Shown here in pieces: positions 1 through 64,000 of a stretch of 64,000 nucleotides of DNA. Positions within the stretch are counted from its first letter, which is position 1. Each line of letters begins with the position of its first letter. The stretch lies in NCBI RefSeq assembly GCF_014358075.1, contig NZ_JACONT010000005.1, positions 1-64,000 of the forward strand, written 5' to 3'. Below the pieces are notes generated by a model. The model was not told where the DNA came from, searched no databases, and worked only from the letters and a program-made list of their open reading frames with translations. Source of the DNA: Sphingomonas albertensis. GTDB lineage: Bacteria > Pseudomonadota > Alphaproteobacteria > Sphingomonadales > Sphingomonadaceae. A program made the translations under genes and the position numbers.

Positions 1-27
1 GTGAGGCTCAGGACCAGAATCCCAACC

Positions 28-90
28 ACCCCTCACCCTCCCGTCGCCAAGAGGCTCCTCCCTCCCTCTCCCCGACGGGGAGAGGGAAAA
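28..90. repeat. GTA-interspersed repeat, partial copy 1
   Basis: This is the right half of the repeat found at five other places in the GTA cluster (best full copies 3685-3831, 6434-6580 and 8394-8540). It contains the CCCTCACCCTCCCGTCGC segment and ends with the hairpin CTCTCCCCGACGGGGAGAG, directly downstream of the DUF2460 gene. The sequence at 1-27 resembles the centre of the repeat, and the left half presumably lies outside the window. Confidence 0.8.
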
Positions 91-2376
91 TCACGCCTCC
101 CGCACCTCGACCAAAGGCACACTCGCCGCCACCCCAGCCAGAAACGTAGCCCGCGCCACGCTCAACCGATCCTCGGCAAACCGAACCGGCACATCGAACG
201 CAAACCCCGCCGTCACCAAAGCCCCGAGAGCAGGCGCCACATCCAGCACCACCCACCCCCCAGCCTCCACGAAGAACGCCGAAGTCCCAACGCCATCCAC
301 CGCAACAGAAACGCTCCCCCCAACCGGCCGGGTAATCCGCCGCTCCATCGCCCCGTACGACTTCACCAGAGCAAACCGCCGAGCCACCCCGTCGCCAACC
401 CCGACGACCTCGCCCACCGCGTCGAAATCGAAAGGATCCCGCAACCGAAACCCCCGCGCCGCCCCCATCCGCGCCCGAAAGAACGCGAGCAGCACCCCGA
501 TATCCGCCTCGCTCCGAAGCCCCGGCCCGACATCATACGACGTCCGCGCCTCCGCCCACGCCGCATTCCGAGCCTCCCGCCCCCCCGAACTCGTCAGGAT
601 CGCGGTCGAGAACCCCGGCGCCACCTCGGCCTCACGCCCCAGCGCCAACGGAAACAGCACGTCATCGAACGCGTCCACGGCATCCTCCTGTTCGGTATCG
701 AAATGCACGAACCCATCCCGCATCACCTGAGGCAGCGCCCAGAGGAAGGTCTCCGCCACCCCCCGCCCCCGAGCCACCTCCGCCGCCGCCTCGATCAGCC
801 CCCACTGCACCGCCTGGTCAGGCCCCAAATCTGGCTGGAGCACGAACCCCGAAAGATAATGCTGCCTCTCGACCGGATACCCCAGCCGCGCGAACGCCAC
901 CGCCACGCCCTCCGCGGACGACGCGGAATCCCCCGCCGTCACCCAGTCGTAATCCTCCAGCTGCAACACATCGAACGCAGGACTGGCCCACCCCACCGGC
1001 ATGTTCGCCCGCTTCGCCTCGGGCGCCGCCGCATCCAGAACAGTCGGCAGATACGTCAGCAGATGCGTCACGCACCCCGGCGCCTCGGCCTTCGCCGCCG
1101 CCACCAGCGCAGCCGTCGATGCGGCGAGGCACACCCCCGCTGCATCCAAAGTCGCGATCCGCGCGGCATTCTTGACCCCCAGGATGCTACCGATCGCCAC
1201 CGGAGCGAACGCCGCCACCGCGCTCGGATCATAGATGCACGGCCGCCCATCCGGCATGATCCACCACCAGGGTTCGCCGACCTGAAACTTCGCCGCCAAC
1301 CCCGCCGCCACCGCGATCCCCAGGAAAGCCCGCGCCACCGCCTGCAGATACTCCATCGCCCCGCCATGCGCCGGCGACAGCAACGTAGACGGCGGCTCCC
1401 ACCCGGTCAGCGCCGGCGACCCATCGGCGGCGCGCTGTTTCCAGTCGCCCCAGCAATGCGCATCGAACAGCTCGTAACTCAGCGACCAGATCACGTCGAA
1501 GCCGAGAGCGTTCGCCCGCACCGCAAAATCCCGATGCCACGCCGCGCACGCCGCATTCAGCACGCCCCCGGCCAGCGACACGTAAAACCCGCTCCCAGCC
1601 GCCTCGAGCCGGAAATAATGGCTCATCCCCACATAGTGCGTCATGCTCCCGCGATACCCGAGATGCAGCGCATTCCGCAGCAACCGCGCCGGCGTCAGGT
1701 TGTAGCTATCGTCATACCCCCCAGCGATCCGCACCCCGTGCTCCGGCACGACGGCGTCACCGATTGCCAGCACCGACCCCGGCCCCTCGCAGACCAGATC
1801 GGTCCACTCGACCCACCCCTCGCGCGGCGCAGCCAAGGCCACGTCCGCCCCCGAATACTCAGGCGGCACCACCGACACGAACATCCGGTCGATATCCCCC
1901 GCCCACACCGGATCGCTATCCTCGGGCAGTTCGAACCCGCCAACCATCGCCGCGAAATCGAGCGAGACCACCGCATCCTCCGGCGTCCCCACCACAAAAT
2001 TCCACAACCGCACATACCAGGACCGAGCGACCCCCGCCGCATCCCGCCCCTCGATCGTGAGTGTCGGGCCATTGATCGCGTCCAGCGCCATCACCCCCGA
2101 AGACCGCCACCGAAACCGCAGCCGACAGTCCCGAAAATCCCGCGAAGTCTCATATTTGAGCAACGGATGGTCGAACCGATCGACCGCCTCCCAGATCAAT
2201 CCCGCGAGATCGTCGGCCTTATAGAAAACCGCATCCACCCGCAGCGAAGCGGGACCGGTGGTCACTACGGACGCCATCATCGGCCGAGGAAAATCCACCG
2301 TCCAAAACCGAGGATCGAACCGCGAGACCAGCCCCTCGACCTGCACAGTCCGCCCCGAGCAAAGCCAATGCGCCAT
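91..2376 (-). CDS. GTA tail/host-interaction protein with C-terminal DUF2460 domain
   Basis: This 761-residue protein is the last gene of the GTA run inside the window. The C-terminal ~205 residues (from about 555) match the DUF2460 (TIGR02217) pattern of GTA distal tail proteins. They include the run ending in GFRLRDPFDF and the segment RRFALVKSYG, which are typical of that family. The first ~550 residues are an additional region rich in aromatic residues, with motifs such as WSLSYELFD and GEPWWWIMPDG. These suggest a carbohydrate-binding or glycosidase-like fold, but I cannot name the family. The usual DUF2460 protein is ~210 residues, so this is a fusion. The start follows a strong AGGAGG site. 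GTA repeats flank both ends. The expected role is tail tip or receptor contact, which is inferred from position. Confidence 0.75.
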   Translation of the reverse strand: MAHWLCSGRTVQVEGLVSRFDPRFWTVDFPRPMMASVVTTGPASLRVDAVFYKADDLAGLIWEAVDRFDHPLLKYETSRDFRDCRLRFRWRSSGVMALDAINGPTLTIEGRDAAGVARSWYVRLWNFVVGTPEDAVVSLDFAAMVGGFELPEDSDPVWAGDIDRMFVSVVPPEYSGADVALAAPREGWVEWTDLVCEGPGSVLAIGDAVVPEHGVRIAGGYDDSYNLTPARLLRNALHLGYRGSMTHYVGMSHYFRLEAAGSGFYVSLAGGVLNAACAAWHRDFAVRANALGFDVIWSLSYELFDAHCWGDWKQRAADGSPALTGWEPPSTLLSPAHGGAMEYLQAVARAFLGIAVAAGLAAKFQVGEPWWWIMPDGRPCIYDPSAVAAFAPVAIGSILGVKNAARIATLDAAGVCLAASTAALVAAAKAEAPGCVTHLLTYLPTVLDAAAPEAKRANMPVGWASPAFDVLQLEDYDWVTAGDSASSAEGVAVAFARLGYPVERQHYLSGFVLQPDLGPDQAVQWGLIEAAAEVARGRGVAETFLWALPQVMRDGFVHFDTEQEDAVDAFDDVLFPLALGREAEVAPGFSTAILTSSGGREARNAAWAEARTSYDVGPGLRSEADIGVLLAFFRARMGAARGFRLRDPFDFDAVGEVVGVGDGVARRFALVKSYGAMERRITRPVGGSVSVAVDGVGTSAFFVEAGGWVVLDVAPALGALVTAGFAFDVPVRFAEDRLSVARATFLAGVAASVPLVEVREA

Positions 2377-2390
2377 AAGATCCTCCTAAT

Positions 2391-2482
2391 TCCCTCGCCC
2401 CTACGGGGAGAGGGAGGGGCCCGCGCGCCCTTGCGCGTGGGAGGGAGAGGGGCGTGAGGCACGGAACGCTCGCCCCCACCTC
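2391..2482. repeat. GTA-interspersed repeat, copy 2 (truncated on the right)
   Basis: This is the left ~90 bp of the repeat, lying just upstream of the DUF2460 start codon. It holds the hairpin CCCCTACGGGG and the purine-rich GGGAGGGAGAGGGG tract. A different REP-like palindrome (2485-2580) follows at once, so two repeat families are nested between the tape-measure and DUF2460 genes. Confidence 0.85.
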
Positions 2483-2484
2483 TT

Positions 2485-2580
2485 CGTCATCCCCGCGGAG
2501 GCGGGGACCCATAAACTCGAACGCCAGCGATCATTGCCGTCGGCCAGCCAGTATGGCTTCCCGCCTGCGCGGGAATGACG
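2485..2580. repeat. REP-like inverted repeat (GTCATCCCCGC type)
   Basis: The left arm GTCATCCCCGCGGAGGCGGG and the right arm CCCGCCTGCGCGGGAATGAC are near-complementary and enclose ~55 bp of unrelated sequence. This is the classical arrangement of a bacterial REP/BIME-type palindromic unit. Confidence 0.7.
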
Positions 2581-2624
2581 GATCGGAGGACGGCTATCCG
2601 CCGCAGCCCTACTCCGCTGCCGCC

Positions 2625-3173
2625 TCACTCCACCGCGAGCGCCGCCTTCACCGCCCGCGCCACCTGCCGCCCAGACTGCGCCAACACCCCCGCAGCACTC
2701 CCCCCGGCAGCATTCACCGTAATCGCCACCCGAACCTCACGCACGCCCCCCGGCGCACCCGTCTCGACCCGCCCGCTGGAGGTAGGCACGAAGACCTCCG
2801 CCCCCCGCTCCCCCACGACATACGCCCGCCCCGGCGACACCGGCCCACCAGTCGCCCGCCCAGGCAACCCGCCAACCAGCCCCGCCAGCGCCCCACTCAA
2901 ACCCCCGCCACCCAACACAGACTGCACCCCAGCCTTCAAAGCCGCCGAAGCAATCGCATCCAGCGCCGACAGAGCGACCCCCTTCAGCTCCTCGAACCCG
3001 AGCTTCCCCGACCGCACCGCGCGCAACAGCCCCGCCTCGACCCGCAGCGAAGCCCGCTCCGCCCCGCTCCCCAGCACGCTTTCCAGTTCCTCCCGCATCG
3101 ACGCGACATCGCGCGCAAACCCGGTCGTCCCCACCCGCACGCTCAGCAGCGCCGGCTCCAGATCGTCATCCAT
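2625..3173 (-). CDS. GTA tape measure-like protein
   Basis: This 182-residue protein occupies the tape-measure slot, between the tail chaperones and DUF2460. The C-terminal half has the motif GGPVSPGRAYVVGERGAEVF, which recurs at the C-terminus of phage tape-measure proteins. The N-terminal half is helical and low in hydrophobic runs. It is far shorter than phage tape measures (often over 600 residues) but similar in size to the Rhodobacter GTA gp11, consistent with a short tail. It overlaps the preceding chaperone gene by 8 nt. A region of GGGGLSGALAGLVGGLPG is low complexity. The family placement is good; the tail-length reading is inference. Confidence 0.8.
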   Translation of the reverse strand: MDDDLEPALLSVRVGTTGFARDVASMREELESVLGSGAERASLRVEAGLLRAVRSGKLGFEELKGVALSALDAIASAALKAGVQSVLGGGGLSGALAGLVGGLPGRATGGPVSPGRAYVVGERGAEVFVPTSSGRVETGAPGGVREVRVAITVNAAGGSAAGVLAQSGRQVARAVKAALAVE

Positions 3174-3357
3174 CAGGAAAAGCCCCCCTCAACCGCGCGA
3201 TCGTCGAAGCATCCGGCGGCGTTTGCACGTCGCCCACCAAAGCCCCCACGACCCCCGCCAATTCCGCCGGCGTAGCCCGCCAGAACACCTCCGGCGCCCA
3301 CCCCAACACCGCCCCCGCGAACCCGGCGAGCCGCGCCGCGCTATCGGAAAACGTCAC
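3166..3357 (-). CDS. phage tail assembly chaperone (rcc01693-like, TAC_6)
   Basis: This 63-residue protein begins at a GTG that overlaps the stop of the upstream gene (GTGA overlap). The sequence, with GWAPEVFWRATPAELAGVV near the middle, fits the small rcc01693-type chaperone found just before the tape measure in GTA clusters. Such proteins coat or fold the tape measure during tail assembly. Two small overlapping genes upstream of a tape measure are the usual layout of phage tail chaperones, there often linked by programmed frameshifting. Here each has its own start, and I saw no obvious slippery run. Confidence 0.75.
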   Translation of the reverse strand: MTFSDSAARLAGFAGAVLGWAPEVFWRATPAELAGVVGALVGDVQTPPDASTIARLRGAFPDG

Positions 3358-3668
3358 TTCCCCGCCAGGATCTGCCGCAACAGCACCCGCAACACCGGCG
3401 TCACCGCCGCCAGCCCCGCCTCGACGACAGCCTCCCCCAACCGCTCCCGAGTAACCCCCTCAGGGCACTCGCGCAGGCAATGCCAGAACAGCCCCACCAT
3501 CTCCCCAATCCCAAGCTTCCCCTCCGCCGCGCGTTCGACCAGCGCAAACAAAGGCCCCAACTCCCCCTCAGCCGCGACCAAAGCCGCAAAGCTGGGCCGC
3601 AAAACAAGAGTCTCCCCCCCGACCCGAAGAGCACCCTCCCCCCGAACCGAATTCGCCAGATCCGTCAT
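3354..3668 (-). CDS. GTA family protein gp10 (tail chaperone TAC_11-like)
   Basis: This 104-residue protein matches the gene transfer agent gp10 pattern: an RGEGALRVGGETLVLRPSFAAL-type beginning followed by a LGPLFALVERAAEGKLG helix and a helical C-terminus. The start ATG at 3668 is chosen because a GGAG site precedes it and because the frame upstream is repeat DNA. It sits between major tail protein and the smaller chaperone, where it probably assists tail tube and tape-measure assembly. Repeat copy 3 separates it from the tail-tube gene. Confidence 0.8.
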   Translation of the reverse strand: MTDLANSVRGEGALRVGGETLVLRPSFAALVAAEGELGPLFALVERAAEGKLGIGEMVGLFWHCLRECPEGVTRERLGEAVVEAGLAAVTPVLRVLLRQILAGK

Positions 3669-3684
3669 AAGATATCTCCAAAAT

Positions 3685-3831
3685 TCCCTCGCCCCTCCGG
3701 GGAGAGGGAGGGGCCCGCGCGCCCTTGCGCGTGGGAGGGAGAGGGGAGTGAGGCACGGAACACCCGCCCCAAAGCCCCTCACCCTCCCGTCGCGAGAGCT
3801 CCTCCTTCCCTCTCCCCGAAGGGGCGAGGGA
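3685..3831. repeat. GTA-interspersed repeat, full copy 3
   Basis: This is a full-length copy of about 147 bp. It has a left hairpin CCCCTCCGGGG, a central GGGCCCGCGCGCCCTTGCGC stretch, a GGGAGGGAGAGGGG tract, and a right hairpin CTCTCCCCGAAGGGGCGAG. It fills the whole gap between gp10 and the major tail protein gene, touching neither coding frame. Confidence 0.9.
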
Positions 3832-3837
3832 AAGCCG

Positions 3838-4245
3838 CTACCCCACCACCACCGCACCAGAAATCTCCAGACTAAGCGTATAAGATCGCTCCCCATTGAA
3901 ATCCCCGGCATAGTCCAGCCGAGACACCAGGAACTTCCCCGTCATCGTATCCCCGCCCTCGAACGCCAGCCGATAATCATCCAGCACCCCGGTCAGTGCG
4001 CTAGCCTTCACCCGCAACTCCGCCACCGAGCCGGTAAAGACGCCAGCCCCCGACACCGAAACGCTCCGAACCCCAGCCCCCGACAGCAACTGCCGCCACC
4101 CCCCAGAGTCCTTGGTGGTGACAACGATAGCCTCGCCATTCACCGACATCTGCGTCGTCCGCAGCCCGGCGACCGTGGCGTAAACCACCGGCGCCGCCCC
4201 GTTCCCCACCTTCAGCAGGAACGCACTCCCCTTCTCCACCGCCAT
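3838..4245 (-). CDS. GTA/phage major tail protein (TP901-1 family)
   Basis: This 135-residue tail-tube protein has the family's pattern: GSAFLLKVGNG near the N-terminus, then VAGLRTTQMSVNGEAIVVTT, then GGDTMTGKFLVSRLDYAGD with the closing SYTLSLEISGAV strand. The start at 4245 (MAVEKG) follows a GGGGGAGA site; an earlier in-frame ATG five codons upstream is possible. It lies between DUF3168 and gp10 as in Rhodobacter-type GTAs, where gp9 builds the tail tube. Confidence 0.85.
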   Translation of the reverse strand: MAVEKGSAFLLKVGNGAAPVVYATVAGLRTTQMSVNGEAIVVTTKDSGGWRQLLSGAGVRSVSVSGAGVFTGSVAELRVKASALTGVLDDYRLAFEGGDTMTGKFLVSRLDYAGDFNGERSYTLSLEISGAVVVG

Positions 4246-4314
4246 GTCGATCTCCCCCAAAGACGTTTCCCCGCGAAGGCGGGAACCTGCACCGCGTCTT
4301 CGCGGCGCAAAATC

Positions 4315-4698
4315 TCAACTCTCCCGGTACATCCGCACCAGAAACTCCGACGTCCCCCGCCACCGATCCCCGACCCGCAGCACCCGAGACCGAACCAGCG
4401 CCAGCCGAACCACCCGCCACCCCTCGCCAAGATCAGGCGGCAGCGCCTCCAGCCCCTCCTCGGCAGCAGCCAGCAAGGAACGCACCCGAACCGGCCGCTC
4501 CCCTCCATCGAACAGCGTCAGCAGAACGCGCCCCTCCCGCCCGACCCAGGTCTTCGTGCTCCAGTCCGACAACACCGGCTCGTCGACCACCGCATAAGGC
4601 AGCCCACCCCGCACCGGCGGCGCATCGAACACGCTCACATCCAGCACCGCGTTCAGCCGAGCCACGATCGCCGCCTGCAAGACCACCCGCCCACTCAC
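4315..4698 (-). CDS. DUF3168 head-tail joining protein
   Basis: This 127-residue protein matches the DUF3168 (GTA gp8-like) pattern, with LPYAVVDEP, a GREGRVLLTLFD strand pair and a RWRGTSEFLVRMYRES ending. These proteins complete the head-tail interface. The GTG start at 4698 overlaps the stop of the upstream gp6-like gene by 4 nt (GTGA), indicating translational coupling. A longer frame to 4743 exists but would overlap the upstream gene by 49 nt. Confidence 0.8.
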   Translation of the reverse strand: MSGRVVLQAAIVARLNAVLDVSVFDAPPVRGGLPYAVVDEPVLSDWSTKTWVGREGRVLLTLFDGGERPVRVRSLLAAAEEGLEALPPDLGEGWRVVRLALVRSRVLRVGDRWRGTSEFLVRMYRES

Positions 4699-5243
4699 GA
4701 ATGCACCTCGAGGCCCAACCGCATCCGCCGATAAGGCCGCCACAAAGCCGCCACCGCCGCCGGCGGCGCGACATCGCTCTCCCGATGGTCAAAGAGGTGC
4801 GCCACCAGCATCGCCACCCCCTGCGCGATCGGCGCCGGCACCGCCTCGAAAGTCAAAGCCAGCCCAGCCGAGTACGCCACGGCCACCCGCCCAGCCGATC
4901 CCGCGGCAAGAACCCGAACCCACCCGAACCCATCCGCATCGATATCGACCGCATACGCCCCGACAGCCAACACGAACGGCGCCCCCTCGCCAGGCAACCC
5001 GGTCAGTCCGGAAATCACGGTAACCGGCGCGACCAACAACCGCTGCCACCCCGCCGCGCTGGTCACCACATCCTCGAACGGCCGCCCGATCACCGCCGCC
5101 CCCAGGAAAGCCTCCCCCAGCAGCAAAGCCGTCTGCGCCAACCGCGCCAACACGACATCCTCCCCCGTCTCCACCCGCAACAAAGCCCTAGCCGCGACGA
5201 CCACCTCAGCGATCACCCCGGCAGAAATCGCCGACCCACCCAT
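4695..5243 (-). CDS. GTA head-tail connector (gp6-like, TIGR02215)
   Basis: This 182-residue protein has the phage_chp/gp6-like pattern: GRPFEDVVTSAAGWQRLLVA followed by a beta-rich middle and a helical end containing VAMLVAHLFDHRE and LWRPYRRMRLG. It is predicted to bind the portal and form the adaptor ring at the vertex. The ATG start lies 17 nt from repeat copy 4. The next gene overlaps its stop. Confidence 0.8.
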   Translation of the reverse strand: MGGSAISAGVIAEVVVAARALLRVETGEDVVLARLAQTALLLGEAFLGAAVIGRPFEDVVTSAAGWQRLLVAPVTVISGLTGLPGEGAPFVLAVGAYAVDIDADGFGWVRVLAAGSAGRVAVAYSAGLALTFEAVPAPIAQGVAMLVAHLFDHRESDVAPPAAVAALWRPYRRMRLGLEVHS

Positions 5244-5259
5244 GGAATTTCTCCTATTT

Positions 5260-5365
5260 CCCTCGCCCCTCCGGGGAGAGGGAGGGGCCCGCGCGCCCTT
5301 GCGCGTGGGAGGGAGAGGGGAGTTGGGACGAGCAACCCCCGCCCCAAACCCCTCCTCCCCCGTCG
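5260..5365. repeat. GTA-interspersed repeat, copy 4 (truncated on the right)
   Basis: The left two thirds of the repeat fill the gap between capsid and gp6 genes. The copy loses similarity after CCCCTCCTCCCCCGTCG, and the capsid stop codon follows immediately at 5367-5369. The repeat therefore abuts the end of the capsid frame. Confidence 0.85.
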
Positions 5366-5366
5366 A

Positions 5367-6368
5367 TCAAGCCACCGAGAACTTCATCAGCTTGATAGCC
5401 TCGGAGTTCGTCACGCACCCACCGACCCGCTTGGTCGCGTAGAAGTTCACGAAAGGCTTGTTCGAATACGGATCGCGCAGGATGCCCGTCTCGGTCCGCT
5501 CGGCGATGATGTACCCCGCGCGGAAGTTCCCGAACGCGATCGCCAGCGCATTCGCCGCGATATCCGGCATGTCCTCGGCCTCCACCACCGGATACCCGAG
5601 CAGCGTCGCCGGCTGCCCCGCCGCCAGGCTCGGCGCCCACACGAACGCGCCATCCGTCGTCTTGAACTTCCGGATCCGCGCCAGAGTCGCCGCATTCATG
5701 ACGAAGCTCGCGCCCTGCCGATAAGGCCCCCGCAGAGACTGGACGAGATCGATCAACCGCTCCTGCGGACTCGCCGAAAAGTCCCCCGCCGTCCCGCTCG
5801 CCAGATACTGCAAGGTCCCGAAAGCCCGAACGCCATCCGCAGTCGCCGCGGTAGCCGAAGTCAGAAACCCCTTCGGCCGCGACACGCCCGACCCGGACAC
5901 GAAAGCCGCCCCCTCGGCCTTCGCAAACTCCATCGCGATCTCGCCCGCCAGCCATTCCTCGGCATCGAACGCGGCATCGTCGAGCATCGCCTGGCTAGCC
6001 GAAGGATTGGCATACAGCTCCCCCGTAGGCGGCGCGATCTCGACGAACACCGGCGAAGCCGTCTCTGGCCGAGCCGCATTCTCCGCCGCCCACCCGGACG
6101 GCGTCCCCCCCGTCGTGACGAGCTTCCGATACCCAGCCGAGCCAACTTTCACCACATTGGCAATCGACCGGATCGGCGACACCGCCTTCAGCAGCGTATC
6201 GATCTGAGCATCGATCTCCCGCGGCACCGCAAAGCCGCCAGAGTCCCCCGTAACCCCCGTAAACGCCTTCATCTCCAGCGTGGCGCCAGTCCGAACGAAC
6301 CCCGCAAACGCCGCACTCACCCCAAGAGGCGCCGCCCCCTCCAGAACCGGCCGGTCAACAACACTCAT
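5367..6368 (-). CDS. phage/GTA major capsid protein, HK97 family
   Basis: This 333-residue protein is an HK97-type major capsid protein. The FAVPREIDAQIDTLLKAVSPIRS segment after a ~30-residue leader, the SSGW-like TPSGWAAE motif and the C-terminal LLGYPVVEAEDMPDIA...IAFGNF region are family hallmarks. The leader is short, and the first part is presumably trimmed by the adjacent protease. I chose the start at 6368 because GAGGAG is placed six bases before it; an ATG two codons earlier is too close to that site. It forms the GTA head. Confidence 0.9.
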   Translation of the reverse strand: MSVVDRPVLEGAAPLGVSAAFAGFVRTGATLEMKAFTGVTGDSGGFAVPREIDAQIDTLLKAVSPIRSIANVVKVGSAGYRKLVTTGGTPSGWAAENAARPETASPVFVEIAPPTGELYANPSASQAMLDDAAFDAEEWLAGEIAMEFAKAEGAAFVSGSGVSRPKGFLTSATAATADGVRAFGTLQYLASGTAGDFSASPQERLIDLVQSLRGPYRQGASFVMNAATLARIRKFKTTDGAFVWAPSLAAGQPATLLGYPVVEAEDMPDIAANALAIAFGNFRAGYIIAERTETGILRDPYSNKPFVNFYATKRVGGCVTNSEAIKLMKFSVA

Positions 6369-6433
6369 GTCCATCTCCTCGCATGAAACGAAAAAAGGCG
6401 CCCCGCAGGACGCCTCATGAAACTCACCGAAAA

Positions 6434-6580
6434 CCCTCGCCCCTACGGGGAGAGGGAGGGGCCCGCGCGCGCTTGCGCGTGGGAGGGAGAGGGGCGTGAG
6501 GCATGCAACACCCGCCCCAAAGCCCCTCACCCTTCCGTCGCAAGAGCTCCTCCCTCCCTCTCCCCGTCAGGGAGAGGGAG
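6434..6580. repeat. GTA-interspersed repeat, full copy 5 (partly coding)
   Basis: This full-length copy lies between protease and capsid genes. Unlike the other copies, its right ~54 bp are read as the C-terminal codons of the prohead protease, including the stop at 6527-6529. The left hairpin is CCCCTACGGGG and the right hairpin CTCTCCCCGTCAGGGAGAG. Confidence 0.9.
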
Positions 6581-6961
6581 GATCTCAACCCGAGCCAAGC
6601 TCTGCATCGGAACCGCCACCAAACTAACCTCCACCAACTCCACGGAAAGCAACTCCCGCCGCACCCCCTGCCGCACAGACAAAGCCCGATAGCCAACAGA
6701 CAACCCAGCCACCGCCCCACCCCGCACCAACCGAGCCAGCGCCAGATCCTCCACCACCCCCTCGACCCGCAACCCCCGCGCGTCCTCCACAACGACGGAC
6801 AGAGACCCGACCGCCCCCCCACGATGCTGCCATAACAAAGGCACCACGCCCGCGCCTTGGAACGCCCCCCGCCGCACCACATCCCCCGCCCGATCGACGA
6901 CATCGAACACCGCCGCATACCCGGCAAACGCCACCGTCCCGACGCCCGTCACTTCAACCAC
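6527..6961 (-). CDS. HK97-family prohead protease
   Basis: This 144-residue serine-type prohead protease starts with a beta strand holding FAGYAAVFDVVDRAGDVVRRGAF, followed by PLLWQHRGGAVGSL containing the catalytic His (QH) and then VAGLSVGYRA with the catalytic Ser. It processes capsid and scaffold during head maturation. The last ~18 residues (PLPDGEREGGALATEG region) are encoded by repeat copy 5, so the protein tail and stop codon come from an inserted repeat. It overlaps the upstream small gene by 13 nt. Compared with typical phage proteases it is short. Confidence 0.85.
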   Translation of the reverse strand: MVEVTGVGTVAFAGYAAVFDVVDRAGDVVRRGAFQGAGVVPLLWQHRGGAVGSLSVVVEDARGLRVEGVVEDLALARLVRGGAVAGLSVGYRALSVRQGVRRELLSVELVEVSLVAVPMQSLARVEILPLPDGEREGGALATEG

Positions 6962-7254
6962 GCGGCAAACCCCAGCTTAACCGCCAGCCCGGCCAACATC
7001 AGCGCCATCGCCAGCCGAGCGATCCACCCCACCACCGCCTTCCAAACCGACCGCTTCGCATCCCGCCACGCCGCCAACAGCTCGCGCAACTCCGCCACAT
7101 CCTCCCGAGCCCGCTCGTCGCTCAAAGCCACCCGCGCCAAGGCCCGAGCCGCCCCCAGCTCCCCAGCCTCCTCCACGATCGCCCGCAGAGTCACGAGGTC
7201 GACGCCCCGCTCAGCCCCCTGCCGCATCAACTGCGCCAAAACCGCCCCATCCAT
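6949..7254 (-). CDS. DUF6127-like small membrane-anchored GTA protein
   Basis: This 101-residue protein contains LVTLRAIVEEAGELGAARALARVAL, an amphipathic helical stretch, and a C-terminal hydrophobic segment (about residues 76-98). I recognise the pattern as DUF6127, seen between portal and protease in sphingomonad GTA clusters, but its function is unknown. The hydrophobic tail suggests membrane contact during head assembly; that is inference. Its ATG overlaps the portal stop codon. Confidence 0.65.
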   Translation of the reverse strand: MDGAVLAQLMRQGAERGVDLVTLRAIVEEAGELGAARALARVALSDERAREDVAELRELLAAWRDAKRSVWKAVVGWIARLAMALMLAGLAVKLGFAAWLK

Positions 7255-8375
7255 CAGACCACCTCCGATATGTCCAAGAGCGCCCGCTTCTCCGCATCGC
7301 TAAGAAACGAAGCCCCACTCACCATCCCCCAAAGCCGCTCCCGATCCTCGACCAGTGCCGGCACCCGATCGAGATCGACGGAAATCGCCGCCCCCTCGAA
7401 CCACCCGGCCAACCCCTGAGCGATTCCCGTCAAAATCGAAGACGCCAACGGCAGCACCCCCAGCCGCCAAAGCGCCCGGTTAGCCTCGCGGTAGTTCGCA
7501 TAGGAATTATCCCCCGGCAGCCCGAGCAGCATCGGCGGCACCCCGAACGCCAGCGCGATCTCCCGCGCCGCCGCCGCCTTCGTCCCCACGAAATCCATAT
7601 CCGCCGGCGACAGACTCAACGCCTGCCACCTGAGGCCCCCCTCCAGCAGCATCGGCCGCCCGGCATTCCCCGCCCCCGAGAACGACGCCTCCAGCTCCCC
7701 CCGCAACCGCTCGAACTGCTCGGTCGACAGCGTCGCGCCATCCTTCGGATCGTACATCAACGCCCCCGAAGGCCGCGCCGCGTTATCCAGCAAAGCCTTG
7801 TTCCACCGCGCCGCCGCATTGTGGATCGCCACCGCGCTCGACGCCGCCCCCAGGCACCCCAGCCCATAATGGTCATCCACCGGATTGAAGCTCTTCAGGT
7901 GGATCACCTCGGGCCGAACCGGATCCGCATGCAGCCGCGTAACCCGCTCCCCGACGCGGTACCGATACGCCGCCGGCCACCCGCTGGCATCCGCCTCCAC
8001 CGCAACCCGCTCTGGCCGAAGCGCAAACAACTCCGCCGCGCCCCCATCGACGTCGCGCAGCACCTGCACATACGCATTCCCATGCAACAGCATCTGCGCC
8101 GCCACCGTCTCGACCAGCGACTGCCCCCCGGACCGCGCGGTAACGAGCGCCACCAAAGCCGGATCAGACCCAAGCAAAGGCGCCGACCCAACGCACTCCA
8201 CCACCAGCTTCACCGCCCGCTGAACGATCGCATTCCCCAGATACCCCGCCCGCACCTGCGCCTCGTAGGAGTACGGCACATCCCCAAAAGCCCCCTGAAA
8301 CCCCGGCGCGCTCAGCGCACGCGACAACACCGGCCGCGACTCATCGCGCCCGGATTTCCACCCGAACAATTTCAT
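7254..8375 (-). CDS. phage/GTA portal protein, HK97 family
   Basis: This 373-residue protein forms the dodecameric DNA channel at the capsid vertex. Family signs are QMLLHGNAYVQVLRD (residues ~90-105), the DPVRPEVIHLKSFNPVDDHYGLGCLG segment, and EIALAFGVPPMLLGLPGDNSYANYREANRALWR in the clip/wing region. It lies downstream of the large terminase, separated by repeat copy 6, and its stop overlaps the start of the DUF6127-like gene. It is slightly shorter than phage portals, as is usual in GTAs. Confidence 0.9.
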   Translation of the reverse strand: MKLFGWKSGRDESRPVLSRALSAPGFQGAFGDVPYSYEAQVRAGYLGNAIVQRAVKLVVECVGSAPLLGSDPALVALVTARSGGQSLVETVAAQMLLHGNAYVQVLRDVDGGAAELFALRPERVAVEADASGWPAAYRYRVGERVTRLHADPVRPEVIHLKSFNPVDDHYGLGCLGAASSAVAIHNAAARWNKALLDNAARPSGALMYDPKDGATLSTEQFERLRGELEASFSGAGNAGRPMLLEGGLRWQALSLSPADMDFVGTKAAAAREIALAFGVPPMLLGLPGDNSYANYREANRALWRLGVLPLASSILTGIAQGLAGWFEGAAISVDLDRVPALVEDRERLWGMVSGASFLSDAEKRALLDISEVV

Positions 8376-8393
8376 CGATGATCTCCTGTAAAT

Positions 8394-8540
8394 TCCCTCG
8401 CCCCTCCGGGGAGAGGGAGGGGCCCGCGCGCCCTTGCGCGTGGGAGGGAGAGGGGAGTGAGGCTAGGAACGCCAGCCCCAACCACCCCTCACCCTCCCGT
8501 CGCAAGTGCTCCTCCTTCCCTCTCCCCGACGGGGAGAGGG
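8394..8540. repeat. GTA-interspersed repeat, full copy 6
   Basis: This full-length copy fills the gap between terminase and portal genes, ending 8 bp from the terminase stop. Left hairpin CCCCTCCGGGG, right hairpin CTCTCCCCGACGGGGAGAG. It differs from copy 3 only by scattered substitutions. Confidence 0.9.
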
Positions 8541-8547
8541 CCACCCC

Positions 8548-9900
8548 CTACAAAACCCGCACCGAAACCCGCGCCCGCGGCCCCAGCATCACCTCCGTCA
8601 TCGCCCAAACCAGCGCATCAGCCCGATCCGGCGACCGCCCCGGCCCCTCATACCCCCCGCCGGCAATCAACCCGCAAAGCTCATCCTCCAGATCCGGAAA
8701 CGCCCCCACATGCCAGGCCCGCCCGCTTTCATACAAAGCCACCACCGGCTCCGCCCGCGCCACCTTCCCCAGCGACGCATGCACCAGCTTCACCGGCATC
8801 GCCCGATCAGCACCGGAAAGGACACTCCCGACCATCTTCCCCCCCTGGTTAGCCTCCGCGATCACCCGATCCGCCCCATGCCGCTCGGCGCACTCGGCCA
8901 CCGCCCGAGCCCACCCCTCCGGACTGGCCCCGGAAACGCTGGCGTCCTCCAACACATAGGCAAACCCATCGACCCCCAGCGCAACGACCACGATCCCGCA
9001 AGCATCCCCCGGCCCCCCGGAAACGCTGCCAGCGGGAGGATCAACCCCCACCACGACCCGCGTCACCGCCGGCGCAAACGCCACCCGCCGAGACTCCACC
9101 AACGCCCGAGTCCACAAAGCCCCCGCGACATCCTCGATCAGCTCGCCATCGAGCTCCTGCCGTCCCAACCGCGTCCCCGCATAGGTCGCGGTCACCGCCT
9201 CGACGAAACTCACCGGCAGATGCACGTTATCGGCAGTCCGCCCCTGCGACCGCACCACCCCCGGCAACGCCAGTATCCGCCGCAGCAAAGCCACCGGCCG
9301 AGGCGTCGTCGTCACCACGATCCGCGGCAGATCGCCCAGCCGCAGCCCCATCATCAGATTGTCCCAAGTCGCCTTCCCGTTGCGCCACTTGGCGACCTCG
9401 TCGCACCACGCCGCCTGATGCTCCGGCCCCCGCAAAGCCTCGGGCGCCTCCGCCGAATAGGCGAACGCCAAGGCCCCGTTCGCAAACCGCAGCTCGCCCG
9501 AGCCCGCCCGCCACACCGGATCCTCGTCATCGCGCGCGACGGCGAGCAGCCCGCTCTTCCCCTCGATCATCACCCGCCGCACGTCCTCGACGGTCGCCCC
9601 GACCAGCGCGATGCGGGCGCCAGGATTGTCCCGCGCCACCTGACTGACCCACTCCGCCCCGGCGCGCGTCTTCCCGAACCCGCGCCCCGCCAAAATCACC
9701 CAGATTCGCCAGTCGTCGCGCAGGTCGGCCCCCGCCCCGAGATGCTGCCCCGGATGCGCCCACACCTCCCACCGATCATGCAGTTCCCGGCGCTGCGCCG
9801 TGGTCAGCATGCCCAACACCCAATCCGCGCGCGTCCGCGGCAACATCGCCAGCTCCGCCACCGGATCGCGCACCGGAGCCTCCTCCTCGTCCGCACTCAT
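8548..9900 (-). CDS. GTA/phage large terminase (DNA-packaging ATPase-nuclease)
   Basis: This 450-residue TerL powers DNA packaging and cuts concatemeric or host DNA. Walker A AGRGFGKT is at 71-78, Walker B AWCDEVAKW around 164-172, and the coupling region TTTPRPV follows. The nuclease half starts at VVVGVDPPAG with the first catalytic Asp and ends with RADALVWA carrying another acidic residue. Its ATG overlaps the small terminase stop (ATGA). In GTAs this enzyme packages random host DNA; whether this one does is inference from cluster context. Confidence 0.9.
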   Translation of the reverse strand: MSADEEEAPVRDPVAELAMLPRTRADWVLGMLTTAQRRELHDRWEVWAHPGQHLGAGADLRDDWRIWVILAGRGFGKTRAGAEWVSQVARDNPGARIALVGATVEDVRRVMIEGKSGLLAVARDDEDPVWRAGSGELRFANGALAFAYSAEAPEALRGPEHQAAWCDEVAKWRNGKATWDNLMMGLRLGDLPRIVVTTTPRPVALLRRILALPGVVRSQGRTADNVHLPVSFVEAVTATYAGTRLGRQELDGELIEDVAGALWTRALVESRRVAFAPAVTRVVVGVDPPAGSVSGGPGDACGIVVVALGVDGFAYVLEDASVSGASPEGWARAVAECAERHGADRVIAEANQGGKMVGSVLSGADRAMPVKLVHASLGKVARAEPVVALYESGRAWHVGAFPDLEDELCGLIAGGGYEGPGRSPDRADALVWAMTEVMLGPRARVSVRVL

Positions 9901-10682
9901 TCCGAAGGAGTTCCGGCCACGACATCCTGCCCGATCCCGCCATGCTCGATAGCGCCCTGCTCGATCGCCCCCTGTTCGATCGACACTTGCTCGACGACCT
10001 TGCCCCCGACCCGCTTGAACTCCTTCGCCGCGATCCGCCGCGCCAGCGCATCGAGCTGTTTGATCAGCGCCGCATCGGTCTCCTCGGCCGAAGCCCGAGC
10101 CTTGCGCCCCCGCCCGCCGGCCACGCCCGCAACCCGGTCCGCATTCCGCGCCAGCAACCGCAGCGCCAGGTCGACACTCGTTATGGTCGGCGTACCACCC
10201 AGCGACCCCACGATCACGCCATCGCGACCTCCCGCATCAGCGCCAGCCTCGGGCCCGGCACCGGGAACAACCGCATCCCCGCCCCCGTCCGCCGCCCGAG
10301 CCGCCGCTTCCGCCCGCCGCCGCTCCGCTCCGAAGCCCTCGGTCTTCGCCTCGCCGCACGTCGCCGCCCGCGCTTGTTCGATCCCCGCCTCGATCGCGGG
10401 CGCCGGGTCGATCCCCTCCAGCGCCAGTGCCATCAGCGCCTGTTCGAGCCGCCCATAGCCCTCCGCCAGCGCCTCCTGCCACTGCGCCGCAAACACCGGA
10501 TCGTGTCGCCGCACATAATAGGCGCCGCAATCCGTCATCCCCATCGCCGCCGCCGAAGCCCGCACGTTGCACGTCGCACTCAGCATCGCGAAAAACCCCT
10601 CACGTCGCGCCTTGGTCCACCCATCCTTGCGCACCGCGGCGCACTGCACGACCCGATTATCCGCCGCCACCAACCGCACCAT
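9897..10682 (-). CDS. GTA small terminase-like protein (gp1)
   Basis: This 261-residue protein is the first gene of the cluster. Residues ~20-80 look like a helix-turn-helix region (WTKARREGFFAMLSATCNVRAS, then AYYVRRHDPVFAAQWQEALAEGY), as in phage small terminases that recognise DNA for TerL. The middle is Ala/Gly rich and likely disordered. Near the C-terminus an EQGAI pentapeptide repeats, encoded by ~15 bp tandem units. Start at 10682 (MVRLVAAD) follows a GGGAG site; a frame extending to 10742 is less likely. No phage-type regulator or integrase precedes it. Confidence 0.7.
   Translation of the reverse strand: MVRLVAADNRVVQCAAVRKDGWTKARREGFFAMLSATCNVRASAAAMGMTDCGAYYVRRHDPVFAAQWQEALAEGYGRLEQALMALALEGIDPAPAIEAGIEQARAATCGEAKTEGFGAERRRAEAAARAADGGGDAVVPGAGPEAGADAGGRDGVIVGSLGGTPTITSVDLALRLLARNADRVAGVAGGRGRKARASAEETDAALIKQLDALARRIAAKEFKRVGGKVVEQVSIEQGAIEQGAIEHGGIGQDVVAGTPSE
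9942..9995. repeat. short tandem repeats in the small terminase C-terminus
   Basis: On the plus strand the units GCGCCCTGCTCGATC, GCCCCCTGTTCGATC and a degenerate further unit follow each other. They encode IEQGA repeats in the small terminase. Unit length is a multiple of three, so copy-number changes would keep the frame. Confidence 0.7.
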
Positions 10683-11185
10683 CCCCGCTCTCCCGATAGG
10701 ACGCCAGAACGCGAAAAGGCCGGCGACACCCGAGGCTCCCACCCCGACCGTCCCGGCCTCTCTCCCCCCGAGCCACCAGCCCGACCCGCAATTCTTCAGC
10801 GTTCCTGTTATGTACCAAACGAGCGTAACGATGTCAAGCAGATTAACCGATATGGTTCGGTCAGACTAGCAGGTCGCTTACATTTACCTAGAGTAATAGC
10901 GGTGAACATCGCGAGCCGGCTTCTTAAAGAGGATCGGTCGCTTCCTTGAAGCGACAGCCCAGCTCACCGCTTTGACGATATGCGTTGAGTGAGTATGCTC
11001 CCGTCGTGAAACGGGCTCTAAATAACATTAACGATTCTCCTTGAAACGATGAAATGACCCGAGAAAATCGATATCGGAATTATGCTCAGCGGTCGGCAAT
11101 GGCATGAACGCCATCCAGTTCGGCTCCGACGTATTCCTGACTTCTACGTTTGGAGGCCACAGTTAGTGGATGGGACTGATAACTA
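10683..11185. other. non-coding gap and composition border
   Basis: No gene is supported here. GC content falls sharply near 10800, marking the border between GC-rich GTA DNA and the HipA-like cassette. The GTA operon promoter, firing leftward, should lie within about 10690-10900, but I could not identify a clear -35/-10 pair. Confidence 0.5.
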
Positions 11186-11917
11186 ATGGGCGCCCGAGAT
11201 CGATTGCAGGTTGTGGAGATAATTCGGCCTATAAAGAGCGGGTTCACGCAGCCCTACCAGTGCAGACTTGAAGATGACCAAATCTATGCGGTCAAAGGTC
11301 GTAGAGCTTTAGCTGAGGGTTTGCTGTCGGAAGTGTGCGCTGCATCGCTCGGCCAAGCGATGGGCCTACCGATTCCCGACTTTGTAATCGCTGAGATTCC
11401 TGCAGCCCTTATCAAGGTTTCCACCGACGCCGAGGTTTCTCACTCTTTGGGTGTGGGCACGGGCTTCGCTTCGCATTGGCAGAACGCTTGCGAACCGTTA
11501 ACCCCCACGATGCGTGATAGGCAAAGCCCGGAATTTCTTGCGACGCTCTATGCGTTCGATCACTGGATTGCCAACGGCGATCGATCGCTAGGCGATGAAG
11601 ACGGCAACCCTAATCTGCTGTATAATTTGAGTGACAAAAAACTTGTTGTGTTCGATCATAATTTGGCCTTCAGCAAAGGCTATAGCGCCGCTGAACTCGC
11701 TGTGCATGCGGGTAGGCGGAGCTGGCAGGCGATTGGCAAAAGCGGCGGTTTCATACCAAGGCTTTTAGGTAAAATGGTAACAGCACGACTCGCACTTAAT
11801 GCGTTGGTAAGTGACTTGCCCTATGAATGGGTGGAGGACCGTCCGAGCTTTTTAGTCACGGCTGCCGCCATGTTGGATAGGTGCGATACACCTGAATTTT
11901 GGGCTGAACTCGGATGA
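11186..11917 (+). CDS. HipA-like kinase-fold protein
   Basis: This 243-residue protein resembles the short HipA family (HipA_2-like). Residues ~28-70 hold YAVKGRRALAEGLLSEVCAASLGQAMGLP, where a Lys follows a beta strand as in the ATP-binding lobe. A catalytic-loop-like DHWIANGDRSLGDEDGNPNLL follows, then VVFDHNLAF, which resembles a metal-binding DFG segment. Full-length HipA toxins are ~440 residues and pair with HipB; here no HTH antitoxin is present. Instead the stop overlaps the start of a DUF3037 gene. The DNA is clearly lower in GC than its neighbours, a sign of transfer. Function is unknown. Confidence 0.7.
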   Translation: MGARDRLQVVEIIRPIKSGFTQPYQCRLEDDQIYAVKGRRALAEGLLSEVCAASLGQAMGLPIPDFVIAEIPAALIKVSTDAEVSHSLGVGTGFASHWQNACEPLTPTMRDRQSPEFLATLYAFDHWIANGDRSLGDEDGNPNLLYNLSDKKLVVFDHNLAFSKGYSAAELAVHAGRRSWQAIGKSGGFIPRLLGKMVTARLALNALVSDLPYEWVEDRPSFLVTAAAMLDRCDTPEFWAELG

Positions 11918-12759
11918 GCGCGATCTATCAATATTCCATCATCCGCTTTTTGCCTTTCGCGGATTTGGGCGAGTTTGCAAACATTGGCATCGTCGCTCTA
12001 GATAGCCAAAACAAAATACTTGAGTTTCGGCTTGCTCGCTCGAGATTTCGGCGACTTCGTGAGTTTTTTGGAGAGGATGCCTACCGCGCCTATGGTGCGG
12101 CCATTGAACATTTACGTTTGGAATTGGCATCTTTTACTATGAGCGGCGGATTCTGGGCGAACTGGAATCCTGAACGAGCATTTTCTCATCTGACACGCAA
12201 ACATGAGTCTTCCATTATTTTCAGCGAGGTCCGAACCCTGCTGTCCAAGGATCATATAGGCGATGTCGTCGATATGCTTTTTACCAGGCTAATTGAACGA
12301 CAGCGCCAAGAGGCTCATGATTTAGATCTTATCAAAGATATTCGGCATGAACTCGTAGCTAACGGCATTAAGGGTTTTCGCGCGATTCGCGTGGTAGATG
12401 ATGTCGTTCCTGTGACTTTCCCGCTTGCCCATAGGAACGGCAAGCTGAACGCTATTCAACCTATGGTATTTACACAAAAGACTCCCTTGGCTGTGTTTGA
12501 TCACGGCGCAATGTGGAAGCGACGCCTTATGTATCTTCTAGACCAAGGAAAGATTGAGGATAAGTCTATTCTTTTGGCTGTAGATCCTCCAGTAGCAGAT
12601 GCAAGCAGGTCACTTCAGAGCGCCTACACGGAAGCAATGAACGAGATAAAGTCACTTCCTTTCGAAGCAGTTACTGCTGAGATAGGAGGTCGAATTAATC
12701 ATAGAATTATTGAGTTTGCCGAGGCTGCAGCCCCACCTCGGCATTCTTTCTTCAATTGA
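11914..12759 (+). CDS. DUF3037 family protein
   Basis: This 281-residue protein opens with YQYSIIRFLPFADLGEFANIGIV, a signature I associate with DUF3037, followed by a long mixed alpha/beta domain. It starts within an ATGA overlap with the HipA-like gene, so the two are co-translated. DUF3037 proteins commonly sit next to short HipA-like kinases; the pair may act as kinase and partner, but no activity is established. No membrane segment or signal is visible. A strong terminator follows immediately. Confidence 0.7.
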   Translation: MSAIYQYSIIRFLPFADLGEFANIGIVALDSQNKILEFRLARSRFRRLREFFGEDAYRAYGAAIEHLRLELASFTMSGGFWANWNPERAFSHLTRKHESSIIFSEVRTLLSKDHIGDVVDMLFTRLIERQRQEAHDLDLIKDIRHELVANGIKGFRAIRVVDDVVPVTFPLAHRNGKLNAIQPMVFTQKTPLAVFDHGAMWKRRLMYLLDQGKIEDKSILLAVDPPVADASRSLQSAYTEAMNEIKSLPFEAVTAEIGGRINHRIIEFAEAAAPPRHSFFN

Positions 12760-12760
12760 C

Positions 12761-12793
12761 GCAGAGGGCTCGTTTATCAAGCGAGCCCTCTGC
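12761..12793 (+). terminator. hairpin terminator after the HipA-like/DUF3037 pair
   Basis: A perfect 12-bp stem (GCAGAGGGCTCG with CGAGCCCTCTGC) and 9-nt loop begin 2 nt after the DUF3037 stop codon. The trailing sequence ATTCAATTT is only partly U-rich. The remaining gap to 13072 shows no gene. Confidence 0.75.
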
Positions 12794-13072
12794 TATTCAA
12801 TTTGGTGCCAGAATGCGTAGCCGCCCATACAGGACTAGCGGACGTTTAGGTGCCACTCATATGAAGGGCGCCTTCCAACGTCGCGACTCATTGTCGGAAT
12901 GGTCGAGTTCAGGGCGCTTAGCTGCCGATCACCAAGCCGAACGAAAGGCAGACTACGGCCCCGCCCGCCCAAATCACTAACCACTGAAGCTACTGCACAT
13001 CATGGCGTAGCGAACCCGACCGACTGCGGAACCAACCGCAGCCGCTCCCACCGAAACGACTGCGTCACCCCC

Positions 13073-13942
13073 TCACCGCGTAGGCACAGGCTCCGCCCCC
13101 GAATAATCGTAAAACCCGCGGCCCGTCTTCCGTCCAAACCACCCGGCCTCGACATACTTCACCAGCACCGGCGCCGGCCGGAACTTCGGATCGCCCGTCC
13201 CCTCGAACAGAACCCGCGTGATCTCCAGGCACGTATCCAGCCCGATGAAGTCCGCCAGCGTCAGCGGCCCCATCGGATGGTTCAGCCCGAGTTGGCACGC
13301 GAGGTCGATGTCGCGCACGCTCGCCACGCCCTCGCCCAGCGCGAAGCACGCCTCGTTGATCATCGGCATCAGCACGCGGTTGACGATGAAGCCCGGCGCG
13401 TCGTTCGCATGCACCACCTGCTTGCCGAGCTTTTCCGCAAACGCCTCGACCGCCGCCACCGTCGCGTCCGACGTCGCCAGCCCCCGGATCAGCTCGATCG
13501 GCCGCATCACCGGCACCGGATTGAAGAAATGCACCCCCATGAACCGCGCCGGATCGGGCGCCGCCTGCGCCAGCCGCGTGATCGGGATCGACGAGGTGTT
13601 CGACGCCAGGATCGCATCCGGCCCCAGCACCTTGCCGACCTCCGCGAAGATCTGACGCTTCACCGCCTCGCGCTCGGTCGCCGCCTCGACCACGATCGCA
13701 CAGTCGCCCATCTCCGCCACACTCGCGACCGGCTCGATCAGCGCCAGCGCCGCATCGCGCGCCTCACCCGCGATCTTCTCCTTCTCGACCAGCCGGCCGA
13801 GCGCCTTGGCGATCCCCGCCTTGCCCTTGCTCGCCGCCTCCAGCGACACGTCGGCCAGCAGCACACGGTACCCCGCCTGCGCCGAAACCTGCGCGATCCC
13901 CGCGCCCATCTGGCCTGCACCAATCACACCGATCGTCTGCAC
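13073..13942 (-). CDS. 3-hydroxybutyryl-CoA dehydrogenase
   Basis: This 289-residue NAD-dependent dehydrogenase oxidises 3-hydroxyacyl-CoA to 3-oxoacyl-CoA. The Rossmann motif [10 protein letters not shown] is at residues ~8-17, and [13 protein letters not shown] and [12 protein letters not shown] (catalytic His) follow. The C-terminal domain includes [19 protein letters not shown] and the family-typical [19 protein letters not shown]. The GTG start follows AGGAGA. It is the usual length for the single-function HBD/PaaH family, and participates in fatty acid, PHB or phenylacetate metabolism; the local context does not decide which. Confidence 0.9.
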
Positions 13943-14013
13943 ATCTCTCTCCTAAAATCGTTGCCCCTCCCTAGCCGCTTTTCCCCGCGCTGCCAGCGCG
14001 CTAGGCTGCAAAC

Positions 14014-15180
14014 ATGCTGAGCAAACCGATCTTTTCCGCCCTCGCGCCCCTCCTAGCGCCCCTCGTCATGCTCCCGCTGACGACGGCCTGTTCGCCAAGC
14101 CAGCCCACGCCGCAGCCCAAGGCCGACTCCGCGCCCCAGGCCAGCACCGAGCCCGCCCCCGTCGTCCCGACAGCACCGCAGCCGACCCCCACGACCGACA
14201 CGCACGCGCCACCCAAGCCCGGCGCCACGAAGACCTTCACCGACTGGACCGTAGGCTGCGACAACGGCTTACGCTGCACGCTCGGCTCGCTCCTCCCCGA
14301 CGCGAGCATCGGCGAGGACACGATCACCCTCAACCTGACCCGAGAGCCCGGCCCGGTCGCGAACGGCGGCGGCAAGGTCTCCCTGGCGATCGAAACCCGC
14401 AACGACCAGGTCGCCACCAAGCGCCCGCCCGCCAGCTTCATCGTGGACGGCAAGCCCATCGCCCTGCGTGACGCCGCCGCCCTCGCCGCCGCGATCGCCA
14501 ACGCCCAGTCGCTGAAGATCCTCGACGCGAACGGTGCCACGCTGGCCACCGTCTCGCTAAAGGGCGCCGCCGCCGCGCTCCGCTACATCGACGCGCAACA
14601 GGGTCGCGCGGGCACCACCAACGCGATCGTCGCCAAAGGCCCCGACCCCGCCCGCGCGCCGACCCCAGCCCTCCCCGTCATCGCCGCAGTCGCGCCATCG
14701 GGCAGCGCCGCAAAACTCACCGCCGCGCAGGTCGCGACGATGCGCAAACGCGGCTCCTGCGATCTCGGTGGCTTCCCCGATGGCGCCGACCCGACCCAGT
14801 TCGCTCCCGAAGTCCACGCGCTGGGCGGCGGCAAGTCGCTCGCCATCCTCCCCTGCTCGACCGGCGCGTACAATCTGATCGGCGCGCTCTTCATCATCGA
14901 CGGCGCCACGATCACCCCGGCCCAGACCGACGCCCCCTCCGGCTTCGAGGAAACCGGCGCCGACTCTGGCACGCAGGCAAAGACCGTCGTGAACGGCGCG
15001 TTCAAGAACGGCATCCTGACCAGCTACGCCAAGGGCCGCGGCCTCGGCGACTGCGGCGTGATCCAGAGCTTCGTCTGGGACGGCACCCGCCTGCGCCTGT
15101 CCGAACAATCCGAAATGGGCGAATGCCGCGGCAACATCGACTACATCACGACATGGCGCGCGAAGGTCGTGCGCAAATAA
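14014..15180 (+). CDS. DUF1176 lipoprotein
   Basis: This 388-residue protein has a lipoprotein signal peptide ending in the lipobox LTTAC (Cys at about 27), then a Pro/Ala-rich linker and a DUF1176-type body. The body has two related halves, with TFTDWTVGCDNGLRC and later SCDLGGFPDG and GRGLGDCGVIQSFVWDG, where conserved cysteines occur in pairs. The usual role is unknown; it is expected to be anchored in the outer membrane facing the periplasm. It is divergent from the dehydrogenase gene with a 71 bp gap. Confidence 0.75.
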   Translation: MLSKPIFSALAPLLAPLVMLPLTTACSPSQPTPQPKADSAPQASTEPAPVVPTAPQPTPTTDTHAPPKPGATKTFTDWTVGCDNGLRCTLGSLLPDASIGEDTITLNLTREPGPVANGGGKVSLAIETRNDQVATKRPPASFIVDGKPIALRDAAALAAAIANAQSLKILDANGATLATVSLKGAAAALRYIDAQQGRAGTTNAIVAKGPDPARAPTPALPVIAAVAPSGSAAKLTAAQVATMRKRGSCDLGGFPDGADPTQFAPEVHALGGGKSLAILPCSTGAYNLIGALFIIDGATITPAQTDAPSGFEETGADSGTQAKTVVNGAFKNGILTSYAKGRGLGDCGVIQSFVWDGTRLRLSEQSEMGECRGNIDYITTWRAKVVRK

Positions 15181-15267
15181 GCTACCCATCAGGGCAGGGT
15201 CGGGCTCGCGCATATCCAACAGTAGTTAGATGGCTAATTTGGGAAGGAGAGCGGACCATTTTGCGCG

Positions 15268-15711
15268 TCAGCGCAGAGCAGCCGAGGCGTTTGGTCGCGG
15301 GCCGCTCGCGGGGTTCGGGTGGTGGGTCGATACGTCTATAAACACAAGGGCCGCGTTCATGGCTATAGCCAGAAGCGGGGTAAACTTTGCAATCTTCGCG
15401 CTAGAGATCGAACAAGGATCACGCGGGACATCGATCAGAGTTCCACACGCTTTCTTGTAATGCTCCAAGTATTGAACTACTCGTCGGAGCAAAAAAAACT
15501 GCAATAAAAGGAAGAAACAGGCAGCGCATATTACACAATAACTTAGTATTTCCCTATTTGCGGCAGTGCTCTGGTGGACCGCAAACCATCCCGACACTGC
15601 GGCAAGTTCTATTATGCTCGTTTTGTTTTCGAGGGACCAAAGTTGATCACTTTGATAAATCAGAAGGTCAAGATATGCACGCGGCGGGTGATCCGTAGAT
15701 GAGGCTCCCAT
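15268..15711 (-). CDS. small two-helix membrane protein, unknown function
   Basis: This 147-residue protein has two hydrophobic helices around ILSYCVICAACFFLLLQFFLLRR and IAKFTPLLAIAMNAALVFIDV, plus a weaker one near LAAVSGWFAV. I do not recognise the family. The start at 15711 (MGASST) is preferred because the longer frame to 15768 gives a basic, unlikely N-terminus. It lies between the DUF1176 gene and the egt operon in DNA of lower GC. Confidence 0.5.
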   Translation of the reverse strand: MGASSTDHPPRAYLDLLIYQSDQLWSLENKTSIIELAAVSGWFAVHQSTAANREILSYCVICAACFFLLLQFFLLRRVVQYLEHYKKACGTLIDVPRDPCSISSAKIAKFTPLLAIAMNAALVFIDVSTHHPNPASGPRPNASAALR

Positions 15712-15891
15712 CGGCGTCTCTGGGTCACTAAGGCGAGACCTTCTAGCCCTGGTAACGAACCGCCACATGCCTGCGAGCTTATGCTGTTCGCGGCCGCGAA
15801 TGCAAGCACGCTACGCTCCTCACCCGTCAGTCGCAGAACTTCGAATGTCCGAGATTGGGCGATACCAGCATTAAGCCGACCGCGCCCCGGC

Positions 15892-16869
15892 TCAGGGCGC
15901 CGGCCGCTCCACCTGAGCCTCGGCCAGATACACCCCGAACAGTCCCTCAGGATCGGTCCACGCCGCCACCGGCGTCCACCCCCCCGACCGCAACAGGATC
16001 CGCGCATCCCGCTCGCCATATTTATGCGAGTTTTCCGTGTGGATCGTCTCACCCGCAGACATTTCGAACGACCGCCCGTCCACGCTAAACGCAACGTCGC
16101 GCGTCGCCTCAAGATGCATCTCGACCCGCGCACGATCGTCGTTCCACACCGCCTTGTGCCGGAACGCCTCGACCGGAATATCGCCGCCCAGCTCCCGATT
16201 GATTCGCTCGAGCAAATTCAGGTTGAACGCCGCCGTCACGCCCTGCGCATCGTCATACGCCGGCACCAGCACGTCCTCGCTCTTGATGCGGTCCATGCCG
16301 ATCAACAGCATCGCGCCGACGCCGAGCGACGCCCGCATCGCGCGCAGCAGGTCGACCGCCATCAACGGGATCATGTTGCCGATCGTCGATCCCGGAAAGA
16401 ACCCCAGCTTCGGCGTATCCGTGATCGTCTTCGGTAGGCTCAACGGCCGCATGAAGTCGGCCTCGAACGGCAGCACCAGCAGGTCGGGGAACTGCTCGCC
16501 CAGCACCATCGACGATTCCCGCAGGAAATCGCCCGAGATATCGATCGGCACATACACCGACGGCGCGACCGCATCGAGCAGGATCGGCGTCTTGGTCGAC
16601 GAGCCGGAGCCGAACTCGACCACCGCACGGCCCTCGCCGGCTAACCTGGCGACCTCGAGACACACGGTCTCTAGGATCGAGCGCTCGGTCCGCGTCGGGT
16701 AGTATTCGGGCAGGTCGGTGATCTTCTCGAACAGTTCCGAGCCGCGCCGGTCATAGAACCACCGGGCCGGGATCGCCCGTGGCACCCGCGCGAGCCCGTC
16801 CAGCACATCGGCGCGGAATTGCGGGTCGGCGAGCGTCTGCTGGCCGTCCTCGATCTCAGGCTTCAACAT
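15892..16869 (-). CDS. egtD: L-histidine N-alpha-methyltransferase (ergothioneine synthesis)
   Basis: This 325-residue SAM-dependent enzyme converts histidine to hercynine, the first step to ergothioneine. Family motifs include the WFYDRRGSELFEKITDLPEYYPTR region near residue 35, VEFGSGSSTKTPILLDA (SAM site), and FFPGSTIGNM. Length is typical. Its ATG overlaps the egtB stop by one base (TGATG), so egtB and egtD form a translationally coupled operon. Together they make the antioxidant thiol from histidine with a sulfur donor. Confidence 0.92.
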   Translation of the reverse strand: MLKPEIEDGQQTLADPQFRADVLDGLARVPRAIPARWFYDRRGSELFEKITDLPEYYPTRTERSILETVCLEVARLAGEGRAVVEFGSGSSTKTPILLDAVAPSVYVPIDISGDFLRESSMVLGEQFPDLLVLPFEADFMRPLSLPKTITDTPKLGFFPGSTIGNMIPLMAVDLLRAMRASLGVGAMLLIGMDRIKSEDVLVPAYDDAQGVTAAFNLNLLERINRELGGDIPVEAFRHKAVWNDDRARVEMHLEATRDVAFSVDGRSFEMSAGETIHTENSHKYGERDARILLRSGGWTPVAAWTDPEGLFGVYLAEAQVERPAP

Positions 16870-18152
16870 CAGATATCTTTCGCGAGGCGCACGCCGGTGA
16901 ACTGCCACCGTTGGTGCGGATAGAAGAAATTGCGGTAGCTCGCGCGCACGTGACCGCGCGGCGTCGCGCAGCTGCCGCCGCGCAGGATGAACTGCGAACT
17001 CATGAACTTGCCGTTATATTCGCCGACCGCGCCGTCGACCTTTGCGAACTTCGGATAGGGACGATATGCGCTGCCGGTCCATTCCCAGACATCGCCGAAG
17101 AACGCCGGACCGCCCGGCGAAGGCCGCGGTTCGACCGGACCCGCGACGTCCATCTGGTTGCCACCGGAGGCGTCGTGCGAAGCCGCGGCCGCCTCCCATT
17201 CGAACTCGGTCGGCAATCGCGCCCCGGCCCAGCTCGCATACGCATCTGCCTCGAAGAAGCTGACATGCGTCACCGGCGCGGCCGGATCGATCGCGCGGCG
17301 GCCATCGAGCCCGAACCGGGTCCAGCCGCTCCCAGACTCGCCATCGCGCTCTTCCCAATACAGCGGTGCGACGATCCCTTCCGCCTTCACCCACGCCCAG
17401 CCATCGGCCAGCCAGTGCCGGGCATCGCGGTAACCGCCATCGGCGATGAATACGGCCCATTCGCCATTGGTCACGGTCCGGTCGGCGATCGCGTGCGGCG
17501 ACAGCAACGCAGCATGACGCGGCCCCTCGCAATCGAACGAGAACCCTTCGCCGTCATGGCCGATCTCCACGATCTCGCTCCCACGCTCGATCCATCCGAT
17601 CGGACCCGGCATCGCCACCGGAATTTTGCGCGCCGCCGGCCACATCGCCGGCTCGAGCGGATTCTCCGAAAACATGTGGAGGATATCGGTCACCAGCAAT
17701 TCCTGGTGCTGCTCCTCATGATGGCAACCGAGTGCCACCAGCGCCTGCGCATCCTCGGACAAGGTCGGCAGCGCGTCGAGCAGCGCCGCATCGACATGCG
17801 CGCGATACGCCCGCACCTCGTCGAGCGACGGCCGCGTCACCATCCCGCGGCGGTCGCGCGCATGGCGACGCCCCTCGGCCTCGTAATAGCTGTTGAACAG
17901 GAACGGGAACCGCTCGTCGTGCAGCGCATAGCCTGCGACATGATCGCGCAGGACGAACGTTTCGAAGAACCACGTCGTATGCGCCATGTGCCATTTGGTC
18001 GGCGACGCATCGGCCATCGACTGCACCGTCGCATCGGCATCCGAGAGGGGAGCGGCGAGTGCGAGCGTCAGATCTCGAACCGCGGCAAACCGCTCGGCTA
18101 GATGAGAGGTCTCCGGCGCCGTGGCGCGATCGGGACGGACGGGACTCGGCAT
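16869..18152 (-). CDS. egtB: ergothioneine biosynthesis sulfoxide synthase
   Basis: This 427-residue iron enzyme joins hercynine to a thiol donor. The N-terminal DinB-like domain (~1-170) carries HMAHTTWFFETF and the iron-ligand motif HHEEQHQE (HX3HXE form). The C-terminal FGE-sulfatase domain includes FPNL-like segments, GARLPTEFEWEAAA, GNVWEWT-like GDVWEWTGSAY and the ending RWQFTGVRLAKD. It is the first gene of the egtBD operon. Which thiol it uses (gamma-glutamylcysteine or cysteine) cannot be read directly. Confidence 0.92.
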   Translation of the reverse strand: MPSPVRPDRATAPETSHLAERFAAVRDLTLALAAPLSDADATVQSMADASPTKWHMAHTTWFFETFVLRDHVAGYALHDERFPFLFNSYYEAEGRRHARDRRGMVTRPSLDEVRAYRAHVDAALLDALPTLSEDAQALVALGCHHEEQHQELLVTDILHMFSENPLEPAMWPAARKIPVAMPGPIGWIERGSEIVEIGHDGEGFSFDCEGPRHAALLSPHAIADRTVTNGEWAVFIADGGYRDARHWLADGWAWVKAEGIVAPLYWEERDGESGSGWTRFGLDGRRAIDPAAPVTHVSFFEADAYASWAGARLPTEFEWEAAAASHDASGGNQMDVAGPVEPRPSPGGPAFFGDVWEWTGSAYRPYPKFAKVDGAVGEYNGKFMSSQFILRGGSCATPRGHVRASYRNFFYPHQRWQFTGVRLAKDI

Positions 18153-18213
18153 CGATCTCTCCTCAGTTCTACGTCGACCGATGCGACGTTGGAACGCAAG
18201 CGACGATACGCGC

Positions 18214-18792
18214 CTAGTCGCGCGTAGCCCCCGGTCGCCATAGAACGTCGCCGGCCCCGTTTTGGTTCACCGCCCGCGACGCCACGAACAGGAAATCCGA
18301 TAACCGGTTAACATACGCTAATGCGGCCGGATTAAGCCGCTGCGTCTCGCTCGCGCCGACCGCGGATCGCTCCGCCCGCCGGCTGATCGCCCGCGCCAGA
18401 TGCAACGCGGCAGCCTCCGCCGAGCCACCCGGCAGGATGAAACTCCGCAACGGGGAGAGGTGCGCGTTCATCGCGTCGATCTCACGCTCCAGCCGCTCGA
18501 CCTGCGAGGGCACGATCCGCAACACCATTTCCGACGGCGTGAAATCGTCCGCGCCGGCGGGTGTGGCCAGGTCCGCGCCGAGATCGAACAGGTCGTTCTG
18601 GATCCGGGTTAGCGCCGCCGCCATCGGCTGATCGCCAAGCGCGATCACCGCGAGGCCGATCGCCGAGTTCGCCTCGTCGACATCGCCGATCGCCTGCATC
18701 AGCGCGCTCGACTTCGACACGCGCGATCCGTCGACGAGACCGGTCGTGCCGTCGTCGCCGGTCCGCGTATAGATCTTGTTCAGCTTGACCAT
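18214..18792 (-). CDS. cob(I)yrinic acid a,c-diamide adenosyltransferase (PduO type)
   Basis: This 192-residue enzyme adds the adenosyl group to cobalamin using ATP. The N-terminal signature KIYTRTGDDGTTGLVDGSRV (ATP-binding loop) and central FILPGGSAEAAALHLARAISRRAER motif place it in the PduO/EutT-like family. The start is the ATG at 18792, which gives the canonical MVKLNKIYTR beginning. It lies in the same direction as the HIG1 gene, separated by a REP-like element. Confidence 0.9.
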   Translation of the reverse strand: MVKLNKIYTRTGDDGTTGLVDGSRVSKSSALMQAIGDVDEANSAIGLAVIALGDQPMAAALTRIQNDLFDLGADLATPAGADDFTPSEMVLRIVPSQVERLEREIDAMNAHLSPLRSFILPGGSAEAAALHLARAISRRAERSAVGASETQRLNPAALAYVNRLSDFLFVASRAVNQNGAGDVLWRPGATRD

Positions 18793-18862
18793 GAATGTTC
18801 CAGATTGAAGCGCATCAACGCCCAGTCGCCGTGCCAATAACCCCGCCCCAGCGACCACACTC

Positions 18863-18944
18863 CGTCACCCCAGCGAAAGCTGGGGTATCCCTCGTGGCTC
18901 GCGACATCCGCCAAACGGTGAGATCCCAGCATCCGCTGGGACGG
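18863..18944. repeat. REP-like repeat (CACCCCAGCGAAAGCTGGGG type), copy 1
   Basis: The unit begins GTCACCCCAGCGAAAGCTGG and ends GATCCCAGCATCCGCTGGGA, and carries two hairpins. A second copy is at 21904-21988 with the same internal order, including CCTCG...TTCGCGACA and GTGAGATCCCAGC. Confidence 0.85.
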
Positions 18945-18983
18945 AGCAAGTTGCAGGCAGAATAGCGCCAAGTGCAAAGCCGC

Positions 18984-19214
18984 TTAAGTCCGCCCCGCCG
19001 CGAACAGGATGACGACCACGATCAGGATCGCCAGCGCCTGGAAGAAGATACGCTGCTGCATCATCCGATTCGATTTCAGCGACGCGGCACTCGGCCCGTT
19101 CCCATCGCGGACCTGCGCGCTGCCCTCCTGCAGGAACGACACGACGCCCCGCACCAGAGCCACGACGGTCGCGATCATCGCCGCGATCAGGAGGATGACG
19201 AGGAATGTGTTCAT
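18984..19214 (-). CDS. HIG1-type twin transmembrane protein
   Basis: This 76-residue inner membrane protein has two transmembrane helices (residues ~3-27 and ~55-72) joined by a polar loop with ASLKSNRMMQQRIFFQ, the pattern of bacterial HIG1 domain proteins. Homologues in alphaproteobacteria and mitochondria are linked to cytochrome oxidase assembly or respiratory supercomplexes. That role is family knowledge, not shown here. Start ATG at 19214. Confidence 0.8.
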   Translation of the reverse strand: MNTFLVILLIAAMIATVVALVRGVVSFLQEGSAQVRDGNGPSAASLKSNRMMQQRIFFQALAILIVVVILFAAGRT

Positions 19215-19330
19215 GATCCGAATGTAAGCGCGCACCGGCGGGGTAGCAATGGCGTACCCGAAGCCGGAAAATGACCCATGTTGCCGATAAGCAATGTTGC
19301 GGACTGCCGCGTGGGTAGCGCACATGGCGC

Positions 19331-19681
19331 ATGCTCTATCTCGCCCTGAAGGCCCTGATTTCCGGTATCCTGATTGCCGCCGCTTCGGAACTCGCGAAGC
19401 GCTATCCCGGTTTCGGTGCGCTCGTGGCGTCGCTGCCGTTGGTTTCGGTGCTCGGCATGATCTGGCTCTGGCACGACAAACCCGATCCGCGGACGATGGC
19501 CGCGCACGCCGGCGCGACCTTCTGGTACGTGCTGCCGTCGCTGCCGATGTTCCTGCTGATCCCCGCGCTGTTGCGACACGGTGTACCCTTCTGGGTGTCG
19601 CTGGTGGCGGGGTGCATACTGACGATCGCATTGTACGCAGCAATGACCTGGGCCGCACCGAGACTGGGGATCGAGCTATAG
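19331..19681 (+). CDS. DUF3147 family membrane protein
   Basis: This 116-residue protein has four predicted transmembrane helices. It contains SELAKRYPGFGALVASLPLVS and MIWLWHDKPDPRTMAAHA, typical of DUF3147, and WYVLPSLPMFLLIPALLR. Function unknown. It is divergent from HIG1 with a 116 bp gap. Confidence 0.8.
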   Translation: MLYLALKALISGILIAAASELAKRYPGFGALVASLPLVSVLGMIWLWHDKPDPRTMAAHAGATFWYVLPSLPMFLLIPALLRHGVPFWVSLVAGCILTIALYAAMTWAAPRLGIEL

Positions 19682-19723
19682 CGGCGCGCACCTCCTCGAG
19701 CAGCGCCACCACCCAGCAGAAAT

Positions 19724-19831
19724 ACCACCCCGGCGAAGGCCGGGGCCCAGTTGGGAAACGTTGCTAACTGAGGGACGCGCCTCGTTACCACGACCTTTCC
19801 AACTGGGCCCCGGCCTTCGCCGGGGTGGTGG
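19724..19831. repeat. large inverted repeat (CCACCCCGGCGAAGGCCGGGG type), copy 1
   Basis: Two ~31 bp complementary arms (19724-19754 and about 19799-19831), each with its own internal hairpin, surround ~45 bp. An equivalent unit is at 27536-27646. Both are followed, 28-29 bp later, by the CCCGCGAAGGCGGG repeat, so the composite order is shared. Confidence 0.85.
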
Positions 19832-19859
19832 CATTTTACAGGCGTCACACCTCCTCGCT

Positions 19860-19914
19860 GTTTCCCCGCGAAGGCGGGACCCAGACTGGGCTCCCGCCTT
19901 CGGGAGAACAAGGA
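19860..19914. repeat. REP-like repeat (TTTCCCCGCGAAGGCGGG type), copy 1
   Basis: An inverted pair, CCCCGCGAAGGCGGG and CCCGCCTTCGGGAG, is joined by ACCCAGACTGGGCT. The second copy is at 27675-27734. A single arm (CCCCGCGAAGGCGGG) also occurs at 4269-4283 between two GTA genes. Confidence 0.8.
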
Positions 19915-19983
19915 AGTGCAGATCGCCAGCCGTTATAAGGCCACCGTGACGGGAGGACAGTCGCACCACCTTAGCTCAGGTCC

Positions 19984-20832
19984 TCACCAAGAAGTCGCGA
20001 GCCGATCCCCACCCCGCACCCGAGCCGCCAGTGTCGCCCCATCCTCCCCACCCTCACGCATCTCCGCCAGCGACAATGCCCCGTCCCGCTTCGCCAACCG
20101 CCGCCCCGCCGCATCCACCACCAGCGGATGATGATGGTACGAAGGCACCGGCAACCCCAGCAAAGCCTGCAACACCCGGTGCACGTCCGTCGCCGCGAAC
20201 AGGTCCACCCCGCGCACCACATCGGTTACCCCCTGCGCGGCATCGTCCAGCGTCACCGCCAGATGATAGCTCGCCGGCGCATCCTTGCGCGCCAGCACCA
20301 CATCCCCCTGCGCCAGAGGATCGGCCACCACCGCCCCGGCAATCGCATCATGCCACGCCAGCGCGCCGGTAATCGCCACCGCCTTCGCCATATCGAGCCG
20401 CCAGCAATGCGCCAGATGCGCGCGTGCGGTCACCTCCTCGACAGTCAGATCCCGGCAGATTCCTGGATAGACCGGCGCAGCATCCCCCTGCGGTGCGGAC
20501 GCACTCGCCGCGATCTCCGCCCGCGTACAGAAACACGGATAGACCAGCCCGCGCGCCTTCAACGTCTCCAGCGCAGCCTGATATTTCGCCAGCCGCTCCG
20601 ACTGGAACACGAGCAAATCCCACCGCAACCCGAGCCACGCCAGATCCTCCAAGATCCCCGCGACGAACTCGGGCCGGCTCCGCGTCCCGTCGATATCCTC
20701 GATCCGCAGCACGAACCGCCCGCCGCGCTCCCGCGCATAGTCATGCGCGCGGATCGCCGATGCCGCGTGGCCCAGGTGCAACCGTCCGGTCGGGCTCGGC
20801 GCGAACCGTGTAATAACCGTCTCGCCGCTCAC
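19984..20832 (-). CDS. gluQRS: tRNA glutamyl-Q(34) synthetase
   Basis: This 282-residue enzyme charges glutamate onto queuosine at position 34 of tRNA-Asp. It has the class I HIGH-like motif PSPTGRLHLGHAASA at ~11-25, the RIEDIDGTRSRPEF segment, the zinc-site pattern CFC...Y...C (YPCFCTRAEI and YPGICRDL), and the shortened KMSKS-like RLAKRDG near the C-terminus. It lacks the anticodon-binding domain of GluRS, which distinguishes it. The start is GTG at 20832. Confidence 0.92.
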   Translation of the reverse strand: MSGETVITRFAPSPTGRLHLGHAASAIRAHDYARERGGRFVLRIEDIDGTRSRPEFVAGILEDLAWLGLRWDLLVFQSERLAKYQAALETLKARGLVYPCFCTRAEIAASASAPQGDAAPVYPGICRDLTVEEVTARAHLAHCWRLDMAKAVAITGALAWHDAIAGAVVADPLAQGDVVLARKDAPASYHLAVTLDDAAQGVTDVVRGVDLFAATDVHRVLQALLGLPVPSYHHHPLVVDAAGRRLAKRDGALSLAEMREGGEDGATLAARVRGGDRLATSW

Positions 20833-20924
20833 CGCGCTTGACCTGACGATACGCGCCGTGCTGTCATGTCCTTGTCATCGCTGTCGTCCATAGGGCGGCC
20901 AGCGAAGCCTGAGTGGGAGGAGCC

Positions 20925-21491
20925 GTGTTTCACCCCGACCTGATACGCCACCCGGATGGTTGTCCGGCGCTCGTGCTGAATGCCGATTATACGCCGCTTT
21001 CCTACTATCCGCTCAGCGTCTGGCCGTGGCAAACTGCGGTCAAGGCTGTCTTCCTCGATCGTGTCGACATCGTCGCCACCTATGAACGCGAAGTCCGCAG
21101 CGCCAATTTCGCGCTGAAACTGCCCTCGGTGATCGCGCTGAAGCAGTTCGTCCGACCGTCGCAATTTCCCGCCTTCACACGCTTCAACCTGTTCCTGCGC
21201 GACAAGTTCACCTGCCAATATTGCGGCAAGCTGCGCGATCTCACCTTCGACCATGTCGTGCCGCGCGCGCAAGGCGGTCGTACCACCTGGGAGAACGTCG
21301 TCACCGCCTGCTCGCCCTGCAACCTCAAGAAAGGCGGGCGCACGCCGAAACAGGCGGCGATGCCGCTCCACCTCGAGCCGATCCGCCCGACCAACTGGCA
21401 CTTGCAGGAACACGGCCGCAGCTTTCCGCCCAACTACCTGCACGACACATGGCACGACTGGCTGTATTGGGACGTTGAACTGGAAGCGTAA
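20925..21491 (+). CDS. HNH endonuclease
   Basis: This 188-residue protein has a zinc-type HNH domain: CQYCGKLRDLTFDHVVPRAQGG, then TWENVVTACSPCNLKKGGRTP, giving two Cys pairs and the H...N...H set. The N-terminal portion PALVLNADYTPLSYYPLSVWPWQTAVKAV is the usual lead of this widespread alphaproteobacterial protein. A GGAGG site lies four bases before the GTG at 20925, so that start is preferred to the GTG at 20913. The substrate is unknown. Confidence 0.88.
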   Translation: MFHPDLIRHPDGCPALVLNADYTPLSYYPLSVWPWQTAVKAVFLDRVDIVATYEREVRSANFALKLPSVIALKQFVRPSQFPAFTRFNLFLRDKFTCQYCGKLRDLTFDHVVPRAQGGRTTWENVVTACSPCNLKKGGRTPKQAAMPLHLEPIRPTNWHLQEHGRSFPPNYLHDTWHDWLYWDVELEA

Positions 21492-21517
21492 CGGCTTTCG
21501 AGACGACGGGAGATTCT

Positions 21518-21892
21518 ATGCAGGTGAAACTGGTGGCGGCGCTCGCCGCGACGGGACTTTTCATGTCCGCGTGCGGCGACAAGGACGAGCAGCGCGCACA
21601 GGCCGACGCCAACGCGGTCGGCTTCGTACCCCCCTCGGTAACGTCGCGCCTAGATTTCGGCGCCAGCATGGAACGCCGTTTCCGCACGCTCGACCGCAAC
21701 GCCGACGACCGCATAACCAAGGACGAACTCCCCGCGCCGAACGCGCGCATCAAGGCGTTCGACCGCAACAATGACGGTATTATCACCGCGATCGAGTGGA
21801 GCGAAGGCACGCTCGCCTGGTTCGATCGGATGGACCTCAACCGAGACGGCACGGTGACGTCCGAAGAACGCGCGGAGTCGCGGAAGCGCTGA
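21518..21892 (+). CDS. EF-hand lipoprotein
   Basis: This 124-residue protein has a signal peptide with lipobox-like FMSAC (Cys at ~19), then two or three EF-hand loops: DRNADDRITKDE, DRNNDGIITAIE and DLNRDGTVTSEE. The acidic positions fit calcium binding. It is expected in the periplasm or anchored to a membrane. It follows the HNH gene after 26 nt and may be cotranscribed. Confidence 0.85.
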   Translation: MQVKLVAALAATGLFMSACGDKDEQRAQADANAVGFVPPSVTSRLDFGASMERRFRTLDRNADDRITKDELPAPNARIKAFDRNNDGIITAIEWSEGTLAWFDRMDLNRDGTVTSEERAESRKR

Positions 21893-21903
21893 GCCCAAAC
21901 ACC

Positions 21904-21988
21904 CGTCACCCCAGCGAAAGCTGGGGTATCCCTCGGGGTTCGCGACACATGCCACACTGTGAGATCCCAGCTTTCGCTGGGATGACGG
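21904..21988. repeat. REP-like repeat (CACCCCAGCGAAAGCTGGGG type), copy 2
   Basis: Same unit as 18863-18944, here just after the EF-hand gene. The right-hand hairpin is GATCCCAGCTTTCGCTGGGA. It may act as a transcription terminator or RNA stabiliser for the HNH/EF-hand pair. Confidence 0.85.
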
Positions 21989-22133
21989 AGTAAGAAGTGG
22001 CAGTTTCACACAGGTGTCCGGTGACGCCCGACGATAATAATATTACGCCAATGGACCTCTCCGCATTCGGTTTCACGCCGCTCACGCTCCAAATCGGGTT
22101 GACCTAAACCCTGCCGCAGCGCAGCAAGGCGCC

Positions 22134-24809
22134 ATGGCAAGCCTCCCCGCAATCGCGAACAATTCCGACATCCGCTTCCTCGGCAAACTGCTCGGCGACG
22201 TCATCCGCGCCTATGGCGGCGAGCGTCTGTTCGCGGCCACCGAGACGATCCGCAAGGCCTCGGTCGAGCGCCACCGCGATGCCTCCGAAGGCAAGCCCGG
22301 CGACGATCGCGCGGTCGATCTCAGCCTCGAAAAGCTCAGCCTCGACGAGACACTCGACTTCGTCCGCGGCTTCATGCTGTTCTCGATGCTCGCCAACCTC
22401 GCCGAGGATCGCCAGGGCATCGCCGCGGAAGACGGCGCCGATCTCGCCTCCGCGATCGCGCAGCTCGAATCCGAAGGCATCGACCGCGCCCAGATCCGTA
22501 CGCTGCTCGATCACGCGCTGATCGCTCCCGTGCTCACCGCGCACCCGACCGAAGTGCGGCGCAAGAGCATGATCGACCACCGCAACCGCATCGCCGAGCT
22601 GATGGGCCTGCGCGATCTCGGCCGCGACACCACGCCGGATGGCGACAGCGTCGACGACGCGATCCTCCGCCAGATCGCTTTGCTCTGGCAAACCCGCGTC
22701 CTGCGCCGCGACCGCCTCTACGTCACCGACGAGGTCGACACCGCGCTGAGCTACCTCCGCGACGTGTTCCTCCCCGCGCTCCCCGCGCTCTACCAGCGCT
22801 GGGACCGCGCACTCGGCGAACGTACGCCCAGTTTCCTGCGCCCCGGCAGCTGGATCGGCGGCGACCGCGACGGCAACCCGTACGTCACCGCCGACTCGCT
22901 CAAGACCGCGCTGTCGAAGGCGAGCGAGGCCGTGCTCGGCTATTATTGCGACGCAGTGCACGCGCTCGGCGCCGAGCTCTCGATCTCGACCGAGCACGCC
23001 CCCGCCGATGCCGCGGTCCAGGCGCTTGCCGACGCCAGCGGCGACGATGCCGCCAGCCGCAGCGACGAGCCCTATCGCCGCGCGCTCTCCGGCATCTACG
23101 CCCGCCTGTCCGCGACGCACGACGCGCTTACCGGCAAGCACGCCCCCCGCCCCGGCCGGCTCGTCGGCGAACCCTACGCCAACCCCGCCGACTTCCGCGC
23201 CGACCTCGTCACGCTCGCGCACGGCCTCGGCATCGCGCTGAAGACCGGTGGCGCGCTCGGCCGGCTGATCCGCGCGGTCGAGACGTTCGGCTTCCACCTC
23301 GCCACACTCGACCTCCGCCAGAACAGCGCCGTCCACGAACGCGTCGTCGCCGAACTGCTGAAAGTTGCCGGCGTCGAGGACAATTACCTGTCGCTCAACG
23401 AAGACGCGCGCGTCGCGCTGCTCCGTCGCGAGCTCGCCAACGCCCGCCCGCTCACCTCGCGCTTTGCCGAATATTCCGAAGAAACCGCCGGCGAACTCGC
23501 GATCGTCCAGGCCGCCGCCGACGCGCACGCCGCCTACGGCCCGGCGTGCATCACCAACTACATCGTCTCGATGGCGCAGTCGGTCACCGATCTGCTCGAA
23601 GTGAACCTCCTGCTCAAGGAAGTCGGCCTCTACCGCCCCGGCGAAACCCCGACCGCAGCGATCATGGCCGTGCCCTTGTTCGAGACGATCGGCGATCTCG
23701 AAGCCGCCCCCGCAGTCATGACCGCGTGGTTCGCACTTCCCGAGATCGCGACCATCTCCAAGGCGCGCGGTCATCAGGAAGTGATGATCGGCTATTCGGA
23801 CAGCAACAAGGACGGCGGGTATCTCACCTCGACCTGGCAGCTCTCGAAAGCCTCGACCGCGCTCAAACCCGTCTTCGCGAAGGCCGGCGTCGGCATGCAG
23901 CTGTTCCACGGCCGCGGCGGCGCGGTCGGCCGCGGCGGCGGCTCCGCCTTCCGCGCGATCCGCGCCCAGCCCTCGGGCACCGTCCAGGGCCGCATCCGCA
24001 TCACCGAGCAGGGCGAAGTGATCGCCGCCAAATACGGTACGAGAGATGCCGCGATGACCAACCTCGAGGCGATCGCGTCGGCCACGCTACTAGCCAGCCT
24101 CGAGCCCGAACGTCTCTCCAACGCCGACAACGCCAGCTTCTCGGCGGCAATGGACACGCTCAGCGACACCGCATTCCACAGCTACCGCGACCTAGTCTAC
24201 GGTACGGAAGGCTTTCGCACCTTCTTCCGCCAGATGACGCCGATCGCCGAGATCGCCGGCCTCAAGATCGGCAGCCGCCCCGCCAGCCGCACCAAGTCCG
24301 ACCGGATCGAAGACCTCCGCGCCATCCCCTGGGTGTTCAGCTGGGCGCAGGCGCGCGTCATGCTCCCCGGCTGGTACGGGGTCGGCCGCGCGATCGCCGA
24401 TTTCGAGGACAAGGCGCTGCTGAAGGACATGGCGCAAGGCTGGCCACTCTTCGCCTCCGCACTGGCGAACCTCGAGATGGTGCTCGCCAAGTCCGACATC
24501 GGCATCGCCGAGCGCTATGCCGGGCTGGTCGAGGACGACAAACTCCGCGAGATCTTCACCACGATCCGCGACGGCTGGCACCAGACCCACGACGGGCTTC
24601 TGCAAGTCACCGGCCAGTCGCGCCTGCTCGAAAAGCACCCCGCGCTAGACGCCTCGATCCGCCTCCGCCTCCCCTATATCGAGCCGCTCAACCTCCTCCA
24701 GATCGAACTGATCAAACGCCGCCGAGCAGGCGAGGACGACCCCCGCATCGGCGAAGGCATCCTCCTCTCCATCAACGCCATCGCCACCGCCCTGCGAAAC
24801 AGCGGCTAA
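22134..24809 (+). CDS. ppc: phosphoenolpyruvate carboxylase
   Basis: This 891-residue enzyme carboxylates PEP to oxaloacetate, refilling the TCA cycle. Motifs are VLTAHPTEVRRKSM (catalytic His), SWIGGDRDGNPYVT, MIGYSDSNKDGGYLTS, the mobile loop FHGRGGAVGRGGG, and GRIRITEQGEVIAAKYG. The C-terminus is ATALRNSG, close to the canonical NTG. Length is typical of the bacterial enzyme. It stands alone, with intergenic REP elements on both sides. Confidence 0.96.
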   Translation: MASLPAIANNSDIRFLGKLLGDVIRAYGGERLFAATETIRKASVERHRDASEGKPGDDRAVDLSLEKLSLDETLDFVRGFMLFSMLANLAEDRQGIAAEDGADLASAIAQLESEGIDRAQIRTLLDHALIAPVLTAHPTEVRRKSMIDHRNRIAELMGLRDLGRDTTPDGDSVDDAILRQIALLWQTRVLRRDRLYVTDEVDTALSYLRDVFLPALPALYQRWDRALGERTPSFLRPGSWIGGDRDGNPYVTADSLKTALSKASEAVLGYYCDAVHALGAELSISTEHAPADAAVQALADASGDDAASRSDEPYRRALSGIYARLSATHDALTGKHAPRPGRLVGEPYANPADFRADLVTLAHGLGIALKTGGALGRLIRAVETFGFHLATLDLRQNSAVHERVVAELLKVAGVEDNYLSLNEDARVALLRRELANARPLTSRFAEYSEETAGELAIVQAAADAHAAYGPACITNYIVSMAQSVTDLLEVNLLLKEVGLYRPGETPTAAIMAVPLFETIGDLEAAPAVMTAWFALPEIATISKARGHQEVMIGYSDSNKDGGYLTSTWQLSKASTALKPVFAKAGVGMQLFHGRGGAVGRGGGSAFRAIRAQPSGTVQGRIRITEQGEVIAAKYGTRDAAMTNLEAIASATLLASLEPERLSNADNASFSAAMDTLSDTAFHSYRDLVYGTEGFRTFFRQMTPIAEIAGLKIGSRPASRTKSDRIEDLRAIPWVFSWAQARVMLPGWYGVGRAIADFEDKALLKDMAQGWPLFASALANLEMVLAKSDIGIAERYAGLVEDDKLREIFTTIRDGWHQTHDGLLQVTGQSRLLEKHPALDASIRLRLPYIEPLNLLQIELIKRRRAGEDDPRIGEGILLSINAIATALRNSG

Positions 24810-24810
24810 T

Positions 24811-24999
24811 CCTCCCCGGAACGGGGAGGGGGACCAGCGAAGCTGGTGGAGGGGGGTGCGACAAAAGTACCAGCCGTGAGACTCGCCGTCACCCACGCGC
24901 AACACCCCGGATCCCTCCACCGCTGCCGTCGCGCCTGGGGCACGCCCCCTCCACCCCGCCGCTACGCGTCGCGGTCCCCCTCCCCGTTCCGGGGAGGAT
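24811..24999. repeat. inverted repeat pair overlapping the thioesterase 3' end
   Basis: Arms 24811-24836 and about 24973-24999 (TCCTCCCCGGAACGGGGAGG with its complement) face each other across ~135 bp. Each arm carries an internal hairpin. The right arm encodes the last residues of the thioesterase (PPRNGEGDRDA) and lies immediately before its stop codon, so a repeat provides the protein's C-terminus. Confidence 0.85.
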
Positions 25000-25384
25000 A
25001 AAACGGCGCAGCGACATCCTCGCGCACCCGCATCAACCGCCCGGTCCCCCGATCCAGCAAAGCCCAGGTCGTCACCGCCTCAAGCTTCACCTTCCCATCA
25101 CCGCCCAAAAACCGAACATGCCGATCGAACCGAGCCCCCTTAGGCGCCCCCTCAACCCAGGTCTCACCAACGACCGTCTCCCCCGCGACGACACTCCCGC
25201 GGTAATCGATCTCATGCCGCGTCACGACCCACACATACGCCAGCTTGTGCTCGGCCGGCGCCACAGCCTCCCAATGCGCGGTCGCGATGGCCTGGATCCA
25301 CTGCACCCAGACCGCATTGTTCACATGCCCAAGCTCGTCGATATCCGCGTCCTGCGCCGTGATCGAGAGCGTGAACCGGCTCAC
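24962..25384 (-). CDS. acyl-CoA thioesterase, hotdog fold (4HBT)
   Basis: This 140-residue protein has the 4-hydroxybenzoyl-CoA thioesterase pattern: DADIDELGHVNNAVWVQWIQ with the catalytic Asp/His region, then HEIDYRGSVVAGETVVGETWV. The GTG start at 25384 overlaps the oligopeptidase stop (GTGA). The final ~11 residues come from a REP-like repeat. Substrate is not evident; such proteins hydrolyse short or aromatic acyl-CoAs in the cytosol. Confidence 0.85.
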   Translation of the reverse strand: MSRFTLSITAQDADIDELGHVNNAVWVQWIQAIATAHWEAVAPAEHKLAYVWVVTRHEIDYRGSVVAGETVVGETWVEGAPKGARFDRHVRFLGGDGKVKLEAVTTWALLDRGTGRLMRVREDVAAPFYPPRNGEGDRDA

Positions 25385-27435
25385 CCCGCGACGCCCAGCT
25401 GCCACAGCACGAACGCGTGTTCCTCCGCGCCCTCCCGCAGCGATTCGAACCGCCCCGACTTGCCGCCATGCCCCGCGCCCATGTTGGTCTTGAGGAGCAG
25501 CACATTGTCGTCGGTCTTCATCAACCGCAGCTTGGCCGCCCACTTCGCCGGCTCCCAATAGGTCACACGCGGATCGTTGAGCCCGCCGGAAATGAACATC
25601 GGCGGATAGTCCTGCGCCTTCACGTTGTCGTACGGCGAATACGACCGGATCAGCTTGAACGCCGCCTCGTCCTCGATCGGATTGCCCCATTCGGGCCACT
25701 CGCCCGGCGTCAGCGGCAGGCTCTCGTCGAGCATCGTGTTCAGCACGTCGACGAACGGCACGTCCGCGATCACCGCGCCCCACAGCTTGGGATCGGAATT
25801 GACCACCGCCCCCATCAGCTCGCCGCCAGCCGACCGCCCCGCGATCGCGATCTTCCCCGCCGACGTCCACTTCGCGTCGACCAGCGCCTTCGCCACATCG
25901 ACGAAATCGTTAAACGTATTCGCGCGCTTCTCCAGCTTGCCATCCAGATACCATTGCTGACCCAGATCGTCGCCACCCCGGATATGCGCGATCGCATAGG
26001 CGAACCCGCGATCGAGCAAACTCATCCGCCCGGTCGAGAACCCCGGCGGGATCGCATAGCCGTACGCGCCATACGCATAGAGGAACAAAGGCGCCGACCC
26101 GTCGCGCACGAACCCCGCCGGATACACGATCGAAACCGGAATCTCGGTCCCGTCCCGCGCAACGATCTTCAGCCGCTCGGTCGCATATTTCGCCGGGTCG
26201 TACCCGCTCGGGATTTCCTGCACCTTGAGCATCGTCCGCTCACCGGTATCGACGTCATAGTCGTACACCGTTCCCGGCGTGACCATCGACTCATACCCGA
26301 GCCGCAGCACCGTCATGTCGTACTCGGGATTATCCCCCAGCCCGGCGACATAGCTCGCCTCGGGAAAGTCGATCCGCCTGCCCTCGGTCGGCGTCTCGTA
26401 CCGGTGGATCGCGATCTGATCGAGGCCATCCTCGCGCCCGTCGACCACGAAGAAGTCCTGATAGCACTCCACGCCCGTCATATAGAAATGCGGCGAGGCC
26501 GGAATCAGCTCGCTCCACGCATCCGGCTCCTCGACCAGCGCAGTGCACAGCCGGAAATTCGGATCGACGTCGTTGGTATGGATGAACAGCGTCCCGTCAT
26601 GCTCGTCCACATCATATTCGCGGCCCACCTTCCGCGCCGACACGAGGATCGGCACCGCCAAAGGCTCGTGCGCAGGCAGCAGATACAGCTCGGTCGTCAC
26701 ATGGTCGCTGGTAGCGATCACGATCCACTTCCGCGAACTCGTCTCGCCGACGCCGACGCGAAACCCCTCGTCCTCCTCGTGGAACAGCACGACGTCTTCG
26801 GAGATCGGCGTCCCCAACCGGTGGAACCGCGCATTGTCCGTCCGCCACTGTTCGTTCGCCAGCCCGTACAGGAAGCCCGCATCGTCCGCGGTCCAGACGA
26901 TCTCGCTGAGCATCCCCGGGATCACGTCGGGCAGATGCTCGCCGGTATCCAGGTCCTTGACCCGAACCTCGAACCGCTCGCTCCCATTGTCGTCAATCGC
27001 ATAAGCGAGATAGCGCCCGTCATTGCTGATCGAGAACGCCCCGAGCCGGAAATACTCATGCCCCTCCGCCAGCGCCGGCTCGTCGAGCAACAGCTCGTCG
27101 TCACCACCCGCGACAGGTTTCCGCCACCATTTCTTGTATTGCCCGCCGGTCTCGTACGCGGTCCAGTAGAACCAATCGCCATCCTTCTGCGGCACCGAGG
27201 ATTCATCCTCCTTGATGCGCGCCTTCATCTCTTCGTAGATCGTGTCGGTGAGCGCTTTATGCGGCGCCATCTGCGCTTCGAAATACACATTCTCGGCGGC
27301 CAGATACGCCAGCACGTCGGCGTCATCGACCTCCGGATAGTTCGGATCCTTCAGCCAGGCATAGGGATCCTTGATCGTCACGCCATGCGTGGTGAAGCTG
27401 TGCGGGCGCTGTGCGGCAATAGGGGGCGTGGTCAT
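25381..27435 (-). CDS. ptrB: S9 family peptidase, oligopeptidase B
   Basis: This 684-residue serine peptidase cleaves after basic residues in small peptides. The N-terminal beta-propeller starts with DPYAWLKDPNYPEVDDADVLAYL. The catalytic domain holds AYGAYGYAIPPGF, IAHIRGGDDLGQQWY, the nucleophile motif GRSAGGELMG, and a His near GAGHGGKSGRFE. Length and order match bacterial oligopeptidase B. The downstream thioesterase overlaps its stop, forming a two-gene operon. Confidence 0.92.
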   Translation of the reverse strand: MTTPPIAAQRPHSFTTHGVTIKDPYAWLKDPNYPEVDDADVLAYLAAENVYFEAQMAPHKALTDTIYEEMKARIKEDESSVPQKDGDWFYWTAYETGGQYKKWWRKPVAGGDDELLLDEPALAEGHEYFRLGAFSISNDGRYLAYAIDDNGSERFEVRVKDLDTGEHLPDVIPGMLSEIVWTADDAGFLYGLANEQWRTDNARFHRLGTPISEDVVLFHEEDEGFRVGVGETSSRKWIVIATSDHVTTELYLLPAHEPLAVPILVSARKVGREYDVDEHDGTLFIHTNDVDPNFRLCTALVEEPDAWSELIPASPHFYMTGVECYQDFFVVDGREDGLDQIAIHRYETPTEGRRIDFPEASYVAGLGDNPEYDMTVLRLGYESMVTPGTVYDYDVDTGERTMLKVQEIPSGYDPAKYATERLKIVARDGTEIPVSIVYPAGFVRDGSAPLFLYAYGAYGYAIPPGFSTGRMSLLDRGFAYAIAHIRGGDDLGQQWYLDGKLEKRANTFNDFVDVAKALVDAKWTSAGKIAIAGRSAGGELMGAVVNSDPKLWGAVIADVPFVDVLNTMLDESLPLTPGEWPEWGNPIEDEAAFKLIRSYSPYDNVKAQDYPPMFISGGLNDPRVTYWEPAKWAAKLRLMKTDDNVLLLKTNMGAGHGGKSGRFESLREGAEEHAFVLWQLGVAG

Positions 27436-27535
27436 GCAGCGGTGTTAGCGGGGCGGGGGGTGGATGCCAAACGCTGTGGCGTTGGCGAGCGGCTGAGGAA
27501 GAGTGCGCCCCACCCGCAATGCCACCATCACAATG

Positions 27536-27646
27536 CCACCACCCCGGCGAAGGCCGGGGCCCAATTGGAAAGGTCGCAGTAACTGCGCGCAGTCCTCCGT
27601 TACCATCGTCCCCCAATTGGGCCCCGGCCTCCGCCGGGGTGGTGGC
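27536..27646. repeat. large inverted repeat (CCACCCCGGCGAAGGCCGGGG type), copy 2
   Basis: Same structure as 19724-19831: arms CACCACCCCGGCGAAGGCCG and its complement around a ~50 bp core that includes GTTACCA as in copy 1. With the following repeat it fills most of the 425 bp gap between the divergent ptrB and aminopeptidase genes. Confidence 0.85.
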
Positions 27647-27674
27647 GGCTAGTTCTGCGAATGTGCACGAAATG

Positions 27675-27734
27675 TGTTTCCCCGCGAAGGCGGGGACCCA
27701 GACTGGGCTCCCGCCTTCGCGGGAGAACAAGGAG
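27675..27734. repeat. REP-like repeat (TTTCCCCGCGAAGGCGGG type), copy 2
   Basis: It has arms CCCCGCGAAGGCGGGG and CTCCCGCCTTCGCGGGAG with the joining ACCCAGACTGGG, as in 19860-19914. It lies ~125 bp upstream of the aminopeptidase start. Confidence 0.8.
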
Positions 27735-27860
27735 GAGCACCGTTCGATTGCGCCCTCCTCGCCCCTTGGGAAGTGTCCCCCCCTCCCCACGCTGTCCTGC
27801 GATGCCCCTTTCTGGCAGAACCCCCGCATCACCCGACATCGACCGACGAGAGACCCCAAC

Positions 27861-29660
27861 ATGCCGACCCACACCGACCGCCTAGCCGCCCTTCGCACCC
27901 AACTCGCCAGCACGAACCTAGACGGCTTCGTCATCCCCTTAACCGACGAGCACATGAGCGAATATGTCGGCGGCTACGCGCAGCGCCTCGGCTGGCTTAC
28001 CGGCTTCGGCGGCTCGGCCGGCACCGCCGTCGTTCTCGCCGATCGCGCGGCGATCTTCACCGACGGCCGCTACACGATCCAGGTCCGCGAACAGGTCGAC
28101 GGCGCGCACTGGGCGTACGAACCCGTGCCGCAGACCAGCCCCGCCGCGTGGCTCGCAAAGCACACCCCCGAAGGCGGCCGCATCGGCTACGACGCCTGGC
28201 TCCACACCGGAACCTGGGTCGCCGACGCCACCATCGCCCTCGCCGAACGCAACGCAACACTCATAGCGGTCGAAGCCAACCCGATCGACGCGATCTGGAC
28301 CGACCGCCCCGCCCCCTCGCCAGCAAAACTGACCGTCCAGCCCGACCAGTTCACCGGTGCCTCCTCCGCCGAGAAGCGCGCGGCGATCGCCGACTGGCTG
28401 GCCGAGCACAAAGCCGACGCGGTCGTCCTCACCGCGCTCGATTCGATCGCCTGGGCGCTCAACGTCCGCGGCGACGACGTCGACCACACGCCCGTAGCGC
28501 TCTCCTACGCGATCGTGAGCGCGGACGGCACCACCGACCTGTTCGTCGCCCCCGACAAGCTTGACGACGCGGTCCGCCAGCATCTCGGCAACGCCGTCCG
28601 CCTCCACGACCGCACCGCCTTCGCCGCCGCCCTCGCCACCTACGCCGGCAAGCGCGTCGCCGCCGATCCCGAGCGCGCCGTCGCCGCGATCACGCAAGCC
28701 CTACAAGCCGGCGGCGCCAAGATCCTCCCCCTGCGCGACCCCGTCGTCCTCGCCAAGGCGATCAAGAACCCGGTCGAGATCGCCGGCCACCGCGCCGCCT
28801 CCGCCCGCGACGGCGCCGCGCTCGCCCGTTTCCTGCGCTGGGTCGAAACCGAATGCGTAAAAAGCGGCCAGACCGAACTCTCCGCCGCCGCCAAGCTGCT
28901 CGCCTTCCGCGAAGAGACCGGCGTGCTCAAGGACACCTCGTTCGACACGATCTCCGCGACCGGCCCGCACGGCGCGATCCCGCATTACCACGTCACCGAA
29001 GAGTCGAGCGCCCCGATCGAGCCCGGCCAGCTCTACCTGATCGACTCCGGTGGCCAATATGCCGACGGCACTACCGACGTCACCCGCGTGATGCCGATCG
29101 GCGAACCGACCGCAGAAATGCGCGACCGCTTCACCCGCGTCCTGAAGGGCCATATCGGCATTGCCACCGCGGTCTTCCCCGACGGCACGATGGGCGGCCA
29201 GATCGACGCGTTCGCGCGCCGTCCTCTCTGGGAAGCAGGCCTGGATTTCGGCCACGGCACCGGCCACGGCATCGGCGCCTACCTCGCAGTCCACGAGGGT
29301 CCGCAACGCATCGCCGCACCCAACTACCCCGGTGGCGCAGCGATGGAGCCCCTGCGCGCCGGCATGATGCTCTCCAACGAGCCCGGCTATTACAAGGCTG
29401 GCGAATACGGCATCCGCATCGAAAACCTGATCCTGATCGAACCCCGCACGATCCCCGGCGCCGACCGCGAAATGCTCGGTTTCGAGACGCTCACCTTCTG
29501 CCCGATCGAACGCACGCTGATCGTGCCGGCGCTACTGACGGCCGAAGAGCGCCAATGGGTCGACGACTATCATGCCAAGGTATTGGCGGTCCTCACCCCG
29601 GAAATGACCGACGCAGACGATCGCGCGTGGCTCGCGGCAAAGTGCGCGCCTCTCAGTTAG
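27861..29660 (+). CDS. Xaa-Pro aminopeptidase (M24B, aminopeptidase P family)
   Basis: This 599-residue metallopeptidase removes N-terminal residues before proline. It has two creatinase-like N-terminal domains, then the pita-bread domain. Metal ligands lie in YLIDSGGQYADGTTDVTRV (two Asp), GHGTGHGIGAYLAVHEGP (His), MMLSNEPGYY (Glu) and GIRIENLILI (Glu). The ATG at 27861 gives the usual beginning (LAALRTQLASTNLDGFVIPL); the frame upstream is repeat DNA. Length matches the ~600-residue class. Confidence 0.92.
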   Translation: MPTHTDRLAALRTQLASTNLDGFVIPLTDEHMSEYVGGYAQRLGWLTGFGGSAGTAVVLADRAAIFTDGRYTIQVREQVDGAHWAYEPVPQTSPAAWLAKHTPEGGRIGYDAWLHTGTWVADATIALAERNATLIAVEANPIDAIWTDRPAPSPAKLTVQPDQFTGASSAEKRAAIADWLAEHKADAVVLTALDSIAWALNVRGDDVDHTPVALSYAIVSADGTTDLFVAPDKLDDAVRQHLGNAVRLHDRTAFAAALATYAGKRVAADPERAVAAITQALQAGGAKILPLRDPVVLAKAIKNPVEIAGHRAASARDGAALARFLRWVETECVKSGQTELSAAAKLLAFREETGVLKDTSFDTISATGPHGAIPHYHVTEESSAPIEPGQLYLIDSGGQYADGTTDVTRVMPIGEPTAEMRDRFTRVLKGHIGIATAVFPDGTMGGQIDAFARRPLWEAGLDFGHGTGHGIGAYLAVHEGPQRIAAPNYPGGAAMEPLRAGMMLSNEPGYYKAGEYGIRIENLILIEPRTIPGADREMLGFETLTFCPIERTLIVPALLTAEERQWVDDYHAKVLAVLTPEMTDADDRAWLAAKCAPLS

Positions 29661-29790
29661 AAGGTTTGTCCCGAGGCGCAGGCGCAGCCCCGACGGCACG
29701 CGCCTGCGCCTTACGCCGCCGCAAATTCTCGCGCAGCGCGGCGGCCATGCGCTCGGCCTTCTCCGCCGCCTTTCGATCCCGATCGTCCAT
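29653..29790 (-). CDS. small basic conserved protein, 45 residues
   Basis: The short frame starts MDDRDRKAAEKAERMAAAL and continues with RENLRRRKAQARA, a single charged amphipathic helix. I recognise this helix pattern as a small protein common in sphingomonads, but its function is unknown. Its stop overlaps the last codons of the convergent aminopeptidase gene by 8 nt. Confidence 0.65.
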   Translation of the reverse strand: MDDRDRKAAEKAERMAAALRENLRRRKAQARAVGAAPAPRDKPSN

Positions 29791-29879
29791 AAATACGCCC
29801 TACATCTTGGCGGGACCGCTTGACAATCGCCCCGCCCTCGTCTCTTAGCCCCACTCCGCCGGCAGCGATGCCAGCGAGT

Positions 29880-29954
<75 letters not shown>

Positions 29955-30190
29955 TTTTTTCATATGGTAATAGCGGTTGGCTCCGCCGCGTGGGGCCACC
30001 CCGCCCGGTGGGGCAGCGCCGAAGGCAGCGTCTTCGATCCGTCCACCGGTCAAGTAGCGGGTGCCACAGTGCTGCCTGTGAAATTGCACAATTTAAACAG
30101 ATTGAAGGTGATCCGGAGGGTGCGCGACATCGGTGTGCAACGACCAACTCGGGACCGTGGCATAAACAATCAGTTTATAAGGTCTAAATA

Positions 30191-30231
30191 GTGCGCTTAC
30201 AGGACTCGAACCTGTGACCCCCGCATTACGA
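30191..30231 (-). other. 3'-half tRNA-Thr(CGU)-like fragment, candidate attachment site
   Basis: Read on the minus strand, this 41 nt stretch runs from a TTCGTAA anticodon-loop-like segment through GGGGGTCACAGG and the T-arm ACAGG-TTCGAGT-CCTGT to an acceptor-like GCGCAC. The 5' half does not form the matching anticodon and D arms, and no CCA follows. A 3' tRNA half with no 5' half is the usual footprint of tyrosine-recombinase integration. A tyrosine recombinase lies at the right edge of the window. The whole gap 29955-30454 otherwise shows no gene. Confidence 0.6.
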
Positions 30232-30454
30232 ACGAAGCCGTTAGCCCGGTCTTCCAACGTTTTTGCTCGGGAAACGGTTGAGGCCCACTGCTTCTAGCCC
30301 GCAGAATTCCGTTACCAAAAGCGGACTGCACCGGAACCGCACCGGAGCTGGAAATCACCGACATCGAGCCCTCAGGCTCATCGCAACAGCACTCGCCCGG
30401 ACGCATCAGCGCCGGCCAAATGCTTGCCATCGACTTCCTTCGGGAGCCGACAAG

Positions 30455-31198
30455 ATGTCGAATTCACTGCCCTTCGCAACGTCCGCCCGCGCATCCTCCG
30501 GCGCGGGCAATATCGCCCGCTCCTTTAGCGAGATCACAACGGGAGTCCGCGATCGCGCGCGATCGAACTCGCATGTTCGCCGTCACAGTAAGAACGCTGG
30601 TGGTGCCGAGGTTTCACTCTGGCGCACGCACAACACATTTCCAAAGACCGAGCATAACGCGCGTATGCGCGCGGCAGAAGCGTTCGAGCATGAGACCAAG
30701 CTACCGGGCAAGCGCAACGGTGCCCTAGGTGGGATCGGCCTCGATGTCCTGCGCTGCCTTCTTCGGCTGCGAGGCCGTAAGGATGGCCGGCTCGATCCGA
30801 CTTATCAGTGGATAGCCGACAAAATTCATAGATCGCGTAGTGCTGTCGTCGAAGCCGTCGCGCGCTTAAAGGCGTGCGGCTTCCTCGACTGGATCCGGCG
30901 ATGCGTGCCGATCGAGGGCGCCCAGCCCGACGAGCAGCAGAGCGAGCAAATCTCCAACGCCTTCATCCTGCTACAACCCCCAACGGTGCGGGAGTGTGTG
31001 CGCCGCATGCTTCGCAAGCCAAGCGAGTTCGTCCGCGCGGTTGCTGAGAAGCTGGCACGCCAGAAGAAGCTGGACGCCGCAACGGTTGATGACGTGATTG
31101 CCGAGGTGCAAAGTCCCGAGTTGCGCGCCATCCTCGCCCGCGTCCGTGCTTCTGTCGATAGTGCAAATCCGCCGAGCGGTCACACAGAGGCCCTGTAA
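30455..31198 (+). CDS. winged-helix DNA-binding protein, unknown role
   Basis: This 247-residue protein has a helix-turn-helix segment around residues 105-140: DPTYQWIADKIHRSRSAVVEAVARLKACGFLDWIRR. This resembles MarR/replication-initiator-type winged helices. The C-terminal half has VAEKLARQKKLDAATVDDVIAEVQSPELRAILARVRAS, probably helical. The ATG at 30455 has CGGGAG eight bases upstream; the frame continues further upstream without a good start. It is the first gene after the tRNA fragment, fitting a replication or regulatory protein of an integrated element. I cannot assign a function. Confidence 0.6.
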   Translation: MSNSLPFATSARASSGAGNIARSFSEITTGVRDRARSNSHVRRHSKNAGGAEVSLWRTHNTFPKTEHNARMRAAEAFEHETKLPGKRNGALGGIGLDVLRCLLRLRGRKDGRLDPTYQWIADKIHRSRSAVVEAVARLKACGFLDWIRRCVPIEGAQPDEQQSEQISNAFILLQPPTVRECVRRMLRKPSEFVRAVAEKLARQKKLDAATVDDVIAEVQSPELRAILARVRASVDSANPPSGHTEAL

Positions 31199-31410
31199 GA
31201 TCTAATTAGAAGAGGAACGCCTATGGCGTCCGCAGATTGAAGCGCCAGCGAGCCCCCAAAGGCCCTGAACCCAACATGTTCTTCATCCAGGGACCGCGGG
31301 GGAGCGCGCCGGCTTGCGCCGTCCCGTGCATCCTGGGAAAGATGACTGGATCCCTTTGCTCAACCCATATTTGGTTCGGATGTGTGCAGGATATCAGAGG
31401 GCGAGAAAGG

Positions 31411-31461
31411 CACGGTTTCCCAAACCGTAGGCCGCGTGTTCAAATCTCGCCGGGGGCGCCA
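31411..31461 (+). other. second tRNA-like 3' half with CCA
   Basis: A perfect anticodon-type stem-loop, ACGGT-TTCCCAA-ACCGT, is followed by a T-arm-like GCGTG-TTCAAAT-CTCGC (one mismatch) and CGGGGGC-GCCA. The anticodon would be CCC. No matching 5' half (acceptor plus D arm) is evident upstream. It may be a second att remnant or a decayed tRNA. The surrounding gap 31199-31655 shows no gene. Confidence 0.5.
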
Positions 31462-31655
31462 TCTTTCCCGCCATTTGCTGAGATTTAGGCCCATTGCAAA
31501 CACACGAAACGCGCGGGTAGCTACGGTTTGCGTGGGCACAAGGGGGGGCATAGGTTACGTAAAACTCCCGATCTAGTTTGGGGGTCCAAGTGGCCGCGCT
31601 GCGGATACCCCGAGCGTCCGACAAGGGAAGGAAAGTCGCCGTCCCGATAAACAAG

Positions 31656-31955
31656 CTAGAGGATGCCGACTGCACCATCGGCCCAGATCACCAAGGCAGC
31701 TAATATTATTCCACAAACGAGAGCCAGCCGTGAAACCGACCGGTCAACGAACCGAACAATTAGCTCAATCGCACAGGCGAAAACGGCGAAAATGGCGGCA
31801 GCCGCAATGAAATCGGCACCTGTCCAACGCACCTCGTCGGTGAACAACATCGCGATGTCCGGAAGGAGGATTAAGACTCCAAGGATAGCCCAAAGGGCTA
31901 GACGCGAGCGGCCGAGATTAGCTGCTCGAGAACTGGCCGATACAGTCACAGACAC
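31656..31955 (-). CDS. small membrane protein, three predicted helices
   Basis: This 99-residue protein has hydrophobic segments ALWAILGVLILLPDIAMLF, FIAAAAIFAVFACAIELIV and LALVCGIILAALVIWADGAVG, separated by short charged loops. I do not recognise the family. A GTG/ATG choice at the start is not resolved by a strong ribosome site. Confidence 0.6.
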   Translation of the reverse strand: MSVTVSASSRAANLGRSRLALWAILGVLILLPDIAMLFTDEVRWTGADFIAAAAIFAVFACAIELIVRFVDRSVSRLALVCGIILAALVIWADGAVGIL

Positions 31956-32120
31956 CCTCCATCGACGCTACTTTCACATGCACCTTGAATGTCTGCAAAT
32001 GGGCGGTCGCCGCCGGCAAGCGCGACTTCCCTCCTGCACCGGAACGGAAACGTCAGGACAAAATGGGGCGTCCCGTCACCGGAACGCCCCTTTTGGATGC
32101 AAACTTAAGGACGTCGGCGG

Positions 32121-32642
32121 TTACGCCATCGTCACCTTAGTGCGCGTCGAGGTATGTCCGCCCGAACGATACAGCACATCGGCGGCATCTTCTGCGCTAA
32201 TGCCCGCTGCACTTGTATCAACAGACACGAACACACCACCTTCGTTAATGCGACCCTCGTAGTAGCTGGCATCAACGCGGCTAACGCCGTGATCGGTCAT
32301 CACCTTCTCGAGGCCACCCACAGCGCCGCCAAGAGCCGCGCCGGTAACTGCAGCAGCCGGGATAGCGGCCGAGGCGATTGCCCCCGCGGCAACCAACGGA
32401 CCGACCCCGGGGATAGCAAGGGCAGCAATACCCAAGAGAGTGCCAATGCCAGCACCAGCCGCGACCTTGCCGACAAACTCCTGCGTGTCGTTGCCGCTGC
32501 CGTCGGTAGCCGTGTTCTTCCCATCATGTTGAGCTACGACAGAAATGGCGCTGTCATTGACACCTGCGGCGCGAAGCTCGGATACAGCGCGCTCTGCTTC
32601 GGTATGATTATCGAAAACGGCAGATACTAGGTTCGTGCTCAT
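32121..32642 (-). CDS. general stress protein 17M-like (YflT-like) protein
   Basis: This 173-residue protein has an N-terminal ferredoxin-like repeat (VSAVFDNHTEAERAVSELRAAGVNDSAISVV), a Gly/Ala-rich central segment (IGTLLGIAALAIPGVGPLVAAGA) and a C-terminal copy of the fold (YYEGRINEGGVFVSVD). This matches the GSP17M/YflT-type stress proteins of alphaproteobacteria. A GGAAC-N16-CGCT promoter-like pair lies upstream (32684-32708). The precise function is unknown. Confidence 0.75.
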   Translation of the reverse strand: MSTNLVSAVFDNHTEAERAVSELRAAGVNDSAISVVAQHDGKNTATDGSGNDTQEFVGKVAAGAGIGTLLGIAALAIPGVGPLVAAGAIASAAIPAAAVTGAALGGAVGGLEKVMTDHGVSRVDASYYEGRINEGGVFVSVDTSAAGISAEDAADVLYRSGGHTSTRTKVTMA

Positions 32643-32683
32643 TATGATTCCTGTCGATGTCTTGGGTTGCAGATGCCCCTAGA

Positions 32684-32708
32684 AGCGGTGTCGAAAGATG
32701 ATCGTTCC
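32684..32708 (-). promoter_or_regulatory. candidate EcfG-type promoter for the GSP17M-like gene
   Basis: On the minus strand GGAAC, a 16 nt spacer and CGCT lie 42 nt before the start codon. The general-stress sigma EcfG consensus in alphaproteobacteria is GGAAC-N16/17-CGTT, so this is one mismatch away. Low-to-moderate support. Confidence 0.4.
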
Positions 32709-32872
32709 GGATATTGAGGGTTAGCGGTGCGGTAACCTTGAATAGTTTTGCGCGGTCAGGCTTCGTCCGTAGAGATCGGCTTGCGGGCGGCCGTCTGTAC
32801 CGGCTTTGCCGATGACATCGCGACCAGGTGGCGACTGTCTGGACGTCAAACATGAACATCGGCCGCGACGAA

Positions 32873-33439
32873 CTAGGAGTTGTTTTTTGACTTTCGCCAT
32901 TGTCGCAATGCTCCGTCGTATGCCTGACGCGCCCCTATGACGGCAGCTTCTGCCGCCCCCACCTCGCCGTGCTGCCGCGTTTCGAGATTGCGCCGCTCCC
33001 GCGCCAGTTTCGCCTCCCGACTCGCCAACGCCTTCATCCTGCCGGCGTAGTCGGCCGTCACTGTTTCCAGCGCAGTCTCCGCCGCCTCGAGCTTGGCGCT
33101 GCTAGGCTTCGGCTTCGGTGCCGGCTTTGGTTTCCGTGGCTGCTCGGACGCTTCGGTGTGATCCGAGCCACCTCGATGTGTTGTTCTCGGTTCGGGGGCC
33201 GGCATGGCCTTGATCTGCTCGGCAGTCGTGCCCCGGGAAAGCTTCACGACCACGCCTGGCGACGCCAATGGCTCTGCGGTCAGTGCCGGGTCTGTGACGA
33301 GCTCTGCGATTCCTCGCGCGAATAGGTCCCGCTCGCTGCCCCAAGCCTCCAAAGCAGCTTTCTGACTGGGGGCAGCGACATACGCGTCGTTGAAGCCTGC
33401 AACCGTCCGATAAACTTTTAGCTTTTGCGCACGTGCCAT
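32873..33439 (-). CDS. coiled-coil, Lys/Pro-rich protein (TolA-like name only)
   Basis: This 188-residue protein has an N-terminal domain (KLKVYRTVAGFNDAYVAAPSQKAALEAWG and DLFARGIAELVTDPAL), a KPKPAPKPKPSS linker, and a long C-terminal helix (ETVTADYAGRMKALASREAKLARERRN) that looks coiled-coil. Similar proteins in sphingomonads are often named TolA-like because of composition, which I do not regard as evidence of function. The ATG at 33439 gives a natural MARAQK start. Confidence 0.6.
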   Translation of the reverse strand: MARAQKLKVYRTVAGFNDAYVAAPSQKAALEAWGSERDLFARGIAELVTDPALTAEPLASPGVVVKLSRGTTAEQIKAMPAPEPRTTHRGGSDHTEASEQPRKPKPAPKPKPSSAKLEAAETALETVTADYAGRMKALASREAKLARERRNLETRQHGEVGAAEAAVIGARQAYDGALRQWRKSKNNS

Positions 33440-33461
33440 AACGATCGATACCGCGGTGTTA

Positions 33462-33905
33462 TTAAGAGGGGAAGTTAGCGGCACTCACCCATGCGATACT
33501 GACGCAGTATCGATCCCAACGAACCGCCGCCCCGGACGCGATCGCAGCACACGACAACGACCTTCCGTCCGGCAGCGTGCACCGGGACACAACGCGGCTG
33601 TAGCTCTTACCGGTCGCCTCACATGTCAACGTTCTGCGGAGGACCAGACGTTCGATGATCTGCTGGCTTCGCTGCGCCGCCGTGTTGTTACAGCGATAGT
33701 TTACCCGCCTCGGGTCTGCCGCGCGACGAGGCGATGCGCTTTCGAAGTCGGGCGCCTGGACGCCGGCAATCCGGACCTTGACGCCGTTCGAGCACCATAT
33801 CGGTCCGTCGCCGTCATGTACGCGCGTGACCGTGCAAGAGGACGTCGACGCTGGTGCAAGCGCGATCATCGAACCACTCGGATCAGTGCTTCGTCCGACC
33901 GGCAT
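33462..33905 (-). CDS. thermonuclease-like (SNase) protein
   Basis: This 147-residue protein has an SNase-like pattern: VTRVHDGDGPIWCSNGVKVRIAGVQAPDFE with Arg and acidic residues in the positions of the catalytic set, and later SYSRVVSRC, where an Arg could be the third catalytic residue. Four cysteines, unusual for the family, suggest disulfides or export. The N-terminal start is uncertain (33905 or 33869). Confidence 0.6.
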   Translation of the reverse strand: MPVGRSTDPSGSMIALAPASTSSCTVTRVHDGDGPIWCSNGVKVRIAGVQAPDFESASPRRAADPRRVNYRCNNTAAQRSQQIIERLVLRRTLTCEATGKSYSRVVSRCTLPDGRSLSCAAIASGAAVRWDRYCVSIAWVSAANFPS

Positions 33906-34064
33906 CTGCTACAGCGTTCAGGCAGTCAGCTGAAACCTCCCACTGTCGGTACTGCTACGGCTGCCCTGGTGGCGTCTTCTGCATACCGGACGCGACGAAC
34001 TGGCACGCACCCAGCTGCCCATGATCAGCCATCAGCGCGAAAGCCTGCTGCCAAGCGTCCTGCA

Positions 34065-34301
34065 TCAAGCGGACAACCAGTCGGACTCGGCATCGTCGAC
34101 CGCGGCGAACATATCCCCTTCGGCCTGCATGGCGCTGAGATGCTTACGCACCGCTTCCGGATTCCCGTTGCGGGGAAAGCGGCGATCGGCAACGGCTCCG
34201 GCCGCGAGCTGACCGACCAGATCGCTTCGGTCTTTTTGCGTGATAAGCCACTGGCCGAACGCGGGCTTGGGCTCCTGCTGGTCGTCGTCGTAGTCGGCCA
34301 T
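34065..34301 (-). CDS. small acidic YozE-like protein, divergent from the SOS operon
   Basis: This 78-residue protein runs from MADYDDDQQEPKPAFGQWL to DMFAAVDDAESDWLSA. The helical middle with NPEAVRKHLSAMQAEGDMF is of a SAM-like, YozE-type pattern known in sphingomonads. Function unknown. Its start lies 47 bp from a LexA box shared with the divergent umuDC operon, so it may also be SOS-induced. Confidence 0.65.
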   Translation of the reverse strand: MADYDDDQQEPKPAFGQWLITQKDRSDLVGQLAAGAVADRRFPRNGNPEAVRKHLSAMQAEGDMFAAVDDAESDWLSA

Positions 34302-34347
34302 CATCCTGTCCTTCGTATCGTCGGCCTGCTCATCGCATCAGATTGAT

Positions 34348-34362
34348 GTTCCCGCAATGTTC
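34348..34362 (+). promoter_or_regulatory. LexA binding site (SOS box)
   Basis: The sequence GTTC-CCGCAAT-GTTC is an exact match to the alphaproteobacterial LexA consensus GTTC-N7-GTTC. It lies 75 bp upstream of the first gene of the umuD/umuC operon and 47 bp upstream of the divergent small gene at 34301. Confidence 0.85.
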
Positions 34363-34436
34363 TTGCGAATCAATCTGGATCAGGCCTAGCTAGGGACACG
34401 CCACGACCGGCGACTCGATACTGACGGAGCAACGAA

Positions 34437-34640
34437 ATGGAGCACGATCTGCGGCTGAGAGCAGCTGCCCGCGTGATATACGACAACGTCTATCCACCTG
34501 CTGCCACGGTGCAATTCAGCTTCGACGAGGCCGAGCGGTTCGGGACCGTAGAGTACCGCCAAGCCGTTGGCGCAGCCCAGGATGCCCAGTCGGTTCTAGC
34601 CGCCCAGCATGATCAGCTCTTCTTCGCGGCGATCCTTTAG
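34437..34640 (+). CDS. small protein preceding umuD
   Basis: This 67-residue protein (starting MEHDLRLRAAARVIYDNVYP) has no recognised domain. GGAG stands a few bases upstream of the ATG. It ends 3 nt before the GTG of umuD, so the three genes form one SOS-controlled unit. It could be a regulator or partner of the polymerase, but nothing shows that. Confidence 0.6.
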   Translation: MEHDLRLRAAARVIYDNVYPPAATVQFSFDEAERFGTVEYRQAVGAAQDAQSVLAAQHDQLFFAAIL

Positions 34641-34643
34641 ACC

Positions 34644-35120
34644 GTGTCTGCGACAAATCGAGATCGCTCGGTCGTCGTCCCGCTGAACCGCCCTAACGAT
34701 GCGCTACGGCTTCACGACGTCGCGTTCGAACTGGTGCCGTGCGAGGTGCCCTTCTTCCTCGTCCATACGCAGGCCGGGTTTCCCTCGCCTGCGCAGGACG
34801 ACATGCAGGAACCGATCGATCTGGGGGCTTGGCTCGTCGAGCATCCAGCCGCGAGCTACATCATGCGGGTCGATGGCCAATCAATGTCTGGCGCCGGGAT
34901 CAACGATGGTGATCTGATCGTCGTCAACCGCGCCAAGAAGCCGAAGACCGGCGCGATCGTCGTGGCGCTAGTGCATGGTGATCGGACGTTGAAGCGGCTG
35001 CGCTATATCGATGGCCGACACTGGCTCGTCCCCGAGGCCGAAGGGTTTTCCGACATCCTCGTGGACGAACATGTTGAGATCTGGGGTACGGTCGTCGGCG
35101 TTGCGCGCAAAATGGCATGA
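34644..35120 (+). CDS. umuD: UmuD-like S24 peptidase, polymerase V accessory subunit
   Basis: This 158-residue protein self-cleaves and partners UmuC in error-prone DNA synthesis. The cleavage site is Ala44-Gly45 (QAGFPSP). The catalytic pair is Ser80 in GQSM and Lys117 in RTLKRL, 37 residues apart as in E. coli UmuD (S60/K97). The start is GTG. The stop overlaps the ATG of umuC (ATGA). Confidence 0.92.
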
Positions 35121-36385
35121 ACACGCCGATCGCCCTCATCGACTGCAACAACTACTACGTATCCTGCGAACGCGCCTTCGACGCCAGTCTTGTAGGCGTG
35201 CCGGTCATCGTCCTTTCGAATAATGACGGCTGTGCGATCGCACGATCCGCGGAAGCCAAGGCGCTCGGGATCAAGATGGGCGATCCGATCCACCACCTGC
35301 GCGACAAGGTGAAACAGCACGGCATCCAAGTGCGGTCGTCGAACTATGCGCTGTACGGCGATATGCAGCGCCGGGTGATCGCCGCCTGCGAGTCCTTCGC
35401 CCGCGACTTCGAGATCTACTCGATCGACGAGACGTTCCTGGATCTTGCCGGTTTCGAAGGGCGCGATCTCGTCGTCCACGCCAATGCGATGCGTGCCCAG
35501 GTCCAACTATGGACGACGATCCCCACCTGCGTCGGCATCGCCGACACCAAGACGCTGGCGAAGCTCGCGAATGCTGTGGCTAAGAAGGACCCGCAGTTCG
35601 CTGGCGTGGCCGATCTCCGGGACGACGACGTACGGCGCGATGTCATGCACGCCTTCGCGGTCGGAGACGTGTGGGGCGTGGGCGGTGCGACGGCACACAA
35701 GCTGACTGCTCTCGGTATACACACCGCTGGGGCGCTTCGTGACATGCCGATTAAGCAGGCGCGTGCCGTCGGTACCGTCGTGCTCGAGCGTCTGGTTGCC
35801 GAACTGCGCGGCGTCCCGTCCAACGCGGTCGAGGCAGTCGAGCCGCGCCGGAAGGGCATGGCCGTCACCCGATCGTTCGGTACGCCGATCTGCGACTTCG
35901 AGCAGATGATGGGAGCGCTGTCGCAATACGCGCTGCGGGCTGGCGAGAAGCTGCGATCACACGGGTTGGTTGCGGCCCGCCTAACGGCGTTCTTCCACAC
36001 GAACAAGCACAAGCCCGACCGGCCCCAGTACGGTGCATCGCGCATGGTGACGTTGCATCCGATGACGAACGACAGCCTTGAGCTGATCGCGGCGGCCAGG
36101 CGCGGCGCCGAGAAAGCATGGCGCGATGGCTACGCCTATACGAAGGCCGGCATCATGCTCGACGATCTTCTTTCAGAGGATGAACGGCCGCGAACGCTGT
36201 TTGAGGAGGACACGTTAAAGCGTGACCGGCTGATGAGCGCGCTCGATGCGATCAACGGCAGATTTGGCACTTGGACGGCAGTGACTGCGTCGCAGGGGTT
36301 TAAGCGCGAGTGGAAAATGCGATCGGAGATGCGATCGCCGGCGTGGACAACCGACATCGCACAGGTGCCAACAGTCCGGGCATGA
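35117..36385 (+). CDS. umuC: Y-family DNA polymerase V catalytic subunit
   Basis: This 422-residue translesion polymerase has [18 protein letters not shown] (metal-binding Asp), [10 protein letters not shown] (catalytic Asp-Glu), an HhH region ([18 protein letters not shown]) and a little-finger domain. The C-terminus ([41 protein letters not shown]) matches the DUF4113-type tail typical of UmuC. It is cotranslated with umuD and controlled by the LexA box at 34348. Confidence 0.95.
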
Positions 36386-36423
36386 AGCCGTTTCTTGCCG
36401 TCGAACGAACGGCTGGTTTGGGG

Positions 36424-36446
36424 AGGAAAGCGGACCGTCCGCTTTG
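36424..36446. repeat. hairpin repeat AAAGCGGACCGTCCGCTTT, copy 1
   Basis: The near-perfect palindrome lies after umuC. Variants recur at 37512-37530 (AAAGCGGACCTTCCGCTTT) and 60941-60959 (AAAGCGGCCAGACCGCTTT), with a decayed one near 38318. The preceding GGAAGGAAAGCGG or GGAGGAAAGCGG is also shared. It appears to be a short dispersed palindromic family of this accessory region. Confidence 0.7.
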
Positions 36447-36649
36447 GAGGCCACACCCCAGGAAATCGACCACTGAACGGGTATCCTAGATGCATCAGTA
36501 TTTTGCTTGGCTGGAGCCCTCAGTTTCCTGCCGTTTTTGAGCTGATGCGAAATCCGTGAGTTTTTGCATCACGAACGGTAAAAATGGCGACCTGTGGGCT
36601 GGCGGGTTTTGGGTTGCCCATACCTGCAAACTGCCGTTTGCTCTGACGA

Positions 36650-37285
36650 CTACCAGTTGTGGTCTGTCCAACGATACATGCCAACGACCACATCACCAGC
36701 GGCGCTCCCCTTGGACCATACGGCAATCGTCAGGTCCGGACTATGAACAGAAAGTTGTACAGCTGCGCCAAGAATAGGGCTGCCGGACGTGGCAATGAGC
36801 ATGGGTTTGCCAGCTTGACCGCTCTCAGTCTCAAAGGTCAAACTGCCCTCATCTGAGCGCAGTTTGCGCCAAGCAGCAAGATAGCTGTTTTTACCGGGCA
36901 CCCAAAAAGTACTGACCAATCGGTATCCGGGGCGGTGCGGCATTGTGGAGGGCGGTCGTAGCGGGTCAATCACCTGGCTCGCATCTACGCCTGCGTTCTT
37001 GATAACCTTCACCGCAGTCACTTTGCTTGGAAAAGGCCCTGCATCGTCCAGCACGATCTTGATCCCGCCACCGTCCGAGGTCCGAGCAACCGTCGGTGAC
37101 TCAAGCCCATTGATCATCGATACGACGACTGGGTTGCCCGTGAATGGGATGCTGAACACATGGTCTAGCCTTCCGTTTGCTACCCGTAGCAGCGGCGCAC
37201 CGGTCGATGATGGCAAGGGTGGTTGTGCCGCGCCAATGGGCGAAGCCATCATCATCAAAACCGAGCTAAAGATCCTGCCAAACAC
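36650..37285 (-). CDS. exported hypothetical protein
   Basis: This 211-residue protein starts with a likely signal peptide (MFGRIFSSVLMMMASPIGAA, cleavage near residue 20). The body is beta-rich, with LDHVFSIPFTGNPVVVSMINGL and IAVWSKGSAAGDVVVGMYRW. I do not recognise the family. It is flanked by dispersed hairpin repeats on both sides. The gap 37286-37612 holds only such a repeat. Confidence 0.6.
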   Translation of the reverse strand: MFGRIFSSVLMMMASPIGAAQPPLPSSTGAPLLRVANGRLDHVFSIPFTGNPVVVSMINGLESPTVARTSDGGGIKIVLDDAGPFPSKVTAVKVIKNAGVDASQVIDPLRPPSTMPHRPGYRLVSTFWVPGKNSYLAAWRKLRSDEGSLTFETESGQAGKPMLIATSGSPILGAAVQLSVHSPDLTIAVWSKGSAAGDVVVGMYRWTDHNW

Positions 37286-37511
37286 TGCCGGCGTCTCCCT
37301 ATCAAACGACCGCTCTTAAGAGATTTCGTGAACGCAAAAAAGGGCAAGGATTTGGCGTCAGCTGACCGGCTGCTTTGCACCACTGCTTGATGCAGAACTC
37401 TTGATTCTTGCATCAGTGATAGCGGCGATGAACGAATGTCCGCTTTCGGGTCTGCGAGCTGCCGGTCGGAACGTCCGGGTGTGGGCGTAATCGGAATGGC
37501 CGGGATGGGAA

Positions 37512-37530
37512 GGAAAGCGGACCTTCCGCT
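37512..37530. repeat. hairpin repeat AAAGCGGACC..., copy 2
   Basis: AAAGCGGACCTTCCGCTTT, part of a longer unit GGGAAGGAAAGCGGACC...GGGAAG. It lies in the gene-free stretch 37286-37612, where I see no other feature. Confidence 0.7.
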
Positions 37531-37612
37531 TTCGGGAAGCCGGATGGCAATAGCTGACAGACGGCTTCAGAGCCGGGTCTGAAACGCTAAGGCCGGTGAG
37601 CCACTTCGCAAT

Positions 37613-37948
37613 TCAATCGTTGGCATACGATCTAGTCCGCGGAACGTCTTCAAGTTCTGGAACGGCCATACTGCCGGTCGCCGTTATGAGGCGATTTTGC
37701 AAACCCGAGCCGGATATGGTTATCGGCAGCCCCATGAAACTGTCGATCCTGGCTGGTATGTATCCTAACACTAAGTACGCATCTCGCTGCATCAGTTCAA
37801 CGAAGCCGACTCGAAGCGACCAAGCTGTAGGATAATAACCAAGCTCAACTGAGCGGCAGAATATATCACGCAGCAACTTTCTAGCACCTATCGTTACATT
37901 ACCCCCAACTGATACACGTAAAATCTTAGGTTCTATATCCAACTTCAC
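37613..37948 (-). CDS. hypothetical protein
   Basis: This 111-residue protein starts at a GTG overlapping the stop of the upstream gene (GTGA). It contains KLLRDIFCRSVELGYYPTAWSLRVGF and LITATGSMAVPELEDVPR. No family recognised. Composition is lower in GC than chromosomal genes, in line with accessory DNA. Confidence 0.55.
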   Translation of the reverse strand: MKLDIEPKILRVSVGGNVTIGARKLLRDIFCRSVELGYYPTAWSLRVGFVELMQRDAYLVLGYIPARIDSFMGLPITISGSGLQNRLITATGSMAVPELEDVPRTRSYAND

Positions 37949-38142
37949 TGGGATTTACCTAACTGCTCAGCGGAGAGAGTTGGCAGCGAGCTTTCCTCTG
38001 GCGCGAGTTCTGCGAGTTCGAAATAGCTTTTCGCCATCCGATGGTAAATTTCTGCTATTTGCGAGTCTTTTGCTTTTCGAGCCAACTGAAGCGCCTTAGC
38101 ACCGCGAGCGTTGAAATAAGCGCGTCCCATTACTTCGGACAT
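37945..38142 (-). CDS. small hypothetical protein
   Basis: This 65-residue helical protein starts MSEVMGRAYFNARGAKALQLARKAK and contains IAEIYHRMAKSYFELAELAPEE, which resembles a single TPR-like helix pair. It is coupled to the following gene by a GTGA overlap. The ATG at 38142 is chosen because the longer frame to 38250 gives an Arg/Trp-rich, unlikely N-terminus. Confidence 0.5.
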   Translation of the reverse strand: MSEVMGRAYFNARGAKALQLARKAKDSQIAEIYHRMAKSYFELAELAPEESSLPTLSAEQLGKSQ

Positions 38143-38376
38143 GGTTTCGCTCCATGTTGAGCGAAGACACGTCAGGTGCCTCCATCGGCACCGTGCTCCA
38201 GGCCAGACGTACCGATATCGCCTCATAAAACTGATAGAAAGGTAGAGCAATCTCCGATCTTTGCGCGAACATGGCGGAACCGCTGAGACGGGGCGATAGT
38301 AGAATGGAAGGAACGGGAAGGAAAACGGACCGTCCTCTTATCGTGAGGCAGGCGGCGATAACGGACATTAAACCGC

Positions 38377-38517
38377 TTAACGCCGAACCTTGGGCGTCAG
38401 GGTATCTAGTGCCTGAACAATGTAGAGGGCGAGAACACCACGCCCTTCCATTTTGTCGGCTATGACCAGCGCTTCCAGCAGGAGCGCTTTCAATTTTTCC
38501 TGTTGGTCGAACGTCAT
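38377..38517 (-). CDS. small hypothetical protein (46 residues)
   Basis: The frame starts MTFDQQEKLKALLLEALVIA and ends VQALDTLTPKVRR. It is a plausible single helical peptide, with GGAGG-like CCGGGGATG... context before the ATG (GGAGGCCGGGG). Function unknown. The upstream gap to the Crp gene carries no other feature. Confidence 0.5.
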   Translation of the reverse strand: MTFDQQEKLKALLLEALVIADKMEGRGVLALYIVQALDTLTPKVRR

Positions 38518-38737
38518 CCCCGGCCTCCTATCTAGTATTCCGACATGTACCGTGAGCACCGGAAATAACCTAGATTAAGAAAGCGAGATGACCCTACCAA
38601 TATAGGATTAATCTGGATCAAGTCGGTTGACTATGGCGCCGTCTTCGATGGGTCCAGGGACCGGCCGAACGCAGTTAACACATTACTGGCGTTTTTTCGT
38701 CGAACGTCGGCCATCATGGTATCCACCACATGGCAAA

Positions 38738-39544
38738 TTAATGAGGCAAATCATCGACCAAAAGAAACCTTTCCGAGAATTGACCAGCTTGCCTAAAGCC
38801 GTCGAGATCAATTATTTCGTATTTTCGGTTGGCGTGATTGATTAAGCGACTTTCGACTAGCGACCTGATAGACCTATTAACGTGGACAGGTGTGATTCCG
38901 ACGCTATCCCCCATCTGCTCCTGCGACATAGGTAAGGAAAAACGCAACCCATCACTTAAGCCCCGTAACCTAGTCCTGGCGGCAAATTCGTTCAAAAAAT
39001 GAGCTACACGAGTCCGTGCGGAACGCCCACCAATATTCAACAACCACTCCCGCAGTTGTCGCGACTCCGCAATTGTTCTTAGATCCAAAGCCAACCGAAT
39101 GGATTGGTGTGAATCTATTAATTCTTCAAACTCGGATCTTTGAACGTAGATGATGCTCGATTTTTCTGCACAAACCACATTGTAGTCCAAACTATTCACA
39201 AATCTGCTTTCCGGATTAACCATGTCTCCGGGAATTATCAGCGATACATTTTGTCGATAACCGTCCAATGTTTGCTTTTGACGAAATAGATAGCCCGATA
39301 TTACAAACACATAGTCGGAAGATGACAAGCCTTCCCTGAATACGTAGCTTCCCGACTCAAACGTTTTTGTTCGAGCTTTCAGACGGCCTAAAGCTTCGCT
39401 GTCAAAAACTTGTATCCGCGAATACGCCGATAGGCTTTTCGCAATCAGACCATGAGGGTCAATTTCCGAGATCAAAACAGGGTTCCCGTATATTGGCGGG
39501 AGCATTGCGTCTCTCAGTTGCCAAGGGCCGCGATCGGTCAGCAA
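38738..39544 (-). CDS. Crp/Fnr family transcription regulator
   Basis: This 268-residue regulator has an N-terminal cyclic-nucleotide-binding-like barrel (~25-150: TKTFESGSYVFREGLSSSDYVFVISGYLFRQ) and a C-terminal Crp-type helix-turn-helix (LPMSQEQMGDSVGITPVHVNRSIRSL). No Cys cluster for iron-sulfur sensing is present, so it is not a classical Fnr. Its target is unknown. The DNA is AT-rich relative to the window. The exact start may be 39544 or the ATG 13 codons further in. Confidence 0.82.
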   Translation of the reverse strand: MLTDRGPWQLRDAMLPPIYGNPVLISEIDPHGLIAKSLSAYSRIQVFDSEALGRLKARTKTFESGSYVFREGLSSSDYVFVISGYLFRQKQTLDGYRQNVSLIIPGDMVNPESRFVNSLDYNVVCAEKSSIIYVQRSEFEELIDSHQSIRLALDLRTIAESRQLREWLLNIGGRSARTRVAHFLNEFAARTRLRGLSDGLRFSLPMSQEQMGDSVGITPVHVNRSIRSLVESRLINHANRKYEIIDLDGFRQAGQFSERFLLVDDLPH

Positions 39545-40856
39545 TTTATGATTTATACCATAGGTTGCCGAACAGAACTTGATTTAAGTTAGTTTGCACG
39601 ACGACTTTCATGGGACAGTGAAAGTTGGGGCAGCAGGTTGGGGCATATTGGGCAACTCCAAACCGAGAAAGATGCGCTGAACGAGTGGCTTTTATAGGGA
39701 GCTTGGATCGCATGCCCGGGTGTCCGGATATGGGCGTTCAGGGCAGTGCGGCGGTAGTACGCGCAAGGCCAACCGAACGGCTGAGCTATCCCCGCGCACG
39801 GTGCCAGCCGCTTCCGTCGCTTCACAAGCGACGTCGACAGCGAACTTTACGAGCGTTCTTTCTCGAAGATCTAGTGGCATTCCATACTCGAAAGCACGAG
39901 CAGGGGGCGGCTCGCAGAATATAAAGTAGGGCGCGGGAAAACCCTAACCTGCCTAACATCGGCGGATTTCTGCGGTTTTTGGCCTAACCTTTACCCTAAC
40001 ATTACTATAATCAGATTATGACCAATGACCGAGATAATCCCGGTTAGGAAAATCGTTTATTTTCAATGGGATTAGGTTTTCGGGATGAAAAGGTTAGGTC
40101 AGGTAAGGGTCCGACCCTGATTAATATATCGTGCTATCGTAAACACTTATGCGAGATATGCCGGATAGATTAGGGAGATTAGGGTTTTCCCGCGCGGCAG
40201 GCTGGCCTGATGGGAAAGCGTGGTCGCAAAACGCCACAGCTCAGACCGATTCTAGCGCGATTTTGCGACTAAAAAGGCGGCAGCGCGGGCGTGTCCCCGC
40301 CATGTCGAATATCTGCATCTAGGTGCAGCAATCTGCATCCAACCGCCACGCTCGAAAGTGCCCACAAAAGCTAGGTTTTCGCCGGGCTGCACCAGATCCG
40401 CGAACTGCATCCTAAGCCACCTAAAAAGCGCGCGGGCGAGGCGGGGGTTCTTGCGCGGTATTTGGGGTTGTGGCGCCCTAGGCGGGCTCGACCGAGCCGC
40501 TCCCGCTTAAGTAGCGAGTCGATCGGCGCAATATGACCTGTGAGGTGGGCAGCGAGACCATACGAGTTAGTCACCTTCAGGTCTTAGCAGCAGCCCGCGG
40601 TCGCTTCTTGATCGCGAGAGCTACCGACCCAAACCCGGACATTCGCGCACCTTTTCCCGCTTTCCAACTTCAGACATTCGTTCACCCCCGCGCTGACTCG
40701 CTTGGCCCATGATCGTCCGTCATCGTTGTCGTGAATCGGGAGAGGAACGTGGAACGGCCGCAACGCGGCGCCAGTCCTTCAGCCGTCCGTCGCTCATCCT
40801 CAGTCTCCTCGCGGAGCCTGAGTCAGATCGCGCGTTTAACATCGATGGTGCTGACC
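39545..40856. other. 1.3 kb gene-free region
   Basis: No supported gene lies between the Crp regulator and the SDR gene. The stretch holds the large dyad at 39931-40195 and an imperfect palindrome near 40313-40330 (CTGCATCTAGGTGCAG). Such a long empty, partly AT-rich stretch is unusual in this otherwise compact window. Confidence 0.7.
39931..40195. repeat. long-range dyad with clustered CCTAAC / GTTAGG hexamers
   Basis: A perfect 17-bp inverted repeat (GCGCGGGAAAACCCTAA at 39931-39947 and its complement at 40179-40195) bounds 231 bp. The left half has CCTAAC at 39943, 39952, 39983 and 39995. The right half has the complement GTTAGG at 40043 and 40093, and ATTAGG at 40071, 40169 and 40178. 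So the hexamers switch orientation about the centre (~40020), which is AT-rich. This is the layout of iteron-type or repressor-bound control regions, possibly a replication origin or regulatory hub. Confidence 0.7.
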
Positions 40857-41642
40857 CTAGTCTTTGGCGCTGCCCGGCTCCGCCATCTTACGATGCTGCT
40901 CGGCGAGCACCGATCCTGGAATGACGTTAGCCAGCACGCCCTGGACTTTGGTCTTCCAACCCGAAAAGATCGAGGCCTTGCCGCCCATCAGCGCGTCCCA
41001 GCCATCCTTGGCGACATCGGCCGGATCGCTTTTGTTGGGGTCGGTGCCGACGTCTGTGTCGTTCATGTCGGCGCGGTCGAAGAATTCGGTGTCGACCGGG
41101 CCGGGCATTAGCGTCGTCAGCGTGACACCATCGGCGTCCTTGATCTCGTTGCGCAGCGCCTCGGTGAAGCTGTCGATGAACGCCTTGGTGCCGTTGTACA
41201 CCGCCTGGAAGGCGCCGGGGATGTAGCCCGCGACCGAGCCGACGACGAGCACCTTGCCGTCGTTACGCGCGACCATCGCCGGCAGCACCTTCTGGACGAG
41301 GTAGATCGTACCGGTGATGTTTGTGTCGACCACCAAACGCCAGTCGGCGACCTGCTGGCCGAGGAAGCCGTGGCCCAGGCCATGCCCGGCATTCGCGCAG
41401 AGCACGTCGACCTTGCGGCCGTTGGTCGCGGCGAGCAGCGCGTCGACGCCTTGGATCGTCGACAGATCCGCCTCGACGGCGGTCACTTCGGTGCCAAACT
41501 GCCTGAAGTCGGCCGCAGCGGCCTGGATCAGCGCCTCGTTGGCGACGACGAGAATGTCGTAGCCATCCTTGGCCGCCAGGGTGGCAAGTTCGAAGCCGAT
41601 GCCCGTCGAAGCGCCGGTGATGATTGCAAACTTCTCAGCCAT
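40857..41642 (-). CDS. SDR family oxidoreductase
   Basis: This 261-residue short-chain dehydrogenase has the cofactor motif TGASTGIG (residues ~9-16), CANAGHGLG, and catalytic GSVAGYIPGAFQAVYNGTKAF with the Ser-Tyr-Lys set (YNGTK). Substrate unknown. It follows the Zn-alcohol dehydrogenase after 11 nt in a three-gene operon with the SRPBCC protein. Confidence 0.88.
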   Translation of the reverse strand: MAEKFAIITGASTGIGFELATLAAKDGYDILVVANEALIQAAAADFRQFGTEVTAVEADLSTIQGVDALLAATNGRKVDVLCANAGHGLGHGFLGQQVADWRLVVDTNITGTIYLVQKVLPAMVARNDGKVLVVGSVAGYIPGAFQAVYNGTKAFIDSFTEALRNEIKDADGVTLTTLMPGPVDTEFFDRADMNDTDVGTDPNKSDPADVAKDGWDALMGGKASIFSGWKTKVQGVLANVIPGSVLAEQHRKMAEPGSAKD

Positions 41643-41653
41643 GTCGAATCCTC

Positions 41654-42832
41654 TCAGTTGAAGCCGGGCTTGAGCACGACCTTTGTCACTTCGTTCTGGT
41701 TGTTCTTGAACATGTCATAGCCCTTGGGGGCGTCCTCCAGGTCCATCCGGTGCGAGATCAGGAAGGTCGTGTCGATCTTGCCCTCCAGAATCGCGTTGAG
41801 CAGCGCGGGCATATAATGCTGGACGTGCGTCTGGCCGGTCTTGAGCGTCAGCCCCTTCTCCATGAACGCACCCAGCGGGAACTTGTCGACGAACCCGCCA
41901 TAGACTGCGGGCATCGACACGCGTCCGCCCTTGCGGCAGGCGATGATCGCCTGGCGGATCGCGTGCGTCCGATCGGTGCCGAGGAAGGTCGACGCCTTGA
42001 TTTGGTCGACCACATTGTCGACGAAGACGCCGTGTGCCTCCAAGCCGACGCTGTCGATCACCGCGTCGGGACCGATCCCGCCGGTCATCACCATCAGCGC
42101 CTCATAGACCGCGCTTTCCTCGTAATTGATCGTCTCCGCACCGAACTTGCGGGCGAGTTCCAGACGGCGCGGGAAATGGTCGATAGCGATCACGCGTTCG
42201 GCGCCCATCAGGAATGCCGACTGCACCGCGAACAGCCCGACCGGACCGCAGCCCCAGACCGCGACCGTATCGCCCGGCTCGATCTGTGCGTTCTCCGCCG
42301 CCATCCAGCCGGTCGGCAGGATGTCCGACAGGAACAACACCTTCTCGTCTTCGACGCCGTCGGGAATGACGATCGGGCCGATGTCGCTGAACGGCACACG
42401 AACATATTCGGCCTGGCCTCCGGCATAGCCGCCGGTCATGTGGCTGTAGCCAAACAGGCCTGCCATCGGCTGACCATACAGCTCCTGCGCGATGTCCTGG
42501 TTGTCGGTAGGCAGGCCGTTGTCGCAGGCCGAATATTGATGCTTGCCGCAATGATAACAGCTGCCACACGAGATCGTGAACGGCACGACGACCTTCTGGC
42601 CCTTCTTCAGCGTCGACTTCGCGCCGACCTCGACAACTTCGCCCATGAACTCGTGGCCGAGGATGTCGCCCGCCTGCATCGTCGGGATATAGCCGTCGTA
42701 GAGGTGCAGATCCGAGCCGCAGATCGCGGTCGCGGTGACCTTGATGATGCAGTCGCGGGGATTGACGATCTCGGGGTCGTCGACGGTGTCGACGCGGACG
42801 TCGTGCTTACCGTGCCATGCCAGTGCGCGCAT
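41654..42832 (-). CDS. zinc-dependent alcohol dehydrogenase (formaldehyde dehydrogenase-like)
   Basis: This 392-residue medium-chain dehydrogenase has the catalytic zinc motif [12 protein letters not shown] with upstream CGSDLH, the structural zinc cysteines in [15 protein letters not shown], and the Rossmann motif [12 protein letters not shown]. The arrangement fits the glutathione-independent formaldehyde dehydrogenase-like ADH group common in sphingomonad stress clusters. Its ATG overlaps the SRPBCC stop by one base (TGATG). Confidence 0.9.
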
Positions 42833-43410
42833 CAGGAGAGTTCCTCTTCGTGCTGCTTGCGATTCATCGCCGCGGTCGCGATCTCGCCGGTTTCCAACAG
42901 TTGCTTGAAGCGTCGCAGGTCCCGGCGCGCCTGAATTGCGGGTTCGCGCTGGAACATCTTGGCGATCAGCTTGCCGACCATACCGGCCGGCGGATCATAA
43001 GCGATCGTCGCGACGACGACCGTGCCGCGTGCGCCGGCATCGCGAAACTCCACGCGCCCGCTATTGGCGACGCCCGCGCCGGGCTCGGAGGTCCATGCAA
43101 TCACGCGATCCACTTCGTCGTCGGTGATGACGGCATCCCATTCGACCGTCTTTCCCGCGGGTGCCTTCACGACCCAGTGCGACCGCATGGCGTCGAGCGT
43201 ATCGATCCGTTCGACATTCTCCATGAAGGTCGGCAGGTTCGCGAAGTTACGGAAATACGCGAACACCTCGGCAACGGGCCGGTTGATGGTGACCGCGCGC
43301 GCGACGATCGAGTCGCCCTTGCGCTCGGGGATACCACTCGCGGCAAGCGGTTCGCCTTGTTTCCAGGTGCTTGGCGGCGCGTCGTCGCCATGCAGATTGG
43401 TATCATTCAT
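42832..43410 (-). CDS. SRPBCC family protein (cyclase/dehydrase-like)
   Basis: This 192-residue START/Bet v1-fold protein contains [34 protein letters not shown], the usual opening of polyketide-cyclase-like SRPBCC proteins, and [17 protein letters not shown]. It is the first gene of the operon with the alcohol dehydrogenase and SDR, and may bind a lipid or hydrophobic substrate. The start at 43410 (MNDTNLHGD) is the natural ATG. Confidence 0.8.
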
Positions 43411-43498
43411 GTCGAATCTCCTGCCGGTTACGCGCGGCGCCAAGTCTCAGTCGCAACGCGGGCCGGCGTGCAGATGCAGTCGCCGGCCCGTGCATGAG

Positions 43499-43984
43499 TC
43501 ACATCGCGGAGAGTTCACCGATGTGCGTCTCAACGACCGGCGCGATCGATGCCGCGATCGTCTTGAGCGGCGCGGCCGTCCCAGTCTGCGCATAGGTCTG
43601 GTGCAGGGTCAGCGCGCGTTGATGCGCAGCCTTCTGCTGTTCGACGTACAACCGGTCGCGCGCCGTCCCGGTGGTTGCGCGCAATGCCGCGACGTCCTTG
43701 GTACCCATCGCATCGAGCTTGGGCGGCGCGGGGTGCAGGCCTGCGCGCATCGCGGCGGCCTTCACATCCGCGGTCGACTTTGTGTGGTCGGCGACCATCA
43801 TCGACGCGAACGACCGGAGTTTGGCGTTCTTCGTCGATGCGAGAAGCAGACGGCTGGACTGGATTTCATATTGATCGCCGGCACCAGCCTTCATCACATA
43901 GGTCGGCGCGGCCATCGGCGCCTGCGCCACGGCTGCGACAGCCGGCATTGCGATCATCGCTGCCAGCGCGAAAAGCTTGGTCAT
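43499..43984 (-). CDS. DUF4142 exported protein
   Basis: This 161-residue protein begins with a signal peptide (MTKLFALAAMIAMPAVAAVA). The helical DUF4142 body has GDQYEIQSSRLLLASTKNAKLRSFASMMVADHTKST, with the conserved MVxDH motif, and later LYVEQQKAAHQRALTLHQ. It is a ferritin-like four-helix fold expected in the periplasm. It has an EcfG-like promoter pair upstream at 44035-44059. Confidence 0.85.
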   Translation of the reverse strand: MTKLFALAAMIAMPAVAAVAQAPMAAPTYVMKAGAGDQYEIQSSRLLLASTKNAKLRSFASMMVADHTKSTADVKAAAMRAGLHPAPPKLDAMGTKDVAALRATTGTARDRLYVEQQKAAHQRALTLHQTYAQTGTAAPLKTIAASIAPVVETHIGELSAM

Positions 43985-44034
43985 GACATTCTCCTGAGAA
44001 TGCTGCGGCAATCGCGACCCGCAGCTTCAAGTGG

Positions 44035-44059
44035 AACCGACGCCACCCGCCAATGTTCC
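44035..44059 (-). promoter_or_regulatory. candidate EcfG-type promoter for DUF4142
   Basis: On the minus strand, GGAAC, a 16 nt spacer and GGTT end 50 nt before the start codon. One base differs from the EcfG general-stress consensus GGAAC-N16-CGTT. The gap 43985-44344 otherwise shows no gene. Confidence 0.4.
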
Positions 44060-44344
44060 TAACGTTCTCGCCTTCTCAATCTGGATCAATCCGTTTGATC
44101 TCAACGATAAAGACATTAGGTGCAATTGCTGGTAACGGTCGAGGCCCGCGAGGATGACGTCGTCATCAGAGAGCTTCTGTCGCGGCCTTCGCACCGCACG
44201 CGGGACTACGAAGAAGCCCCTATTCGTTCCGGGTGAATCGGTGAGATCTTCATGTCGATCCGATTTGCAGCCAAGCCGCCCCGCCTGACGGGTTAATAGC
44301 GCGAACCGCGTTTGCCCGTCGACCTATGGCCGGCGGGCTCGGAC

Positions 44345-44848
44345 TTACGCGTCTTCAGCCTGGAGATTGACGCTCGTTTCGGCGAGCTTCGTCATATACT
44401 CGTCGCCACCGTAGATGTCCTTGGTGGCCGCGGTCAGCTTCTTGTGGTCGTCCTTGAGGCCGAGCGCCTTGGCATAGGCCGCGGCGGTGCCGAAGCCGGC
44501 AATGCCGTAATGCGTCATGCGCTGATATTGCGCGATGATCATGACGTCGAGCAACGGCCCCTTGTCCGGCCCTTCCTTGAGGACATGCTTGGTGGCTTCG
44601 GCGACCAGGCCTTCCATGCCCTTGCAATGCTCCTTCGAAACTTTCTCGTCGTTGGCCGCGATCAGTTCCTTGAGGACGTCGGTATGCTTTTCGATGCCTG
44701 CCTGCGAATCGGTCAGCATCGACTTTAGCGCATCGTCGCTGGCCTTGGCGGTGATCTTCTTGAGCACCTTTTTCATCTGGTCGTTCGCGGACCACAGGTC
44801 CTTCAGTTCGTCGGTATAGATGTCTTTCAGATCTTCGGGTGCCGACAT
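44345..44848 (-). CDS. DUF892 ferritin-like protein (YciE/YciF family)
   Basis: This 167-residue protein begins MSAPEDLKDIYTDELKDLW, the standard DUF892 opening. It carries IEKHTDVLKELI and MIIAQYQRMTHYGIAGFGTAAAYAKALG, with the acidic and His residues of the diiron-type four-helix bundle. Such proteins are induced by stress; iron binding is likely but not proven. The start at 44848 removes a 10-residue unconvincing extension. Confidence 0.9.
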   Translation of the reverse strand: MSAPEDLKDIYTDELKDLWSANDQMKKVLKKITAKASDDALKSMLTDSQAGIEKHTDVLKELIAANDEKVSKEHCKGMEGLVAEATKHVLKEGPDKGPLLDVMIIAQYQRMTHYGIAGFGTAAAYAKALGLKDDHKKLTAATKDIYGGDEYMTKLAETSVNLQAEDA

Positions 44849-44920
44849 GGTGATCGTCCTTTCGGGAGCCAGGCCCATTGCCTGGGTTCAACGGGGAAAT
44901 TTGGAAATGTGCCGGCTGGC

Positions 44921-45385
44921 TCAGCCAGAACCGGGATGCGTCTGTTCGGCTTCGTACCGGGCGTCGGTACCGACCTTCCCCTCGGCCTCGGCTTCCGCGA
45001 TTCCGGACGTCTCGACGACGTCGATCGAACTCTCATCGTCCGCCAGCGCGTGCGGCTTACGGTCGGCATCGGGGTCGGCGGCGATCGTCGAGCGAGCGCC
45101 GTCACCGGACCTGGCGACCCCGTTCGGCGCACTACCGCCCTCTTCGCCGGCCTGGCCACCGCCGTGATAGGCGATGTCGGTCTGGCCGCCGTGCGCCATC
45201 AAGCCGGTGTTCGTGGCGACCTTCCCGGCGTGCGGGTTGGGATAGGCACCGCCGCCGCTCTCCCCGCCGGCCGACCTGCCATGGACGTTAGCCCCGCCAT
45301 CGCCTTCCGGAACGCCGGACACGCCGTCTGGCGCACCCTTGGTATCGGGGTTGCCGCTCACCGGCATCGGAACCTTGTCGGCCAT
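44921..45385 (-). CDS. Gly-rich low-complexity stress-type protein
   Basis: This 154-residue hydrophilic, glycine-rich protein opens MADKVPMPVSGNPDTKGAPD and has GGESGGGAYPNPHAGK and GGQTDIAYHGGGQAGEEG. It is probably disordered, similar in composition to desiccation-related proteins seen in sphingomonads. I do not recognise a family. An overlapping plus-strand frame exists but has less natural composition. It is the third small stress-type gene in a row. Confidence 0.6.
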   Translation of the reverse strand: MADKVPMPVSGNPDTKGAPDGVSGVPEGDGGANVHGRSAGGESGGGAYPNPHAGKVATNTGLMAHGGQTDIAYHGGGQAGEEGGSAPNGVARSGDGARSTIAADPDADRKPHALADDESSIDVVETSGIAEAEAEGKVGTDARYEAEQTHPGSG

Positions 45386-45902
45386 GAAATATCCTCAGTG
45401 TTGAACGTACGGGACGAGCCCGGCGGAGGTGAAGATGCAGCATCTGGCGCCACGGAAGTGCGTGAACTGCCTCCGACACCGTAGCGACGACGGCGGCACC
45501 CGATCTCCAATAAAACCGACATATATGTCGCACGAGCCCATGACTTCGACCCACTTTCCATAGCAGATCGTAATAAGATCGCCGAAACTACGTCAAGCAT
45601 GAATAAGCTATACTTGATATAGGGCAGATTTTAGAACCCATCCATACAACAAATATTGAGATTATCGGATCGGATTCTCAATTATGAGATATAGCGATCT
45701 GAAAGCCCCATCGTTCCCTATCCGTGCAGCAGATCGCGCTTATATTTCGCATTAATCGACATTAATGCGCAGGAGTTTCGGGGCCTCCTTCTGCCGCGAC
45801 GCGTTGGAGGAAATCATTATCCACCGGCATCGCTGGCAAGCTCATCGTTTAGACCAGACGATCGGGACAAGCGGGTGCGTCCGTAGAATTTGGGATACCA
45901 TC
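45386..45902. other. AT-rich intergenic region between divergent transcription units
   Basis: This 517 bp gap separates the leftward stress genes from the rightward HAD-SDR-antiporter genes. Between about 45500 and 45780 it is distinctly AT-rich. No gene or clear hairpin is visible. Promoters in both directions are expected here. Confidence 0.5.
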
Positions 45903-46568
45903 ATGCAGATCAAAGCGATCCTCTTCGATATCGACGGCACGCTGGCGGACTCTAACGACATGCACGTGCTCGCCTGGGAGGAAGCCTTCGCGGGCATCGG
46001 TAAGTCGTTCGACCGGCAGGTGATCCATGACCAGATCGGCAAAGGTACCGACATGCTCGTGCCGACGCTGTTGCCCGATACGGACGGGGCCCAGCAGAAG
46101 GACCTCGGCGATGCGCATGGCGCGATCTTCAAGGCAAAGTATCTGGGGGCGATCAGGCCGTTCCCACAGGCGCACGCGTTGCTGGCGCAGGCGCATGGCC
46201 GGGGCCAGCGCGTGGTCCTCGCGTCGTCCGCGTCGGGTGCGGAGGTCGATCACTATATCGACCTTCTGAACGCACGCGATCTGGTCGATGCGACGACCAG
46301 CGGCGACGACGTCGAGAAGACGAAGCCCGCACCGGATATCTTTGCGGTCGCGATGCAGAAGCTGCCGGGGATCGCCCCTGCCGACGTCATCGTCGTCGGC
46401 GACACGCCCTATGACGTCGAGGCCGCTGCGAAATGCGGTATCGCCGCGATCGCCGTGCGGTCGGGCAAGTTCACCGATGAGCAATTGCAGTCTGCGGGCG
46501 CGATCGCGCTTTACGACGATGTCGCGGCGTTGCTCGCGGACTTCGCAACCTCGCCGCTGGGTCGCTGA
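45903..46568 (+). CDS. HAD family hydrolase
   Basis: This 221-residue phosphatase-like enzyme has motif I FDIDGTLADSN (nucleophile Asp), motif II VVLASSASG, and motif III/IV KPAPDIF with VVGDTPYDVEAA. The cap domain type (after motif I) and length fit the phosphoglycolate/beta-phosphoglucomutase-like subfamily. Substrate unknown. The ATG at 45903 is the natural beginning. The SDR gene follows after 5 nt. Confidence 0.88.
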   Translation: MQIKAILFDIDGTLADSNDMHVLAWEEAFAGIGKSFDRQVIHDQIGKGTDMLVPTLLPDTDGAQQKDLGDAHGAIFKAKYLGAIRPFPQAHALLAQAHGRGQRVVLASSASGAEVDHYIDLLNARDLVDATTSGDDVEKTKPAPDIFAVAMQKLPGIAPADVIVVGDTPYDVEAAAKCGIAAIAVRSGKFTDEQLQSAGAIALYDDVAALLADFATSPLGR

Positions 46569-46573
46569 GCGCC

Positions 46574-47587
46574 ATGGCCGTTCGGTTGAAGCCCGTCCGC
46601 GATCAGATCATCGTCGTTACCGGCGCGACCAGTGGCAACGGCCTTGCAACGGTCGAGGAAGCGATACGTCGCGGCGCCGCAGTGGTCGCCACGTCACGCA
46701 ATGCAGCCGCCCTAGAGGCGCTCGCGGAGGGCATGTCGGCTGGCGGCGGCCGCATTGCGATCTGTGTCGCCGATATCAGCGACCCCAGCGCGGTGGAGCG
46801 TATTGCGACCGTCGCCAATGACGCGTTCGGCGGGTTCGATAGCTGGGTCAACAACGCCGGTGCGGGCACCTATGGTACGCTCGAGCGGGTGCCCTTGGCG
46901 GATCACCGCCGGGTGTTCGACGTCAATTATTTCGGCGTGCTGCATGGCTCGCTCGTGGCGGCCCGGCATCTGCGCGGACGCGGCGGGGCCATCATCAATG
47001 TCGGGTCGATTCTCAGCGATCGGACGATCGTCCAGCAGGGCCCCTATAGCGCGACGAAGCATGCCGTTCAGGCGCTGACCGATACGTTGCGGATGGAATT
47101 GGAACGGGAGGATGCGGGTATCTCGGTCACGTTGATCAAGCCCGGCGCGATCGATACGCCGTTTCCCGAGCACGCGCGCAACTTCATGGATCAGCCGCCG
47201 CGCCTGCCGCCGCCGCTATACGCGCCGTCCGTCGTCGCCGATGCCATATTGTTCGCGTGCGAGACGCAGCGCCGCACGCTGTATGCGGGTGGCGGCGGCT
47301 GGCTGTCTTCGCTGCTATCGCGGGCGGCACCGCGCCTGAGCGACCGGATCATGGAAAAGCTCGGCACGGTCCTGCAGCAAAAGCCCAAAGATCCCGGCGA
47401 CCCGGCCCGACGCGACAACCTCTACGTGCCGCGCGACGATGCCTTGCGCGGAAGCCAGACCGTCCATGCGCGCGACTCGAGCACGGTGTTGCAGGTCCAG
47501 AAGATTCGACCGGCCGGGCTGTTTCTGGGGATATTGGCTGCCGGTGTTGCGGTGTCGATGACCCGCCTCGGCAGACGCCGCCTATAG
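46574..47587 (+). CDS. SDR family oxidoreductase with C-terminal membrane helix
   Basis: This 337-residue protein has the SDR core (VVTGATSGNG, NNAGAG, GPYSATKHAVQ with catalytic Tyr-Lys) and a ~90-residue extension ending in a hydrophobic helix (AGLFLGILAAGVAVSMTRLG). The membrane tail is typical of a subgroup of SDRs in oxidative or envelope stress regions. It is probably cotranscribed with the HAD gene. Confidence 0.85.
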   Translation: MAVRLKPVRDQIIVVTGATSGNGLATVEEAIRRGAAVVATSRNAAALEALAEGMSAGGGRIAICVADISDPSAVERIATVANDAFGGFDSWVNNAGAGTYGTLERVPLADHRRVFDVNYFGVLHGSLVAARHLRGRGGAIINVGSILSDRTIVQQGPYSATKHAVQALTDTLRMELEREDAGISVTLIKPGAIDTPFPEHARNFMDQPPRLPPPLYAPSVVADAILFACETQRRTLYAGGGGWLSSLLSRAAPRLSDRIMEKLGTVLQQKPKDPGDPARRDNLYVPRDDALRGSQTVHARDSSTVLQVQKIRPAGLFLGILAAGVAVSMTRLGRRRL

Positions 47588-47649
47588 GCCTGGACGACTA
47601 TGAACGGGCCTCCCGCGTTACAGCGTCTTCGATTGCCGGATTATCACAT

Positions 47650-48936
47650 ATGCCCACGACTGCCGGCCTGCCCGATACCTATATCCTGATCCTGACGGGA
47701 TTTGGCCTGCTCACGGCTTTGGTCGTCTGGCTGCCTCTGGCCCTGCGCAAGCTACCTTTGTCGCTGCCGATCGTATGTATCGCGCTCGGGGCCGCCTTGT
47801 TCTCGCTGCCGCAGGTCACGTTGAAGCCGCTGCCGTTGCTCTATCCGGAGATCACCGAGCGCTTCACCGAGTTCGTGGTCATCATCGCGCTGATGGGGGC
47901 AGGCCTGAAGATCGACCGCGTATTCAACTGGCGGAACTGGACGGTCACCTGGCGCCTGCTGGCGATCACCATGCCGCTTGGTATCCTGGCTATCGCCGCA
48001 CTGGCCGCATGGGGGCTTGGCCTGCCTTGGGCGATCGCCATTCTGCTCGCCGCGAGCCTGGCGCCGACCGATCCCGTCCTGGCCGCGGATATCCAGGTCG
48101 GGCCGCCGAAAAGCGAGGACGAGGACGAGGTTCGGTTCGGGCTGACGTCGGAAGCGGGGCTCAACGACGGTCTGGCATTCCCCTTCGTGCACCTCGCCAT
48201 CATGCTCGCTGCCGCGGCCGGGACGGACACGTCATGGCTGGGCGAATGGTTCAGCTACCGGGTGCTGTGGGAAATCGGCGCGGGCGTCGGTGCCGGCTGG
48301 CTGATCGGCCGCGGCTTTGGCTGGCTGACCTTTCACGTGCCCGCGCAGACCAAGCTCGCCCAAACCGGCGATGGCCTGATCGCGCTGGCTGCCACATGTA
48401 TTTCATACGGCGTCACGGAGATCATCCACTGCTACGGCTTCCTGGCCGTATTCGTGACCGCGCTCAGCTTCCGCGGCACGCATCGCAGCCATGATTTCCA
48501 TCACGACATGCACAACGTCACCGAGCAGATCGAACGGCTGGCCATGATGGTCTTGCTCCTGCTGTTTGGTGGTGCGCTGGTGAATGGGCTGCTGGCGAAA
48601 ATATCGGTGGCGGATGTCCTCGCGGCGCTGGTGATCCTGCTGGTCATCCGGCCGATCACGGGCATGATTGGCTTGGCAGGGCATGAGGCGGACCGTTCGG
48701 AGAAGCTGACGCTGGCCTTCTTCGGTATCCGTGGCGTCGGCTCGATTTACTATCTCGCCTACGGCCTCAACCACATCCATGCTGTCGGAGCCGAACGCCT
48801 ATGGGGGCTGGTTGGGCTGGTCGTGCTGTTATCGATCGTCCTGCACGGTTTGACGGTGACGCCGATCATGCGTCTCCTCGACCGACAGCATGGGCGTGAC
48901 CCCGACAAGGACGAACCACCTGCCGTCGGTGCATGA
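47650..48936 (+). CDS. cation:proton antiporter (CPA1/NhaP type)
   Basis: This 428-residue membrane protein has ~12 predicted helices. Family motifs are LAPTDPVLAADIQVG (ion-binding Asp), FGLTSEAGLNDGLAFPFVHLAI (second acidic motif), and FFGIRGVGSIYYLAYGL. It exchanges Na+ or K+ for protons in the inner membrane. The ATG at 47650 gives a proper membrane start. It follows the SDR gene by 62 nt; the following gap to 49203 is 267 bp without a gene. Confidence 0.9.
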   Translation: MPTTAGLPDTYILILTGFGLLTALVVWLPLALRKLPLSLPIVCIALGAALFSLPQVTLKPLPLLYPEITERFTEFVVIIALMGAGLKIDRVFNWRNWTVTWRLLAITMPLGILAIAALAAWGLGLPWAIAILLAASLAPTDPVLAADIQVGPPKSEDEDEVRFGLTSEAGLNDGLAFPFVHLAIMLAAAAGTDTSWLGEWFSYRVLWEIGAGVGAGWLIGRGFGWLTFHVPAQTKLAQTGDGLIALAATCISYGVTEIIHCYGFLAVFVTALSFRGTHRSHDFHHDMHNVTEQIERLAMMVLLLLFGGALVNGLLAKISVADVLAALVILLVIRPITGMIGLAGHEADRSEKLTLAFFGIRGVGSIYYLAYGLNHIHAVGAERLWGLVGLVVLLSIVLHGLTVTPIMRLLDRQHGRDPDKDEPPAVGA

Positions 48937-49203
48937 GGACAGTGCGACGCCTGCGGGACACGGCTTTGTTCTGATGCCTCCGTCCGTCACGCCGATAAGG
49001 CTTGCGATGTCCGAGCTAAGACCGTTTGACCACGTCGGCTCGGACCCAGAAGCGGACGTTTGCGACAGTATTTGCGAACTCCAGATCAGCCGTTCGTTCA
49101 TTTTCCGTTCGCGACGCCGCTCCATTTAAGAGCAAATGGCGCAAGACAGGAATTGATAGCGGCTGTCGCGCTCACCGTCTTGAGTCTGCCTCTACTTGGG
49201 CAG

Positions 49204-49959
49204 TTAAAGTGACCAGCCGCCATCCACGGAAATTGCGGCACCGGTGACGAATCCGCCAAGATCCGCGCTCATCCACAGCACGGCGTCGGCGATCTCCTCG
49301 GGCTTTCCCAGACGACCGACCGGCTCGAGATCGATGGCTTTCTGGATGTCACCGTTGGTGAAGCGATCCATCATCGGCGTCTCGATGTTGCCCGGCAGGA
49401 TCGCATTCACGCGGATATTCTGCTTCGCATAGTCGAGCGCGGCTGATTTCGTCAGGCCGATGATCGCGTGCTTGGAAGCGGCATAGGACGCTCCGCCCGC
49501 CACCCCCCGGACACCAGCCCCCGACGACGTGTTGACGATCACGCCGCTACCCTGACGCACCATCTGCGCAAGCTCGTGCTTCATGCAGACGAACGTGCCA
49601 CGCAGGTTGATGTCGAGAATCCGGTCCCATTCGGCGAGGTCGATCGCCGCGACCGGCGCCGCGTTGTTCTCGACTCCGGCATTGTTGAAGGCGATGTCGA
49701 GACTGCCGAAGGTCTCGATCACCCGCCCGATCGCCGCCTCGACCTGGTCCGGCTTCGACACGTCGCAGGCAAGGACCAGGACCTGTGCGCCGGCGTTCCT
49801 GACGGCGTCCGCGGTTTCGGACAGGGCATTTTCGGTCAGATCGAGGATCGCGACCTGCGCGCCCTCGGTTGCGAAGGCGACGGCGGTCGCGCGGCCGATG
49901 CCGCTGGCGGCGCCGGTGACGAAGGCGACCTTGCCGGAAAAGCGATGGGGATTGGTCAT
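49204..49959 (-). CDS. SDR family oxidoreductase, glucose 1-dehydrogenase-like
   Basis: This 251-residue short-chain dehydrogenase has VTGAASGIGRATAVAF, NNAGVENN, SSGAGVRGVAGGASYAASKHAIIG (catalytic Tyr-Lys) and ends DLGGFVTGAAISVDGGWSL, the classical SDR terminus. It lies downstream of the cupin gene and the aldehyde oxidoreductase operon, and may act on related carbonyl substrates. Confidence 0.88.
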   Translation of the reverse strand: MTNPHRFSGKVAFVTGAASGIGRATAVAFATEGAQVAILDLTENALSETADAVRNAGAQVLVLACDVSKPDQVEAAIGRVIETFGSLDIAFNNAGVENNAAPVAAIDLAEWDRILDINLRGTFVCMKHELAQMVRQGSGVIVNTSSGAGVRGVAGGASYAASKHAIIGLTKSAALDYAKQNIRVNAILPGNIETPMMDRFTNGDIQKAIDLEPVGRLGKPEEIADAVLWMSADLGGFVTGAAISVDGGWSL

Positions 49960-49994
49960 GGAAGATACTCGCGTTTGATGGGGGGGGCGACCGT

Positions 49995-50486
49995 TCACTC
50001 GGTTCCGAGCGGCGCGAGATACTCGGCGTCCGTCACCTTGTTCATCCAGGTCACGGCCGAGCCGTCGGCCGACTCCTGGATGGCGACATGCGTCATGCCC
50101 TGATGCGCCGTCGCGCCGTGCCAGTGCTTCCGGTCTGCCGGGCACCACAGGATGTCGCCCGCGGTGAACTCCAGCTTCGGGCCATCCGCGATTTGCGTCC
50201 AGCCTATGCCCTCGGTCACGATCAGCGTCTGGCCGGCGGGGTGCGTGTGCCAGGCACTCCGGGCGCCGGGCTCGAAATGGACGATCGCGCCAGAGACGCG
50301 CGACGGGTCGTCGCGCTGGAATCGCCCGGAGATCGTAACCTTGCCGGTAAAATTCGCCTCCGGCCCGTCGACGGTCTTCATCTCGGATTTGCGGGCGATG
50401 GTCATGTCGGGAGGTCCTCTTTGGGCTTGAGCGAAGCTGACGGGCAGCAGCAAGCCGACGACCGTGCCGAATTTCAGCAGGCGCAT
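49995..50486 (-). CDS. exported cupin domain protein
   Basis: This 163-residue protein starts with a signal peptide ([21 protein letters not shown]), then a cupin barrel with HFEPGARSAWHTHPAGQTLIVTEGIG, where two His and a Gln/Glu set fit metal binding, and KHWHGATAHQGMTHVAI. Its ATG overlaps the molybdopterin subunit stop by one base (TGATG), so it belongs to the pao-like operon. Confidence 0.85.
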   Translation of the reverse strand: MRLLKFGTVVGLLLPVSFAQAQRGPPDMTIARKSEMKTVDGPEANFTGKVTISGRFQRDDPSRVSGAIVHFEPGARSAWHTHPAGQTLIVTEGIGWTQIADGPKLEFTAGDILWCPADRKHWHGATAHQGMTHVAIQESADGSAVTWMNKVTDAEYLAPLGTE

Positions 50487-52696
50487 CACGTTAGCACCGG
50501 CAGCGCGTCGAGGTGCTTCTCGAGCGTGATCGGATACTCGCGCACGCGGACGCCTGTTGCGTTGTAGATCGCATTGGCGACCGCGGGCGCGACCCCGGTC
50601 AGACCCAGCTCGCCCACGCCCTTGGCCTTTACCGGCGAGATCGTTGGATCGACCTCGTCGATGAAAAAGGCGTCGAGATGCGGGATATCGGCATGCACGG
50701 GCACCTCGTAGCCAGCGAGATCGTGGTTCACGAAGAAACCGAAGCGTTTGTCGATCGCCATGTCCTCCATCAGCGCCGCACCGACGCCCATCACCATCCC
50801 ACCGATCACCTGACTTCGTGCGGTCTTTGCGTTGAGGATTCGCCCCGCCGCGCACACTGCGAGCATACGCCGTACCCGGACCTCGCCAGTGTATGCGTCG
50901 ACCGCGACCTCAGCGAAATGCGCCCCGAAGGTCTGCTGTTGGAACTGATCGGCGAGCTTGGCGAACTCCATCAGGTCCTCGACCACAATATCGCCGTTCT
51001 TCGCCGCGTCAGCGAGCTTTACCGACCGGTTACCGCTGCGGACTTGCCCCTCGGCAAAGTCGACGTTGGTGGTGTTGAAGCCGAGCCGCTGCGCGACCGT
51101 CTCGCGCAGCTTCATGCACGCCGCATAGACACCTGCTGTCACAGAAGGCGCGCCCTGCTGCCCGCCCGACCCTGGCGTTTCAGGGAAGGTGGAGTCTCCG
51201 AGTTTGACGACGATCCGGTCGGGCATGACGCCCATCATCTCGGCCGCGGTCTGCTGGACGACCGTGTAGCTGCCGGTGCCGATGTCCGTCATGTCGGTCT
51301 CGATCGTGACCACGCCGTGCCGGTCGAGCCGGGCCCGTGCGCCTGCCTTGGCGATCTTGCCGCCACGAATTGCGCCCGCCATGCCCATACCGATCAGCCA
51401 TTGTCCCTCGCGGACCTTGCCGGGCTTGCTTTGGCGCTTGTCCCAGCCGAAGCGCTCCGCACCCTCGCGCAGGCAGCGGGCAAAGGCTCGGGTCGAGAAA
51501 GGCTTGTCTGGGTTCTCCGGATCGACCTGCGTATCGTTCAAGACGCGAAGCTCGATCGGATCCATCTTCAGCTTTTCCGCCAGCTCGTCCATCGCGACCT
51601 CGAGCGCCATCAGCCCAGGCGCTTCGCCCGGCGCACGCATCGCATTGCCTTCGGCAAGATCAAGCGTCGCCAGCCGCATCCGCGTCAGCCGGTTCGCGCC
51701 GGCGTACAGCGTCCGCGTGGAGGTAACGGTCGGCTCCGTACGCCCACCGATGAGGTTGCCCGACAGGCTATCGTGACCGATCGCCGTCAGCCGCCCGTCA
51801 CGGCCCGCCCCCAGTTGCACACGCTGGATCGTCTTGGGCCGGTGGATCGTCGTGTTGAACATGATCGGACGTTGCAGCGCGATCTTTACCGGGCGCTTGA
51901 CCACGCGCGCGGCGATCGCTGCCAGCGCGAGATCGATCTGCACGGTCCCCTTACCGCCAAAGCCCCCGCCGATGTAGGGCGAGATCAGGTGGACGTTCTG
52001 CTTGGGGATACCGAGAATCAGCCCCAAATCGCGCGTTCCCCAGTTCATCTGCTGGATCGATGTCCAGCACGTCACCCGGTCGCCGTCCCATTCGGCGATC
52101 GAGGCATGCGGCTCCATCATCGCGTGCGCCTGATCGGGCACGGTGTAGGTCTCGTCGACCTTGACCGGCGCCGCGGCGAACGCCTTAACGAAGTCGCCGA
52201 CCTGCTTCTCGTTGGGACCGCCATACTCGCCTTCCGGCGGGACGGGCGCGCTGCCGTTCTGCGCTGCTAGATCGAACTGTCCAGCCGTCCGTTGATAGTC
52301 GACACGGACCAGCGCGGCGGCGGCACGAGCCTGTTCGAAGGTCTCGGCGACGACGACGGCGACCGGTTGATGGTAATGCTCCACCTCGGGCGCAGCGAGC
52401 ATCTTCTGAACGTAGAACTTGCCGACCCCGGGTTTACCAACATTCAGATAGGTGACGACCCCAACTACCCCGGGCGCGCGTTCGGCATCGCGCGTGTCTA
52501 TTGTCGTGATCCGACCCTTGGCGATCGCAGCGCCGAGGATGTAGCCATAGGCAAAGCCGGGCGCGACATTCTGCCATTCATAGGCATAGGTCGCCGTGCC
52601 GGTGGTTTTGAGATGCCCCTCGTAGCGATCGAGTGGCTTGCCGAGCACCTTCATCCGATCGGTCGGATTGGCGCCTGCGGGTTTGTCGAAGATCAT
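50486..52696 (-). CDS. paoC: aldehyde oxidoreductase molybdopterin subunit (PaoC-like)
   Basis: This 736-residue subunit carries the molybdenum cofactor and oxidises aldehydes to acids. It has [56 protein letters not shown] and the C-terminal [21 protein letters not shown] containing the catalytic Glu. Length and motif order match PaoC (YagR) of the xanthine dehydrogenase family. It is coupled to paoB upstream (ATGA overlap) and to the cupin gene downstream. Confidence 0.88.
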
Positions 52697-53643
52697 GGCT
52701 TCACCTCTGCAAGGACTGCGGCGAGCGTGCGCGTAGCGAGCGGAATCTTGAACGCGTTGTCAGCGGTCGGCCGCGCATCTGCGAACACCGTGCGGGACAT
52801 CTCGACCGCGCCGCGCGACATGGCGGCCTCCGCTGCCTCCACCCGCCATGGCCGATGGGCGACACCCCCAAACGCAGCGCGCCCGCTGCCGTCACGCTGG
52901 ACAATGGCGGCGACCGACACGAGCGCAAACGCGTAGGACGCGCGGTCGCGCACCTTGCGGTAGACGTGCGTACCGCCAACCGGACGGGGCAATGTTACCG
53001 CGGTGATCAGTTCGCCATGATCGAGCACATTGTCGCGCTCGGGTGCGTTGCCCGGCAGCGTATGGAAGCTCTCGATCGAGATGGATCGTGCCTTCCCGTC
53101 CGCTCGCACGGTCTCAACGGTGGCATCGAGCACCCGCATCGCAACCGCCATGTCGCCTGGATACGTAGCGATACACGCCTCGCTCGATCCGATGACAGCC
53201 AGCTGGCGCGAATAGCCATCGATCGCGGCACAGCCCGACCCGGGCTTGCGCTTGTTGCATGGTTGGTTGGTATCGTAGAAATACGGGCACCGCGTCCGCT
53301 GAAGCAGATTGCCGGCGGTCGTCGCCTTGTTGCGCAACTGGCCCGACGCCCCCGCGACGATCGCGCGGCTGAGTACGCCATAGTCGCGTCGCACCCGCTC
53401 CTCGCTCGCCAACGCCGTGTTGCTGACGAGCGCACCGATCCGCAGCCCACCGGCGTCTGTCGGTTCGATCCGGTCGAGCTTAAGGTCCTGCACGTCCACC
53501 AGATGGGTGGGCGTCTCGATCTCCAGCTTCATCAGATCGAGCAGGTTTGTACCGCCTGCCAGGAACCGTGCGCCGGGAATGCTTGCGACTATCCGAGCCG
53601 CGTCGGCAGGCGTCGAGGCTCGCTCGTAAGTGAAGCTTCTCAT
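52693..53643 (-). CDS. paoB: aldehyde oxidoreductase FAD subunit (PaoB-like)
   Basis: This 316-residue subunit binds [24 protein letters not shown] is the family's FAD loop. A Cys-rich insertion [21 protein letters not shown] (one residue trimmed) fits the extra [4Fe-4S] cluster known for PaoB. It passes electrons between the iron-sulfur subunit and the molybdenum subunit. Starts within an ATGA overlap with paoA. Confidence 0.86.
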
Positions 53644-54272
53644 ACCCGCGTTCCTGCGATTTCGGCCATCGCCTCGGCGATGTTGGAATAGGCGCCGCAG
53701 CGGCAGATGTTGCCACTCATCCGCTCGCGCATCTCGGAACCGTTCGGCTGTGGCGCTGCCATCAGATCGGCCTGTGCATGGCTTGGAATGCCACGCTTGA
53801 TTTCCTCCAGCACAGCGACCGCAGAGCAGATCTGCCCCGGCGTGCAGTAGCCGCATTGGTACCCGTCGTGCTTCACGAAGGCAGCCTGCATCGGATGCAG
53901 ACGCTCCGGGGTGCCAAGGCCCTCGATCGTGGTCACGGCATCGCCTTCATGCTGGACGGCGAGACTGAGGCAGGCGTTGATCCGCTCCCCATTAACGATG
54001 ACCGTGCAGGCACCGCACTGCCCGTGATCGCAGCCCTTCTTGGTGCCGGTCAGGTGCAGATGTTCGCGCAGGGCATCGAGCAGGGTCGTACGCGGATCGA
54101 GCGTCAGTCGGTGAGGCTTGCCGTTCACCGTCATAGCGACCTTGTACGTCGGCACGGCTTTCACACGCGGCGCGGCCGCGGCCGTTTCGCTTACGATAGA
54201 GGATACTGCAGCCGTCGTGGCGCTGCTCATCAGCATCTCCCTTCGTGACAATTGGAAAGTCTCACTGGCCAT
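53640..54272 (-). CDS. paoA: aldehyde oxidoreductase [2Fe-2S] subunit (PaoA-like), Tat signal
   Basis: This 210-residue subunit carries two [2Fe-2S] clusters, with the plant-type set [16 protein letters not shown] and the second set [13 protein letters not shown] with [12 protein letters not shown]. The N-terminus has the twin-arginine motif SRREMLMSS, indicating folded export of the complex to the periplasm. It is the first gene of the paoABC-cupin(-SDR) operon. The start at 54272 fits the Tat signal length. Confidence 0.88.
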
Positions 54273-54352
54273 CGGCAATCCTCCGGGGGGCGCCAACGGG
54301 CGCCGCTTAGGATCATTAAACGCTTTCAAGCATGGCGAGTTACCCATGCGCC

Positions 54353-54376
54353 ACTTGATGCAACGATGAATCAAGT
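54353..54376. promoter_or_regulatory. candidate LysR operator
   Basis: The 7-bp inverted repeat ACTTGAT-N10-ATCAAGT lies in the divergent region between paoA and the LysR gene, and overlaps the first possible LysR start codon. If the ATG at 54390 is used it lies 13 bp upstream, a natural autoregulatory place. Confidence 0.45.
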
Positions 54377-55295
54377 TCAGCATTGGCGTATGCTTGTTAC
54401 CCGTACCAATCTGACGGACCTTGCCTATTTTTTGGCGATCGCGCGTCATCGGAATTTCCGCTTGGCCGGTTTGGAGCTTGGCGTATCAGCCTCCGCGGTC
54501 AGCCACGCCCTTAAAGGTTTTGAAGAGCGCGCGGGCGTCCGTCTGATCAACCGGACCAACCGCTCCGTTACCCTGACGTCGGCTGGTAAGGCGCTTGAGC
54601 AGTCGGTCTCCGGCTCATTTGCTGACATCGGGTCCGCACTTGAAAGCCTCGATCGGCTTCGTGCCACTCCTGGCGGCAAGATCCGCATCAACGCCGTCGT
54701 CGATGCGGTAACGCTAGTTCTCGGTCCCGTGCTTGCCGAGCTGTCTCGCCGCCACCCCGATATCGAGGTCGACCTTGTCTCCAGCAACCGTATCATCGAT
54801 GTCGTCGGTGAAGGGTTCGACGCAGGCGTGCGCTATGGTGGCACCGTTCCTGAAGACATGATCGCGCAGCGTCTTTCCGCCGACCTCAGATGGGTCGTCG
54901 CGGCATCCCCGCGCTATCTGGACGAACATGGCACGCCAACCCATCCGGAGGAGTTGAAGCACCACCGTTGCCTCGGGGTTCGGCTCGGTGACGACAGTAT
55001 CTACCGTTGGGAGTTCGAGGGGCCGGAGGGTGACTTCGACGTGCCCATCAAAAGCGCGATGACAGCCGATGACAGCCGATCGACGCTAGCGATGGCGTTG
55101 AACGGTGCAGGTCTGACGTTCGGGCTTGAGCCACTGTTTGCCAAGCATGTCACCGATGGAAACTTGCGTCTGCTGCTAACCGATTGGGCAACGACGGGGC
55201 CCGGCTTCTACCTCTACTATTCCGGACGACGGCAGCTACCCGCAGGGTTGCGCGCTTTGCTGGCCATAGCGGGTGAACTAAAGCCGCTTGGCTGA
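54366..55295 (+). CDS. LysR family transcription regulator
   Basis: This 309-residue regulator has an N-terminal winged helix (TDLAYFLAIARHRNFRLAGLELGVSASAVSHALKGFEE) and a substrate-binding domain starting GKIRINAVVDAVTLVLGPVLAEL. It is divergent from the paoABC-like operon with a 93 bp gap, so it probably controls that operon, perhaps in response to an aldehyde. The start could be 54366 or 54390; both keep the HTH. Confidence 0.9.
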   Translation: MNQVQHWRMLVTRTNLTDLAYFLAIARHRNFRLAGLELGVSASAVSHALKGFEERAGVRLINRTNRSVTLTSAGKALEQSVSGSFADIGSALESLDRLRATPGGKIRINAVVDAVTLVLGPVLAELSRRHPDIEVDLVSSNRIIDVVGEGFDAGVRYGGTVPEDMIAQRLSADLRWVVAASPRYLDEHGTPTHPEELKHHRCLGVRLGDDSIYRWEFEGPEGDFDVPIKSAMTADDSRSTLAMALNGAGLTFGLEPLFAKHVTDGNLRLLLTDWATTGPGFYLYYSGRRQLPAGLRALLAIAGELKPLG

Positions 55296-55451
55296 CGCAT
55301 ACGCATGAGTTCCAGCTATTCAGCTCCGCCCCGTCCTAAATATCACCCTTGGTCAGGTGACAGGCAAGACCCACTTTCGGCTATTCGGGATGTCATGGCC
55401 ACTTCCTGCCTTTTGCCATTCGTTCATGCCCCATTTCCGCCGATCTCCTTG

Positions 55452-57968
55452 TTATTCGGCCGACGGCTCTCGCGGCGCTCGGCGGCGTCGCGGCGCCGGC
55501 GACCCGCGACCACCAACCGTCGCGCGCTCGGTCCTTGGGCGGGACGCCTTCGGTCTTGGGTCACGTGCGGCGGCCTCGGTCACGGCGGGCAACCCGACCG
55601 CCTCCTCGTCCGTCGACCTCGACAGGGCGTCCTTCAGTACGTCCATCCTGCGCTTAAAGCCGGGATAGTCAGGCACCGGCTCTAGCGGATCGCCACCGAG
55701 GTCGAAGCGATGGCGCAGGGACAGCATGTCCTGCCGGATCGCCTCCGCGTCGAGCGAGTCGTCCAGCACCTCCTCGATCCGCTCGAGCAGAAACACGGCC
55801 TGCTCCCTGGTCGCGCCATCTGGGTTGTCGCGAAAGAATATCTTGCGCTGCTGCTCAACACGCTGGGTGGCCTTGTCTCGGAGCCGCTCCTGCTCGGCCC
55901 TGCGTCGACGCGCGTTCAGCTCAACGAAGAGCCGGCGCATGCGCGCCTTGAGGACGTCGACCGACGCGCCGAGACCTTCGGGCGGCCTTCCGCAGAGCTC
56001 CACGACCGCGCGCGCGAACCCGATCTTGTCGACGTGCGAACCCTGCGCCTTCGCCACGGCCTTCAGCGCCGCCACGAGGCCGGCGCCGCCGGAGACCAGC
56101 GCCGCAATGGCGTCGCCGTCCACCGTGCGCGCTGGTCCTTCGCGGAACCGGCTCACCTGCTCGAAGTAGCGGTGGACCGCCGCGACCGCCAGGTCGACGG
56201 GGATAAGGTCCTCGGGCTCCAGAACCTTCCTTTGCTCGTCGGCCAGAAGGTCGAAGTCGCCGATCTGCATCCGGAACTCGGGCTTGATCAGCCGCGACAT
56301 GGCGGGGTCGTCGCGGAGCACGGCCGCCGCCTCGTCGCCGCTGCCGTCCGAATCCAGGAGCACGAGCACCGGCGGGATGTCGCTGTCGCGTCCCCGCACT
56401 AGGTAGAGCATGTACGGCACGTGGCTCGCCGAGCCGCACGGCACCAGCACGATCCTGTTGAGGTCGAGCACCTCGGCCTCACCCACCCGCTCGCCGCGCT
56501 GAATGACCCGCGACATTCCGGCGAGAAGCACCTGGTCGGACACGCCTTCCACCAGGAGGTTGCACGCCCCGATGAAGGCCGTCTCGCCGACGTATGCGCC
56601 GATGGCGGATCGGAGCGGCTCGTAGTGGTTCTGCGAGGCGTTGCCGATGACGCGGGTGCCGTCGCTGCCGCGCCCCTTCTGCAACACGCGAATCCGCTCA
56701 GCGTGGTTCTTATCGAGGAGGAATGGCGAGTGCGTCACGTATACGACCTGCACCGGCCTCGCGCCCGACTGGGGCTCGGCAAACTCGGCAAAGATCTTAA
56801 GCAGGTCCTGCTGCGCCTCTGCCGACAGGAAGGTGTCCGGCTCATCCATTAGCAGGATTTCCGAGCGGACGGCATCGGGCTGATGGGTCTGGGACTGGAT
56901 GAAGTAGGAGAGGAAGTACTTCAGCCCCTCGCTGCGCTCGTCGAAGGTGTACTGCGTACCCGTGCGGTCCCGGATCGTGAAGACGAGTTCCTGCTCGTGC
57001 GGCGTGACGACGAGCTGGAAGTCCTTATCTTGCACCCAGAACTTCGGGAAATTCAAACGCCGCTCGAGCTGATGGTTGATGCTGTCCGCCAGAGCGGCCG
57101 CGTGTCCATTCTCCCCGATCGAGAGAAAGCGAGAGAGCTCGCGCAGACGCTCGGGCTCGACGTTGCCAAGCTGGATCAGGAGCCTGCGCGCGAGATCGAA
57201 GGAAAGGGCCTCCGAGTCCGACACTGATCCATCCTCATCGATCTCTGAGAAGATCCCGGCCAGCGATGGCACGATGCCGGCGCTACGCTGCGCGAAATCG
57301 CTCGGGCTCTGACGCCATTGCTCGTAGACCGCCTTACCCAGCGCGATGAGGCTGCGGTCATGCGATCGGCCCCGTGATGGCCGCCCCTCGGGCGGCGCGA
57401 CTTGGTCGACAGGAAGCGCGCCGGGCAGCCCCACGCCGGGATGTATGCGGAACGGCTTCGGCAGCACGTTCCTGCCGAACGACCGCGCCGCCCCACCTTC
57501 CAGTTCGCGACGCACGAACCCTCCACGCCCATCCGGGAACAGCAGGTGCAGCACGTCCGGGCCCTGCCTAAACATCTGGAACGACGTGAACCGCGGTGGT
57601 GCCTCGTCCAGCCCCTCGGCGATCAGCTTCGCTTCGTCGGGCGTGACCTCGTCCCACGCGACCCCGAGATGCGGCCAGAAGTCGTTGCCGCGCTCGACGT
57701 TGAAGAAGTCGCAGTAGCGGCAGAGGTCCTGATGCTGGAAGCCTTCCCCCGTAACCGCGATCTCGATCGCCCTCAGGAGGTGGCTCTTGCCCGACTCGTT
57801 GGCGCCGACGACCGTCGTGATCAAACGGTCAATCGAGACTTCGATGTAGGGATACCACTCCTCGCCGATCATCTCCCAGGCGCGCTCTTGCGCGTCGGGA
57901 TGGGCCTTGCGGTGATGGTCGAAGTTGAAAGACTTGTAGAACCTTGCGAAAACTTTGCTCAGCTTCAT
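55452..57968 (-). CDS. OLD-family ATPase with TOPRIM nuclease domain
   Basis: This 838-residue protein has an ABC-type ATPase: Walker A GANESGKS at 55-62, a signature-like RSEGLKYFLS near 345, Walker B ILLMDEPD at 371-378 and the H-loop VTHSPF near 411. A TOPRIM domain follows, with LLVEGVSDQVLL at 471 and LLDSDGSG at 537, the Glu and Asp metal ligands. This is the architecture of OLD/GajA-like defence nucleases. No UvrD-like GajB lies next to it, so Gabija is not supported. The C-terminus is long, helical and ends in a basic tail. It is adjacent to the TIR operon and transcribed the same way. Confidence 0.85.
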   Translation of the reverse strand: MKLSKVFARFYKSFNFDHHRKAHPDAQERAWEMIGEEWYPYIEVSIDRLITTVVGANESGKSHLLRAIEIAVTGEGFQHQDLCRYCDFFNVERGNDFWPHLGVAWDEVTPDEAKLIAEGLDEAPPRFTSFQMFRQGPDVLHLLFPDGRGGFVRRELEGGAARSFGRNVLPKPFRIHPGVGLPGALPVDQVAPPEGRPSRGRSHDRSLIALGKAVYEQWRQSPSDFAQRSAGIVPSLAGIFSEIDEDGSVSDSEALSFDLARRLLIQLGNVEPERLRELSRFLSIGENGHAAALADSINHQLERRLNFPKFWVQDKDFQLVVTPHEQELVFTIRDRTGTQYTFDERSEGLKYFLSYFIQSQTHQPDAVRSEILLMDEPDTFLSAEAQQDLLKIFAEFAEPQSGARPVQVVYVTHSPFLLDKNHAERIRVLQKGRGSDGTRVIGNASQNHYEPLRSAIGAYVGETAFIGACNLLVEGVSDQVLLAGMSRVIQRGERVGEAEVLDLNRIVLVPCGSASHVPYMLYLVRGRDSDIPPVLVLLDSDGSGDEAAAVLRDDPAMSRLIKPEFRMQIGDFDLLADEQRKVLEPEDLIPVDLAVAAVHRYFEQVSRFREGPARTVDGDAIAALVSGGAGLVAALKAVAKAQGSHVDKIGFARAVVELCGRPPEGLGASVDVLKARMRRLFVELNARRRRAEQERLRDKATQRVEQQRKIFFRDNPDGATREQAVFLLERIEEVLDDSLDAEAIRQDMLSLRHRFDLGGDPLEPVPDYPGFKRRMDVLKDALSRSTDEEAVGLPAVTEAAARDPRPKASRPRTERATVGGRGSPAPRRRRAPREPSAE

Positions 57969-58002
57969 ACCAACTGCCCCGCATTATGCCGAAGACCGTT
58001 AG

Positions 58003-58031
58003 GGTAAGACGGTTCGCCGCACCGTTTTACC
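58003..58031. promoter_or_regulatory. inverted repeat upstream of the OLD gene
   Basis: GGTAAGACGGT (58003-58013) and ACCGTTTTACC (58021-58031) form an 11-bp inverted repeat with one mismatch, ending 35 bp from the OLD start codon. It may be an operator, or a terminator for the TIR operon, whose last gene ends at 58204. Confidence 0.5.
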
Positions 58032-58203
58032 GCATCTTTGTGTAAACATAGCAACAACATTAGGAAGCGGGCCTGGAAAGAGACCTACAACCGGTCACTT
58101 ACGAGCGCTCACGCCTTTCCGAAAACGGTCGTCGGCTCCGGTGCTACTTTGCAGTCGAACCGTGCTAGTTTTCGGTCCTTCAAGCCGGCGCCTTCACGTC
58201 TCC

Positions 58204-59097
58204 TTACTTCCCAGCCTTCAACGCTGCCAAATTAGTCCAGCGGATTAGGTTGTTATACCCGTCATCCGTGATCCAGTCGTAGGCAGGCGCGCCTTGGTCT
58301 AGAGGCATCACTCGCCCTTCAGACGGCCTAGGTAACCACTTAGGCCAGGCGGGCACCTTGCCCTCGACCTCACGGTAGATGACCCACTCGCCGCCACGGT
58401 GCTCATAGATGCGATTGTCCCAGCCGAGCGCCATCGCTGCAAGCGGATTGCTGCCACGGATACCATACCCCTCGTTCGGGCACTTGCAGCCGTCGATGTA
58501 AACGGTGAGCAGCGCGTTGCCCCGCATCAAGCTACGGGCGATCTCATAGCGCACCCACTCCCGCGACCAAGTTTGATAGCCGGCCAGCACGCAGGTTGTT
58601 GATGTGCCACTCAGGCCGGCGTTGATGACCCGCTTGAGGTTGGCCGGGTCAGTGCGCTTGACGCTCTCCCACAGGCTCCGATCACGCGGCGTCAGGTTCC
58701 GCCCCTTATCCGTCGGCCTGATCTTACCTAACTGCCGGACGTGGTTGACCCGCATGACGTCGTCATAGTGGAAACTGTAGAAGACGTTGCGCGGCGTGGG
58801 CGCCATAGGCGGGACCGGCGAACCAATGCTGCCAAGCGCCTTGCTGCCAATGCCCGCGCCTAGGGCCGGTGGGCTAGCGAGGCCGAACAGGCTCCCCAGC
58901 GCTGGCGTTGGTGTTGGTGCCGGCGTTGAGAACAGACTCCCGAGGGCGTTTGGCTGGGGCGGGTTTGCGCCCTTCAAGAGCGCCTCCACGATAGGTGAGA
59001 GCGGCTGGTTGCCGAGCGCGCTCTTTTGCTGACCCAGCAGGGCCGCCAACGCCAGCGACGGCAGCTTTGGAGGAGTCGGACTGCACATGGTTAGCAA
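58204..59097 (-). CDS. TIR-like (ThsB/DUF1863-type) protein
   Basis: This 297-residue protein has a TIR-like domain from about residue 102: RNVFYSFHYDDVMRVNHVRQLG, then LSGTSTTCVLAGYQTWSREWVRYEIARSL, with a Glu (E185) in the place of the catalytic TIR Glu. This is the pattern of ThsB-type Thoeris sensors, which make cyclic ADP-ribose-like signals. The first ~98 residues are Pro/Leu/Gly-rich with repeated ALGSLF and overlap the membrane gene upstream by 224 nt; an internal ATG at 58806 would avoid that overlap. Third gene of the TIR operon. Confidence 0.8.
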   Translation of the reverse strand: MLTMCSPTPPKLPSLALAALLGQQKSALGNQPLSPIVEALLKGANPPQPNALGSLFSTPAPTPTPALGSLFGLASPPALGAGIGSKALGSIGSPVPPMAPTPRNVFYSFHYDDVMRVNHVRQLGKIRPTDKGRNLTPRDRSLWESVKRTDPANLKRVINAGLSGTSTTCVLAGYQTWSREWVRYEIARSLMRGNALLTVYIDGCKCPNEGYGIRGSNPLAAMALGWDNRIYEHRGGEWVIYREVEGKVPAWPKWLPRPSEGRVMPLDQGAPAYDWITDDGYNNLIRWTNLAALKAGK

Positions 59098-59512
59098 GAT
59101 ACAACAGGCCGCCCATTGAGGCCATCAGCAAAAGATAAAACGGGAACACGGACACACTGCCGATCGATCCCCCGAAGCATTTCCAGGTTGGCGCACCCGC
59201 CTTCAAGCTCATGTCCGGTAGGGCGTCGAGTGGCCGACCTGCCACGTCCTCGTAAAGTGCGCGGTAGCGGCGCTCCAAAGACAGGTAGTAGCTGTCCATC
59301 AGCCCGAACAGCACCAGCACCATGACCGCTCCCATGCCGAGCCAGGGCACCTGCTTCTGAAAGGCGACCGCGATAATGGCAGCGTTGACGGTGATACAGA
59401 AGTTCTTCGCACTCGCGCTGAAACTCGACATGCGGGAGATCACACCCTGTATCATGTTCAGGTATGCGATCCTGAGGTCGACCAGCTTGTCCGGGTTTGT
59501 AGTGATAGACAT
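58874..59512 (-). CDS. three-helix membrane protein of the TIR operon
   Basis: This 212-residue protein has hydrophobic helices at ~37-52, 57-75 and 119-141, with a conserved-looking SLERRYRALYEDVAGRPLDALPD segment between them. The pattern resembles SLATT/RipA-type small membrane effectors, but I cannot place it firmly. The last ~70 residues lie in DNA shared, in another frame, with the start of the TIR-like gene, and are Ala/Pro/Arg-rich. It starts 27 nt after the TIR gene stop. A membrane effector opened by a TIR-made signal is my working hypothesis. Confidence 0.7.
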   Translation of the reverse strand: MSITTNPDKLVDLRIAYLNMIQGVISRMSSFSASAKNFCITVNAAIIAVAFQKQVPWLGMGAVMVLVLFGLMDSYYLSLERRYRALYEDVAGRPLDALPDMSLKAGAPTWKCFGGSIGSVSVFPFYLLLMASMGGLLYLANHVQSDSSKAAVAGVGGPAGSAKERARQPAALTYRGGALEGRKPAPAKRPRESVLNAGTNTNASAGEPVRPR

Positions 59513-59538
59513 CGGCGCGTGTTTCTCCGGGGTAGCGC

Positions 59539-60645
59539 TCAGAACGGCACATCAGCGTCATCGTCTGCGAAAGCCGCTGCCGACTTCTGCTCTGAGATGA
59601 CTCCGCGTGAAACCGTGAACTTACGACGGGTGGCATTTTCGAGAAAATAACGGAGCCGCTCATACTTGCTCGTCAGATGCCCAGCGCCATTGAGTTGGCC
59701 GTTCCCAGCGAACGCCGCCACGATCTGCTGAAGCTGAGCATCGGTCAGCGACTTAACGCTGGCCTCCATTCGGTTAAACCGCTCCTTGGTATCGGAATAG
59801 CTGGGGGACTCGCAGAAGGCAGTAATCAACACCTCGTTAAGGCGCTCCTGCCTCCCGAGAGCCTTCCCGATTAGCGGGAACAGCCCCTTGGCGGCCGCGT
59901 ACGGGTTATCCATGCTGCCGCGCATCGCCTGGAGATGGGATATAAAGCCAGGCGGGTCTTTGCTGCCTAGCTTGAGCGGCACGATCGGCGTGCTCTTGCC
60001 AAGCGCGTATCCAACCTCCTGCTGGCACCAGAGGCTATCCTGGAAGTCGTCCGTCATGAAGACGATCATCGCCTCCATCGTCTCCAGCCCCTTCATGATC
60101 TCGTCCCGCCACTCAGCAAGCGGCGCAATCGTGTCGTGAGCGATGAAGCAGGACATGCCATACTCCTCCAGCGCCTCACCGAGTTCACGAGCTTCCTTCT
60201 TGTAGAGATCGCGGTGACTGACGAACACACGCGCAAGACCCGGCTTCCAGAACTCGACGGCATCAGGGTTGACGGGTAGCTTTTTGGAGAACGGAACGGC
60301 GCGCTGGTATTCGGGATCATTGTCGTCGTTCAGGTCTAGGCGCAACGCATTGAACCACTCGTTGTCGATCCCGTCGCCTAGCGTGTTCAGGTCGGCAAGC
60401 AGCCGCTTACGGACCTCCTCCAGCTCGTCCAGCCCCACGAAGGACAGCGTTTCTACTGGCAGGAACAGGACCACATCGTGCCCGTACATGCCGCCATTCC
60501 AGTTGTCGTAAGCCGCATCCTCGATCGTGGCGTAATGACAATGCAGGATGATCTCGGAGAGACGGCGCTCACCTGCGTTTTGATAGGTGAGCTGAAGCCG
60601 AACCAGGTAGGTCGGCAGCTTGGAAATGAGGTGACTGCTCAACAC
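59539..60645 (-). CDS. TIR domain protein
   Basis: This 368-residue protein has an unrecognised N-terminal domain (1-135), a TIR domain at ~138-245 (LARVFVSHRDLYKKEARELGEAL, EYGMSCFIAHDTIAPLAEWRDEI, FMTDDFQDSLWCQQEVGYALG, with the candidate catalytic Glu210), and a ~120-residue helical C-terminus. TIR domains of this kind cleave NAD+ or sense infection. It is the first gene of the operon with the membrane protein and the ThsB-like protein. Confidence 0.85.
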   Translation of the reverse strand: MLSSHLISKLPTYLVRLQLTYQNAGERRLSEIILHCHYATIEDAAYDNWNGGMYGHDVVLFLPVETLSFVGLDELEEVRKRLLADLNTLGDGIDNEWFNALRLDLNDDNDPEYQRAVPFSKKLPVNPDAVEFWKPGLARVFVSHRDLYKKEARELGEALEEYGMSCFIAHDTIAPLAEWRDEIMKGLETMEAMIVFMTDDFQDSLWCQQEVGYALGKSTPIVPLKLGSKDPPGFISHLQAMRGSMDNPYAAAKGLFPLIGKALGRQERLNEVLITAFCESPSYSDTKERFNRMEASVKSLTDAQLQQIVAAFAGNGQLNGAGHLTSKYERLRYFLENATRRKFTVSRGVISEQKSAAAFADDDADVPF

Positions 60646-60940
60646 GGCCTCGAAGGCTTAACAGGCCATCGGGCATCTGCGCAAAGGGGTACGTTCCTTG
60701 CGGCACCCGCCTTAGCGAGAAGCGCTAGCTGAGCGAAATGCGCGACATCACCGGCATCGCGGCAAGCACCATCACTGGTGGATACGTCGATCTCTTATCC
60801 GCTGATCATGCGAGTCTGAATGAAGGGCAACTTCCCGCAATACCCGCCTCTGAGCTACCATTCCGTTATCTACCAGATACGGGCGGTGCAGCCCCCTGCC
60901 CCGTCACCTGAACGAACGTCCTCTTTCGCCGATTGCGCCC

Positions 60941-60959
60941 CAAAGCGGCCAGACCGCTT
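60941..60959. repeat. hairpin repeat AAAGCGG..., copy 3
   Basis: AAAGCGGCCAGACCGCTTT, a palindrome related to those at 36424 and 37512. It lies next to the transposase remnant. Confidence 0.55.
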
Positions 60960-61084
60960 TCCACCAAAAATGAGCAATCTGACGATGTAAAACCGACTGA
61001 GACTGTTGAAAACGCTTGCGTGGGATCGGCGTCACCGATGGCTGGTAACGAATGGCTTTGTAAGAAGCGCCGCGTATCAGACCG

Positions 61085-61240
61085 GCGATTCCTGCCGGGC
61101 AAGCAGCCGAGATTGTATGTCGCGGCAGCCAAAGTGAACTCCTCGACTGCTCCGGCCAGGCCCCGCAGCTTGAGCGTTCGTAGCTTAAGGTTACGTTTCA
61201 GGTGACCGAACACGCGCTCGATCCGCTGACCGGCAAAAAT
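61085..61240 (-). pseudogene. IS1182-like transposase C-terminal remnant
   Basis: On the minus strand the frame reads FAGQRIERVFGHLKRNLKLR and then TLKLRGLAGAVEEFTLAAATYNLG, the typical end of IS1182/IS5-group transposases. Only ~50 residues remain, with no upstream transposase sequence in this frame. The 60646-61367 stretch has no other gene. Confidence 0.75.
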
Positions 61241-61367
61241 AAAGCGGTTTAGCTCGATACCGCATCATCGTTTCGTACACCCTGACGGGCAAAGCATTTT
61301 TAATCACGTCTTGCAGAGTGACTTTTTGTCACTTATGGCTGGTAGCAGTTGTTCACGAGGAAGGCCG

Positions 61368-62171
61368 ATGCCTAACCACGAGCCGATTCTACGCGGCGAT
61401 ATCATGGCCAAGGCTGAAATTCCTCGAGACGTAATGACGTTTTGGGTTCGCGGGGGTGTGCTGCGTCCGATTGCAGCGCCTACGGGGACCGGCTTCAAGC
61501 TCCGCTTTCCTTGGTATGAGGCGAATATCGCCGCGATCATGAACCAGCTCCGTATCCTCGGGGTGAATATTGAGGGGATGCTTTCGATAGGCCGCGTCTA
61601 TCGCGAGGCCATTGCCTATTTCGACGGATTTGGTCTGAACCGTGACCAAGTTTATGGCCTGTGGTCGCTTTTTATCATCGAAGGCAATTTCGTCGCGAGC
61701 GAGTTGAAGCGGGCAGAGTTACGGGACCTCGTAAACTCACCAGGCTTCGATCGTGACCAGCACCCGCGCATTGTGGAAGCGTCCGTCGCGCTTTCCGAAG
61801 CAGAGCAGCGAGAGGAACTTAAGACGGCTATGCTCGCAGCAGCAGGTGAAATTCACGGAGAAAGGCGCCTGACTCGCGAAATCATCGAAATCCGGGAGAA
61901 GATGGAACGCGAGGACTTTTACCGGCACCTGGACGCTTATTTGACCGTCACCGAGCAACCAGACGCGGATGATCCCGCTGGCTACAGCGCCGACCTTGAA
62001 GAAATGACCTATTTTTGGCGGACCGGCGAAGGCGAGGAATATCGCTTTGCATGGGGCGCGGAAGCGAGCGACGAGGCCACCGGGGATGGCGCAAAGTCCA
62101 TGATCGCTGTCGACGTCACAGCCGTTCTATACGAAGTCTGGAACCGTTCGAAAGACGGAACTTCCGCATGA
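61368..62171 (+). CDS. MerR-like DNA-binding protein
   Basis: This 267-residue protein has an N-terminal MerR-type helix-turn-helix: IPRDVMTFWVRGGVLRPIAAPTGTGFKLRFPWYEANIAAIM, including the wing and a following helix (LRILGVNIEGMLSIG). The remaining ~190 residues are helical and acidic, unlike classical MerR effector domains. GAGGAAGG just before the ATG at 61368 fixes the start. It may be a regulator of the element; its target is unknown. Confidence 0.7.
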   Translation: MPNHEPILRGDIMAKAEIPRDVMTFWVRGGVLRPIAAPTGTGFKLRFPWYEANIAAIMNQLRILGVNIEGMLSIGRVYREAIAYFDGFGLNRDQVYGLWSLFIIEGNFVASELKRAELRDLVNSPGFDRDQHPRIVEASVALSEAEQREELKTAMLAAAGEIHGERRLTREIIEIREKMEREDFYRHLDAYLTVTEQPDADDPAGYSADLEEMTYFWRTGEGEEYRFAWGAEASDEATGDGAKSMIAVDVTAVLYEVWNRSKDGTSA

Positions 62172-62424
62172 TCGTGGGACCTAGCAACCCGGCTGGCCCG
62201 TACGCTTCGTTGGAGTCGGTGCCGAGGCCCTGCCCGGTTAGCGAGGCTTCCCAAGTTTTATTGGTCCGCTGGTGGCTGTCGCTACTCGAGGCGTACAGCG
62301 TAACCAGCAAGCCGCGCCTGCGACCGCCAAAGGCCAAGCGCACCCGCTAATTTCGACACGTCCGCCCTTACCTTCGCTCGGAACGCGCTTCCGAGAACGT
62401 CACCACCTTGCCGGAACGCATTTG

Positions 62425-62637
62425 ATGATGAACGCCAAGTCAATGGCCGCCCCAACAGCAGCTTCCGTTGCAGCGATCGATAATCGGCAGGCTCCGCGTA
62501 CCGTTCGCGCAACGCCACCCGTCGCCGGCAAGACGCTTAACCCTGACCGCAAGTACAAAGAGCCAAGTAGCCGGAATGGTCGTGTGTTCGAAAGCACGAA
62601 GAGCGTCGGCGGGACCGCTGCCAAGGGGGCAGCATGA
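62425..62637 (+). CDS. small basic hypothetical protein
   Basis: This 70-residue Ala/Pro/Lys-rich protein begins MMNAKSMAAPTAASVAAIDN and lacks any recognised motif. It overlaps the next gene by 4 nt (ATGA), which supports it as real. The ribosome site is weak. Confidence 0.45.
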   Translation: MMNAKSMAAPTAASVAAIDNRQAPRTVRATPPVAGKTLNPDRKYKEPSSRNGRVFESTKSVGGTAAKGAA

Positions 62638-62957
62638 ACGCCCCATCAATCGTGAAGCTAGCAGGGAAAATGACCCGCGCTGCCGAGCGAGGGAAAGGGC
62701 TTCGGATAGACTCACCCGACCTCGACCTACTCGGGAGCCTCGGGCTCTTCGACATCATCAATCGCACAGTAGCCGACTACCTGAAAGAACAGACACAATG
62801 TCGCGACGCACTCCGCCGCTTTACCAAAGAGGAAAATACTGGCTTGCAGCAGATGAACGGGCAGACGGAACCCTTCGGACCCCCAATCTCTACATCTGGT
62901 GGTACGACAGCGAAACGCGACGCGAGCGCAGCACGTCGACGGCTACACGCGACGTAG
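62634..62957 (+). CDS. small protein upstream of the integrase (possible excisionase position)
   Basis: This 107-residue protein starts MNAPSIVKLAGKMTRAAERG and has a helical middle (GLFDIINRTVADYLKEQTQCRDALRRF). Its last ~53 codons overlap the integrase gene in another frame by 160 nt. Position suggests a recombination-directionality or regulatory role, but no HTH is clear. Confidence 0.5.
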   Translation: MNAPSIVKLAGKMTRAAERGKGLRIDSPDLDLLGSLGLFDIINRTVADYLKEQTQCRDALRRFTKEENTGLQQMNGQTEPFGPPISTSGGTTAKRDASAARRRLHAT

Positions 62958-64000
62958 CGGCGGGCATTCTGGCGCTCGACAGGGTCTACCTAGCTGACAA
63001 GAACGAAGCACCAGCGTTCTGCCACGCATGCGGTCAGCCGCTCGCGCAGGCGCAGGCGTATCTGCTGACCGACGCCATCGCAGACTATAAAATCGAGTGG
63101 GGCAACACGCGTGCCTCAGCCGACACAATCTCGGGCCGGCTGGCACATGCCGTCGCGTTCCTCGATGCGGAGCAGGCTTTGGGCGCGGAAAGTCGCTTCG
63201 GTCACTCCACGAGCTGCGCCACTGCGTGCGGCACCGTCTTCGTCAACGCCTTCCGCGCCTGGTCTCGATTGCAGCCGGTCGAATGGCGAAATGGCAAGGG
63301 CGAAGTGACTGTGTCCCGGCCGCGCTCGCCGGCCGCGACCGAGGCATCGATCGCGCAGTTGATCGCCGTCTTAAATCATGCCGCGAACGCGGAGCCTGCG
63401 CGCTCCGACAAGCGACCCATCTACAAACCGCTCCCAGCCCGCCAAGTACAGCGGCAGCGCCGCACGCGAATCGGTGTCGAGGAGCTGGCGAAAATGTTCG
63501 CCTATGCAGCCGAGCCTGATCGTCAGCGCGGTTCGCTCCACGCTTTCCTCGTTGCTTCGGTCTGCACGATCGCGCGCCCTGGTGCGGTCGTCGACATCAG
63601 CGTCGCCCCGGATCGCGAGCAGTGGTGGCCCGGCTCACCGACGATCGACCTCAATCCCCAGGGGCGCACGCAGAACAAGAAACATCGCGCTGTTCTGCCG
63701 GTGCTGCCGCTGCTCGATCGCTGGCTGCGCGAAGAATACGAGACGTACATGGCGCTGAAGATACCGGATCGCGCCGGTCGGGGCTGGCTCGTGAACTATC
63801 ACGGTCGCGCCATTCAAGACGTTGATCGCGCGTGGGATACGATGCTCAAGAATATCGAAATGCCGGCCGGTCGCGAGTGGCGTCCATACCTGCTGCGTCA
63901 CAGCCTCGCAACGCTCGCCCGCAACAACGGCGCGGAGAAGTGGGATCTGGAAGGCTTCATGGGCCACCGTGCCGGAAGCCAAACCGAGGTCTACGCCATC
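62798..64000 (+). CDS. tyrosine recombinase (integrase), partial, runs off the window
   Basis: The frame stays open for 401 codons from the ATG at 62798 to the window edge. The N-terminal part includes FCHACGQPLAQ (a Cys pair) and a SAM-like core-binding region. The catalytic domain shows Arg in TIARPGAVVDI, PYLLRHSLATLARN (R-H pair, with Tyr in place of the first His of the HxLRH motif, as in many phage integrases), GHRAGSQTEVYA with the His and the probable nucleophile Tyr at residue 399. So only the extreme C-terminus is missing. It likely moves the element beginning at the tRNA fragment (30191). Confidence 0.85.
   Translation, partial: MSRRTPPLYQRGKYWLAADERADGTLRTPNLYIWWYDSETRRERSTSTATRDVAAGILALDRVYLADKNEAPAFCHACGQPLAQAQAYLLTDAIADYKIEWGNTRASADTISGRLAHAVAFLDAEQALGAESRFGHSTSCATACGTVFVNAFRAWSRLQPVEWRNGKGEVTVSRPRSPAATEASIAQLIAVLNHAANAEPARSDKRPIYKPLPARQVQRQRRTRIGVEELAKMFAYAAEPDRQRGSLHAFLVASVCTIARPGAVVDISVAPDREQWWPGSPTIDLNPQGRTQNKKHRAVLPVLPLLDRWLREEYETYMALKIPDRAGRGWLVNYHGRAIQDVDRAWDTMLKNIEMPAGREWRPYLLRHSLATLARNNGAEKWDLEGFMGHRAGSQTEVYAI

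Follow-up and report, generated by a model that had tools for sequence, protein, structure and literature searches.

Among described systems, the one closest to the locus reported here is the GTA cluster of Caulobacter crescentus, which, according to excerpts of the paper by Tran and Le (PMC11150451), carries, between the terminase and portal genes, a set of three GC-rich direct repeats, each 150 bp long and containing inverted repeats. The same excerpts state that these repeats (terGTA) terminate transcription from a strong promoter and that GafZ lets some of the polymerase through (PMC11150451). In excerpts of two further papers, GafA is annotated as DUF6456, and its C-terminal part corresponds to GafZ (PMC9765227, PMC9638019). 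Within the literature that we found, anti-termination of a GTA has been shown in Caulobacter only (PMC11150451, in excerpt), and how a lethal particle operon is silenced and yet expressed over approximately 15 kb at once is an open question. A second set of comparable systems consists of palindromic repeats such as the NEMIS/Correia, ERIC, and YPAL elements and the REP/BIME sequences. Our limited literature search returned nothing on point for GTAs together with REPs or for palindromic repeats of Sphingomonas, and no NEMIS-, ERIC-, or YPAL-type elements from sphingomonads; within that search, the pattern of repeats at GTA gene junctions described below was not met in print.

The window (the whole 64,000-nucleotide stretch of Sphingomonas albertensis DNA that was analyzed) begins at base 1 of contig C46, inside a repeat copy, and contains a GTA operon on the minus strand with the gene order terminase, portal, orf3.5, protease, capsid, gp6, gp8, gp9, gp10, gp11, and gp12 (Table 1). 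For genes that Pfam did not name, the gp names follow the RcGTA gene order. A reading of the sequence found one palindromic element in six junction copies, and all six places named in the preliminary description were real, the one given there as 28-90 being cut by the contig end. The element was present at all nonoverlapping junctions from terminase through gp12 except gp8/gp9 and, as had also been claimed, was absent from the overlapping junctions portal/orf3.5, orf3.5/protease, and gp6/gp8. A strict hairpin pattern (at most 3 mismatches) gave nine matches in the 64 kb, every one at or below position 8540, compared with a mean of 0.08 and a maximum of 2 in shuffled controls. Thus, the claim that the other 53 kb hold no copy stands for the hairpin, and the nearest copy beyond the window is at C46:70199. 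An Rfam scan of the window returned one tRNA and nothing else.

Table 1. GTA genes, repeat copies, and the capsid-leader hairpin in the window, in order of transcription
Feature	Position	Strand	Basis or remark
Terminase large subunit gene	8548-9900	-	Pfam Terminase_6N, Terminase_6C
Full repeat copy, terminase (gp2)/portal junction	8394-8540	-	Counterpart in G018 and G024
Portal gene	7254-8375	-	Pfam Phage_portal
Prohead protease gene	6527-6961	-	Pfam Peptidase_S78; 3' end inside repeat
Full repeat copy, protease/capsid junction	6434-6580	-	Holds protease stop codon (6527)
Terminator-like hairpin with U6 tract, capsid leader, apart from repeat	6391-6416	-	Terminator scan (stem 6416-6395)
Major capsid gene	5367-6368	-	Pfam Phage_capsid
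Partial repeat copy (downstream half), capsid/gp6 junction	5259-5365	-	
Tail tube gene (gp9)	3838-4245	-	Pfam Phage_tail_2
Full repeat copy, tail tube (gp9)/gp10 junction	3685-3831	-	
Partial repeat copy (downstream half), gp11/gp12 junction	2391-2482	-	
gp12-type gene, noncontractile tail sheath domains and DUF2460	91-2376	-	Pfam
Repeat copy past gp12, cut by end of contig C46	1-90	-	

A full copy of approximately 147 bp consists of two hairpins about 123 nt apart, each of the form CCCTCnCCCC-nnn-GGGGnGAGGG. In the three full copies, the outer arms pair with each other over 27 to 29 nt (85 to 93% complementary, about 91 nt apart), so that these copies carry terminal inverted repeats as MITE-like elements of the NEMIS/ERIC kind do. 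The two halved copies keep only the half that adjoins the downstream gene. One repeat edge lies 14 to 19 nt 5' of the start codon at portal, gp6, gp10, and gp12, where it adjoins the ribosome-binding site, and the other lies a few nucleotides past the upstream stop codon, with exceptions at gp11/gp12, where a second palindrome occupies the rest of the gap, and at the protease gene. The protease frame enters the repeat (6527-6580), which supplies its last codons and its stop, and the matched protease frames of the related loci L159 and L161 likewise contain a repeat hairpin. The second palindrome in the gp11/gp12 gap belongs to an unrelated family (2485-2581, CGTCATCCCCGCGGAGGCGGGGA ... TTCCCGCCTGCGCGGGAATGACG), and a similar short palindrome lies at gp8/gp9 (approximately 4265-4305). 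A single GTA junction can hold as many as three palindromic families, unrelated to one another, in L160 and L161 (S. aerolata, Leaf20).

In the source genome (G000, S. faeni-like; 4.05 Mb in 80 contigs), a count that allowed at most 2 mismatches gave 96 such hairpins, compared with 9 in the control, and blastn gave 64 matches, both strands of the palindrome being counted. These numbers rule out a repeat unique to the operon. The copies are many, interspersed, and mostly intergenic, again as in MITE-like elements of the NEMIS/ERIC kind, and the REP-like repeated insertion proposed in the preliminary description is thereby supported. Nine of the 96 hairpins fell within 10,682 bp (0.26% of the genome), where about 0.23 would be expected from the 87 outside; P values for this enrichment come out too strong, as they assume 60 elements by estimate and the hairpins come in pairs. 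In blocks of two near relatives (480 kb of G018 and 400 kb of G024), non-GTA elements lay mostly in same-strand or convergent gaps, and the 41 other runs that were five or more genes long had an element at 12 of 232 junctions (12 of the 129 gaps of at least 25 nt), with a maximum of 2 per run. The GTA run of G024 had an element at 6 of 17 junctions (6 of 12 gaps of at least 25 nt), and that of G018, which was divided by the gene caller, had one in three of five gaps; gene calls were made with a simple codon-usage caller written for this analysis. Overall, we are dealing with a REP/MITE-like palindrome of intergenic regions, which is dispersed over the whole genome and overrepresented in the GTA operon. 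Copies also lie within about 90 bases of contig starts, at window position 1 and in contigs C7, C28, C49, and C51 of G000, which suggests that the assembly breaks at the repeat.

Our tentative preference is for a REP/MITE-like repeat that was amplified in the operon and that may act as, or be tolerated as, a series of elongation barriers under anti-termination. One repeat subtype would have been amplified and homogenized locally inside the operon, and its transcribed copies would form long, very stable hairpins that may hinder ordinary RNA polymerase, as the Caulobacter terGTA repeats do. Such barriers would stop the lethal operon from leaking, and polymerase modified by a GafZ-type anti-terminator would read through them; anti-termination would also account for the hairpins being tolerated in the operon. 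We infer both the slowing or stopping of polymerase and its relief by a DUF6456 protein from the Caulobacter work and from the position of the copies. In favor of this reading are the enrichment, the single subtype, and the uniform orientation of the GTA copies, the excess of hairpins at GTA junctions of other sphingomonads, the U-tract hairpin ahead of the capsid gene, and the Caulobacter precedent together with the DUF6456 gene. The source genome has a GafZ-family (DUF6456) gene at C12:69147-69524 (164-amino-acid frame, E value of 1.8e-39), which is a candidate anti-terminator, and such a gene was found in 36 of the 41 genomes searched and, among 14 controls, only in Caulobacter. Counting against this reading, a search for GafY with PF08299 gave no match. 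A distance of less than 12 kb between the DUF6456 and capsid genes was seen in 12 of these genomes, which belong mostly to other genera; in the faeni group, G000, G018, and G024 among them, the two genes lie apart. As in the terGTA arrangement, a GC-rich palindromic repeat lies in the terminase/portal gap of the window, and some listed palindrome family was present at this junction in 10 of 11 faeni/aerolata genomes; tandem repeats like those of terGTA were found in this gap in three genomes only, which also counts against barriers.

A neutral origin is nearly as likely as barriers and is itself a tentative choice. Here, REP/MITE-like elements would insert past stop codons, where insertion is cheap, and would have no function: with an operon that is silent in most cells and junctions that lack promoters, insertions would survive, and local gene conversion would keep the copies alike. 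The scatter of the same family over the genome agrees with such an origin, and so does the comparison with relatives. Among the eleven faeni/aerolata genomes, which are not independent of one another, 61 of 66 junction-genome cells held this repeat family and 64 held some listed palindromic family; for the two empty cells (terminase/portal in L154 and protease/capsid in L161), the gap had been set to zero though hairpins are present. All five testable GTA sites were occupied in both G018 and G024. The preliminary description had proposed counting the repeat over the genome and comparing its junctions among relatives, and had named equal abundance everywhere at unshared positions as the outcome that would speak against it. 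We found strong enrichment in the operon and junctions shared by 11 genomes, but non-GTA copies were retained equally, with 15 of 18 non-GTA loci occupied in at least one of G018 and G024, two more outside the test, and one (L023) without a hairpin in G018. Because non-GTA copies are retained as often, a shared place is no proof of selection, and sharing among relatives was discarded as evidence for it. At one inspected site where a relative lacks the element, another palindromic repeat was found in its place rather than a clean empty site. The subfamily in S. aerolata and Leaf20 is a different one, with many copies ending in GGGGTTTT and other palindromic families alongside, and the occurrence of several unrelated palindromic families at the same junctions in these two and in L153, L156, L157, and L158 also favors neutral insertion.

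The sequences of the genes and of the copies bear on the same choice. In nine faeni-group genomes (36 pairs), the GTA genes differed by 24.5% at four-fold sites and by 7% in amino acids, which indicates purifying selection and hence an operon that is not decaying, and argues against a neutral sink. The repeat core was much less divergent, with identities of 0.928 at the same junction and 0.930 between junctions of one genome, and linker identities were 0.69 to 0.70. A small junction-specific signal (0.928 for the same junction versus 0.916 for different junctions; permutation P of 0.004) is on the side of neutrality. Against it, cores in three genomes reached 0.971 for GTA copies versus 0.906 for non-GTA orthologues (group test, P of 0.029), while linkers were alike (0.736 versus 0.712; P of 0.80); non-GTA paralogues in the three genomes had a core identity of 0.777, and the gp12 group was a low exception (0.785). 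L156, whose hairpins are identical, was used in place of G024 for the identity comparisons. The greater likeness of GTA copies than of those elsewhere looks like local amplification and homogenization, and the likeness of the cores calls for homogenization, constraint, or both.

All five uncut window copies were of one inner-hairpin subtype, which occurred in 2 of the 18 non-GTA loci of G000, another type being found in 7. In the seven faeni loci L153 to L159, the GTA subtype appeared 35 times and was never reversed. The exact module GGGCCCCTCCCTCTCCCC was found 11 times in G000 (5 in the GTA), 20 times in G018 (6), and 13 times in G024 (6). All GTA copies were in the coding orientation, that of transcription, and non-GTA same-strand copies had coding:anti ratios of 4:5 (G000), 4:6 (G018), and 3:6 (G024). 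Replication-strand bias was rejected as the source of the uniform orientation, since non-GTA modules split 5:5 and 4:4 in a test that placed dnaA at 372 kb of G018 and assumed the terminus to be opposite. Uniform orientation and likeness together could arise by local copying alone.

Hairpins in GTA gaps were also common across sphingomonads, as counted in 80 named loci (L153 to L232), several of which are shortened by contig ends. A broad hairpin definition, which takes in hairpins from several sequence families, gave at least one element in 28 of the other 71 sphingomonad GTA loci; only 4 of these 71 match the strict pattern, with no more than 2 mismatches allowed. The elements so defined numbered 59 in the GTA regions (601 gaps, 952 kb) and 3 in the flanks (247 gaps, 325 kb). 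Under this definition, the most used junctions were terminase/portal (14), gp11/gp12 (11), capsid/gp6 (9), and protease/capsid (6); the junctions used in other genomes were mostly those that have gaps, as neutral insertion would lead one to expect. Perfect stems of at least 9 bp, whatever their sequence, occurred in 96 of 409 GTA gaps. In the same loci, same-strand gaps outside the GTA had them in 6 of 128 cases (P of 2.7e-7); these gaps are an imperfect control for operon-internal ones because some bear promoters. Elsewhere, such stems were found in 11 of 51 convergent gaps and in 38 of 246 same-strand non-GTA gaps of the G018 and G024 blocks, with about 1% in shuffles. In hairpin content, GTA gaps thus resemble convergent gaps, which are the usual site of terminators and REPs. 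One record in this set (L183), titled Arthrobacter sp. TPD3018, holds a Sphingomonas-type GTA cluster with a capsid 77% identical, and its name looks wrong.

Counting against a barrier role, a terminator scan made no call at the window repeats, with 12 sites found versus 10.9 expected in shuffles. The stem followed by a U-tract that marks an intrinsic terminator is lacking at these repeats and is present in the separate capsid-leader hairpin, which has nine pairs and six U residues and lies 22 nt upstream of the capsid start. Capsid leaders contained a U-tract hairpin in all nine faeni/aerolata genomes and in 15 of the 54 others, compared with 8 of 265 other GTA junctions (P of 8e-8), 4 of 221 other same-strand gaps, and 4 of 52 convergent gaps; within the faeni/aerolata loci, 4 of 54 other GTA junctions had one. 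Twenty of 24 capsid-leader sites ended 19 to 30 nt before the start codon, with varying stem sequences, and in L154 the terminator-like site is the repeat hairpin itself. A slightly different scan found the capsid-leader feature in 23 of 79 loci and in 0 of 395 shuffles. This recurrent hairpin has the look of a terminator or leader element under selection, and its recurrence with changing sequence argues against neutrality. Stems near the start codon without a U-tract were not capsid specific (capsid, 18 of 79; gp6, 31 of 79; portal, 18 of 74; gp12, 18 of 66). Few strong hairpins were followed by a T-run, 8 of the 28 from faeni/aerolata loci and 11 of the 92 from other loci, though a U-tract stands after many of the S. 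aerolata and Leaf20 copies (GGGGTTTT).

Less probable is a role in RNA processing or stability, in which RNase III would cut the hairpins, or 3' exonucleases would be blocked by them, and the operon RNA would be segmented as with NEMIS and ERIC. Excerpts on NEMIS/Correia elements and on orientation-dependent effects of ERIC (PMC2229807, PMC10969869) provide precedents, and both the uniform orientation of the GTA copies and their predicted folds suit this role, the three full copies with their long paired ends giving -119.0, -108.8, and -106.6 kcal/mol as raw values that carry no shuffle control. Two features make it rather unlikely. In the halved copies, one of the inverted ends is missing and the long stem cannot form. 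Moreover, genes with few and with many product molecules (terminase, protease, capsid, tail tube, gp11, and gp12) are all followed by copies, with no visible stoichiometric logic, so that the tuning of capsid against tail protein levels suggested in the preliminary description is not borne out. With the Caulobacter precedent at the same junction, a transcription barrier seems at least as likely as RNA cutting or stabilizing. An artifact of assembly or annotation, which the start of the window at a contig end within a copy might suggest, is hardly credible, as the same junctions are filled in genomes that were assembled independently and whose repeat sequences differ, and five of the six copies have their sites filled in both G018 and G024.

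Elongation barriers under anti-termination can be extended to a more general and more doubtful proposal, that sphingomonad GTA operons recruit circulating palindromic repeats as distributed transcription brakes. The U-tract hairpin would guard the capsid gene and the repeats the other junctions, only anti-terminated polymerase would complete the operon, and the S. faeni group would have fixed one uniform subtype at six junctions in one orientation. The family-wide hairpin excess and the capsid U-tract hairpin would make distributed termination and anti-termination testable in a second bacterial order, and the operon would be a case of genome repeats that are used, or tolerated, owing to the mode of transcription.

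The element shares features with each of the known systems. Like REP/BIME sequences, it consists of extragenic palindromes in opposite-orientation pairs, with many per genome; unlike them, it is not accompanied by a Y1 (RAYT-type) transposase, since PF01797 had no match in G000, G018, or G024 (10 of 61 genomes matched), and RAYT-driven REPs were ruled out on this basis. It resembles NEMIS/Correia, ERIC, and YPAL elements in its size class (approximately 100 to 170 bp), its long inverted repeats, its intergenic position, the apparent lack of a coding gene of its own, and its foldable RNA, but differs from them in being concentrated in one operon. The likeness to terGTA of C. crescentus, drawn from the published description, lies in the GC-rich inverted-repeat units of about 150 bp inside the GTA cluster, at terminase/portal, and in the GafZ-family gene in the genome, and a terminator role for the Sphingomonas repeat is putative. 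Unlike the terGTA repeats, the Sphingomonas copies stand one per junction over six junctions and come from a genome-wide family.
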